DNA from: Ignavibacteriales bacterium
GTDB taxonomy: Bacteria > Bacteroidota > Ignavibacteria > Ignavibacteriales > Melioribacteraceae
Length of the DNA: 32,662 nucleotides
Direction of reading: 5' to 3'
NCBI GenBank assembly: GCA_003599395.1
Contig: QZJX01000036.1
Location: forward strand, 1-32,662
Part shown: positions 1 through 32,662 of the stretch, piece by piece
Position numbering within the stretch: position 1 is the first letter of the stretch
How the letters are laid out: each line of letters begins with the position of its first letter
Program-made: the position numbers and the translations under genes
The notes under the pieces: model-generated
Database searches by the model: none
What the model was told of the DNA's origin: nothing
Seen by the model: the letters and a program-made list of their open reading frames with translations, nothing else

Positions 1-549
1 GAAACGAAAGTAAATGTAAAACTAAATCTTGACGGTTCAGGTAAATTTAAGATAAATACAGGTATCGGATTCTTTGATCATATGCTCGAACAGTTGAGCA
101 AACATTCAAATATTGATATCATGCTTAATGTAAAGGGCGATTTGCAGGTAGATTATCATCATACAGTTGAGGATACCGGGATTACTTTAGGGGAATGTTT
201 AGTCAAAGCACTGGGAGACAAAAAGGGAATAAAAAGATTTGGCTTTATGCTTCCGATGGATGATTCGATTGCAGAGACAACTTTGGATTTAAGCGGCAGA
301 CCTTACTTAAATTTCAAAACTAAGTTTACAAGAGATAAGGTTGGTGAGTTTCCAACAGAACTTGTAGAGGAATTTTTCAGAGGTTTAACTATAGGATTAA
401 AGGCAAATATTTACATAAAAGCTTCGGGAAAGAATGATCATCATAAAATTGAAGCAATATTCAAGTCATTTGCAAAAACGCTTAATGAAGCAGTTCGATT
501 TGATGAAAGAAGCGAAAATAAATTACCTACTACGAAGGGAAGATTATGA
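1..549 (+). CDS. hisB: Imidazoleglycerol-phosphate dehydratase (5' partial)
   Basis: Dehydrates imidazole glycerol phosphate to imidazole acetol phosphate in cytoplasmic histidine synthesis. The frame is open from base 1, so the gene starts upstream of the window; the ATG at 82 is an internal Met of the motif GIGFFDHML. Seen: the metal-ligand segments FFDHM, DYHHTVEDTGI and DDSIAETTLDLSGRP, then KNDHHKIEAIFK near the C-terminus, all typical of the monofunctional dehydratase. There is no phosphatase domain in the visible part. The stop overlaps the hisH start as ATGA, so translational coupling is likely. Identification is secure; only the N-terminus is missing. Confidence 0.96.
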   Translation, partial: ETKVNVKLNLDGSGKFKINTGIGFFDHMLEQLSKHSNIDIMLNVKGDLQVDYHHTVEDTGITLGECLVKALGDKKGIKRFGFMLPMDDSIAETTLDLSGRPYLNFKTKFTRDKVGEFPTELVEEFFRGLTIGLKANIYIKASGKNDHHKIEAIFKSFAKTLNEAVRFDERSENKLPTTKGRL

Positions 550-1133
550 TAGCATTAATAGAATACGGAGCCGGTAATACAGCATCGGTATCAAATGCGT
601 TAAAAGAGATTGGTGTTGAACACATAATCTCAAAAAATGAAAAAGATATAAGTGAAGCTGATAAGATAATTTTCCCGGGAGTTGGTGAAGCGTCCTCGGC
701 TGTCAAAAAATTACACTTATTAAATCTGTTTTCTTTATTACGTGTCATCAAAAAGCCAATGCTAGGAATTTGCCTTGGCATGCACATTTTATGCGATCGT
801 TCCGAAGAGGGTGACGTTGCCTGCCTTGGAGTCATAAACGGAGAAGCAAAAAAGTTTGATACGACAAAAGTTAAAGTCCCGCATATGGGATGGAACAATG
901 TGAATATAAGTAAGGATAGTAAGTTATTTAACAATATTGATGATAAGTCTTATTTCTATTTTGCTCACTCATATTATATTCCTAAAAATGATTCTACAAT
1001 AGCAACAACGGAACATCATTTAGAATTTTGTGCAGCTTTAGAAAAAGATAATTTTTATGGTGTTCAATTCCACCCGGAAAAATCGGGTGAAGCGGGACTT
1101 CAATTATTAAAAAACTTTGTCGAACTATGTTAG
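546..1133 (+). CDS. hisH: Imidazole glycerol phosphate synthase, glutamine amidotransferase subunit
   Basis: Class-I glutaminase, 195 aa, that supplies ammonia to HisF. Seen: N-terminal IEYGAGNTASVSNAL, the oxyanion region FPGVGEA, the nucleophile-elbow GICLGMH with the catalytic Cys, the interface segment KVPHMGWNNV, and the catalytic His-Glu pair in VQFHPEKSGEAG. The length is normal for the family. The ATG lies inside the hisB stop (ATGA), and the 3' end overlaps hisA by 7 nt, consistent with one polycistronic mRNA. Confidence 0.96.
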   Translation: MIALIEYGAGNTASVSNALKEIGVEHIISKNEKDISEADKIIFPGVGEASSAVKKLHLLNLFSLLRVIKKPMLGICLGMHILCDRSEEGDVACLGVINGEAKKFDTTKVKVPHMGWNNVNISKDSKLFNNIDDKSYFYFAHSYYIPKNDSTIATTEHHLEFCAALEKDNFYGVQFHPEKSGEAGLQLLKNFVELC

Positions 1134-1843
1134 TTATACCAGCTATAGATATAATCGAAAACAAAGCTGTTAGATTAAGCAAAGGTGATTTCAATTCAGC
1201 AAAACAATACTCAGAAAATCCTTTAGAAGTTGTAAGACAATTTTATGATGCCGGCTTTAAGAGGATTCATATAGTCGATTTAGAAGCATCAAAAACCGGT
1301 TCATTTACTTGTTTGAATCTTTTAGAAAAAATAAAATCTAGTCTTGAAATTGAAGTTGAATTCGGCGGAGGAATTAGAAAATTAGATGATCTAAAACAGT
1401 TAGATAAAATTGGTATTGATTATTTTATCTTTGGTTCAATAACCATAAAAGATGAAGCGGTTGTTAAATCGATGATTGATTTATATGATAAAAGTAGATT
1501 CATTTTTGCAGCGGATGTATTAGAGGATAAAATCAAAGTTAGTGGTTGGACTGAATCTACCAAAATTTCTTTAAATGAATACATTCAAAAATGGAGTGAG
1601 CAAAATATTTTTAATTATTTATGTACAGACATCAACAAAGATGGAATGCTGAAGGGACCAAACACTAATCTGTATAAAAAGACGATAAGCAAGTTCCCAA
1701 ATATTAACTTGATTGCCTCCGGGGGTATCAGTAGGATAGAAGATATTCACAACTTGCAGGAGCATCAGATAAAGTATGCCGTTGTTGGGAAAGCGTTTTA
1801 TGAAGGAAGAATATCAATAGAGGAGTTAAGTAAATTTGCTTAG
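1127..1843 (+). CDS. hisA: ProFAR isomerase (1-(5-phosphoribosyl)-5-[(5-phosphoribosylamino)methylideneamino]imidazole-4-carboxamide isomerase)
   Basis: An Amadori isomerase with a (beta/alpha)8 barrel, 238 aa. Seen: MLVIPAIDIIENKAVRL with the catalytic Asp of AIDI, HIVDLEASK, the phosphate-binding EFGGGIRK, the second catalytic Asp region CTDINKDGMLKGPN, and the C-terminal phosphate loop LIASGGIS. The ATG at 1127 is inside the last codons of hisH. The homologous barrel gene hisF follows with an 8-nt overlap. Nothing looks damaged. Confidence 0.95.
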   Translation: MLVIPAIDIIENKAVRLSKGDFNSAKQYSENPLEVVRQFYDAGFKRIHIVDLEASKTGSFTCLNLLEKIKSSLEIEVEFGGGIRKLDDLKQLDKIGIDYFIFGSITIKDEAVVKSMIDLYDKSRFIFAADVLEDKIKVSGWTESTKISLNEYIQKWSEQNIFNYLCTDINKDGMLKGPNTNLYKKTISKFPNINLIASGGISRIEDIHNLQEHQIKYAVVGKAFYEGRISIEELSKFA

Positions 1844-2591
1844 TAAAAGAATAATACCTTGTCTAGATGTGAAAGATGGCCGTGTTGTAAAGGGAACAAA
1901 CTTTGTCAATCTTCGCGATGCCGGATCGGCAGTTGAACTAGCAGAAAGATATTACCATGAAGGTGCTGATGAACTTGTCTTTCTTGATATAACCGCTTCT
2001 TTTGATAAAAGAAAAATATTAATTGATCTTGTTAAAGATGTCGCCAAAGTTATACGTATTCCATTCACGGTCGGTGGCGGAATTACTGAGTTAAACGATA
2101 TTGATATGCTCTTGAAAGCCGGAGCAGATAAAGTCTCGTTGAATACAGCAATTGTCAAAAATCCTCATTTAATAAATGATGCATCCAAACAATTCGGAAG
2201 TCAAGCCATTGTAGCGGCGATCGATATTAAAAAGATTGATGATGCTTATAAAGTTTTTATAAAAGGCGGAAGAGAAGAAACCGAACTTGAAGGTTATGCA
2301 TGGTGTAAAGAAGTTTGCGAAAGGGGAGTAGGAGAGATATTACTTACATCAATGGATAAAGACGGAACAAAAAGCGGTTATGATTTAGAATTTTTATCAA
2401 AGCTTACTAAAATAGTTTCTACACCGGTAATTGCATCCGGCGGAGCAGGAACGAAAGAACATTTTCTCGAAGCTTTTAAAAATTCTAATGTTGACGCATG
2501 CTTAGCCGCAAGTTTATTTCATTACCAAGAATTAGAGATAAGTAATTTAAAAATGTATTTACGCGAAAAGGGAGTAGAGGTTAGGTTTTAA
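1836..2591 (+). CDS. hisF: Imidazole glycerol phosphate synthase, cyclase subunit
   Basis: The cyclase makes imidazole glycerol phosphate and AICAR, using ammonia channelled from HisH. It is 251 aa, the normal family length. Seen: MLSKRIIPCLDVKDGRVVKG with the catalytic Asp of CLDV, VFLDITAS, the phosphate loop FTVGGGI, LLTSMDKDGTKSGYD with the second catalytic Asp, and VIASGGAG. The start is a TTG at 1836, chosen because the protein must begin at MLSKRIIPCLDV; an AGAGGAG Shine-Dalgarno stretch at 1819-1825 fits. The gene overlaps the hisA end by 8 nt. Confidence 0.95.
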   Translation: MLSKRIIPCLDVKDGRVVKGTNFVNLRDAGSAVELAERYYHEGADELVFLDITASFDKRKILIDLVKDVAKVIRIPFTVGGGITELNDIDMLLKAGADKVSLNTAIVKNPHLINDASKQFGSQAIVAAIDIKKIDDAYKVFIKGGREETELEGYAWCKEVCERGVGEILLTSMDKDGTKSGYDLEFLSKLTKIVSTPVIASGGAGTKEHFLEAFKNSNVDACLAASLFHYQELEISNLKMYLREKGVEVRF

Positions 2592-2596
2592 TAGAT

Positions 2597-2673
2597 ACTT
2601 TGCGCCTTAGCGTCTTTGCGGTGAAGTAATGAAAAACAACCGCAAAGACTAGAAGATGCTGAGAAGGTTAAAT
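2597..2673. repeat. Interspersed repeat with 11-bp inverted arms between hisF and hisIE
   Basis: The 102-nt spacer holds a perfect 11-bp inverted repeat: GTCTTTGCGGT at 2612-2622 and ACCGCAAAGAC at 2639-2649, with a 16-nt loop. Weaker outer arms are CCTTAGC at 2605-2611 against the reverse complement of GCTGAGAAGG further 3'. The wording GCGCCTTAGCGTCTTTGCGG resembles the short palindromic repeats with CTTTGCGTCTTTGCGG cores that I recall from many environmental bacterial genomes; that is recollection, not a search result. It has no U-tract, so it is not an obvious terminator. It could be an RNA processing or stability element between two his genes. Confidence 0.7.
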
Positions 2674-2693
2674 AAAATTGGGAAGAGGATTTA

Positions 2694-3257
2694 ATGATTG
2701 ATATAAACAAAATTGATTTTGATAAAATGAACGGTCTTGTTCCGGCGGTCATTACAGATAATTTCACCGGACAAGTATTGATGCTTGGATTTATGAACAG
2801 AGAAGCAGTCCAAAAAACCATCAACGAAAAGAAAGTAACTTTTTACAGTCGCTCAAAAAAGAGATTATGGACGAAAGGTGAAACTTCCGGTAATTATTTG
2901 AATCTCGTTGATATTAAAAATGATTGCGATAATGATACATTGCTCATTAAAGCGAATCCGGAAGGTAATACTTGTCATTTAGATCAATATTCATGTTTTG
3001 GAATAGAAAAAGAAAATTATCTTTTTCTTAAGCACTTAGATGATCTTGTAAAGAAACGAAAAGATGAACTTCCCGAAAATTCTTACACCACTAAATTATT
3101 CAAGCAAGGTGAGAGTAGAATTATTCAGAAAGTCGGGGAAGAAGCAATTGAAACGGTTATCGCTGCAAAAAATAATGATCGTAATGAAATTATAAATGAA
3201 ACAGCTGACTTACTTTTTCACTTACTTGTTATGTTGAATGAAAAAAAATCTCCTTAA
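2694..3257 (+). CDS. hisIE: Bifunctional phosphoribosyl-AMP cyclohydrolase / phosphoribosyl-ATP pyrophosphatase, C-terminus frameshifted
   Basis: Catalyses the second and third steps of histidine synthesis. Seen: a HisI domain (about residues 1-105) with VTFYSRSKKRLWTKGETSGN, the metal-binding DCDNDTLL, and TCHLDQYSCF, then a HisE domain (about 110-187) with SYTTKLFKQG, KVGEEAIETVIAA and NETADLLFHLLVML. The start ATG has GGAAGAGG upstream. The frame stops early at 3255-3257, after an A8 run (3241-3248). Reading -1 from that run gives ISLNEVITELEKRHSTK and a stop at 3299-3301, which is the expected HisE ending. The full-length product therefore needs a -1 shift or a corrected indel. If the sequence is right, the protein loses its last helix (17 residues). 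Confidence 0.93.
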   Translation: MIDINKIDFDKMNGLVPAVITDNFTGQVLMLGFMNREAVQKTINEKKVTFYSRSKKRLWTKGETSGNYLNLVDIKNDCDNDTLLIKANPEGNTCHLDQYSCFGIEKENYLFLKHLDDLVKKRKDELPENSYTTKLFKQGESRIIQKVGEEAIETVIAAKNNDRNEIINETADLLFHLLVMLNEKKSP

Positions 3258-3498
3258 ATGAAGTGATAACAGAGTTAGAAAAAAGACATTCAACTAAATA
3301 GTATTGCTTCATTCCAGTTCAATAAATTTTCAAATTAAGCGATCCATTTTCTTGGATTAAATGAGTTTGCTGATTTCAGATTCAATCTCGTCATTCTGTA
3401 ATTCTTTTACTCTAATAAAGTTTAGTTAGTTAAGAAATATTTTTGCGTTAAAATTATTCTTACTGAAATCCTTGGGAAAATTGCATATGGTGATAATT

Positions 3499-3987
3499 TT
3501 ATTTGGTCCGTATCATTGCTAAAAACTTTTCAATTTGTCTTCGATGTCTGAGAATATGAACAATAGCATGTTCAAGCAGTTGTTCAAGATCGTATTCCTG
3601 TCCCCAGTTCGAATTAATTTTAATACTTGCCATCTCTTCAAAAGTAAATTCTATTTTGTTTATTAGAGTGTCGGTAGTATAATTCATCATATGATCAATT
3701 TCATCACAAGCTGAGGAAGGTGTACTTACTTCATAAATATCTTTACGTTCAGTTAAAGATTCTCCGAACTTCTTTCTAATATAGTTTGCATATGCATATC
3801 CCGATCTAACTACATGATTCATGATTGTCTGAATTGATTTACAGTCGGGATCAGTAGTTTCATTATCGACAATTTTGATGTAGTCGTGTTGGTCAATTTC
3901 TTTTATTAAATATTTTAGTTCATTAGCAGCTCGTTCATATTCGTCCATCAAAGCGCCGACGGGACCTTCTCTGAATATTCTTGTCAT
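3499..3987 (-). CDS. DinB-like four-helix-bundle protein
   Basis: A 162-aa protein with the look of the DinB/YfiT superfamily, putative metal-dependent enzymes with a four-helix bundle, often thiol- or stress-related. Seen: MNHVVRSGYAYANYIRKKFG with His58, and LLEHAIVHILRHRRQIEKF near the C-terminus with His140 and His144 spaced as H-x3-H. These three histidines are the likely metal ligands. It stands alone between the convergent ends of the his and trp operons, so the context gives no function. The substrate is unknown and the family call is from motif memory only. Confidence 0.75.
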   Translation of the reverse strand: MTRIFREGPVGALMDEYERAANELKYLIKEIDQHDYIKIVDNETTDPDCKSIQTIMNHVVRSGYAYANYIRKKFGESLTERKDIYEVSTPSSACDEIDHMMNYTTDTLINKIEFTFEEMASIKINSNWGQEYDLEQLLEHAIVHILRHRRQIEKFLAMIRTK

Positions 3988-4065
3988 ATTATAATTTAAC
4001 CTATTTTAACTGAGTTAATTTTTTTAGAAAATAATATTATGAAAATAAATAAATAATTCATTTGA

Positions 4066-4848
4066 TTAACTTTTGCAAGCGATTGAAAGATTTGTGATCA
4101 AGTCTAATGTTTCTGAATAAATATTATCATTTTCAGAAAGTGACTTCACAACAGCACTTCCAACAATAAATCCATCTGTATACTCTCTAAATTCTTTTAT
4201 GTTCTGGGGAGAAGAAATTCCAAATCCTAGCATCATCTTATTTTTGGAAATGATATTATAAGTTCTCTCGAGATTATGTTTTACCTCATCACCGAAATTA
4301 TTTTGCACGCCTGTTGTTCCTGTTACACTTACGCAGTAAATGAATCCCGTACTTAATTCATCTATTTTTTTAATTCTTTCTTCCGATGAAGTTGGAGTGG
4401 TTAGCATTATTATCTCAAAATCTTTGAATTTATTTGTGAAAAAATCTTCATATTCTTCAAGAGGAATATCGGGAATTATTAATCCATCTACTTTTGCTTC
4501 CTTTGCATCACGAATAAATTTATCAACTCCATATCGCATAATTGGGTTAGCATAACCCATAAGTATTATAGGTTTTTCAACTCTTTCTTTTATATTCGCG
4601 GTCATTTCAAGAACGGAGCTGAGTGAAACACCATTCAACAAAGCTGCTTCCGAAGATTTTTGAATCGCAGGTCCATCTGCTAGCGGATCGCTGAATGGAA
4701 TTCCAAGTTCGATTAAATTCGCTCCGGCTTCGTAAACTTTGCATACCAAATCAACGAAAGAATCGACTTTGGGATAACCGGCTGTTAAATAAATTGATAA
4801 TGCTTTTTGATTATTATCATTAATTTTTTCAATAGTTTCTCTTATCAT
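4066..4848 (-). CDS. trpA: Tryptophan synthase alpha chain
   Basis: Cleaves indole-3-glycerol phosphate to indole and glyceraldehyde 3-phosphate, passing indole to TrpB. It is 260 aa. Seen: [11 protein letters not shown] at the N-terminus, the catalytic Glu/Asp segment [52 protein letters not shown], and the phosphate-binding GFGISSP and GFIVGSAVV. The ATG overlaps the trpB stop by 4 nt (ATGA). It is the last gene of the operon; no clear intrinsic terminator follows in the 78 nt before the DinB-like gene. Confidence 0.97.
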
Positions 4849-6056
4849 ATTTCTTCACCGATATTTTTCATAATAGTATTAATATCTTTATCACCGCGTC
4901 CGCTAATATTTATCACAACAATGTCATCTTTTTTTGTCTTCGGCATCAATTCATTCAAATAAGCGACTGCGTGAGCCGTTTCAAGAGCGGGAAGTATTCC
5001 CTCAGTTTTTGTCAGCAGTTTAATTCCTTCAAGAGCTTCATCATCCGTAACGGAGTAGTACTCTGCACGTTTAATATCTTTTAGTAATGCGTGTTCCGGA
5101 CCGACACCGGGATAATCTAATCCGGCTGAAATAGAATGAACTTCGGAAATCTGTCCGTTATCATCCTGCAGAAGATAAGTATGCATCCCTTGGAAAATTC
5201 CTTGAGAGCCAACAGTTAAAGTGGCACAGTGTTTACCCGAATCAATTCCATAACCTTCGGCTTCAACGCCGATTAATTTAACCGATTCATCATTTACAAA
5301 AGGATAAAATATTCCGATCGCATTCGAACCGCCGCCGACACAAGCGAGAATGTGAGTCGGTAATCTATTTTCTTTTTCTTGCAACTGCTGTTTTGTTTCT
5401 TCACCGATAACCGATTGAAAATCTCTAACAATCATCGGATAAGGATGGGGACCGACAACTGAACCTATGATGTAATGAGTATCATGCACGTTGGTCACCC
5501 AATCACGAATGGCTTCATTTGTTGCATCTTTCAAAGTTCTGCTTCCCGATTTAACTGTTCTAACTTCAGCACCAAGCAGTTTCATCCTAAACACATTTAA
5601 ACTTTGGCGTTCAACATCAACTTCGCCCATATATACGATACACTTCAATCCGAACTTTGCACAGACAGTAGCAGTTGCAACGCCGTGTTGACCGGCACCG
5701 GTTTCCGCAATGATTCTTTTCTTGCCTAACTTCTTTGCTAAAAGAATTTGTCCTATAGCATTATTTAATTTATGAGCTCCGGTATGGCAAAGATCTTCAC
5801 GCTTCAAATAAATTTTACCTTTACCGAAATGTTCGGTTAATCTTTTTGCATACGTGAGTGGGGTAGGTCGACCGTTATAATCTCTCTGAATTTCACTTAA
5901 CTCTTTTAAAAAGTTATTATCTGTTCGCAACTCATGATACATGGTTTCCAATTCATAAAGAGCCGTCATTAAAGTTTCCGGAACGAACTTACCGCCGTAA
6001 ATTCCGTATTTACCTTTTTCATTTGGAAAAGCATATTTAGATTTTTGTTCATTCAT
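4845..6056 (-). CDS. trpB: Tryptophan synthase beta chain
   Basis: A PLP enzyme that condenses indole with serine; 403 aa, type-1 TrpB (trpB1) by its length and motifs. Seen: [47 protein letters not shown] with the PLP lysine, [17 protein letters not shown] with the catalytic Glu, and the phosphate-binding [12 protein letters not shown]. It also has GVEAEGYGI and a C-terminal ISGRGDKDI. Its ATG shares one base with the aroF stop (TAATG), which implies coupling to the DAHP synthase gene, and its end overlaps trpA. Confidence 0.97.
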
Positions 6057-7072
6057 TATGCTAGCTCCTTTCCGACTATAGGAGCGAGTTCTTTTATTTT
6101 TTCTAATAATGTTTTAAATCTTTTCGGATCGAGTGATTGGTAGCCATCGGATAATGCCTCATCCGGACGTTGATGTACTTCGATCATTAGTCCGTCAGCA
6201 CCGGCGGCAATTGAAGCCAAAGCCATCGGCGGAATTTTATCCCACATCCCCACACCGTGGGAAGGATCAACAAAAACGGGCAAGTGACTTTCTTTTTTAA
6301 GCACGGGAACAGCATTTAAATCAAGTGTGTTTCGTGTAGCTGTTTCAAAAGTTCTGATACCTCGTTCACATAATATGATATTATAATTATCTTGTGAGAT
6401 GATGTACTCGGCACTCAACAGCAAATCTTCAACCGTGGCAGACATACCGCGCTTGAGCAGAATCGGTTTTTGTGTCTTGCCGGCTTCTTCGAGCAATGTA
6501 AAGTTCTGCATATTACGTGCGCCAAGTTGAATTATATCAGCAACTTCTGCAACTGCATCAACCGTATGTTGATTTAAAAGTTCCGTGACAATCTTTAAAT
6601 CAAATTCCTTTTTGACCTCTTCGAGATATTTTAATCCCTCTTCCTTCAATCCTTGAAATGAATACGGACTTGAACGGGGCTTATAAGCACCGGCTCGTAA
6701 AAAATTCACACCCATATTTTTCAAGATTTCTGCTATTTCAAAAATCTGATCGCGTGATTCTACTGAACAAGGTCCGGCGATGATTTGCAGTTTGTTTCCA
6801 CCGATGGACTGATCACCGAAATCAATAATTGTATCTTCGCTTTTCATCATTCGCGAGACGAGTTTATATTTCTTTGTTACTCTTACAACGTCTTCAACTG
6901 AAGGCATCAAACTGAAATCCTCTTGTTTTAATTTATGAGTTGGGCCTGTAATTCCGATTGCGAGTTTCGAAGCACCGGGGATTTCGTGCGGCGTGCAATC
7001 CAATTGCTTAATTTTCTGTTTTACTTTTTCTATGTCCTCACGCGGTGCATTCAAATCCATTACTATCAACAT
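6056..7072 (-). CDS. aroF: 3-deoxy-7-phosphoheptulonate (DAHP) synthase, type I-beta with N-terminal regulatory domain
   Basis: Condenses PEP and erythrose 4-phosphate, the first step of the shikimate pathway. It is 338 aa. Residues 1-70 form a ferredoxin-like N-terminal domain as in the Thermotoga-type enzyme, which is known there to mediate aromatic feedback. The barrel shows [81 protein letters not shown] and [14 protein letters not shown]. The gene sits inside the trp operon between trpF and trpB and is coupled to trpB by TAATG. An AAGGAA motif precedes the ATG. Which amino acid inhibits it cannot be told from the sequence. Confidence 0.94.
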
Positions 7073-7110
7073 TGATGATTCCTTAGTTTATTGATGACTA
7101 ATTCTTTATG

Positions 7111-7195
7111 GAATACAGATGACACAGAAAAAACTGATTCTCGCAGATTTTTATCTGTCTAAACCCATAGTTTCTGCGTCATCTGCGTTCTATTC
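7111..7195. repeat. Interspersed inverted repeat that overlaps the trpF stop codon
   Basis: The trpF-aroF spacer is almost filled by an imperfect inverted repeat. The left end reads GAATACAGATGACACAGAAA (7111-7130); the right end reads, reverse complemented, GAATAGAACGCAGATGACGC then AGAAA, differing by a 5-base insertion and one substitution. The inner part includes CTCGCAGATTTTTATCTG. It resembles the CAGATGACGCAGA-type repeats I recall from many environmental genomes (memory, not a search). On the minus strand the TAG stop of trpF (7192-7190) is part of the repeat end. Confidence 0.7.
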
Positions 7196-7798
7196 TTTTA
7201 GCATATCTAATTTTTTAAAGAATGATTTAACTTTTGCGTGATCTTTTATTCCCGGTGCTTTTTCAAGAGATGAAGAAAGATCAACCGCCTGCGGTTTAAT
7301 TCTGTTAAAAATATCGTCGATATTGTTTTCGGAAACTCCGCCGGCTAAAATGATTTTGTCCCGATAAATTTCCGGAATGAGTTCCCAATCAAATTGTTTT
7401 CCCGTTCCGCCGTATTCTCCGTTATCTTTTGAGTCAAGTAGAATTGTATAGTTTGAATATTTTTTAAGGTTCTCATTCAATTTCTCATCAACTCGAATTG
7501 CTTTAATAACGGGGTGATTTATTTTTTCACAGTAATCCAAACTTTCATCACCATGTAATTGAACAGCATTTAAACCGATATTTTTCGAAGTGGAATTAAC
7601 GTTTTCAAAATTTTCATTTACGAATACACCAACTTTTGAAACAAAGAAGGAAAGATTATCTATTATCTTTTTAGCATTATCCGGTTCGATGTATCGTTTA
7701 CTTTTTTTATAGAAGATAAAGCCAAGTGCATCCGCGCCGCAGTCAATGCAAAGTTTTGCATCGTCTATATTTGTTATTCCGCATACCTTAACTTTCAC
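7190..7798 (-). CDS. trpF: Phosphoribosylanthranilate isomerase
   Basis: An Amadori isomerase of tryptophan synthesis, 202 aa, (beta/alpha)8 barrel. Seen: VKVCGITNIDDAKLC with the catalytic Cys, GADALGFIFYKKSKRYI, VQLHGDES, the catalytic Asp in LLDSKDNGEYGGTGKQFDW, ILAGGVSENNI and AVDLSSSLEKAPGIKD. The start is GTG at 7798, at the conserved N-terminus, overlapping the trpC end by 11 nt. The stop codon lies in an interspersed repeat, so the extreme C-terminus (DMLKE) may have been reset by that insertion. It is a separate gene, not fused to trpC as in enterobacteria. Confidence 0.95.
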   Translation of the reverse strand: MKVKVCGITNIDDAKLCIDCGADALGFIFYKKSKRYIEPDNAKKIIDNLSFFVSKVGVFVNENFENVNSTSKNIGLNAVQLHGDESLDYCEKINHPVIKAIRVDEKLNENLKKYSNYTILLDSKDNGEYGGTGKQFDWELIPEIYRDKIILAGGVSENNIDDIFNRIKPQAVDLSSSLEKAPGIKDHAKVKSFFKKLDMLKE

Positions 7799-8582
7799 GA
7801 TTGCACCAATCTTTAAATTTTCTTAGTTCATCTGAAATATTTTCCGCTCGCATAAAATGTTCGCCGACTAAGAGAGCATCGATTTTCTCATTCTTAACTT
7901 TGTCGACAGAAGTTTTATCACTAAATCCGCTTTCCGCGACAACACAAACATTTCTCGGAATTTGTTTGCATATGTCGATTGAATTATTGATGTCAACTTC
8001 AAAAGTTTTGAGATTACGATTATTTATTCCAACTATATTATGAATCTCGAAATCAACTTTATTTAATTGTTCTTCCGAGTGAAGTTCAAGAAGCACTTCT
8101 AAATTTAATTCGTTTGCAGCGTGTGTTAATTCTCTTACTTGTTCTTCGGATAAAATTTCACAAATTAAAAGAATAACATCTGCCCCGTTTGCTTTTGCTT
8201 CGTACACTTGATATTCATCAATTATAAAATCTTTACGGAGAAGGGGAGCAGATTTGATTTTTGCAATGCTGTTTAAGTATTCTATCGAACCTTTGAAAAA
8301 GTTATTATCTGTTAAAACAGAGATTCCGGAAACTTCGTTTTCAAAATAAATTTTTGCAATATCTGTGTGATTAAAATTTTCTCTAATAATTCCTTTTGAC
8401 GGAGATGCTTTTTTTATTTCTGCAATGATTGAAAGGTTTTTGTCGGAAGAAATTCTTTTATGCAAACTCATTGGTTCACTTTCAAAAAATTGAAAATCCG
8501 AAAAACGAGACAGCGTAAATTCCTTCCGAAGTTTTTTTACTTCTTCTTTTTTTACTTCGACTATTTCATCAAGAATTGTCAT
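7788..8582 (-). CDS. trpC: Indole-3-glycerol phosphate synthase
   Basis: Closes the indole ring from CdRP; 264 aa, single-function barrel. Seen: ILDEIVEVKKEEVKKLRKE at the N-terminus, the substrate-binding IIAEIKKASPSKG, ISVLTDNNFFKGS, LLRKDFIIDEYQVYEAKANG with the catalytic Lys, LEVLLELHSEE, VGINNRNLKTFEVDI, CVVAESGFS and LLVGEHFMRAE. The start overlaps the trpD stop as ATGA and the end overlaps trpF by 11 nt, so the trpD-C-F block is tightly coupled. Confidence 0.96.
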   Translation of the reverse strand: MTILDEIVEVKKEEVKKLRKEFTLSRFSDFQFFESEPMSLHKRISSDKNLSIIAEIKKASPSKGIIRENFNHTDIAKIYFENEVSGISVLTDNNFFKGSIEYLNSIAKIKSAPLLRKDFIIDEYQVYEAKANGADVILLICEILSEEQVRELTHAANELNLEVLLELHSEEQLNKVDFEIHNIVGINNRNLKTFEVDINNSIDICKQIPRNVCVVAESGFSDKTSVDKVKNEKIDALLVGEHFMRAENISDELRKFKDWCNRES

Positions 8583-9598
8583 TTGTGCTTCTCACCGAAT
8601 TCTTTTAACTCATTTAACTTATTTAAAGTAGCCCCGGATTTTATCGACTCTTCAGCAATATTTTTACATTCTGATAAATCATCTGATATGCCGGAAGTTT
8701 TTAATGCCATTGCAGCATTTGCAGCGACAACCTCATATGCTGCCCCGTTAGTTTCACCAGAAAAAACTTTATATATTATTTCTGCATTCTCTTTAGCCGA
8801 ACCTCCTTGAAGCTGTTCGAGAGTTGCTTTCGGGTAACCGAAGTTTTCGTTCGTCAATGAATAGAAATACATTGAATGGTCACGATTAACTTCGTAAACT
8901 TTTGTTATGTCGGTAAGTGTAATTTCATCATATTGATTGCTTGTGCAGAGAAATGCAACTTTTTCCATTTCCAATAATCTGATAGCATCGGTCATTAATC
9001 GGGCAACATCATCATTGAATGTTCCGATTAACTGGCGCTTAACTCCGGCTGGATTTGTAAGCGGACCGAGTATATTAAAAATTGAGCGGAACTCTAATTC
9101 TTTTCTTATCGGTGCAACATGTTTCATTGCGGGATGATATAGAGGTGCAAACAAGAATGCAATTCCGATTTCGTTCAAAGCTTTTTCGGAAAGTTCAGGA
9201 TTCAACTGCACATCAACACCGAGTTCGTGAAGTACATCCGAACTACCGCTTTTACTTGAAATAGAACGGTTGCCGTGTTTTGCAACACTTACTCCTGCAC
9301 CGGCAACAACAAATGAAACGGCGGTTGAAATATTAAACGTTCCAGAGCCGTCTCCGCCTGTACCGCATACGTCGATTACTCTTTCGTTTTCACATTTAAT
9401 CTTAATCACTTTTTCGCGCATTGCCTTTACGAAGCCTGCAACTTCTTCAGAAGTTTCACCTTTTATTTTAAGTGCAGTTAAAAGAGAAGCAATTTTTGAA
9501 TTGTTTTCATTGCCGCTCATTATAGAATACATAACTTCGTAAGCTTCATCGAATGTTAAGTTATGTCCTTCAATTACTTTTTCTAATTCTGCTTTCAT
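8579..9598 (-). CDS. trpD: Anthranilate phosphoribosyltransferase
   Basis: Transfers phosphoribose from PRPP to anthranilate. Seen: the N-terminal helical domain with LTFDEAYEVMYSIMSG, the PRPP glycine loop VIDVCGTGGDGSGTFNIST, VAKHGNRSISSKSGSSDVLH, FLFAPLYHPAMKHVAPIRKE and FNILGPLTNPAG. I take the ATG at 9598 (339 aa), which overlaps the trpG stop as ATGA, rather than the in-frame TTG 12 nt upstream at 9610; no homologue-like residues are lost. It is a separate gene from trpG, unlike the enterobacterial fusion. Confidence 0.95.
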   Translation of the reverse strand: MKAELEKVIEGHNLTFDEAYEVMYSIMSGNENNSKIASLLTALKIKGETSEEVAGFVKAMREKVIKIKCENERVIDVCGTGGDGSGTFNISTAVSFVVAGAGVSVAKHGNRSISSKSGSSDVLHELGVDVQLNPELSEKALNEIGIAFLFAPLYHPAMKHVAPIRKELEFRSIFNILGPLTNPAGVKRQLIGTFNDDVARLMTDAIRLLEMEKVAFLCTSNQYDEITLTDITKVYEVNRDHSMYFYSLTNENFGYPKATLEQLQGGSAKENAEIIYKVFSGETNGAAYEVVAANAAMALKTSGISDDLSECKNIAEESIKSGATLNKLNELKEFGEKHK

Positions 9599-10161
9599 AG
9601 TTCCAACCAATTTTTAATTAGATTATTACCTTGTGGAGTTAAAACCGATTCTGGATGAAATTGAATTCCTTCTATCGGGTATTCTTTATGTCGAATTCCC
9701 ATTATTACATTATCACTTGTATGGGACGTTATTATTATATCATCTGATAGTGAATGATTTTTTATTGCGAGTGAATGATAACGTCCAGCTTCAAAATTTT
9801 GCGGAATGTTCTTATAAATACTTTGATTATCGTGAATAATTGTTGATGTTTTGCCGTGCATTAAAGTAGGTGCGTTTGTTACTATCCCGCCGAATGTTAT
9901 TCCAATTGCTTGATGACCGAGACAAACACCGAGTATTGGAATTTCTTTTCCCAATTCTTTTATTACATCGAGAGAAATTTTGGAGTCTTCCGGTTTACCG
10001 GGACCGGGGGAGATTACAATTTTATCAACATCCATTTTGCGAATCTCACTAACCGTTGTTTTGTCGTTTCTTTTTACGATAATATCGTTCGTAAAACTTC
10101 CGATAAGTTGAACGAGATTAAACGTAAACGAATCATAATTATCTATTACTAATATCTTCAT
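9595..10161 (-). CDS. trpG: Anthranilate synthase component II (glutamine amidotransferase)
   Basis: Supplies ammonia to TrpE. Seen: MKILVIDNYDSFTFNLVQLI, the ISPGPGKPEDS oxyanion loop, the nucleophile motif GVCLGHQAIG, MHGKTS, and the His-Glu pair in GIQFHPESVLTPQG. The start is ATG 10161, which gives the canonical MKILVIDNYDS N-terminus and has AGAGGA just upstream; the longer TTG start at 10176 adds only MQRTW. It overlaps the trpE 3' end by 23 nt. In some bacteria this subunit also serves aminodeoxychorismate synthase; that cannot be judged here. Confidence 0.95.
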   Translation of the reverse strand: MKILVIDNYDSFTFNLVQLIGSFTNDIIVKRNDKTTVSEIRKMDVDKIVISPGPGKPEDSKISLDVIKELGKEIPILGVCLGHQAIGITFGGIVTNAPTLMHGKTSTIIHDNQSIYKNIPQNFEAGRYHSLAIKNHSLSDDIIITSHTSDNVIMGIRHKEYPIEGIQFHPESVLTPQGNNLIKNWLEL

Positions 10162-11620
10162 CCAAGTCCTCTGCAAACTTTAACGCTTTCTTTAATGCGG
10201 CTGATTTATTTTGAATTTCATAGAATTCATTTTCAGGAATACTGTCGGCTACAATTCCAGCTCCGGCCTGCCAATAAATTATCGAACCTTTTGAAAAGAG
10301 TGTACGTATTGCAATGCACAAATCTAGATTGCCGTTAAAGTCAATGTAACCGACTGCACCGGCATAAACATTACGAATTAAATTTTCGTATTCATTTATT
10401 AATTGCATTGCTCTTATTTTTGGTGCACCGGTAACTGTTCCGGCGGGAAAGCTTGCTTTGAGTGCATCGATACAGTCTTTATCTTTTTGCAATTTACCCG
10501 CAACTCTTGAAACGATATGCATAACGTGAGAGAATCTGTTTACTTTCATATTTTCTGTAATATTTATTGAACCGTAATCACATACTCTGCCGAGATCGTT
10601 TCTTGCTAAATCGACAAGCATTGTATGTTCTGCAATTTCTTTTGGATCGGAAAGTAAATCTTTTTCTAATTCGATATCTTCTTCTAAAGTTTTTCCTCGT
10701 TTGCGTGTACCGGCGATTGGCAATATTTCAGCGGTTCTATTTTTTACTTTTAACAAATCTTCCGGCGAAGTCCCGATTACGACTTTCGATTCCGGAAATT
10801 CCATATAATACATATAAGGCGAAGGGTTGATGATTCTAAGTGCACGGTAAACATTCAGTAAGTCGCCTTCGAATTCTGTGTTGAATCTCTTTGATAAAAC
10901 TATTTGAAATACATCGCCATTGTATATGTTTTCTTTTGCTTTTGTAACAAATTTTTCGAAATCTGATTTGTCTTCTTCAAAGTTCGGTTCATTTATGATT
11001 TTGAATGATTCGGAATATTCAACTGTTTTTAATAATTGTTTATGAAGAAGATCAATTTCTTGATTAGCTTCTTTAAATAATTGTTCGATATTGGAATCAT
11101 CTTCAACAAATACATTGCTGATTAGAATTATCTGATGTTTATAATGATCGAATGTCACAATGTTTTTATAAATTCCGAATATTGAATCTGGGGAATCGTA
11201 ATCTTTTTCACCGGTGAAATTCAGAACGTCTTCAATTAATGCAATGTTTTCATAACCAAAATAACCAACAATACCACCACTGAAATCGGGCAAATCATCA
11301 ATCTTGGCGCAATTATATTTTTTGATCAAAGATTGTAAATAATCGAGAATGTTTTCTTTACGCGATTCGATTTTATTTTCGGTTGTAATAGTTAATTCAT
11401 TCCCTACGTTTGAAATTATTTGATGTGGATTCTTTCCAATGAAAGAATAACGCGCAAGTCTACCGATACCTTCAACAGATTCAAGAAGAAATGATGATTC
11501 ACTTAACGTACGCAGTTTTATATAAGCTAATACCGGTGTAAGTAAATCAGCAGTGATTCTTTTGTAAACCGGAATTACATTATGTTTTTGTGCCAGTATT
11601 TTAAATTCTTCAATTGTCAT
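10139..11620 (-). CDS. trpE: Anthranilate synthase component I
   Basis: Converts chorismate to anthranilate, the committed step; 493 aa. Seen: the N-terminal Trp-binding segment SSFLLESVEGIGRLARYSFIG and the partner segment NPSPYMYYMEF, both part of the known feedback-inhibition site, so allosteric control by Trp is expected. Catalytic-domain motifs are FQIVLSKRF, GTSPEDLLKV, LPIAGTRKRG, DPKEIAEHTMLVDLARND, SFPAGTVTGAPKIRAM and the C-terminal GAGIVADSIPENEF. The ATG lies shortly after the attenuator terminator. Control is therefore predicted at two levels, attenuation and feedback. Confidence 0.97.
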   Translation of the reverse strand: MTIEEFKILAQKHNVIPVYKRITADLLTPVLAYIKLRTLSESSFLLESVEGIGRLARYSFIGKNPHQIISNVGNELTITTENKIESRKENILDYLQSLIKKYNCAKIDDLPDFSGGIVGYFGYENIALIEDVLNFTGEKDYDSPDSIFGIYKNIVTFDHYKHQIILISNVFVEDDSNIEQLFKEANQEIDLLHKQLLKTVEYSESFKIINEPNFEEDKSDFEKFVTKAKENIYNGDVFQIVLSKRFNTEFEGDLLNVYRALRIINPSPYMYYMEFPESKVVIGTSPEDLLKVKNRTAEILPIAGTRKRGKTLEEDIELEKDLLSDPKEIAEHTMLVDLARNDLGRVCDYGSINITENMKVNRFSHVMHIVSRVAGKLQKDKDCIDALKASFPAGTVTGAPKIRAMQLINEYENLIRNVYAGAVGYIDFNGNLDLCIAIRTLFSKGSIIYWQAGAGIVADSIPENEFYEIQNKSAALKKALKFAEDLDEDISNR

Positions 11621-11631
11621 TTAATATCCAT

Positions 11632-11671
11632 ATAACAAAAAACCCTTCCCAGTGCTGGACTGAGAAGGGTT
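11632..11671 (-). terminator. trp attenuator: intrinsic terminator between trpL and trpE
   Basis: On the minus strand, a 13-bp stem with one G-U pair (arms 11671-11659 and 11653-11641), a 5-nt CCAGC loop and a run of six T ending at 11636. It lies between the trpL stop (11696) and the trpE ATG (11620), so it cannot end another operon and must act as a leader attenuator (arms 3 and 4). Confidence 0.9.
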
Positions 11672-11748
11672 CTTAAAATTTTTATTTGCTCAGTTTTACA
11701 CAGGAGTCCCGCATGTTTTATTAAACCAAAACCAAGCCCATGTAAAAC
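11659..11748 (-). promoter_or_regulatory. Alternative RNA pairings of the trp leader (protector and antiterminator)
   Basis: On the minus strand, arm 1 is GTTTTACA (11748-11741), next to the first Trp codon. Arm 2 is TGTAAAAC (11700-11693), containing the leader stop codon, and pairs perfectly with arm 1 over 8 bp. The overlapping ACTGAG (11694-11689) can pair with CTCAGT (11664-11659), the inner half of the terminator 5' arm. These are the three exclusive pairings of classical attenuation: 1:2 protector, 2:3 antiterminator, 3:4 terminator. The 2:3 helix is short (6 bp), and its strength was not computed. Confidence 0.75.
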
Positions 11749-11776
11749 CGAAATATGTATTTTTGTTCTTCATCAT
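11696..11776 (-). CDS. trpL: trp operon leader peptide, 26 aa with Trp codons 13, 15 and 17
   Basis: A short frame beginning MMKNKNTYFGFTWAWFWF and ending TCGTPV before TAA. Three Trp codons in five positions is far above chance, and the frame lies between the promoter and the attenuator of the trp operon. Role by analogy with known trp leaders: a ribosome stalled at Trp codons when charged tRNA-Trp is scarce would cover arm 1 and favour the antiterminator. There is no Shine-Dalgarno sequence. Two tandem ATGs (11776 and 11773) lie only 8 nt after the promoter element, so a leaderless start is likely. The peptide has no other known function. Confidence 0.88.
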   Translation of the reverse strand: MMKNKNTYFGFTWAWFWFNKTCGTPV

Positions 11777-11784
11777 GTTGACTG

Positions 11785-11816
11785 CAAAGATAGAGAATTA
11801 ATCTCTTTTTTGTCAA
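11785..11816 (-). promoter_or_regulatory. trp operon promoter (TTGACA - 18 nt - TATCTTTG)
   Basis: On the minus strand, TTGACA at 11816-11811 and TATCTTTG at 11792-11785 are separated by 18 nt. TATCTTTG fits the Bacteroidota TAnnTTTG element read by the short RpoD of this group, a homologue of which is encoded at 17653-18513. Transcription should begin around 11781-11777, that is at or within a few bases of the trpL ATG. Confidence 0.75.
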
Positions 11817-11885
11817 GGACTAATTTTCCCGAATTAAATAAAATGTTTGATGTGGTTAAAGCTCTTGTTCTAGCTTGTCTATTTA

Positions 11886-11957
11886 GCCGTCCACTGAAGT
11901 GGACGGCAATAAAAATCAAAATCTCTCTTCATTATTGCCGTCGCTTTTAAGCGACGG
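11886..11957. repeat. REP/BIME-like pair of hairpins
   Basis: Hairpin 1: GCCGTCCAC (11886-11894), TGAA loop, GTGGACGGC (11899-11907), 9 bp perfect. Hairpin 2: CCGTCGCTT (11938-11946), TT, AAGCGACGG (11949-11957), 9 bp perfect. In addition GACGGCAATAA (11902-11912) and TTATTGCCGTC (11932-11942) form an 11-bp inverted repeat joining the two, so the units face each other as in BIMEs. The position is intergenic, between the aminotransferase 3' end and the trp promoter. A RAYT-type transposase would be the expected mobiliser elsewhere in the genome; none is in this window. Confidence 0.75.
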
Positions 11958-11980
11958 ACAACTAAAACCACAAAAACATT

Positions 11981-11994
11981 TGGGCTTTAGCCCC
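11981..11994. repeat. Small GGGCT/AGCCC palindrome
   Basis: GGGCT (11982-11986), TT, AGCCC (11989-11993), just beyond the stop of the minus-strand aminotransferase gene. On the minus strand it reads GGGGCTAAAGCCC followed a few bases later by a T run, so it may act as a weak terminator for that gene or be another REP-type unit. Confidence 0.5.
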
Positions 11995-12005
11995 ATATTC
12001 AAAAC

Positions 12006-13472
12006 CTAAATCTCAAACCACTTCTCAATTACTTTGTGCTGATTGTTACCTGAGATATGATAGTACTCATTTGTTTTGGGAGAATAAGTATAATCCTGTT
12101 CCCACGTATTAACATTATCGATTATCTCTTTAATTGCATTTAAGATGAAGTGCAATTCATCGTTTGTCATAGTTGGATGAAGTGATAAACGAACCCAACC
12201 TGGTTTTTCTGAAAGATCACCATGGTTAATTTTGTCGGTGATTCTTTTTGAACGTGTTGGATCAACGTGAAGTAAATAGTGACCATAAGTTCCGGCACAA
12301 GAACATCCACCGCGAACTTGTATACCGAATCTGTCATTAAGAAGTTTTACCATGAGATTGTAGTGAATATCTTCAACATAAAAAGAAATAACACCAAGTC
12401 TGTTTTCAAATTCCGGGGCAAGGATATGGACACTCGGTAAATTATGAAATTCTTCGAATGCAATTTTTAGTAACTCATGTTCACGTTCGAGAATATTTTT
12501 AGTACCCATTTCTTCTTTCAGTTTAATTGCTAAAGCTGTTTTGATAGTTTGAAGAAAACCGGGAGTACCGCCATCTTCGCGTAATTCAATATCATTTACA
12601 TATTTATGTTCACCCCAAGGATTAGTCCAATCTACCGTTCCACCTCCTGGATGATCCGGAATTTTTCTTTTGTAAAGAGATGAGTTGAATACAAGAACTC
12701 CGCTAGTTCCTGGTCCGCCTAAGAATTTATGAGGTGAAAAGAAAATTGCATCAAGTTTTTCTTCGGGATCTTCAGGATGCATATTCATATCAACGTAAGG
12801 AGCTGCAGCAGCGAAATCAATAAAACATAATCCACCATGTTGGTGCATTTTCTTTGCCATCTTGTGGTAATTGGTTTGCACACCGGTAACATTTGATGCG
12901 GCAGTAAACGAACCTATTTTTAGTTTTCTATCTTTATAAACTTCTAATTGTTCTTCAAGATGTTTTAAGTCAATATAACTTCTATCATCCGGCTCAATAA
13001 TTACAACGTCACATATAGTTTCCAGCCAAGAAGTATGATTGGAATGATGTTCCATGTGTGTAATGAAAACAACGGGTTTGTCTTCCTTTGGAAAGTTTAA
13101 GTAAGCTTCAAGCTGTTCACAAACCCGCAAACCCAAAATTCTTTGAAGCTTGTTCACCATACCGGTCATACCGGTACCTTGAGTAATTATTACGTCATCA
13201 TCTGCGGCGTTGACATGCTTTTTTATAATTTCTTTTGCATGATGATAAGCTAATGTCATGGAAGTTCCGGTATAACTCGACTCGGAATGTGTGTTTCCTA
13301 CATTAGGGTAAAATTCGTTAATAAGTTTTTCTTCAATCGGTTTATATAATCTTCCGCTTGCAATCCAATCTGCGTAGATTAGTTTTTGTTTACCGTAAGT
13401 TGAGGTAAACTCTTGATCTATTCCAATTATGTTTGATCTAAACTTCTGAAAGTAATCTTTAAAATCAGTCAT
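12006..13472 (-). CDS. Class-V aminotransferase-fold PLP enzyme, cysteine desulfurase/selenocysteine lyase-like
   Basis: A 488-aa PLP enzyme of fold type I. Seen: YADWIASGRLYKPIEEKL and NTHSESSYTGTSM near the N-terminus, the cofactor His region THMEHHSNH (about 139-146), the PLP-ring Asp in CFIDFAAAAPYVDMN (Asp219), the Schiff-base lysine in FFSPHKFLGGPGTSG (Lys249), and a cysteine loop VRGGCSCAGTYG (Cys390, Cys392) at the place of the SufS catalytic Cys. It is longer than typical SufS (about 406 aa) and has no suf or isc neighbours, so a housekeeping Fe-S role is uncertain. It could be a specialised desulfurase or lyase. Substrate unknown. Confidence 0.8.
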   Translation of the reverse strand: MTDFKDYFQKFRSNIIGIDQEFTSTYGKQKLIYADWIASGRLYKPIEEKLINEFYPNVGNTHSESSYTGTSMTLAYHHAKEIIKKHVNAADDDVIITQGTGMTGMVNKLQRILGLRVCEQLEAYLNFPKEDKPVVFITHMEHHSNHTSWLETICDVVIIEPDDRSYIDLKHLEEQLEVYKDRKLKIGSFTAASNVTGVQTNYHKMAKKMHQHGGLCFIDFAAAAPYVDMNMHPEDPEEKLDAIFFSPHKFLGGPGTSGVLVFNSSLYKRKIPDHPGGGTVDWTNPWGEHKYVNDIELREDGGTPGFLQTIKTALAIKLKEEMGTKNILEREHELLKIAFEEFHNLPSVHILAPEFENRLGVISFYVEDIHYNLMVKLLNDRFGIQVRGGCSCAGTYGHYLLHVDPTRSKRITDKINHGDLSEKPGWVRLSLHPTMTNDELHFILNAIKEIIDNVNTWEQDYTYSPKTNEYYHISGNNQHKVIEKWFEI

Positions 13473-13697
13473 TAAAAAACCAGTTTAATTTGCTGTAAAT
13501 ATAAAGAATGATTTTAATTTATTCGAAATATAGTAAAATTAAATAACTGGAATCTTTGAGCAGTAGAATCTGTTCAAAAAAAAAAGATATAAACTCCAAT
13601 AAACAATTATCATAAATTCGTTATAGATAATAATTAATAATCATTTTATCTTTAAACTGTAGAATCAAAAGTAATAATAAAAAAAATGGGTTGTTAT

Positions 13698-14837
13698 ATG
13701 AGAAAAAATCAATTAGGAAACATCATATTTACATTATCAATTTTAAGTTTTTTAATTAGCTGTAATGATAGCATGAATGAAAGTATGGGAACGGAGAATT
13801 TAATTTCCGAAGTCGAAAATGAAAGTTTAGAAAATAGTGAAAAACGGACTAATGAAGTAGTCTCGAAAGTACCGGTTGATCCGAGGGGTATTGAAGTCGG
13901 GTGGCAAATACTTTATGAATATGAGTTTGATCACTATGTTGCTAAAAGTGAGTTTGGTATCTGGCCAACAGAATATAGACAATATGCTGGTAGTTCGGGA
14001 GATCCAGATAGAATAGCAAAATTAAATGAGCTTCATTCGAAGTGGGGTTTCAATTATATAGCAGCTTATATTGGTGTACTACCAAATATTACTGCAATAG
14101 AAGCTGCAGGTTTTCCAAAAGAAACAAACTATATGGCAATAGTTGAGGCAAATCAAGCCGGGAGAGATGCAGTTGCAAATGTTTATAATGGGCTTTCTCC
14201 GAATGACTATTTCTGGGCGTATTATACTGATGAGCCTTACAGTAATACTGACCATCCTCCGTATACACAATCCTTTTTAAAATCCTTCAGAGATTATGTT
14301 GTTCAACTTCGACCAATTTCCTTTTTTGGCTTTGGCGAAGTGTCCGTAAACGAAGCTAATCGATATACACATGATCCATATTATTGGTACGGAGTTTATC
14401 ATCCTAATTATCATGTCGTAACCGTAAATTTTATTTCATGTACAAGATATTGGGATTATTTCAAACGAAATGATCAAAGACCTTTGTGGACTGAGCTGAA
14501 GAATAAATATGAGAGTACTTTTTCCAGAACATGGATTTCAGCGAATTTGGATGGTAGCGAATTTTCAACCCTATTAGGTTATTGTAAGAATAATAATATT
14601 GCTCCTTGGTTATTTCAGGCTTTAGACGCTAACGACTTAACGGATGGGATGATATCACAGTATTGTGATGCCGCAAGGAACGCAGGTTTCCTTGATCGCT
14701 ATGATAAAAAATATAAAGTTTGGTACAAATGTACACTCACTCATAGTCATGATCCCGCAAAACCTTACTTATGCAATTGGGTTGAAGATCGAAGAGTGCT
14801 TGAGGGAATTTATTTTATGCCTAATAATCCACAATAA
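13698..14837 (+). CDS. Predicted lipoprotein of unknown function, possibly glycoside-hydrolase-like
   Basis: I do not recognise the family. From ATG 13698 (preferred over 13686 because it gives a clean signal peptide) it has 379 aa with a lipobox LISC and Cys22, then a polar Ser/Glu-rich linker to about residue 58. The mature part is rich in Trp and Tyr. Segments such as WGFNYIAAYIGVLPN, FWAYYTDEPY (adjacent Asp-Glu, Asp178/Glu179), LWTELKN and IAPWLFQALD are spaced like beta-strand ends of a TIM-barrel hydrolase; this is inference from pattern only. The C-terminal 62 residues recur in a truncated copy at 15516-15704. It is followed 15 nt later by a small beta-barrel gene, probably in one operon, so a surface or periplasmic role is likely. 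Confidence 0.75.
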   Translation: MRKNQLGNIIFTLSILSFLISCNDSMNESMGTENLISEVENESLENSEKRTNEVVSKVPVDPRGIEVGWQILYEYEFDHYVAKSEFGIWPTEYRQYAGSSGDPDRIAKLNELHSKWGFNYIAAYIGVLPNITAIEAAGFPKETNYMAIVEANQAGRDAVANVYNGLSPNDYFWAYYTDEPYSNTDHPPYTQSFLKSFRDYVVQLRPISFFGFGEVSVNEANRYTHDPYYWYGVYHPNYHVVTVNFISCTRYWDYFKRNDQRPLWTELKNKYESTFSRTWISANLDGSEFSTLLGYCKNNNIAPWLFQALDANDLTDGMISQYCDAARNAGFLDRYDKKYKVWYKCTLTHSHDPAKPYLCNWVEDRRVLEGIYFMPNNPQ

Positions 14838-14852
14838 AACGAGATAGTAAAC

Positions 14853-15407
14853 ATGAAAAATATAATTATTTTATATATCCTAGTTTCATCTTTAATTTCA
14901 GCACAAAGTCTTAAACTCGGCTTCCGACTTGAACCAAGTATTATTCTCACTGAAGATTATAATGAAAGTGGATTACAATTTACACCATATGGCTTAGCAA
15001 TAACTTCTATCTATTCACCCTTAAAAGATTTTGAATTGGAGGTAAGAGGTGGGTATTTTTTAGGTGGGGAAGATTTTACAGGTTTTGAATATGGGGCTTT
15101 TATAAATTATCGATTATTTAATGGTGATTTTCTACTCTCTGCTGGTTTATTAAACCATTTAAACAGTGCTTCCGGTCATAATACTAGTGTCTCATATGCC
15201 AAAGACCTACTTTTTACAGGGTTGGGTCTAAAATATTTAGTGGATTCTAAGCTAAGCGTAGACATGATGTATTTTTGGGCAAGTGACAAAGTTTATGGTT
15301 ATAGCTGGATTACTGATCATTCCGGCTTTAGTAGAATTATTGATAAAAGAATTAACGGTCTTCTTAAAATAGGGATTAGTCTAGCATTCAACATTATAAA
15401 AAACTAA
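14853..15407 (+). CDS. Small outer-membrane beta-barrel-like protein, paralogue 1
   Basis: A 184-aa secreted protein with a signal peptide ending about SLISAQS, then alternating polar/hydrophobic strands compatible with an 8-stranded barrel. It shares LGFRLEP, a G-rich LGGEDFTGFEYGAF segment, NHLN and a closing ISLAFNII with the proteins at 15717-16280 and 16304-16867, and is the most diverged of the three. It has no catalytic motif. It lies 15 nt after the lipoprotein gene; the same junction, with a similar spacer, recurs after the truncated lipoprotein copy, which shows that the two-gene unit was duplicated together. Function unknown; partnership with the lipoprotein is inferred. Confidence 0.75.
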   Translation: MKNIIILYILVSSLISAQSLKLGFRLEPSIILTEDYNESGLQFTPYGLAITSIYSPLKDFELEVRGGYFLGGEDFTGFEYGAFINYRLFNGDFLLSAGLLNHLNSASGHNTSVSYAKDLLFTGLGLKYLVDSKLSVDMMYFWASDKVYGYSWITDHSGFSRIIDKRINGLLKIGISLAFNIIKN

Positions 15408-15441
15408 AACCATAAAAACTTGGGTGAGCCCCTCAATAATT

Positions 15442-15704
15442 CAGCTTGTGCAAAATAAAATAATGTTGCACCTTGGTTTTTCCAAGCTTTAGATGTACAT
15501 GATTTAACAGATGGTATGATCCCACAATACTGCGATGCCGCTAGTAATGCTGGTTTTTTAGACCGATATGATAAAAGATATAAAGTTTGGTATAAATGTT
15601 CCTTGACGCATATTCACGATCCACAAAAACCCTACCTTTGTAATTGGATTGAAGACAGAAGAGTGTTTGAGGGAATCTATTTTATACCAAATAATCCATT
15701 GTAA
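15442..15704 (+). pseudogene. Truncated second copy of the lipoprotein gene (C-terminus only)
   Basis: The frame ending at 15704 repeats the C-terminus of the lipoprotein at 13698-14837: from its Met at 15516, 52 of 62 residues are identical by my alignment. Upstream, VAPWFFQALDVHDLTDG still matches IAPWLFQALDANDLTDG, but an in-frame TAA lies just before (around 15458), and further upstream the similarity fades. Many differences are synonymous third-position changes, so the copy probably stayed functional for a time before truncation. No signal peptide or start remains, so a remnant is more likely than a small gene. Confidence 0.8.
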
Positions 15705-15716
15705 AACGGAGGGAAA

Positions 15717-16280
15717 ATGAAGAGATTATTTTTTTTACTTTTATTCTTAAGTCCATTTATTTTAGCTCAAGGTATCAAGTTAGGCGTCCGATTAGAACCA
15801 GGTTATATTTATGCAAAGGATGGGAATCAATCGGATGATTTTGTGGCAGTATTTAATTTTTCAACAACCATTATTGTCGAACCAACTGATGCAATAGGTT
15901 TAGAGATACAACCTGGGATACTGATTGGAACTGATCAATTTACAGGAATAGAAATAGGTTCAATACTAAGATATAATATTCCGAATTCAGATATTTCTGC
16001 ATTATTTGGGATGAATCATCACTTTAATGCTTCCATTTCATGTAGTAATTTTGGGGGGAGCCAATCAGGGTATTTTCCTTTTTATGGAGTAGGGATTGGA
16101 TATACCATAAATCCAAATTTAAGATTTGATTTAAGTTACTTTGTTACATCTAGGAAGGAATATTCGGGTTACGATGTAATCGATTATATTACAGGAGAAA
16201 GAACACATTTTGATAGAACTATCGAAGGGATTGTTCGTCTTGGACTAAATATGGCGTTCGAAATAGTTTCTTTCAAATAA
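15717..16280 (+). CDS. Small outer-membrane beta-barrel-like protein, paralogue 2
   Basis: 187 aa; signal peptide MKRLFFLLLFLSPFILAQ, then barrel-like strands. Shared family marks: KLGVRLEPGYIYA, TTIIVEPTDAIGLEIQPG, GTDQFTGIEIGS, NHHFNAS, SGYFPFYGVGIGY, RFDLSYFVTSRKEYSGY and GLNMAFEIV. It is close to paralogue 3 and more distant from paralogue 1. The ATG follows GGAGGGAAA, a clear Shine-Dalgarno sequence. It lies 12 nt after the remnant lipoprotein copy, in the same order as the intact pair upstream. Function unknown. Confidence 0.78.
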   Translation: MKRLFFLLLFLSPFILAQGIKLGVRLEPGYIYAKDGNQSDDFVAVFNFSTTIIVEPTDAIGLEIQPGILIGTDQFTGIEIGSILRYNIPNSDISALFGMNHHFNASISCSNFGGSQSGYFPFYGVGIGYTINPNLRFDLSYFVTSRKEYSGYDVIDYITGERTHFDRTIEGIVRLGLNMAFEIVSFK

Positions 16281-16303
16281 ATTAAAAATACGGAAAAATT
16301 GAT

Positions 16304-16867
16304 TTGAGAATTCTGAAAAATTTTTTTACAGTGTTAATTCTTTGCCTACCACTTTCTGCTCAGGGTGTTAACTTAGGCTTCCGTCTTGAGCCTATTTATG
16401 TATTTGCCGAAGATGATGGGACATCAGATAATTTCTTTTCTCCTTATAGTTTAAAGATGTCTGTAATAGTGGAGCCGATCAATTCTATTGGACTAGAGAT
16501 AAGACCTGGGTTTTTAATTGCTGGAGAAGAATTCGTGGGATTTGAAGTTGGCACTTTCGCAAATTATAAAATTCCAAAGTCAAGTTTCTCAATCTTAGTT
16601 GGGATCAATCATTTTTATAAAACCCAAACTGGTGGAAATAATAGAGGCAGTGAAGGTGGGTATTTTCCTTTTTATGGAATCGGAATTGGATTTAACCAAA
16701 ATGAAAACATTAGAATTGATCTAAGTTATTTCATTACCTCACGCAAAGAGTATGCAAGTTACAGATATTATGATTATTCTTCTTTGAAAGTGTTACACTA
16801 CAAAAAAACTTTAACTGGTGTACTTAGAATAGGTTTAAATATCGCGTTTAATATTATACAATTCTGA
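16304..16867 (+). CDS. Small outer-membrane beta-barrel-like protein, paralogue 3
   Basis: 187 aa, beginning at TTG 16304; no ATG is available that keeps the signal peptide RILKNFFTVLILCLPLSAQ. Marks shared with paralogue 2 include NLGFRLEPIYVFA, SVIVEPINSIGLEIRPG, GEEFVGFEVGT, GGYFPFYGIGIGF, RIDLSYFITSRKEYASY and GLNIAFNIIQF. The last residue is Phe, the usual C-terminal signal of BAM-assembled barrels. It lies 23 nt after paralogue 2 and has no lipoprotein remnant of its own before it. Function unknown. Confidence 0.75.
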   Translation: MRILKNFFTVLILCLPLSAQGVNLGFRLEPIYVFAEDDGTSDNFFSPYSLKMSVIVEPINSIGLEIRPGFLIAGEEFVGFEVGTFANYKIPKSSFSILVGINHFYKTQTGGNNRGSEGGYFPFYGIGIGFNQNENIRIDLSYFITSRKEYASYRYYDYSSLKVLHYKKTLTGVLRIGLNIAFNIIQF

Positions 16868-17003
16868 CCAATTCAGGTAACCCCACTCAATACACATTCT
16901 GATTTAATAGTAATATTTAACATTACTTTAAATTCATCTATCAATTTATTCTAAAATTTTGTATTTATATACACAGTTGTGTAAAAAGTAATCTGGGAAA
17001 ATT

Positions 17004-17339
17004 ATGAAAAGGCAAGCAGAAATTAATTTTAGAATCAATCTTGATGACGATAAAATGCCTTCACAAATTCAATGGGATGCAACTGATGCCGAGAATCCCG
17101 GAACAAAGTATTGTGAAGCGATGTTAATTTCTCTTTGGGATAGCCAAGTTAAAAACACATTAGGTATCGATCTGTGGACAAAAAACATGCTTATCGATGA
17201 TATGAACATATTTATTTACCAAAGTATAAAGAAACTCGCTGATACATATTCAAACGCGACTAATGATCCGGAGGTTGCTGATATTATCTATAAATGTGCG
17301 TCGGATGTAGCTAACAAATTGAAACTTTTGAACAAATAA
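17004..17339 (+). CDS. gldC: GldC-like protein
   Basis: A 111-aa soluble protein matching the GldC family: an N-terminal strand EINFRINLDDDKMPSQIQWDAT, then LISLWDSQVKNTLGIDLWTKNMLIDDMN and a helical C-terminus with IYQSIKKLADTYSNAT and ASDVANKLKLL. GldC is named from flavobacterial gliding but is widespread in non-gliding Bacteroidota, where its function is unclear. No other gld or type-IX secretion genes are in the window. It is followed 9 nt later by a YtxH gene, probably in one transcript. The identification rests on motif memory. Confidence 0.8.
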   Translation: MKRQAEINFRINLDDDKMPSQIQWDATDAENPGTKYCEAMLISLWDSQVKNTLGIDLWTKNMLIDDMNIFIYQSIKKLADTYSNATNDPEVADIIYKCASDVANKLKLLNK

Positions 17340-17348
17340 GGAGGATAT

Positions 17349-17618
17349 ATGCACAATCACGAAAATGACAAGTTCGGTTATTTTGCAAGCGGAATTTTAT
17401 TAGGTGCAGTTATTGGTTCAGTTGTTGGGTTGCTTTTTGCACCGGATAGCGGTAAAAGAACTCGTAAAAAAATACAACGAAAATCGGACGAACTAATGGA
17501 CGATGTTGTTGATTATGCAAAATACAGCAGAGATAAAGCAGAGGAGATTTTAGAAGAAGGGAAAAAACGAGTTGAAGAATTAATGGATGAAGCGAAGGCA
17601 ACTTTGAAAAAGAAATAA
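17349..17618 (+). CDS. YtxH domain-containing protein
   Basis: 89 aa. A glycine-rich membrane segment FASGILLGAVIGSVVGLLFAP (about 11-31) is followed by the typical DSGKRTRKKI and a long charged amphipathic helix, the YtxH pattern. Members are small envelope or stress proteins of unclear role. A strong Shine-Dalgarno sequence (AAGGAGG, 17338-17344) overlaps the end of gldC and supports the ATG at 17349. The convergent rpoD gene lies just beyond, separated by a hairpin terminator. Confidence 0.85.
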   Translation: MHNHENDKFGYFASGILLGAVIGSVVGLLFAPDSGKRTRKKIQRKSDELMDDVVDYAKYSRDKAEEILEEGKKRVEELMDEAKATLKKK

Positions 17619-17621
17619 AAC

Positions 17622-17646
17622 AAAAAACCCCGACGAAAGTCGGGGT
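17622..17646 (-). terminator. Intrinsic terminator of rpoD
   Basis: ACCCCGAC (17627-17634), loop GAAA, GTCGGGGT (17639-17646), 8 bp. Read on the minus strand it ends in a run of T (17627-17622), right after the rpoD stop. The plus-strand side has no T run, so it mainly serves rpoD, although the hairpin lies between convergent genes. Confidence 0.85.
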
Positions 17647-17652
17647 CGTTGA

Positions 17653-18513
17653 TTATCCTAAATAAGCTTTGAGAGCTTTACTTCGAGATGCATGACGCAA
17701 TCGTTGTAAAGCTTTTTCTTTAATCTGACGAACTCTTTCACGAGTTAAATTTAATCTTTCACCAATTTCTTCTAGAGTTGCGGGATGTTCGGAGTTCAAA
17801 CCGAAATATAATTTTACAACTTCGGCTTCTCTATCAGTTAAAGTAGAAAGTGCACGTTCAATATCGTTTTTTAATGATTCATCGTTAAGTGCGTGATCGG
17901 GTTTTGGTTGTTCTTTATTTTCAAGAACATCTAACAAACTGTTTTTACCATCATCACTTTGAGAGAAGGGTGCATCCATTGAAATGTGTCGGCCTGCCAT
18001 TTGCATAGCTGCTGCAACTTCTTCAACATCCATATCAAGTTCTTTAGCAATTTCTTCGGGGCTAGCATTTCTTTCGTAATCTTGTTCAAGCTTGCTTGCG
18101 GTTTTACCGACTTTAGTTAAAGCACCAACACGATTTAAAGGAAGACGAACAATTCTAGATTGTTCGGCGATTGCCTGCATAATCGATTGACGAATCCACC
18201 AAACGGCATAAGAGATAAATTTGAATCCACGAGTTTCATCGAATCTTTTACCTGCTTTAATCAAACCAAGATTTCCTTCGTTAATTAAATCAACCAATGG
18301 AAGACCTTGATTCTGATATTGTTTGGCGACACTAACAACGAATCTTAAATTTGCTTTAACTAATTTTTCCAGTGCGGCTTCGTCGCCTTTTTTTATTTTT
18401 ATCGCAAGTTCAATTTCTTCGTCAGGATGAAGGAGATCAACCTTACCAATTTCTTGCAAATACTGATCTAATGATTTACTTTCTCGGTTCGTGAATTGCT
18501 TAGTAATTTTCAA
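17653..18513 (-). CDS. rpoD: Primary RNA polymerase sigma factor, short Bacteroidota type
   Basis: 286 aa; housekeeping sigma-70 lacking region 1.1. Seen: region 1.2 with [15 protein letters not shown], region 2 with [39 protein letters not shown] and the DNA-melting/recognition helix [20 protein letters not shown], region 3 with [13 protein letters not shown], and region 4 with [20 protein letters not shown]. The start is TTG 18513: an in-frame TGA lies six bases upstream, and the N-terminus [11 protein letters not shown] matches what I know of this type. GAGAGG precedes it as ribosome-binding site. In this group the factor reads TAnnTTTG promoters, as at trpL. Confidence 0.95.
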
Positions 18514-18567
18514 GCTTCACCTCTCCAATTTAATGAGTTAGTGAAAATGTTATTTCTTTGTTCGTAG

Positions 18568-18597
18568 TTTGTGTGAAACAATTCGATTTTATCTTTG
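18568..18597 (+). promoter_or_regulatory. Possible promoter of the DUF2911 gene
   Basis: TTTG (18568-18571), 18 nt, TATCTTTG (18590-18597). This matches the -33/-7 form seen in Bacteroidota and uses the same -7 sequence as the trp promoter. It would give a leader of about 135 nt before the gene at 18740. No equivalent was seen for the divergent rpoD. Confidence 0.35.
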
Positions 18598-18739
18598 TTC
18601 CGATTATTTTTGAAGGTTATTTCTGCGGAACTTCAAAATTTACAAACACTAAATATATGTAAAAATTTTCTTAAAATGAAACAGAAAATTTTGTAAATTT
18701 CATTCAGGCGACAAAACATCCATTAAATTAGGGGGATAT

Positions 18740-19819
18740 ATGGTTACCAGATCATTCCATAGATTTACATCAGTTTTATTTATTCTTATACTCGTCATAA
18801 ATACCGTAGTTTTGGCTCAAAATCAGTTAACCGTTCCCAGAGTTAGCCCACATGCGTCAATAACTCAAACAATCGGAATTTCAACCATCAAAATTGATTA
18901 TCATCGTCCGGCCGTAAACGGAAGAGAAGTCTGGGGAGATGTGGTTCCTTATGGTTTAACAAATCTTGGGTTCGGAAACGGGAATCCTGCACCTTGGCGA
19001 GCCGGTGCTAATGAAAATACGACAATCTCATTTTCACATGATGCAATGGTAAATGGGAACAAAGTTGATGCCGGAACTTATGGACTTCACATGATTCCTT
19101 CACAAGGTGAATGGACAATAATTTTTTCTAACCAGACAACCGCTTGGGGTAGTTACTTTTACGATGAAGCCGAAGATTATCTTCGATTTAATGTGTCACC
19201 GCAAGAGACAGATTTTACCGAATGGTTGACTTACACTTTCGATGATATCACCTCAAATTCGGTTATCGCTTCTTTACGTTGGGAAAATTTAATGATCCCT
19301 TTTAAAATTGAGTTTGATCTTCATAAGATAGTTATTGAAAGTTTTGAGGATGAGTTAATCGGTTCTGCCGGATTTTTTTGGAATGCATATGATCAAGCTG
19401 CAACTTATTGCGTGAATAATAATGTGTATTTGGATAAAGCAATGGTTTGGGCGGATAAGGCGATTTCGTTAAACAGAACACTGCCGACATTGATTACTAA
19501 ATCCAGAATTCTAGTTGCTTCCGGCAAGGAAGAAGAAGCAGACAAACTGGTTGACGAAGCGTTACAAATCGGTTCAGAAAATGAAGTGAATATGTACGGT
19601 TATCAGTTAATGACTCAAGGAAATATCGATAAAGCAATTGAAATATTTGAATATAATATTGATCGAAATCCGGAATCATGGAATGTTTATGATAGTTTGG
19701 GAGAAGCGCTTAAGAATAAAGGTGAAATTGAAAAATCTAGAGATGCTTACAAGAAAGCAAGATCGCTTGCGCCGGAAAGTCAAAAAGCAAGAATCGATCA
19801 GATTTTGTCTACACTTTAG
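18740..19819 (+). CDS. DUF2911 protein with C-terminal TPR region
   Basis: 359 aa, secreted: signal peptide to about residue 26 (VVLAQ), then a DUF2911 domain (about 30-185) with RVSPHASITQTIGISTIKI, YHRPAVNGREVWGDVVPYG, WRAGANENTTISFSHD, GTYGLHMIPS and the W-rich strands after it. The C-terminal part (about 225-359) is helical with tetratricopeptide spacing, e.g. GNIDKAIEIFEYNIDRNPES and GEIEKSRDAYKKARSLAPES. DUF2911 is common in Bacteroidota and has no settled function. GGGGGATAT upstream of the ATG supports the start. It stands alone between rpoD and a convergent porin-like gene. Confidence 0.85.
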   Translation: MVTRSFHRFTSVLFILILVINTVVLAQNQLTVPRVSPHASITQTIGISTIKIDYHRPAVNGREVWGDVVPYGLTNLGFGNGNPAPWRAGANENTTISFSHDAMVNGNKVDAGTYGLHMIPSQGEWTIIFSNQTTAWGSYFYDEAEDYLRFNVSPQETDFTEWLTYTFDDITSNSVIASLRWENLMIPFKIEFDLHKIVIESFEDELIGSAGFFWNAYDQAATYCVNNNVYLDKAMVWADKAISLNRTLPTLITKSRILVASGKEEEADKLVDEALQIGSENEVNMYGYQLMTQGNIDKAIEIFEYNIDRNPESWNVYDSLGEALKNKGEIEKSRDAYKKARSLAPESQKARIDQILSTL

Positions 19820-19824
19820 TTAAA

Positions 19825-19847
19825 TGAGAGGAGTTATGCTCCTCTCA
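19825..19847. terminator. Hairpin between convergent genes
   Basis: TGAGAGGAG (19825-19833), TTATG loop, CTCCTCTCA (19839-19847), a 9-bp stem. The 3' arm includes the stop codon of the porin-like gene on the minus strand. T runs are short on both sides, so termination strength is uncertain. Confidence 0.5.
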
Positions 19848-20948
19848 AAATCTTAACTCAATTGCGAGTTCTATAGATTTTTCTGATGGAAGATCAATAC
19901 CATTGAAAGAGTTGATATCATAATCAATCATGATCTTATTACTCTCAAGAAAATGATAAGCTATACCAACAATCATTCTCTTTTCTTCAAAGAGATGAGA
20001 AAAGAAATCATATCTGGCGAATAAACTTGATGAAAGAGGTTCAAATTTTATTTCGCTGAATAAAGTATAGCCTTCTGTGCTTACGTTCTTGTTATTTACC
20101 AAATACAAATTACCTGATTGATTTCCTTCACCTTTCATATAAGAAAATAACAAAGTAATAAATTCATTTTCATAGGATAAGCTGCCCAAGTCTAAATTGA
20201 AATTTGGCGATAATTCAATATTACCTTTACCGAATACTTTGGTATAGCTCAATTGTAATCCGGTTAAATATTCAGGAAGCGGTCTTATTGATAATCTTCC
20301 TTCAAAAAGTTTATTTTGATTTTTCTCGATTGCATGGTAACCACCGCCGTTATAAATACCAATCGTTAAACTGCCATATTTACCGGGGTAATCTTTGTTT
20401 ACTTTCTTTTTGTAATCGGCATCAACTTCGCCACCTAATAATGATGTAATTGTAATCCCATAATCCGCTGAACTAAGTATGTCATTTCTATCGAGGAACA
20501 TTGAACCTTGAACTCGATATCGATTTATTTTTTGTTCAAAATCAATCCATGGGCGATGTACAAGACCAAACTCAATAAATGGTTTTGTGAATATGAAAAA
20601 GTCATCGGCATAATATCTTAGGTAACCGTACTTAAGTCTTAATTCTACATCGCCTTCACCGTCACCTTCTTGATCTACGGAAATATCTTGAGTAATTCTA
20701 CCAATGAAATTTTTAGAAAACTTTTTCTCGAAAGTTATGTAGCCACGTTTGAGTAAGAATTCATTACTTTTTGTATTGTTTATATCATTGGATTGAAAAC
20801 CTAAGAACCACTGTCCAGAAATATTAATGTCCTCTAAATGCTGCAAAATTTTTGAGATTGCAGTTGAATCAGAATTTACCTGAGCGAGTGAAATGTTGAT
20901 ACTTAGTAGAAAAAAAATGAGCAGAAAAAGAAATCTGTTGAATACCAT
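19845..20948 (-). CDS. Porin-like outer membrane beta-barrel protein
   Basis: 367 aa; signal peptide to about residue 22 (INISLAQ), then a barrel of amphipathic strands ending in Phe (AIELRF). Features such as LLKRGYITFEKKFSKNFIGRI, LRLKYGYLRYYADD, PFIEFGLVHRPW and GSLTIGIYNGGGYH resemble the phosphate-selective porin O/P-like or general porin superfamily of Bacteroidota. Those calls are broad, so substrate and selectivity cannot be told. It is monocistronic, convergent with the DUF2911 gene, and follows the trxA terminator. Confidence 0.7.
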   Translation of the reverse strand: MVFNRFLFLLIFFLLSINISLAQVNSDSTAISKILQHLEDINISGQWFLGFQSNDINNTKSNEFLLKRGYITFEKKFSKNFIGRITQDISVDQEGDGEGDVELRLKYGYLRYYADDFFIFTKPFIEFGLVHRPWIDFEQKINRYRVQGSMFLDRNDILSSADYGITITSLLGGEVDADYKKKVNKDYPGKYGSLTIGIYNGGGYHAIEKNQNKLFEGRLSIRPLPEYLTGLQLSYTKVFGKGNIELSPNFNLDLGSLSYENEFITLLFSYMKGEGNQSGNLYLVNNKNVSTEGYTLFSEIKFEPLSSSLFARYDFFSHLFEEKRMIVGIAYHFLESNKIMIDYDINSFNGIDLPSEKSIELAIELRF

Positions 20949-21010
20949 AGTTTACCGTTAAATTTATCAAGATTTCAGCAAACTTAATGATTTCTTAACA
21001 TTCATAAAAA

Positions 21011-21039
21011 TAAAAAAACCCGTCCAAGGACGGGTTTTT
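21011..21039 (-). terminator. Intrinsic terminator downstream of thioredoxin
   Basis: CCCGTCC (21019-21025), AA, GGACGGG (21028-21034), with A runs on the left and T runs on the right that extend the stem. On the minus strand it follows the trxA stop by about 25 nt and ends in seven T. The symmetry means it could also work from the plus strand. Confidence 0.85.
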
Positions 21040-21062
21040 GTTTCCCCAAACAAGAAGAAATT

Positions 21063-21431
21063 TTAGTTAACTGTTTCTTCTTTTAACAAAACATTGTGAA
21101 TGGCTTCTTTAAGTGCGTCCTTCGGTAATGCTCCTTGCGCCATTTGCGGTTGTTCATCTTTCGGAATGAAAAGCAATGACGGAATACTTCTTATACCAAA
21201 TGCAGCAGCTAATTCTTGCTCAACTTCGGTATCTATTTTGTAAATATTAATTTTTCCGGCGTATTCTTCCGATAATTCTTCTAAAACAGGAGCAACCATT
21301 TTGCACGGACCGCACCAGTCAGCGTAAAAATCTATTAATGCAGGTAGTTCACCTTGGTATTTCCATTCTTTATTGTTTTCAAAATCAAAAACTTTTTCGA
21401 GGAAAGTTTGTTTTGTTAAATGCTCAGTCAT
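21063..21431 (-). CDS. trxA: Thioredoxin
   Basis: 122 aa cytoplasmic disulfide reductase. Seen: ALIDFYADWCGPCKMVAPVL with the active site Cys40-Gly-Pro-Cys43, INIYKIDTEVEQELAAAFGI, and the cis-proline loop SIPSLLFI. The N-terminal extension of about 15 residues before the first strand is modest. A GGAG motif upstream supports the ATG. It is followed by an intrinsic terminator and is probably monocistronic. Confidence 0.93.
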   Translation of the reverse strand: MTEHLTKQTFLEKVFDFENNKEWKYQGELPALIDFYADWCGPCKMVAPVLEELSEEYAGKINIYKIDTEVEQELAAAFGIRSIPSLLFIPKDEQPQMAQGALPKDALKEAIHNVLLKEETVN

Positions 21432-21507
21432 TAATACAACTCCATTTTTTGTGATTTTAATGAGTTTGATGAAAGAAAAAAGAAAAGGATTCAGAGATTA
21501 TTAACTT

Positions 21508-22257
21508 TTATCCAAGAATTTTTTCTAGGGGGATTTGTTCGAATACAAAATTATCTGCTAGATCTTTGGCTTTAGCTAATTGCGACTCAGTTTTGATTGT
21601 CCATGCTATTATCGGAATTCCGTAATTTCGGTATAATTCCACCGGTAAATAGGGAAGATCATCAATATTATAATTTATGAAATGTGGTTTCGCCGAAAAG
21701 TTAAGAGTGAGATTCCTCAACATGTATTTGTAATGTAAAGGAACCGGCATCTCTCTAAATCTTGATGAAATTTGTCCGCGCGGAATTTCCGGTTTATTAA
21801 TTTTTAGCCACCTAATCGTCAGCGGATTGAAAGATTGAAGCGCATATTGACCTTGGTAATTACTCAAGGTCTCTATTACAATTTCTTCAAATTTTCCCGG
21901 GCGTGCGAAATTTTTTATTTCTATTAGTATTGGAACTCTGCCATTAATATATTCCAGAAATTCAAGAAAGAAAGGAATCTTTTCGGACGTATTTACCAAT
22001 TGAAATTTTCTAATTTCTTCAGAAGTTACTTGGTTGACTTGTTTATCCAAACCGACCATGCGAAGAAAATTATCATCGTGAAAAACAATTAATTTATTGT
22101 CAGAAGTAATTTGTAAATCAATTTCGATGGGTAAATTATTTTTGAGTGCCGCATCAAAAGCTGAAAATGAATTTTCTGGTTTGTCAGTAGTATTATGTAA
22201 CCCACGGTGTGCAATCGGAGTTTCTTTTATCCAATTTAAAGTAGACTGAAAATTCAT
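21508..22257 (-). CDS. Glycerophosphodiester phosphodiesterase family protein
   Basis: 249 aa, TIM-barrel GDPD. Seen: PIAHRGLHNTTDKPENS with His17, Arg18 and Glu28, the metal ligands EIDLQI (Glu45, Asp47), and the catalytic VFHDD (His60), then VPILIEIKNF, YALQSFNPLTIRWLK and IIAWTIKTE, all in family order. There is no signal peptide, so it is probably cytoplasmic and hydrolyses deacylated phospholipid headgroups such as glycerophosphoethanolamine. It is divergent from the small secreted protein gene next to it. Confidence 0.9.
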   Translation of the reverse strand: MNFQSTLNWIKETPIAHRGLHNTTDKPENSFSAFDAALKNNLPIEIDLQITSDNKLIVFHDDNFLRMVGLDKQVNQVTSEEIRKFQLVNTSEKIPFFLEFLEYINGRVPILIEIKNFARPGKFEEIVIETLSNYQGQYALQSFNPLTIRWLKINKPEIPRGQISSRFREMPVPLHYKYMLRNLTLNFSAKPHFINYNIDDLPYLPVELYRNYGIPIIAWTIKTESQLAKAKDLADNFVFEQIPLEKILG

Positions 22258-22299
22258 AGTTAATTTTGTAAATTGATTCCGGTAATAGAGATTGTTTTA

Positions 22300-22698
22300 A
22301 TGTTTAAGATAAATATTTTTTTCGTAATTCTTCTTTTGTCAGCAATAACAATTTCCGCACAGACGGATACTACAAATTCGTTACAAAATGATCCAGACGA
22401 AAGCATTTATCAATTACATATTAATCCTTTACTTAACCAACATAAGCTTTTTTTAGGTCAAGATGAATTCGAAATTTATGAAGAAGAAAGTTTCTACATT
22501 GATAAATTTGCAGGCAGGTTATCAGATTCAAAAAGTATAACGGAATTAAAATTGGAGATGACCGAATATCTTAAACGCAGACAAACACTAATTCCAAATT
22601 ATGATCTTGGTGATTTTGGTAAGTACCTCGGTTACGCTCAAACATTTGCAGTTGTTTTAATGGCTATCGCACATATTTCAAAATATGGTTTTAAATGA
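22300..22698 (+). CDS. Small envelope protein of unknown function
   Basis: Not recognised. From ATG 22300 (preferred to the TTG at 22273, since it begins directly at the signal peptide) it has 132 aa: signal peptide MFKINIFFVILLLSAITISA, a charged acidic middle with HINPLLNQHKLFLGQDEFEIY, and a C-terminal hydrophobic segment YAQTFAVVLMAIAHIS that could span the inner membrane. TAATTTTG at 22261-22268 could be its promoter -7 element. The next gene also encodes a small membrane protein; a link is not shown. Confidence 0.6.
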   Translation: MFKINIFFVILLLSAITISAQTDTTNSLQNDPDESIYQLHINPLLNQHKLFLGQDEFEIYEEESFYIDKFAGRLSDSKSITELKLEMTEYLKRRQTLIPNYDLGDFGKYLGYAQTFAVVLMAIAHISKYGFK

Positions 22699-22749
22699 GA
22701 ATCTTTTTTTATTCTTTCTCATCACATGTTCATCATAAACGGAGGTTGT

Positions 22750-22947
22750 ATGAAAGAAAATGTTGGCGGTTTTGATAAGTATTTAAGAATTGCAATCGGA
22801 GTTGTAATTCTTATTGTTGGATATATCTACGAATCATGGTGGGGATTAATAGGAATTATTCCGCTACTTACCGGATTAGTCAATCGTTGTGGTTTATACT
22901 ATTTGATCGGAGCATCAACTTGCAAAACAAGTGACAGCAAAAAATAA
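22750..22947 (+). CDS. DUF2892 (YgaP-like) membrane protein
   Basis: 65 aa from ATG 22750, which has GGAGG at 22741-22745; an upstream in-frame ATG at 22726 lacks such a site. Seen: the N-terminal KENVGGFDKYLRIAIGVVIL, two membrane helices (about 12-27 and 31-45) and the cysteine-bearing end RCGLYYLIGASTCK typical of DUF2892. In some bacteria this domain is fused to rhodanese. A hairpin terminator follows. Confidence 0.85.
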   Translation: MKENVGGFDKYLRIAIGVVILIVGYIYESWWGLIGIIPLLTGLVNRCGLYYLIGASTCKTSDSKK

Positions 22948-22950
22948 ATA

Positions 22951-22987
22951 ATTGGGGGCAAATTATGCTCCCAATATTATTTTATTT
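22951..22987 (+). terminator. Terminator after the DUF2892 gene
   Basis: ATTGGGGGC (22951-22959), AAATTAT loop, GCTCCCAAT (22966-22974), a 9-bp stem with one G-U pair, followed by the T-rich ATTATTTTATTTG. It sits right after the DUF2892 stop and faces the 3' end of the Uup gene. Confidence 0.7.
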
Positions 22988-23011
22988 GTAAAATATATAA
23001 GTAAATTCCGA

Positions 23012-24907
23012 TCACTCTTGATTAGTCAAATCTTCTTTAATTTTTTCAAGTTCAACCCATCTTTCGTAAAGAGTTTTTACTTTTTCTTGTGAGATCGTGA
23101 GTTTGTCCTTTAACTCATTTATCCGGTTGCTATATTCTTCATAAAAATTGGGTGAAGAAAATATTCTTTCAATCTCTTCAACTTCACTTTCTGCTAATAC
23201 TATCTTTTCTTCAATTTGTTCAAGTTCCATTGCATCTTTATAACTAAGTTTTTTTCGTTTTGGTTTTTCACGGACTACTTTTTTTGTAGAGTCTATTTTG
23301 GCTGATTCATGTTCACTTTTACGATTGCTACGTTTTTGAATGTAATAATTATAATCGCCTTCACTATAATAAATCTTTCCATTTCCTTCGAGAGCAATTA
23401 TTCCATTACATACTCGATTTAAGAAATAGCGATCATGACTGACTATTAAAACACATCCTTCGAATGAGATTAAAGCTTCTTCCAACATTCTAAGGGTTGG
23501 AAGATCCAAATCATTCGTTGGTTCATCCAGCATAATAAAGTTGCCGCCTTTGCTTAAAATTTTTGCAAGTGTTAGTCGACTTTTTTCACCACCGGATAAA
23601 CGTCCAACAAGTGTGTTAATCCTATCATCAGTGAAAAGAAATCGCTTGAGATAAGACCAGATTGATAATTGTTGTTTGCCAAATAAGATAGAATCACTTC
23701 CTTCACCAATTGCATTAATTACTGAATCATCATCATTTAAAAGCAGTCTAGCTTGATCAATGTAATTGAACTTGGTTGTTTCGCCAATCTCGACCTTACC
23801 ATGATAAGTAGTTATTTCACCTAAAATTAATTTTAATAAAGTCGTTTTTCCGGTTCCGTTTCTTCCGACAATTCCTATCTTGCTTTTTGGTTGGAAAATG
23901 TGATCAAATCCTTGAAATAGAATTTTGTCACCAAACTTAACTCCGACATCCTTTAGCTCAACAACTTTGTTACCTAATCTTTCTGAAGGGGGAATGATCA
24001 AATCAACTTCAAGTTCCGGTTCAAAGTTTGAATTTGACGCAACCTCATAAAAATTATCAATACGGCTTTTCGCTTTAGTTCGTCTTGCTTTCGGTCCCGT
24101 TCTTATCCAATCAAGCTCACGTTTTAAAAAGTTTTGGCGTTTTCTTTCCTCAATTTCCAGCAGCTTTTGGCGTTCAGCTTTATTAATTAAGTATGCAGTG
24201 TAATTGCCTTGATGTGAAATAAATTTTCCCGAGGAGAGTTCAACAATTCTATTTGCAATTCTATCAAGAAAGTAACGGTCGTGTGTAACAAAAATACAAG
24301 TTCCGCTATAGGCAGCTAGAAAGTCTTCAATCCATTCAATCGATTCGGTATCAAGATGATTTGTTGGTTCATCAAGAATAAGTAAATCCGGATTTGAGAT
24401 AAGCGCACGGCATAAAGCGATACGACGTTTTTCACCACCGGATAGATTTGTTATAACATTTTCCTTTGCCGGTGCTCCCAATGTTTTAATTAAGTATTCT
24501 ATACGCTTATTAAGATTCCAAGAGTCTTTTTGAATAATAATTTCTTCAAGCAAATGTTTCTTTGGCGAATCGAATGGAGTTTCTTCATACCTTTTAATTA
24601 AATTCAATTCGTTTTCTGCACCGGCTAAAATATTTTCATAAACATTTTTGTCTTCATCAAGGGTAAAGTCTTGAGAAAGGAAACTAACATTAAGCTCTTT
24701 CTTTTTACTTACAAATCCGGAATCCGGTTCAATTAAACCGGTAATGATCTTTAAGAAAGTAGATTTCCCGGCACCATTCTTACCAATTAAACCGATGCGG
24801 TCTCCTTCATGTACACTTAGAGAAGCTTGATCTAGAATTATATGCTCACCAAAGTGAACTTTTAATTCCATCGCAGTTAGAATGACCTCAGTTACATCAT
24901 TAGCCAT
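23012..24907 (-). CDS. uup: ABC-F family ATPase, Uup type
   Basis: 631 aa, soluble ABC-F protein with two ATPase domains and no membrane segment. Domain 1 shows GLIGKNGAGKSTFLKI (Walker A), LSGGEKRRIALCRAL (signature), LLILDEPTNHLD (Walker B) and a His-loop VTHDRYFLDR. The linker has ELDWIRTGPKARRTKAKSRI, which is characteristic of Uup. Domain 2 shows GIVGRNGTGKTTLLKL, RLSGGEKSRLTLAKIL and MLDEPTNDLD. The C-terminal part (about 550-631) is a charged coiled coil, the Uup DNA/ribosome-binding type. Known Uup members act on ribosomes or limit transposon excision. It lies 49 nt after the CusB-like gene on the same strand and may be read through from it. Confidence 0.92.
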   Translation of the reverse strand: MANDVTEVILTAMELKVHFGEHIILDQASLSVHEGDRIGLIGKNGAGKSTFLKIITGLIEPDSGFVSKKKELNVSFLSQDFTLDEDKNVYENILAGAENELNLIKRYEETPFDSPKKHLLEEIIIQKDSWNLNKRIEYLIKTLGAPAKENVITNLSGGEKRRIALCRALISNPDLLILDEPTNHLDTESIEWIEDFLAAYSGTCIFVTHDRYFLDRIANRIVELSSGKFISHQGNYTAYLINKAERQKLLEIEERKRQNFLKRELDWIRTGPKARRTKAKSRIDNFYEVASNSNFEPELEVDLIIPPSERLGNKVVELKDVGVKFGDKILFQGFDHIFQPKSKIGIVGRNGTGKTTLLKLILGEITTYHGKVEIGETTKFNYIDQARLLLNDDDSVINAIGEGSDSILFGKQQLSIWSYLKRFLFTDDRINTLVGRLSGGEKSRLTLAKILSKGGNFIMLDEPTNDLDLPTLRMLEEALISFEGCVLIVSHDRYFLNRVCNGIIALEGNGKIYYSEGDYNYYIQKRSNRKSEHESAKIDSTKKVVREKPKRKKLSYKDAMELEQIEEKIVLAESEVEEIERIFSSPNFYEEYSNRINELKDKLTISQEKVKTLYERWVELEKIKEDLTNQE

Positions 24908-24956
24908 GTTTTCACAAAAAAATGAAAAATTAATTATTTAGAGAATGTTAATATAA

Positions 24957-26741
24957 TCAATGTTGATGTTCCGATTGCCGGTTAGTTTTTTCTTCAGAAG
25001 TTTTATAGCTATCTATTGCACTAATTTTTTTTGTAACTTCTCCACAAGTTAACATCATATCACCAAAATATGGATTTCTTATTTCTTCAGATTCACTTAA
25101 CCAATATGCACCTTTATCGTCAAAAGCCATAGGACAGTATTGAACGTATACCCAATCAATGTTAACTCCAAATAATTCTGCAGCGTTAATTAATGCTTCT
25201 GAAACTATTTCAAAATGTTTTCTTTGTTCTTCTATTTCGTTGGTTTCTATTACGGAAGAAAGTGAACTACTTACATTATTTACTATTTCCATCCATTGAT
25301 GATGCGGCTCGTCTTCAAGTAAACTCATATTTACATTTTTTAGAGAACGGTTAACTTTTTGTGCTTCTTTTTTTACTTTAGCCACATCGCTTTCTACAAA
25401 GGCATTTTTAAGAAGAAAGTAATTATTTACAACATCTGTTAATTGTGTTTTGAATGTATTATTAACTTCAAGACGTTTGCTTTCCGGTTGATTCATCATA
25501 CTGTGTTTGCCACTGAGCTGCGCTGCAGCATCGACGGCGAAGACTCCATTAACAACTATTTCTTCACCTTCGGTTAAACCTTTTTCGACTATGTAATTAT
25601 TCCCGGCTTGTGGACCTAAAATTACTTCACGCATTTCAAAAGTAGAGGATTCGGCTCTTGGTGTTTTTACATAAACTACCGAACGCTTGCCAGTCCACAA
25701 CACAGATGTTTTTGGAATCATCAATGATTTTGATCCACTGTTCCTGGACATTGTTAAATTTGATGAAGTTGATTTCAAAATTGCATTAACAAACATGCCC
25801 GGCTTCAACAATAAACCGGGATTACTGGTTTCGGTTCTTACAGAAGCTGTTCTTGTTTGAAGATTGATTAACGGATCAACGAATGTAACAGTCGAACTAA
25901 ATTCTTTACCGGGTAGCGAAGCTACATTAAAATTTACTTTACTTCCAAGATTAATCCAAGGAAGATCACTTTCATAAGCATCAAGCATAATCCATACAGA
26001 ACTCAGGTCTGCAATTTCAAAAAGAATATCTCCTTTATTTGTATAGTCTCCAGTTGAAATATTTCTTTTTGTGACAATCCCGGAAACATCAGCATAAATA
26101 TCTAATTCTGTAAATACTTCGCCTGCAGATTCAATATAAGAAATCTGTTTTTCTGTCATTTTCCATAAACGAAGCTTTTCTTTAACTGCTGAATAAATAG
26201 AAGGATTGCTTTCTTTGTTCTTTGCAGCTTCAAGAAGTTCTTTTTGTGCGCTTACTAATTCAGGTGAATAGATCGTTCCTAGTTTTTCATCTTTTTGTAC
26301 TGTTTGCCCGGTGAAATCAACAAATAATTTTTCAATTCTACCGGAAAAGTCGGCAGTTATTGAAACAAGCTTTCTTTCATCGGGAAATACTTTACCTGTT
26401 AATGCTATTTCATATTCAGGAATATTGTAAGTTACTTTTTTTGTTTGGACATTTGCTAAAGCTGCTGCTTCCGGCGACATTGAATAAGTAAAATTATTTT
26501 GAACCCCTGGATTATTATTGGATAGGGGAATCAAATCCATTCCACAGATTGGACATTTGCCCGGTTCATTTTGCCTAATTTGTGGATGCATTGAGCAAGT
26601 CCATATTGTTTCTTCAGCAACTTCATTATTATGCAGATGAGTTTCAGAATTATTGCCGCCAAACAGAAACCAGCCGATTAAAAGTCCTGCCGATAGCACC
26701 AGAAAAAATTGGAATATCCGGTTTTTAAATATTGTTTTCAT
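24957..26741 (-). CDS. CusB-like RND periplasmic adaptor with heavy-metal-binding and DUF3347 domains
   Basis: 594 aa. An N-terminal membrane anchor (about 11-28) precedes a heavy-metal-binding domain TIWTCSMHPQIRQNEPGKCP (about 46-65) with Cys49, His52, Cys63 and Cys66 (GKCPICGMDLIP). The adaptor follows, with a barrel-sandwich part at AKVTYNIPEYE to GIVTKRNISTGD and a beta-barrel region with KPGMFVNAILK. The C-terminus (about 425-575) resembles DUF3347, with DWVYVQYCPMAFDDKGAYWL and a final EHQH. It would join the RND pump and the TolC-like channel encoded upstream. Copper or silver is the likely substrate; the metal is inferred from the neighbouring CopB-like pump and the metal-binding motifs. 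Confidence 0.9.
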   Translation of the reverse strand: MKTIFKNRIFQFFLVLSAGLLIGWFLFGGNNSETHLHNNEVAEETIWTCSMHPQIRQNEPGKCPICGMDLIPLSNNNPGVQNNFTYSMSPEAAALANVQTKKVTYNIPEYEIALTGKVFPDERKLVSITADFSGRIEKLFVDFTGQTVQKDEKLGTIYSPELVSAQKELLEAAKNKESNPSIYSAVKEKLRLWKMTEKQISYIESAGEVFTELDIYADVSGIVTKRNISTGDYTNKGDILFEIADLSSVWIMLDAYESDLPWINLGSKVNFNVASLPGKEFSSTVTFVDPLINLQTRTASVRTETSNPGLLLKPGMFVNAILKSTSSNLTMSRNSGSKSLMIPKTSVLWTGKRSVVYVKTPRAESSTFEMREVILGPQAGNNYIVEKGLTEGEEIVVNGVFAVDAAAQLSGKHSMMNQPESKRLEVNNTFKTQLTDVVNNYFLLKNAFVESDVAKVKKEAQKVNRSLKNVNMSLLEDEPHHQWMEIVNNVSSSLSSVIETNEIEEQRKHFEIVSEALINAAELFGVNIDWVYVQYCPMAFDDKGAYWLSESEEIRNPYFGDMMLTCGEVTKKISAIDSYKTSEEKTNRQSEHQH

Positions 26742-26764
26742 AATTTTTTTCTCACTTATTTAAT

Positions 26765-28858
26765 TCATTTCATTGATTTTTTTAAGAGCTGAGCATTAAT
26801 TGCAACGATGATAGTACTCATACTCATTAATACTGCTCCAATAGCCGGACTTAAAACTATTCCAAAGTTATACAACACACCTGCAGCCAAAGGAATAGCA
26901 ATAATATTATAACCTGTAGCCCAGACTAGGTTTTGCATCATCTTTTTATAAGTCGCTCTGCCGAATAAAATAAGATCAGCTATATCTTTCGGATTTGAGT
27001 TTACAAGAATTATATCGGCTGTTTCGGCAGCCACATCAGTTCCCGAACCGACAGCAATACCCACATTTGCCTGAGCGAGTGCCGGGGCATCATTAACACC
27101 ATCGCCTGTCATTGCAACAAACTCACCTTTGTTTTGAAGTTCTTTAACTTTTTCAAGTTTGTCATGAGGCAGAACATTTGCCAGGAAACCATCCATCTTT
27201 AATTCATCACTGACTTTCTTTGCAATTTTTTCATTATCACCAGTAAGTAATAAGTTTTTAATTCCCTCGTTCTTTAGAGTTTTTATTGCATCGAAAGATT
27301 CCTCGCGTACCTGGTCGGCAAATGTGAAATAACCGACAAGTTTGTTACTAATCAAGATATATACGATTGTTGCTGCGGTTTCGTTTTTCGCAGAATCCGG
27401 TATCTCAATTTCCTTCTCTTTTAGGTAATTTGGTCCAACAACTTTTATTTCTTTACCTTCAACAATTCCTTCAATGCCTTTGCCCGGAATACTATCGAAT
27501 TTTTCGGATTCAGGAACTTTAATTCCTTCTTCTTTAATTTTATTCATGAATCCTCTTGCTATATAATGTTCAGAGTGTTTTTCAATTCCTGATGCAAATT
27601 TGAGGAGTTCTTTCTCATCATATTGATTATCAATCACTATTATTCCAGATAATTCGTGTGAACCTTTAGTTAAAGTTCCGGTCTTATCAAAAACTATTGT
27701 ATTAATTAGCCGTGCATTTTCGAATGCAGTGCGGTTACGGATAAGCAATCCTTTTTTTGCAGACATTGTTGTTGAGATTGCAACTACCAAAGGCACAGCA
27801 AGCCCTAGTGCATGCGGACATGAGATAACCATAACAGTTACCATCCTTTCCAGTGCATAAACAAATTCAAATCCAAGTGCAAGCCATACAATCAAAGTGA
27901 TAACACCACCGATTAGAGCTACAAATGTTAAAATTTTTGCAGCACGATCGGCAAGATTTTGAGTTTTCGATTTTACTTTTTGCGCATCTTCAACGAGCTT
28001 TATTACTTTATTGAGGTAGCTGTCTTTACCTGTATGCAAAACTTTTATTTTTAAAGAACCGTTACCGTTGACTGAACCACCGATAACGTGATCATCTTTT
28101 TTCTTTTTAACCGGTTTGCTTTCACCTGTTAACATACTTTCATCGAGGTGACTTTCGCCGTCAATTACAACTCCGTCAACTGGAATTTTTTCTCCCGGTT
28201 TAACTGCTACAATGTCATTTTCTTTTAAATCTTCAACCGGAACGTCTTTCATCTCACCATTTAATACAAGGTGAGCATTCGAAGGCATCATTTTAACTAG
28301 AAGTTCCAACGCACGCGATGCACTTTTAACTGATTTCATTTCAAGCCAATGACCGAGAAGCATAATATCAATCAAAGTTGCCATCTCCCAGTAAAAATCC
28401 ATCCCTGTAAGTCCGAGTGTAACTGCAAAGCTGTAAGCCCAGGCTGCGGTTATAGCAACTCCAATTAAAGTCATCATCCCGATACTTTTTGTTCGGACTT
28501 CATCATACAATCCCTTTAAGAAAGGAAATCCGCCGTAAAAGAATATGAAAGTTGCAAGAGCACTCAAAACATATTTATCACCGATGAATGTCAATTCAAA
28601 ACCAAGCCATTGTTGTATCATATGCGATAATGCAAGAACCGGTATTGTTACGATAGTGTTGATAATAAATTTTTTCAAAAAACCTTCCACCGAATGACCG
28701 GCGTGTTTATCATGTCCGCCATGATCATGTCCATTTTGTTTTTTGTTATGCTCTTGCATATCATGTTCATCATGTTTCTTATGATGTGTGTGTTTTTCTG
28801 GTTCTTTATTATGAGGATGATGTTCATGACCACTGTCTTTATGATTATGTTCGTCCAT
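26765..28858 (-). CDS. copB: CopB-like P1B-type copper ATPase with His-rich N-terminus
   Basis: 697 aa from ATG 28858, chosen because AGGAG precedes it; the longer start at 28882 lacks one. The first 55 residues contain 17 His (e.g. HEHHPH, HTHHKKH, HDHGGH) in place of a cysteine-type HMA domain. Seen: the actuator [10 protein letters not shown], the membrane ion site [15 protein letters not shown] (CPH, the CopB/P1B-3 signature rather than CPC), the phosphorylation motif [28 protein letters not shown], and [13 protein letters not shown] in the last helix. Known CopB members export Cu(II)/Ag(I). It lies in the operon between the TolC-like and CusB-like genes. Confidence 0.9.
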
Positions 28859-28980
28859 ATAATTCTCCTTAATTAAAAACACAAATTAATTCTTTAGAAA
28901 AACCCTTATTCAAAAACACAAAAAACAAATTCCAAATATCTTTGATTCCATTTCCCATCAACAATTTTTCATTAGTAAGT

Positions 28981-30462
28981 TTATCTTCCCAACAACCTTT
29001 CAAGCATTGCCACAGCTTTTTTTTGATCAACAATAGCATTTAAACTTCGTAAACGATAATCTAATATCTGTTGCTGTATTCTTAGTACTTCTTCAAACTG
29101 TGTACCCGATGTTGAATATTGAACAATAAGTAAATCAAGAGTTTGTTGTGCAATATCCCTTTGTTTTTGATACAATGTCATTCGTCTTTCTGCATCATTG
29201 AAATTTTTTATGATGTTTTCATAGCTCGAAATTAATTGATTACTTGTTTCAAGTCTAAGTTGAGAGATTTCTTTCTGTCGAATTACTGATTCATCGATAG
29301 CTCCATCGTACTTGCCTCGCCATAGAGGAATACTAATTGTCGCCATCGGCATTACCATATTATTCGGTTCCATCATCGATCCGGGTCTCTGTTGAAAAAT
29401 AGAATATTGCAAACCCAGACCAATCATCGGGTAACCCATTTTTTTATTCATTTCCTCTTTTGCAATTAATGCTTCTTCTTCTTTTTGAAGCATGCGAATC
29501 ATCGGATTTAGAGAGCGAATATTGTTTGCTAATTCATTATCCTTCCCGGGTAATTGAGAAGGTTGGAGTGTATCGGGAATATTTACAAATTCATCTTCTG
29601 ACCGGTTTAATAAATTATTAAACCGTACCATTAGTGGGTGCATACTATCGTGCATTAGTTCTAATTTATTTTGTAATTCGTTTATTTCAAGCTGCACACG
29701 AAGTACATCAATCATTGAATTATCAGCACTCATCGCAGACATACTACTCATACTTGATTTACCGGAAGTGGGCGTTGAGCTGGAACTTTGATTACTCATA
29801 CTCATTCCACCCATACCGTTTGATGAAGCAGAAGATTGTTTGGAATTCATTGACGGGGTTTTTGAACTTCTTGTTTGACTTGTTCCACCGCTTTTTAATC
29901 TATTGATTGCAAGCTTTTCCAATGTTTGAAGGATCTCTAAATTCTCTTCGGTTATTCTTATTTCTTCCTGAAGCAGGTAAAGTTCATACCAAGTTGACTT
30001 AACTTCAAAGAATAACATACTTTTTGCATCGTTGAATGCTTCATATTTAGCTTTAGCCATAAGAGCGGCTTCTTCCTCAGCAGCTCCAAGTGTACCAAAC
30101 CATGGAAACATTTGCATAAGAGAAATATCTGCTACCTGGTTGCCCATATATCTTTCCATCGGTTCAAGGAAGTAACCGAAAGTAAGTTGTGGATCAGGCA
30201 GGCTACCAACTTGATTGATTTTTTCTAATGAAGCTTGGTATGAATAAAATTTTGATTTTAATCCCGGGTTATTTTCAGCCGCAATCTTTAAATAATCATC
30301 TAATGATTGTGAAGAGATGGTTATTGCACTAACAAAAAAGAGAAATAAAGATTGCTTTATTAAGTATGTAAAACTCTGAGTAATGGTTCCTTTTTTTAAA
30401 CACATAGAGCCACAGAGTTGCACAGAGAACCACCGAGTAATATTTTTTATATATTTTTTCAT
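28981..30462 (-). CDS. TolC/CusC-like outer-membrane efflux protein with Met/Ser-rich insert
   Basis: 493 aa; outer-membrane component of the RND pump. The TolC-type coiled coils are seen in EEAALMAKAKYEAFNDA, ITEENLEILQTLEKLAINRL and the mirrored second half. A low-complexity insert (about 195-250) rich in Met, Ser and Gly (e.g. NGMGGMSMSNQSSSS) interrupts the first half and could bind copper(I). The ATG shares one base with the CusA stop (TAATG) and has AAGGAAG upstream, so the start is firm. The resulting N-terminus is unusually long before the hydrophobic core KQSLFLFFVSAITIS, because an interspersed repeat is read as residues 8-31. Confidence 0.9.
   Translation of the reverse strand: MKKYIKNITRWFSVQLCGSMCLKKGTITQSFTYLIKQSLFLFFVSAITISSQSLDDYLKIAAENNPGLKSKFYSYQASLEKINQVGSLPDPQLTFGYFLEPMERYMGNQVADISLMQMFPWFGTLGAAEEEAALMAKAKYEAFNDAKSMLFFEVKSTWYELYLLQEEIRITEENLEILQTLEKLAINRLKSGGTSQTRSSKTPSMNSKQSSASSNGMGGMSMSNQSSSSTPTSGKSSMSSMSAMSADNSMIDVLRVQLEINELQNKLELMHDSMHPLMVRFNNLLNRSEDEFVNIPDTLQPSQLPGKDNELANNIRSLNPMIRMLQKEEEALIAKEEMNKKMGYPMIGLGLQYSIFQQRPGSMMEPNNMVMPMATISIPLWRGKYDGAIDESVIRQKEISQLRLETSNQLISSYENIIKNFNDAERRMTLYQKQRDIAQQTLDLLIVQYSTSGTQFEEVLRIQQQILDYRLRSLNAIVDQKKAVAMLERLLGR
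30372..30440. repeat. Interspersed repeat of the CACAGAG type inside the TolC-like gene
   Basis: The plus strand reads CACATAGAGCCACAGAGTTG then CACAGAGAACCACCGAG (30400-30437), a degenerate direct array of CACAGAG. To its left ACTCTGAG (30373-30380) is the near inverse of CACAGAGTT, so the whole is imperfectly palindromic. It resembles CACAGAG-rich repeats that I recall from intergenic DNA of many bacteria (memory, not a search). Here it lies within the first 31 codons of the TolC-like gene, in frame and without a stop. Confidence 0.65.
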
Positions 30463-32662
30463 TATTGATTCTTCCTTAATAAAAATTCTTCACGTGCAGA
30501 ATAAAGTACGGGTACAACAAACAATGTAATCAACGCAATCGTCATTCCGCCGAAAGCCGGTATTGCCATAGGTATCATAATATCCGAACCTCTTCCGCTA
30601 GACGTTAAAACAGGTAACAGCGCTAACAATGTTGTTGCAGTTGTCATTAAACAAGGACGAACTCTTTTTATTCCCGCTTCTAATACTGCGGTATGAATTT
30701 CTTCTAAGCTTTCAGGTTTATGTTTTTGAAAACTCTGCTTCAAGTAAGTTGCAATTACTACTCCGTCATCGGTAGCAATTCCAAACAATGCAATAAAACC
30801 GACCCAAACAGCGACACTTAAGTTAAATGTTCGCATTTGGAATAATTCTCTCATGTTAGTCCCGAATAATGAGAAATCCATAAACCAGTTTTGTCCATAT
30901 AACCAAAGCATTACAAAGCCACCAGCAAATGCAAGTGCTATTGCTGTAAAAATCATGAGAGATGTGGTAGATGATCTAAATTGGAAATATAGTATCAAGA
31001 AGATAACAGCAAGAACAAGCGGAACAATGATACTTAAACGCTTTTCAGCACGAAGTTGATTTTCATAACTTCCGGAAAATTTATAACTAACTCCCGCCGG
31101 TATTTCCAATTCACCGGAGGCAATTTTTGACTCAATGTATTTCTGAGCTTCTTCAACAACTGTTACTTCTGCATAGCCGGGATTTTTATCCAACAAAACA
31201 TAACCGACAAGGAATGTATCTTCACCCCTTATCATTGCCGGACCTTGGCGAAATTCGATCTTTGCAATTTGTGCAAGCGGAATTTGCGAACCGGTTGGTG
31301 TGGGAATTAAAATTCGTTTAATCATTTCGGGATTATCGCGCCATTCTCTTGCATATCTTACTCGTATATTAAAACGTTCACGTCCTTCAACCGTCTGTGT
31401 TAAAGGAATACCACCGATCGCAACTTCGATATACATTTGAACATCACCGATACTTAATCCGTAACGAGACATTTCCGTACGATCAAGATCAATTTCAAGA
31501 TAAGGCTTACCTAAACTTCGGTCAGCAAATACTGCTTCGGGTTTAACTGAAGGAACTTCTTTAAGCAGCGATTCTAATTTTAGACTGAAGTCTTCAATAG
31601 TTTTTAAGTCTGGACCATAAACTTTAATTCCCATCGGGGCACGCATACCGGTTTGCAGCATTACAAGTCGAGTTTCAATCGGCTGCAATTTAGGCGCTGA
31701 AGTTACACCGGGAATATCATTTGTAGCTTTTACAATTTCGTCCCAAATATCATCCGGTGATTTAATGTGATCACGCCATTGACGAAAGTATCTACCATTA
31801 TTATCTTCGATTAAATTATCTTTTTCATCTCTAACGAATTCGTCGTTGTCGTCAACCTTGAAACGGATAGGATAACCGTTTTCATCAGTTATATATTCGT
31901 TTTTATAAAGGATAACATTTTCAAACATTGAAAGAGGTGCTGGGTCAAGTGCACTTTCAACCCTACCGGCTTTACCAACAACTGTTTCTACTTCCGGAAT
32001 TGCTTGTACACGCATATCAAGTTGTTGTAAATATTTTTGATTTGCTTCAACCCCGGAATGCGGCATTGAAGTAGGCATCAATAAAAACGAACCTTCATCA
32101 AGAGAGGGCATAAATTCTTTTCCCATTCCGGGAAATGAATGTGATAGAGTACTCCAAAGAGTTGTAGTGCGAATGTTTAAGCCAACTGCATCAAACCCTT
32201 TGGGAATGATTCCAAAAATTTTGTCGAATCCGAGCCAAATATTTATCCCGAACAAAATTATAAAGATCGGAATTGTTAAGAATATCTTTTTATTATCAAG
32301 ACACCATTTTAAAATCTTGGGATAATAATTTATGAATACTATGAAGATGCCGAGCACGAGAGCAATAATGAGAATTATAAAAAAGAAATTAATTAACAAA
32401 GGATTCTTCACACCTAGCGGCATCCACTCTCCGGCAAGTAGCCAAGCAACAGCACCAGTAATTATTGCTACTGTAATTTTTTCGTGATGTTTTATTAGAA
32501 AGTCAATGTATAAACGGTATCGGGAAAGATTATATTTTTTGTAAAATGGATTTTCTTTTATTTCCTCATCATTAAATAGATTGTAGAGAGTATTGTTTAA
32601 TCCAAGTAAAATTAAAACAACACCTGCCCAAGTGATCCAGAATAATGAAATAAATCCGAATA
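30462..32662 (-). CDS. cusA: CusA/CzcA-type heavy-metal RND transporter (N-terminal part outside window)
   Basis: The C-terminal 733 residues of an inner-membrane RND pump; the frame runs open through the window edge, so the Met at 32423 is internal. Seen: PSLDEGSFLLMPTSMPHSG, VGKAGRVESALDPAPLSMFE, TRLVMLQTGMRAPMGIKVYG, GLSIGDVQMYIEVAIGGIPL, ATDDGVVIATYLKQSF, RPCLMTTATTLLALLPVL and several membrane helices near the C-terminus. These are HME-RND (CusA/CzcA) features; Met residues in the porter region and the CopB-like neighbour favour copper/silver, but CzcA-like specificity is not excluded. It is coupled to the TolC-like gene by TAATG. Confidence 0.93.
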   Translation of the reverse strand, partial: FGFISLFWITWAGVVLILLGLNNTLYNLFNDEEIKENPFYKKYNLSRYRLYIDFLIKHHEKITVAIITGAVAWLLAGEWMPLGVKNPLLINFFFIILIIALVLGIFIVFINYYPKILKWCLDNKKIFLTIPIFIILFGINIWLGFDKIFGIIPKGFDAVGLNIRTTTLWSTLSHSFPGMGKEFMPSLDEGSFLLMPTSMPHSGVEANQKYLQQLDMRVQAIPEVETVVGKAGRVESALDPAPLSMFENVILYKNEYITDENGYPIRFKVDDNDEFVRDEKDNLIEDNNGRYFRQWRDHIKSPDDIWDEIVKATNDIPGVTSAPKLQPIETRLVMLQTGMRAPMGIKVYGPDLKTIEDFSLKLESLLKEVPSVKPEAVFADRSLGKPYLEIDLDRTEMSRYGLSIGDVQMYIEVAIGGIPLTQTVEGRERFNIRVRYAREWRDNPEMIKRILIPTPTGSQIPLAQIAKIEFRQGPAMIRGEDTFLVGYVLLDKNPGYAEVTVVEEAQKYIESKIASGELEIPAGVSYKFSGSYENQLRAEKRLSIIVPLVLAVIFLILYFQFRSSTTSLMIFTAIALAFAGGFVMLWLYGQNWFMDFSLFGTNMRELFQMRTFNLSVAVWVGFIALFGIATDDGVVIATYLKQSFQKHKPESLEEIHTAVLEAGIKRVRPCLMTTATTLLALLPVLTSSGRGSDIMIPMAIPAFGGMTIALITLFVVPVLYSAREEFLLRKNQ

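What the first reader, a model, noticed from the sequence alone, without database searches (positions are those of the whole stretch)
11632..11816. Complete ribosome-mediated attenuator in front of a Bacteroidota-like trp operon
Seen: a promoter, a 26-codon leader with Trp at positions 13, 15 and 17, an 8-bp protector pairing (11748-11741 with 11700-11693), an overlapping 6-bp antiterminator pairing (11694-11689 with 11664-11659) and a 13-bp terminator with a T run, all before trpE. The leader stop codon lies in arm 2, as in the enterobacterial design. Established: this logic is best documented in proteobacteria. I do not know of a described case in this lineage, so it may be an independent or under-reported example. 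Phe codons also cluster among the Trp codons.
Basis: partly seen in the sequence, partly recalled or inferred. Interest (0 to 1): 0.82.

Follow-up and report, generated by a model that had tools for sequence, protein, structure and literature searches.

The report
Tryptophan attenuator with switched antiterminator
In front of the tryptophan-making genes of this Ignavibacteriales bacterium sits a real tryptophan-sensing attenuator of the classical kind, and across its whole order the RNA switch appears to hold the operon open in an unusual way, by pairing with the loop and far side of the terminator hairpin instead of its near side.

Summary
In detail: promoter, 26-codon leader with Trp at 13, 15 and 17, protector hairpin, terminator, then trpE. 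All 90 intact trpE genes examined in the order (Ignavibacteriales) have a Trp-rich leader and terminator at this place. Ribosome-mediated attenuation is therefore well supported. It is not new for the wider phylum: Rfam RF01692 (Bacteroid-trp) and F. psychrophilum transcriptomics already report such leaders. RF01692 does not match here.

The order-wide, covarying pairing is arm 2a, at the leader stop codon, with the terminator's loop plus 3' arm: 87% of cells paired against 26-46% when slid; 55 double changes against 16 by shuffling; genus-level p 1.6e-3 to 2e-5. Arm 2b with arm 3 nests inside it in most loci. Trp leaders in other Bacteroidota, his leaders in this same order, and E. coli trp favour the textbook 2:3 pairing in the same pipeline. 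The leader AUG lies about 4 nt (at most 9) from the predicted transcription start. All of this is from sequence; no experiment was run. Verdict: a new variant of a known kind.

The parts
11785..11816 (-). Promoter: TTGACA (11816-11811), 18-nt spacer, TATCTTTG (11792-11785), Bacteroidota TAnnTTTG type; predicted +1 near 11780
   Evidence: TAnnTTTG spans -12 to -5 in F. psychrophilum (PMC9723704). A TTG[AG] box plus a TAnnTTTG-like box was found at 82 of 90 order loci.
11696..11776 (-). Leader peptide ORF MMKNKNTYFGFTWAWFWFNKTCGTPV, predicted 5' UTR about 4 nt
   Evidence: A Trp-rich leader is present in all 90 intact order loci.
11726..11740 (-). Control codons Trp13 (11740-11738), Trp15 (11734-11732), Trp17 (11728-11726)
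   Evidence: Relatives mostly have WWW or WWWW here.
11737..11752 (-). Arm 1 of the protector hairpin (pairs with 11704-11689)
   Evidence: Arm 1 x region 2: window z -4.5; order mean z -1.76; native better than the swapped mean in 89%.
11698..11710 (-). Arm 2a, outer half of the antiterminator (pairs with loop and 3' arm 11655-11647 and with 11643-11639)
   Evidence: Order-wide covariation.
11689..11694 (-).
   Evidence: 2b:3 pairing is supported in family f3 (82% against 42-60% slid), not clearly in f1.
11659..11674 (-). Arm 3, 5' arm of the terminator
   Evidence: 3:4 pairs 94.4% of cells, 9 of 14 pairs with double changes.
11654..11658 (-). Terminator loop; its 3' end joins arm 2a in the alternative structure
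   Evidence: the loop end and first arm 4 bases (TCAC) are conserved in much of the order.
11638..11653 (-). Arm 4, 3' arm of the terminator, running into the T run
10139..11620 (-). trpE, first gene of the controlled operon
   Evidence: TIGR00564, 532 bits, above the curated cut-off.
4066..10176 (-). Rest of the operon: trpG, trpD, trpC, trpF, DAHP synthase (6056-7072), trpB, trpA
   Evidence: NCBIfam matches.

Best explanation
This is a ribosome-mediated tryptophan attenuator. RNA polymerase starts about 4 nt before the leader AUG, so a ribosome loads at the very 5' end. If charged tRNA-Trp is scarce, the ribosome stalls at Trp13, 15 or 17 and covers arm 1, leaving arm 2 free. Arm 2b pairs with the upper part of arm 3 as it emerges, and arm 2a pairs with the terminator loop and then with the start of arm 4. 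This nested helix delays or prevents the terminator, and trpE-A is transcribed. [quoted passage not shown] Without translation, arm 1 pairs with arm 2 and the terminator forms. Shown from sequence: all elements, their order-wide conservation, and covariation of 2a:4 and 3:4, with 1:2 above shuffles and swaps. Inferred: transcription start, ribosome positions, the outcome of the kinetic competition, and response to tryptophan.
For: Trp-rich leader plus terminator at 90/90 intact trpE loci of the order. Leader folding z -5.1. Region 2 x (loop+arm 4): mean -12.3 kcal/mol, mean z -2.35 against dinucleotide shuffles. 2a:4 counted on an alignment: 86.9% paired, slid controls 26-46%; 55 double-change cells against 15.6 +/- 8.6 shuffled; covariation score reached by 0 of 500 shuffles. 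Genus-level association of changes: p 1.1e-4, 1.6e-3, 2.1e-5 for three columns, including both states inside genus f1g4. With 3:4 forbidden and a ribosome on the last Trp codon, the alternative is worth -14.9 on average; with the ribosome at the stop codon only -3.9; both 2a:4 and 2b:3 present in 83/90. For the window the figures are -13.7 to -16.7 and -2.0. In growing transcripts the alternative is the best fold, usually with 10 or more pairs, until arm 4 has emerged. Specific to this locus and order: other Bacteroidota trp leaders 2x3 z -2.60, 2x4 z -0.54; his leaders of this order 2x3 z -2.03; E. coli trp gives the textbook 2:3.
Against: No expression data. The full terminator is nearly always more stable at equilibrium (window -27.6 against -13.7), so antitermination must be kinetic, and the margin is smaller here than in E. 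coli: the terminator takes over when polymerase is 1 nt past arm 4 in the window, 7 nt in E. coli. In the window's own genus 2a:4 contains a bulge and its energy alone is not above shuffles (z 0.06). In roughly a tenth of loci 2a lies partly downstream of a ribosome parked at the stop codon (for example L075, L077, L078, L085). The order's sequences are related, so shuffle counts overstate significance; the genus-level test lessens this but does not remove it.
Confidence: 0.8

Rival explanations
1. A strictly textbook attenuator: the only antiterminator is the reader's 2:3 helix ACTGAG/CTCAGT, and the match of 2a to loop and arm 4 is a by-product of similar tandem hairpins.
For: The 6-bp 2:3 helix is exact in the window and forms first in growing transcripts. 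In family f3 a 2b:3 helix is supported.
Against: Over 90 loci 2x3 is no better than shuffles (z -0.29) while 2x(loop+4) is (z -2.33). 2a and arm 4 covary although they belong to different hairpins. By-product similarity would also predict arm 1 to pair with arm 3, and it does not (z +0.65).
Confidence: 0.12
2. Translation-coupled or trans-acting role: the terminated leader RNA or peptide acts elsewhere (as peTrpL/rnTrpL of Sinorhizobium), and the structures serve mainly RNA stability.
For: A leader starting almost at its AUG would be released as a tiny near-leaderless mRNA, as in S. meliloti (PMC7298713).
Against: Conserved Trp runs and alternative pairings point to cis control. The leader's other residues are not conserved outside each family.
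Confidence: 0.05
3. An ordinary intergenic terminator with a chance short ORF.
For: Terminators and short ORFs are common.
Against: 90/90 order loci and 26 of 40 sampled loci from other Bacteroidota families keep a Trp-rich ORF in front of trpE. Where the promoter is recognised the ORF starts directly behind it.
Confidence: 0.02

Closest known systems
E. coli trp attenuator (trpL; Rfam RF00513 Trp_leader)
   Same: Trp codons in a short leader ORF, protector 1:2, terminator 3:4, in front of trpE.
   Different: E. coli antiterminator is 2:3 only (recovered by the same script); here it is 2a:(loop+4) with 2b:3 nested. 5' UTR about 4 nt here. No Rfam match at gathering score.
Rfam RF01692 Bacteroid-trp (Weinberg 2010, PMC2864571)
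   Same: A Bacteroidota RNA motif in front of trp genes; the one Bacteroidaceae-type (f25) trpE upstream read here carries a WWW leader (L223).
   Different: Rings in 17 of 198 phylum genomes, all one family (f25), and not in this genome or the sampled members of its order. The promoter-to-AUG distance in the one f25 locus examined is longer (18 nt).
Leader-peptide attenuators of Flavobacterium psychrophilum (PMC9723704)
   Same: Transcriptome-based clues of leader-peptide attenuation in front of amino acid biosynthesis operons in the phylum.
   Different: Another class; the main text read gives no trp structure and no 2:4 pairing.
S. meliloti trpLE(G) attenuator (PMC7298713)
   Same: Leader mRNA starting at the AUG; Trp attenuator.
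   Different: Unrelated lineage; here a 5' UTR of about 4 nt is predicted rather than none.

Membership tests
Ribosome-mediated transcription attenuators (trp type) | Short leader ORF with a cluster of Trp codons directly in front of trp genes | tested here: met
   Trp13/15/17; conserved in 90/90 loci.
Ribosome-mediated transcription attenuators (trp type) | Intrinsic terminator between leader and first structural gene | tested here: met
Ribosome-mediated transcription attenuators (trp type) | Protector helix 1:2 overlapping control codons or broken by a ribosome on them | tested here: met
   in family f3 arm 1 lies upstream of the Trp codons, which sit in the loop.
Ribosome-mediated transcription attenuators (trp type) | Alternative helix that excludes the terminator and is available only when the ribosome stalls at control codons | tested here: met
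   -14.9 stalled against -3.9 at the stop codon, order means (predicted energies).
Ribosome-mediated transcription attenuators (trp type) | That helix is 2:3 (region II with region III, as in PMC1183508) | tested here: not met
   the conserved pairing is 2a with loop and arm 4; 2b:3 is accessory. The textbook subtype is not met; the mechanism class is not affected.
Ribosome-mediated transcription attenuators (trp type) | Read-through responds to Trp-tRNA charging | not testable with these tools
   Needs expression data.
Rfam RF01692 Bacteroid-trp | Match to the covariance model above its gathering score | tested here: not met
   no match, even with threshold E 10 on 351 bases.
Rfam RF00513 Trp_leader | Match above the gathering score | tested here: not met

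The most novel reading that the evidence does not exclude
An order-wide subclass of ribosome-mediated attenuator whose antiterminator does not hide the 5' arm of the terminator but invades it from the loop and 3' arm, using loop bases as a toehold, with a near-leaderless leader mRNA. It arose at the trp locus in Ignavibacteriales from a phylum-wide 2:3 attenuator.
Probability: 0.65. Interest if true: 0.62.

Novelty: new variant of a known kind. Interest (0 to 1): 0.5.

Why it matters
Attenuation textbooks give one geometry (2:3 against 3:4), which works because arm 3 is captured before arm 4 is made. Here homologous leaders at one locus seem to have switched partner within a phylum while the logic stayed, and a second attenuator in the same genomes (his) kept the old geometry. 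That gives a natural test of how much co-transcriptional order constrains RNA switches. It also shows that Trp attenuation with an AUG almost at the transcript's 5' end is widespread in Bacteroidota, which initiate translation without Shine-Dalgarno sequences and where such short leaders are otherwise rare (3.7% of 5' UTRs under 10 nt in B. thetaiotaomicron, PMC7366714).

Tried and rejected
One search used a wrong folding constraint (it blocked all pairing of both arms); its 'anti' lines are void and one search replaces them. A first attempt at the pairing statistics failed on a parsing error. The idea that Phe codons add Phe sensing was rejected: Phe is not clustered in most relatives' leaders. 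A genome-wide search for the promoter-plus-AUG arrangement found ten matches, of which only this leader was recognised as an attenuator; the others were not examined in detail. Ile/Leu/Val leaders in front of ilvB and Phe leaders in front of prephenate dehydratase genes were looked for and not seen. A control for promoter-to-AUG distance using long ORFs of the same loci returned no comparable promoters, so published UTR statistics served instead. Alternative 1:3 pairing tested and rejected (z +0.65). Vitreschak et al. 2004 and Lopatovskaya et al. 2010 on attenuation across phyla could not be read here; I recall from memory that the first lists some Bacteroidetes/Chlorobi cases, so priority for 'attenuation in this group' should be given to earlier work. 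No paper in the library holding Ignavibacter together with leader-peptide attenuation was listed.

Full report
WHAT WAS CHECKED. The window is contig C15 of a 2.45-Mb, 81% complete genome. Its nearest named relatives are Melioribacter and other Ignavibacteriales, placed by NCBI in Ignavibacteriota next to Bacteroidota and sharing the phylum-level group used by the genome search with Bacteroidota families. The leader folds far better than shuffles (z -5.1), and the genes behind it are trpE, G, D, C, F, a DAHP synthase, trpB and trpA.

CONSERVATION. TrpE was searched in 146 genomes of the order. The upstream DNA of 90 intact trpE genes (the window's own included) was read. All 90 carry a short ORF with clustered Trp codons, usually WWW or WWWW, and a strong terminator whose sequence is also largely conserved (AACCCTTCTYAGT-loop-CACTGRGAAGGGTTTTTT). 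The Phe codons of the window's leader are shared only by the closest four genomes.

STRUCTURE. Three pairings were tested over these loci. Arm 1 with region 2 (protector) is better than shuffles (mean z -1.76) and better than swapped partners in 89% of loci. Region 2 with the terminator loop plus 3' arm is strongly enriched (-12.3 against -7.7 kcal/mol, mean z -2.35). Region 2 with the 5' arm is not (z -0.44 with the loop included; z -0.29 without). On an alignment of 83 loci the eight pairs of 2a with columns 108-115 are paired in 86.9% of cells, against 26-46% when slid by 1-3 columns, with 55 double-change cells against 15.6 in shuffles. The terminator itself gives 94.4%. Examples of matching changes are CTCAGTGA/TCACTGAG, CCCGGTGAAT/ATTCACCGGG, CTTAGT/ACTAAG and CCAAGT/ACTTGG, and one genus shows both of the first two states. 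At genus level the changes remain associated (p 1.1e-4, 1.6e-3 and 2.1e-5 for three columns).

THE SWITCH. If 3:4 pairing is forbidden and a ribosome is placed on the last Trp codon, the best structure is a nested helix. Arm 2a pairs with loop and arm 4 outside, and arm 2b with arm 3 inside; both occur in 83 of 90 loci, with a mean of -14.9 kcal/mol. With the ribosome at the stop codon the alternative is worth only -3.9. In the window the values are -13.7 to -16.7 and -2.0. When the transcript grows with 8 hidden bases, as assumed for E. coli in PMC1183508, the alternative is the best fold until polymerase has moved past arm 4; the terminator then overtakes it, typically at +2 to +6 (window +1, E. 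coli +7). Antitermination must therefore rest on kinetics, more so than in E. coli. This is inference.

CONTRAST. The same approach on E. coli trp returns the textbook 2:3 helix. Trp leaders from 24 loci of other Bacteroidota families give 2x3 z -2.60 and 2x(loop+4) z -0.54, the reverse of Ignavibacteriales. His leaders, found in front of hisG in 13 of 14 Ignavibacteriales genomes that have hisG, favour 2:3 (z -2.03 against -1.27). So the partner switch appears specific to trp in this order. Loci from two other families of the same class (L192, L194) are mixed.

NEAR-LEADERLESS START. The TAnnTTTG box spans -12 to -5 in F. psychrophilum (PMC9723704). On that ruler the leader AUG lies at a median of 4 nt, at most 9 nt, from the predicted start in the 82 loci where both boxes were recognised, and at a similar distance in most other Bacteroidota leaders. 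Short 5' UTRs are rare in the phylum: 3.7% under 10 nt in B. thetaiotaomicron (PMC7366714) and 5.5% leaderless in F. psychrophilum. A leader beginning at its AUG is known for S. meliloti trpL (PMC7298713). The start sites here are predicted, not mapped.

WHAT IS KNOWN. Attenuation in this phylum is not new: RF01692 Bacteroid-trp (PMC2864571) rings in one family of the phylum sample, and leader-peptide attenuation was inferred in F. psychrophilum. A 2010 survey knew no leader-peptide systems outside Proteobacteria and Actinobacteria (PMC2965389). RF01692 and RF00513 do not match here. I know of no described ribosome-mediated attenuator whose conserved antiterminator uses the terminator's loop and 3' arm; this rests on my knowledge and limited searches.

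VERDICT. The antiterminator assignment is corrected to a bipartite 2a:(loop+4) / 2b:3 helix. It is best filed as a new variant of a known kind.

Noticed in passing
L233-L246 (upstream of hisG in Ignavibacteriales): His-rich leader peptides (for example MKNIPATYHLHHHHFNSKRAG) with a terminator in front of hisG in 13 of 14 genomes: his attenuators, favouring the classical 2:3 pairing.
   Followed up: partly
window 6056-7072 (-): A DAHP synthase gene lies inside the trp operon between trpF and trpB, so the attenuator would also control entry into the aromatic pathway.
   Followed up: no
window 11886-11907 and about 11937-11959: Two palindromes (GCCGTCCACTTCAGTGGACGGC and CCGTCGCTTAAAAGCGACGG) lie between the upstream gene's end and the trp promoter; the first has only two close copies elsewhere in the genome.
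   Followed up: partly
L088 (f3 genus g43): One order member has a different terminator and a clear 2:3 pairing (GTTCCGG with CCGGAAC), an apparent exception to the 2:4 design.
   Followed up: no
phylum-wide loci L192-L231: Trp-rich leaders, mostly with the AUG 4-8 nt behind the -7 box, occur in front of trpE in 26 of 40 genomes sampled from other Bacteroidota families, far beyond the reach of RF01692.
   Followed up: partly
family f3 leaders (for example L040, L070): Arm 1 lies in codons about 4-12, and the conserved motif T[GE][TS]Y of the peptide seems to be dictated by its pairing with arm 2; the Trp codons sit in the hairpin loop.
   Followed up: partly

What the first reader, a model, noticed from the sequence alone, without database searches (positions are those of the whole stretch)
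13698..16867. Tandemly duplicated lipoprotein plus beta-barrel locus with one decayed copy
The order is lipoprotein, barrel 1, truncated lipoprotein, barrel 2, barrel 3. The remnant matches 52 of 62 C-terminal residues, and even the short spacer before the barrel gene is similar in both units, so the two genes were duplicated as a unit. The barrels diverged while the second lipoprotein decayed. I recognise neither family; conserved pairing suggests a surface lipoprotein working with, or displayed by, a small barrel.
Basis: partly seen in the sequence, partly recalled or inferred. Interest (0 to 1): 0.65.

Follow-up and report, generated by a model that had tools for sequence, protein, structure and literature searches.

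The report
Swappable lipoprotein–barrel surface gene cassettes
This stretch encodes a lipid-anchored, sugar-enzyme-like protein followed by small outer-membrane barrels, and the broken copy between them is one case of a recurring pattern in related bacteria in which the tail end of the lipoprotein gene survives in front of a barrel gene, which suggests a surface gene set that is repeatedly reshuffled.

Summary
In detail: lipoprotein 13698-14837, barrel 14853-15407, lipoprotein 3'-end remnant 15459-15704, barrels 15717-16280 and 16304-16867. Neither family has a significant Pfam or NCBIfam match. Modelled folds: the lipoprotein is a TIM barrel resembling glycoside hydrolases plus a C-terminal beta-hairpin tail; the partner is an 8-stranded OmpA/NspA-type barrel. 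The block 13460-17002 is absent from a same-species genome and two same-genus genomes, which carry a short intergenic region there. In the family, 22 of 26 full-length tailed lipoproteins have a small outer-membrane protein gene next door; 0 of 9 tail-less relatives do. Orphan tails in front of barrel genes recur in other genera and in a second family. The remnant differs from its neighbour mostly at silent positions, so it diverged as coding sequence and was truncated late, rather than decaying slowly after duplication. Best reading: a modular surface locus whose lipoprotein body is replaced or deleted while tail end and partner stay behind, architecturally like orphan CDI/Rhs modules, with no evidence of a toxin. 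Biochemical function, tail-barrel contact and surface exposure are inferred, not shown. Threading of the lipoprotein through the barrel is unlikely.

The parts
13698..14837 (+). Lipoprotein (LIP): signal peptide ending ...SFLISC, TIM-barrel core (model residues about 81-333), C-terminal beta-hairpin tail (model strands 332-346 and 360-374); alternative start 13686
14691..14819 (+). The LIP C-terminal tail hairpin (module linked to the presence of an outer-membrane partner gene)
14853..15407 (+). Barrel 1: small 8-stranded outer-membrane barrel with signal peptide
15459..15704 (+). Orphan LIP tail: 81 codons homologous to the LIP C-terminal end (search match residues 300-382), in-frame stop just upstream
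15717..16280 (+). Barrel 2
16304..16867 (+). Barrel 3 (TTG start), 47% identical to barrel 2, no tail left in front of it
13460..17002 (.). Strain-variable block: replaced by a short intergenic region of about 170-180 bp in G060 (same species), G061 and G062 (same genus)

Best explanation
A modular, strain-variable surface locus of Ignavibacteriales. A lipid-anchored protein with a glycoside-hydrolase-like TIM barrel carries a C-terminal beta-hairpin tail that goes with a small outer-membrane partner encoded directly behind it (an 8-stranded barrel here; in a second family often another small lipoprotein). Loci change by recombination or deletion within the lipoprotein gene: the body is replaced or lost, while the 3' end of the old lipoprotein gene and its partner stay downstream as an orphan tail-partner cassette. 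The window shows the intact pair, one orphan tail-barrel cassette, and a third barrel whose tail is gone. SHOWN by sequence: the pairing, recurring orphan tails, strain-level gain or loss, similar cores that carry different tails plus partners. INFERRED: surface exposure, physical tail-partner contact, hydrolase or glycan-binding activity of the core, homologous recombination as the process.
For: Pairing: 42 tail matches in the family loci examined (26 full-length, 4 split, 12 orphan by script); full-length 20 of 26 with a small signal-peptide ORF by rule, 22 of 26 after reading two more (L155, L090 by HMM); orphan 12 of 12 by rule (but L074 is a frameshifted LIP and L152 lies at a contig end, so 10 clear). 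Tail-less LIPs 0 of 9. Lipid anchor: 21 of 26 tailed family members have a hydrophobic run ending in Cys against 1 of 9 tail-less; 5 of 13 in the second family by the same rule. Orphan tails in other genera and in family f2: L061, L065 x2, L067 x2, L076, L157, L163, L166; L189, L190, L191, L195 x2, L199. Module swap: window and L007 cores are alike (59% over 291 residues) but their tails (score 0.10) and barrels (0.05) are not. Turnover at one site: L061 and L069, same genus, share both flanks; LIPs give no blastn match while two downstream barrels align at 71% and 74%. L163/L075: LIP core deleted in one, barrel region 95.9% identical. L090 has one LIP-barrel unit more than L154, with 98% identical DNA over 3.3 kb beside it. 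Remnant substitution pattern. Absence in G060/G061/G062 with conserved flanks. A core with a T9SS sorting domain (L086, Por_Secre_tail 7.2e-8) fits an extracellular role.
Against: Tail type and partner type are only weakly matched (Mantel rho 0.253, 2 of 5000 permutations at least as high, 25 pairs; partial given core 0.231, 24 of 2000, 15 pairs): near-identical tails can precede unrelated barrels (L065). Three tailed LIPs of one genus have no barrel found (L160, L162, L164) and one has a broken barrel (L158). Barrels decay too (barrel a' in L090/L154). Barrels of this family also stand alone (L068, L078, L079, L081, L082, L096). In family f2, 3 of 6 clear orphan tails (L189, L190, L191) have no partner recognised directly behind them. 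An old duplication with both copies functional for long and a recent truncation cannot be told from an imported allele. Some split genes may be assembly errors; most genomes are MAGs or drafts.
Confidence: 0.55

Rival explanations
1. Plain tandem duplication of the lipoprotein-barrel unit followed by neutral decay of the second lipoprotein.
For: 79% DNA similarity that covers tail, spacer and barrel start in the same order and frame; tandem units exist elsewhere (L090).
Against: 36 of 53 differences lie at codon position 3, pS 0.76 against pN 0.091, no stop in 81 codons; with half of the differences placed neutrally, 1.1% of 2000 simulations had as few amino-acid changes. The same kind of remnant recurs in many genomes.
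Confidence: 0.15
2. Contact-dependent antagonism: the lipoprotein is an effector, the barrel (or small lipoprotein) its immunity partner, and orphan cassettes are kept for immunity to siblings with the old allele.
For: Same layout as orphan CDI/Rhs modules as described in PMC4927057 (passages); barrel kept while LIP is dead or deleted in L075/L163 (dS 0.082, dN 0.034); barrels in genomes without a detected LIP (G011, G045, G048, G056).
Against: The tail is about 45 residues and conserved, not a variable toxin domain; tail and partner types match only weakly; no PADLOC match; barrels decay too; no delivery partner recognised in the window.
Confidence: 0.12
3. Partner-switching archive: orphan tail-barrel cassettes are silent stores, and recombination at the conserved tail (5' arm) and a shared terminator (3' arm) puts a new barrel behind the expressed lipoprotein.
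For: L067 has the same 28-nt terminator-like element after each of 3 barrels, and its exact 18-mer core occurs only there in G022 (3 of 3) and once, in the array, in G019; L195 has a repeated hairpin after two barrels; 10 of 16 orphan tails hold no Met codon; tails are 92.7-95% alike in DNA within L065 and L067 while barrels differ.
Against: No terminator between the window's barrels and none by the same scan between the L195 units; promoters are undetermined; no pair of genomes was found with one barrel in both expressed and archive position.
Confidence: 0.18
4. Passive carry-over: barrel genes duplicate together with their ribosome-binding region, which lies in the 3' end of the lipoprotein gene.
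For: Tail end and partner ORF are close or overlap, most within about 60 nt and at most about 120 nt.
Against: Orphan tails reach about 90-240 nt upstream in frame with residues conserved; duplicated barrels would be alike, but those behind similar tails are often unrelated.
Confidence: 0.1

Closest known systems
Orphan toxin/immunity modules of CDI and Rhs loci (PMC4927057, passages read)
   Same: Full-length surface protein gene, partner gene, then displaced 3'-end fragments each with a partner gene, in tandem, sometimes with transposase genes (L065).
   Different: The C-terminal fragment is a short conserved hairpin rather than a variable toxin domain; partners are outer-membrane proteins; no toxin activity known.
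SitA/SitI lipoprotein toxins of myxobacteria (PMC5562445, passages read)
   Same: Polymorphic lipoprotein with a partner gene directly downstream.
   Different: SitA has variable C-terminal toxin domains and cognate immunity proteins (SUKH-family-like for SitI1); here a conserved TIM-barrel core and outer-membrane partners.
RcsF-OmpA (PMC7553776, abstract read)
   Same: A lipoprotein associated with an OmpA-type 8-stranded barrel protein.
   Different: RcsF binds the periplasmic domain of OmpA, which these 184-187-residue barrels lack; not encoded together (recalled).
Clan GH-A glycoside hydrolases and the Cwp19 functional region (structure matches)
   Same: TIM-barrel fold; an invariant Glu follows strand 4 (D-E-P motif), the usual acid/base place (recalled).
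   Different: 6-12% identity in the matches listed, no Pfam match, no clear Glu nucleophile at strand 7 (an Asp is near-invariant there).
OmpA/NspA/OmpW/Ail/Opa small barrels
   Same: 8-stranded barrel, Z 15.9 (OmpA, rmsd 2.5, 152 aligned) and 15.3 (NspA).
   Different: No significant sequence family match; arrays tied to a lipoprotein tail.

Membership tests
TIM-barrel glycoside hydrolase (clan GH-A-like) | TIM-barrel fold | tested here: met
   Model pLDDT 75.8, pTM 0.71; Foldseek best Cwp19 2.3e-5, then GH66, mannanase, GH39 and galactosidase entries; VIA Z up to 13.7, rmsd 4.4, 215 aligned, tied with non-hydrolase TIM barrels such as PdxJ and pyruvate kinase.
TIM-barrel glycoside hydrolase (clan GH-A-like) | Catalytic Glu after strand 4 | tested here: met
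   E179 invariant in 24 of 24 aligned members, right after model strand 174-178; the role is recalled, not tested.
TIM-barrel glycoside hydrolase (clan GH-A-like) | Catalytic Glu nucleophile after strand 7 | tested here: inconclusive
   Near-invariant D285 in the likely place; strand 7 not assigned by DSSP.
TIM-barrel glycoside hydrolase (clan GH-A-like) | Match to a curated family | tested here: not met
   No Pfam family for the window LIP, only scattered weak chance-like matches among 24 members; no NCBIfam match.
Small 8-stranded outer-membrane barrel | 8-stranded barrel fold with signal peptide | tested here: met
   for barrel 1; signal peptides read.
CDI/Rhs polymorphic toxin locus | Orphan 3'-end fragments with partner genes downstream of a full-length gene | tested here: met
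CDI/Rhs polymorphic toxin locus | Variable C-terminal toxin domain with a matched immunity protein | tested here: not met
   Tail about 45 residues, conserved across genera; weak tail-partner matching.
CDI/Rhs polymorphic toxin locus | Growth inhibition and immunity | not testable with these tools
   Needs co-culture.
RcsF-like barrel-displayed lipoprotein | Physical complex of lipoprotein and barrel | not testable with these tools
   The read-through tail-barrel model has pTM 0.59 and gave no interface measure.
SitA lipoprotein toxin | Variable C-terminal toxin domain on a lipoprotein; delivery by TraA/TraB | tested here: not met
   No variable toxin domain; TraA/TraB not looked for.

The most novel reading that the evidence does not exclude
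A previously undescribed surface-diversification or kin-recognition system of Ignavibacteriota: a constant enzyme-like lipoprotein with a conserved tail takes exchangeable outer-membrane partners from a downstream store of tail-partner cassettes, so that strains change their surface by recombination between tails.
Probability: 0.2. Interest if true: 0.78.

Novelty: new variant of a known kind. Interest (0 to 1): 0.52.

Why it matters
Arrays of displaced gene ends with partner genes are known mainly from toxin delivery loci. Here the same architecture appears around an enzyme-like lipoprotein and small outer-membrane barrels in a phylum with little genetics. It gives two unnamed protein families, a conserved tail motif that marks the loci, and a directly testable link between lipid anchoring, tail and outer-membrane partner. 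If the partners are exchanged, it would be a new route to surface variation in free-living bacteria.

Tried and rejected
Own-genome extra copies: none. Known family for the lipoprotein: Pfam, NCBIfam, PDB sequence and PADLOC searches gave nothing significant. Strict one-to-one matching of tail type to barrel type, my first idea, was tested and failed as a strong rule; 25 pairs were used, leaving out L067 orphan 2, the L087 orphan, L075 and all loci fetched later (L152-L205). A claim that barrels are always kept intact was dropped. A claim that every array has terminators between units was dropped. Positive selection on barrels: not seen; between-barrel dN/dS 0.15-0.22 with saturated dS. Mobile-element boundaries of the block: none seen in the empty-site comparison; edge identity is 88% on the left (13250-13459) and 99% on the right, which fits import by homologous replacement. 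The start-based OMP rule missed real barrels (L064, L155, one of L090), so I read those by eye or took the HMM hit. Literature: searches listed nothing that describes these families in Melioribacteraceae; this covers only that open-access library and those terms.
Full report
Observation. The remnant 15459-15704 matches the lipoprotein end at 79% over 250 nt, and with gaps the similarity runs through the spacer into the barrel signal peptide, 74% over 356 columns. 52 of 62 residues agree. The genome is a MAG-like draft (G000, 2.45 Mb, 117 contigs, 81% complete) and holds no further copies.

Where it comes from. Named relatives found with the family alignment are Melioribacteraceae and other Ignavibacteriales (lineage). 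A same-species complete genome (G060) and two same-genus genomes (G061, G062) lack both genes. Around the block, window and G060 DNA are 96-98% identical, but 13460-17002 is replaced in G060, G062 and G061 by a short intergenic region of 179, 172 and 181 bp that is conserved among those three. Identity falls to 88% just left of the block and stays at 99% on the right, as expected if the block came in by homologous replacement that included the start of the neighbouring gene. Misassembly is not excluded.

What the proteins are. The lipoprotein has no Pfam, NCBIfam or PDB sequence match. Modelled with 15 sequences it gives a TIM barrel (residues about 81-333) and a C-terminal hairpin of two long strands (332-346, 360-374). 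Structure matches are headed by the Cwp19 functional region and glycoside hydrolases, but Z-scores tie with unrelated TIM barrels, so only the fold is secure. G87, E179, D259, W264, W279 and L292 are invariant in 24 of 24 members, with E179 in a D-E-P motif right after strand 4; that this is the acid/base position of clan GH-A is recalled. The barrel models with pLDDT of 83-98 over residues 111-270 in blocks of ten and matches OmpA (Z 15.9, rmsd 2.5, 152 aligned), NspA (15.3) and OmpW (15.1).

Two classes of lipoprotein relatives. Nine family members of 260-290 residues lack the tail, have no small outer-membrane protein gene next door (0 of 9) and mostly carry an ordinary signal peptide (Cys-ending run in 1 of 9). 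Tailed members carry a lipoprotein-type signal in 21 of 26 by a strict rule; of the five misses two start at a contig end (L067, L076), L158 and L007 lack the signal region in the ORF used, and L162 has an Asp in the run. In the second family the same rule gives 5 of 13; several misses began inside the signal. Of 26 full-length tailed genes in the family loci, 20 have a small signal-peptide ORF directly behind by rule, 22 after adding L155 and L090; L158 has a barrel with a stop, and L160, L162, L164, all genus g3, have none that I could find.

Orphan tails recur. A tail profile found 44 matches in 22 of 79 genomes and 14 of 35 genera of the family. In the loci read, 42 tails: 26 full, 4 split, 12 orphan by script; L074 is really a frameshifted gene and L152 sits at a contig end, so 10 are clear. 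All 12 have a small signal-peptide ORF of barrel size directly behind. In the order, 46 of 164 genomes have the lipoprotein family at E <= 1e-5. Of 20 further loci, L195 shows lipoprotein (split), barrel, tail, barrel, tail, barrel; L189, L190, L191 and L199 also hold orphan tails, though L189, L190 and L191 have no recognised partner directly behind. In family f2 the partner is often a second small lipoprotein; the one scanned has no Pfam family. Ten of 16 orphan tails contain no Met codon, so many are probably not translated alone.

How the remnant arose. Lipoprotein tail against remnant: 81 codons, 53 nucleotide differences, 12/5/36 by codon position, pS 0.76, pN 0.091, no stop. In a null in which half of the differences fall neutrally on the remnant, 1.1% of 2000 runs had as few amino-acid changes. 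So both stretches were coding for most of their separation; the truncation is recent relative to the divergence. This fits a displaced allele, or an old duplicate lost late; the two cannot be separated here.

Turnover elsewhere. L163 and L075 share the barrel region at 95.9% over 771 bp, while the lipoprotein core is deleted in L163 and carries a stop in L075; barrel dS 0.082, dN 0.034. L090 and L154 are 98% identical over 3.3 kb of array and flank, but L090 has one extra lipoprotein-barrel unit bounded by repeats of the lipoprotein 5' end; both keep a further barrel broken by a stop. L061 and L069, one genus, share flanks at 77% upstream and 67% downstream; their lipoproteins give no DNA match but two downstream barrels align at 71% and 74%. 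L061, L062, L069 and L152 have similar downstream genes, so one site holds different contents. Window and L007 lipoproteins are 59% identical over 291 residues but have different tails and barrels.

What limits the reading. Tail and partner similarity correlate only weakly. Barrels occur alone in other contexts. Barrels also break. The terminator found after each L067 barrel is not in the window. No interaction, expression or activity was measured.

Comparison. CDI/Rhs orphan modules, as described in passages of PMC4927057, share the layout and two proposed reasons for it, retained immunity or a store of silent variants. SitA lipoprotein toxins (passages of PMC5562445) share lipidation and a downstream partner. 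Neither family's defining toxin domain is met here. OmpA was reported not to carry RcsF to the surface (PMC7553776, abstract), which counts against threading through an 8-stranded barrel. A core with a T9SS sorting domain in L086 is the best hint of an extracellular role.

Verdict. Real, recurrent and unnamed; architecture well supported, function open. Interest 0.52.

Noticed in passing
L061, L062, L069, L152 (downstream of the arrays): Arrays in four genomes of two genera sit before the same two genes (an alpha/beta hydrolase by Pfam in L061, and, by eye, a PLP decarboxylase), so one site acts as a hotspot.
   Followed up: partly
L065 6181-7446: A DDE transposase (Pfam DDE_Tnp_1 5.7e-17) is inserted inside a lipoprotein-barrel array.
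   Followed up: no
L192 467-1090 and similar genes in L188, L189, L193, L199: In one genus of family f2 a gene with a similar start lies before the lipoprotein; the L192 copy has a LuxR-type DNA-binding domain. It may regulate the locus.
   Followed up: partly
L067 1522-1549, 2239-2266, 2977-3004; L061 7877-7901: The same terminator-like hairpin follows barrels in arrays of two species, and its exact 18-mer core occurs nowhere else in those two genomes.
   Followed up: partly
L154 5431-6021 and L090 9176-9766 (reverse-strand coordinates): Barrel genes identical in two genomes (no synonymous or other difference) whose adjacent lipoproteins differ at 22 of 403 aligned positions: recent exchange or strong constraint.
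   Followed up: no
L086 8663-12322 (-): A 1220-residue protein joins the lipoprotein-type core to fibronectin III and a T9SS sorting domain.
   Followed up: no
window 13460-17002 against L106 and L107: The intergenic region that the block replaces is nearly identical between G060 and G062 although the neighbouring genes of G062 differ from the window by about 13%, which suggests a conserved regulatory region.
   Followed up: no
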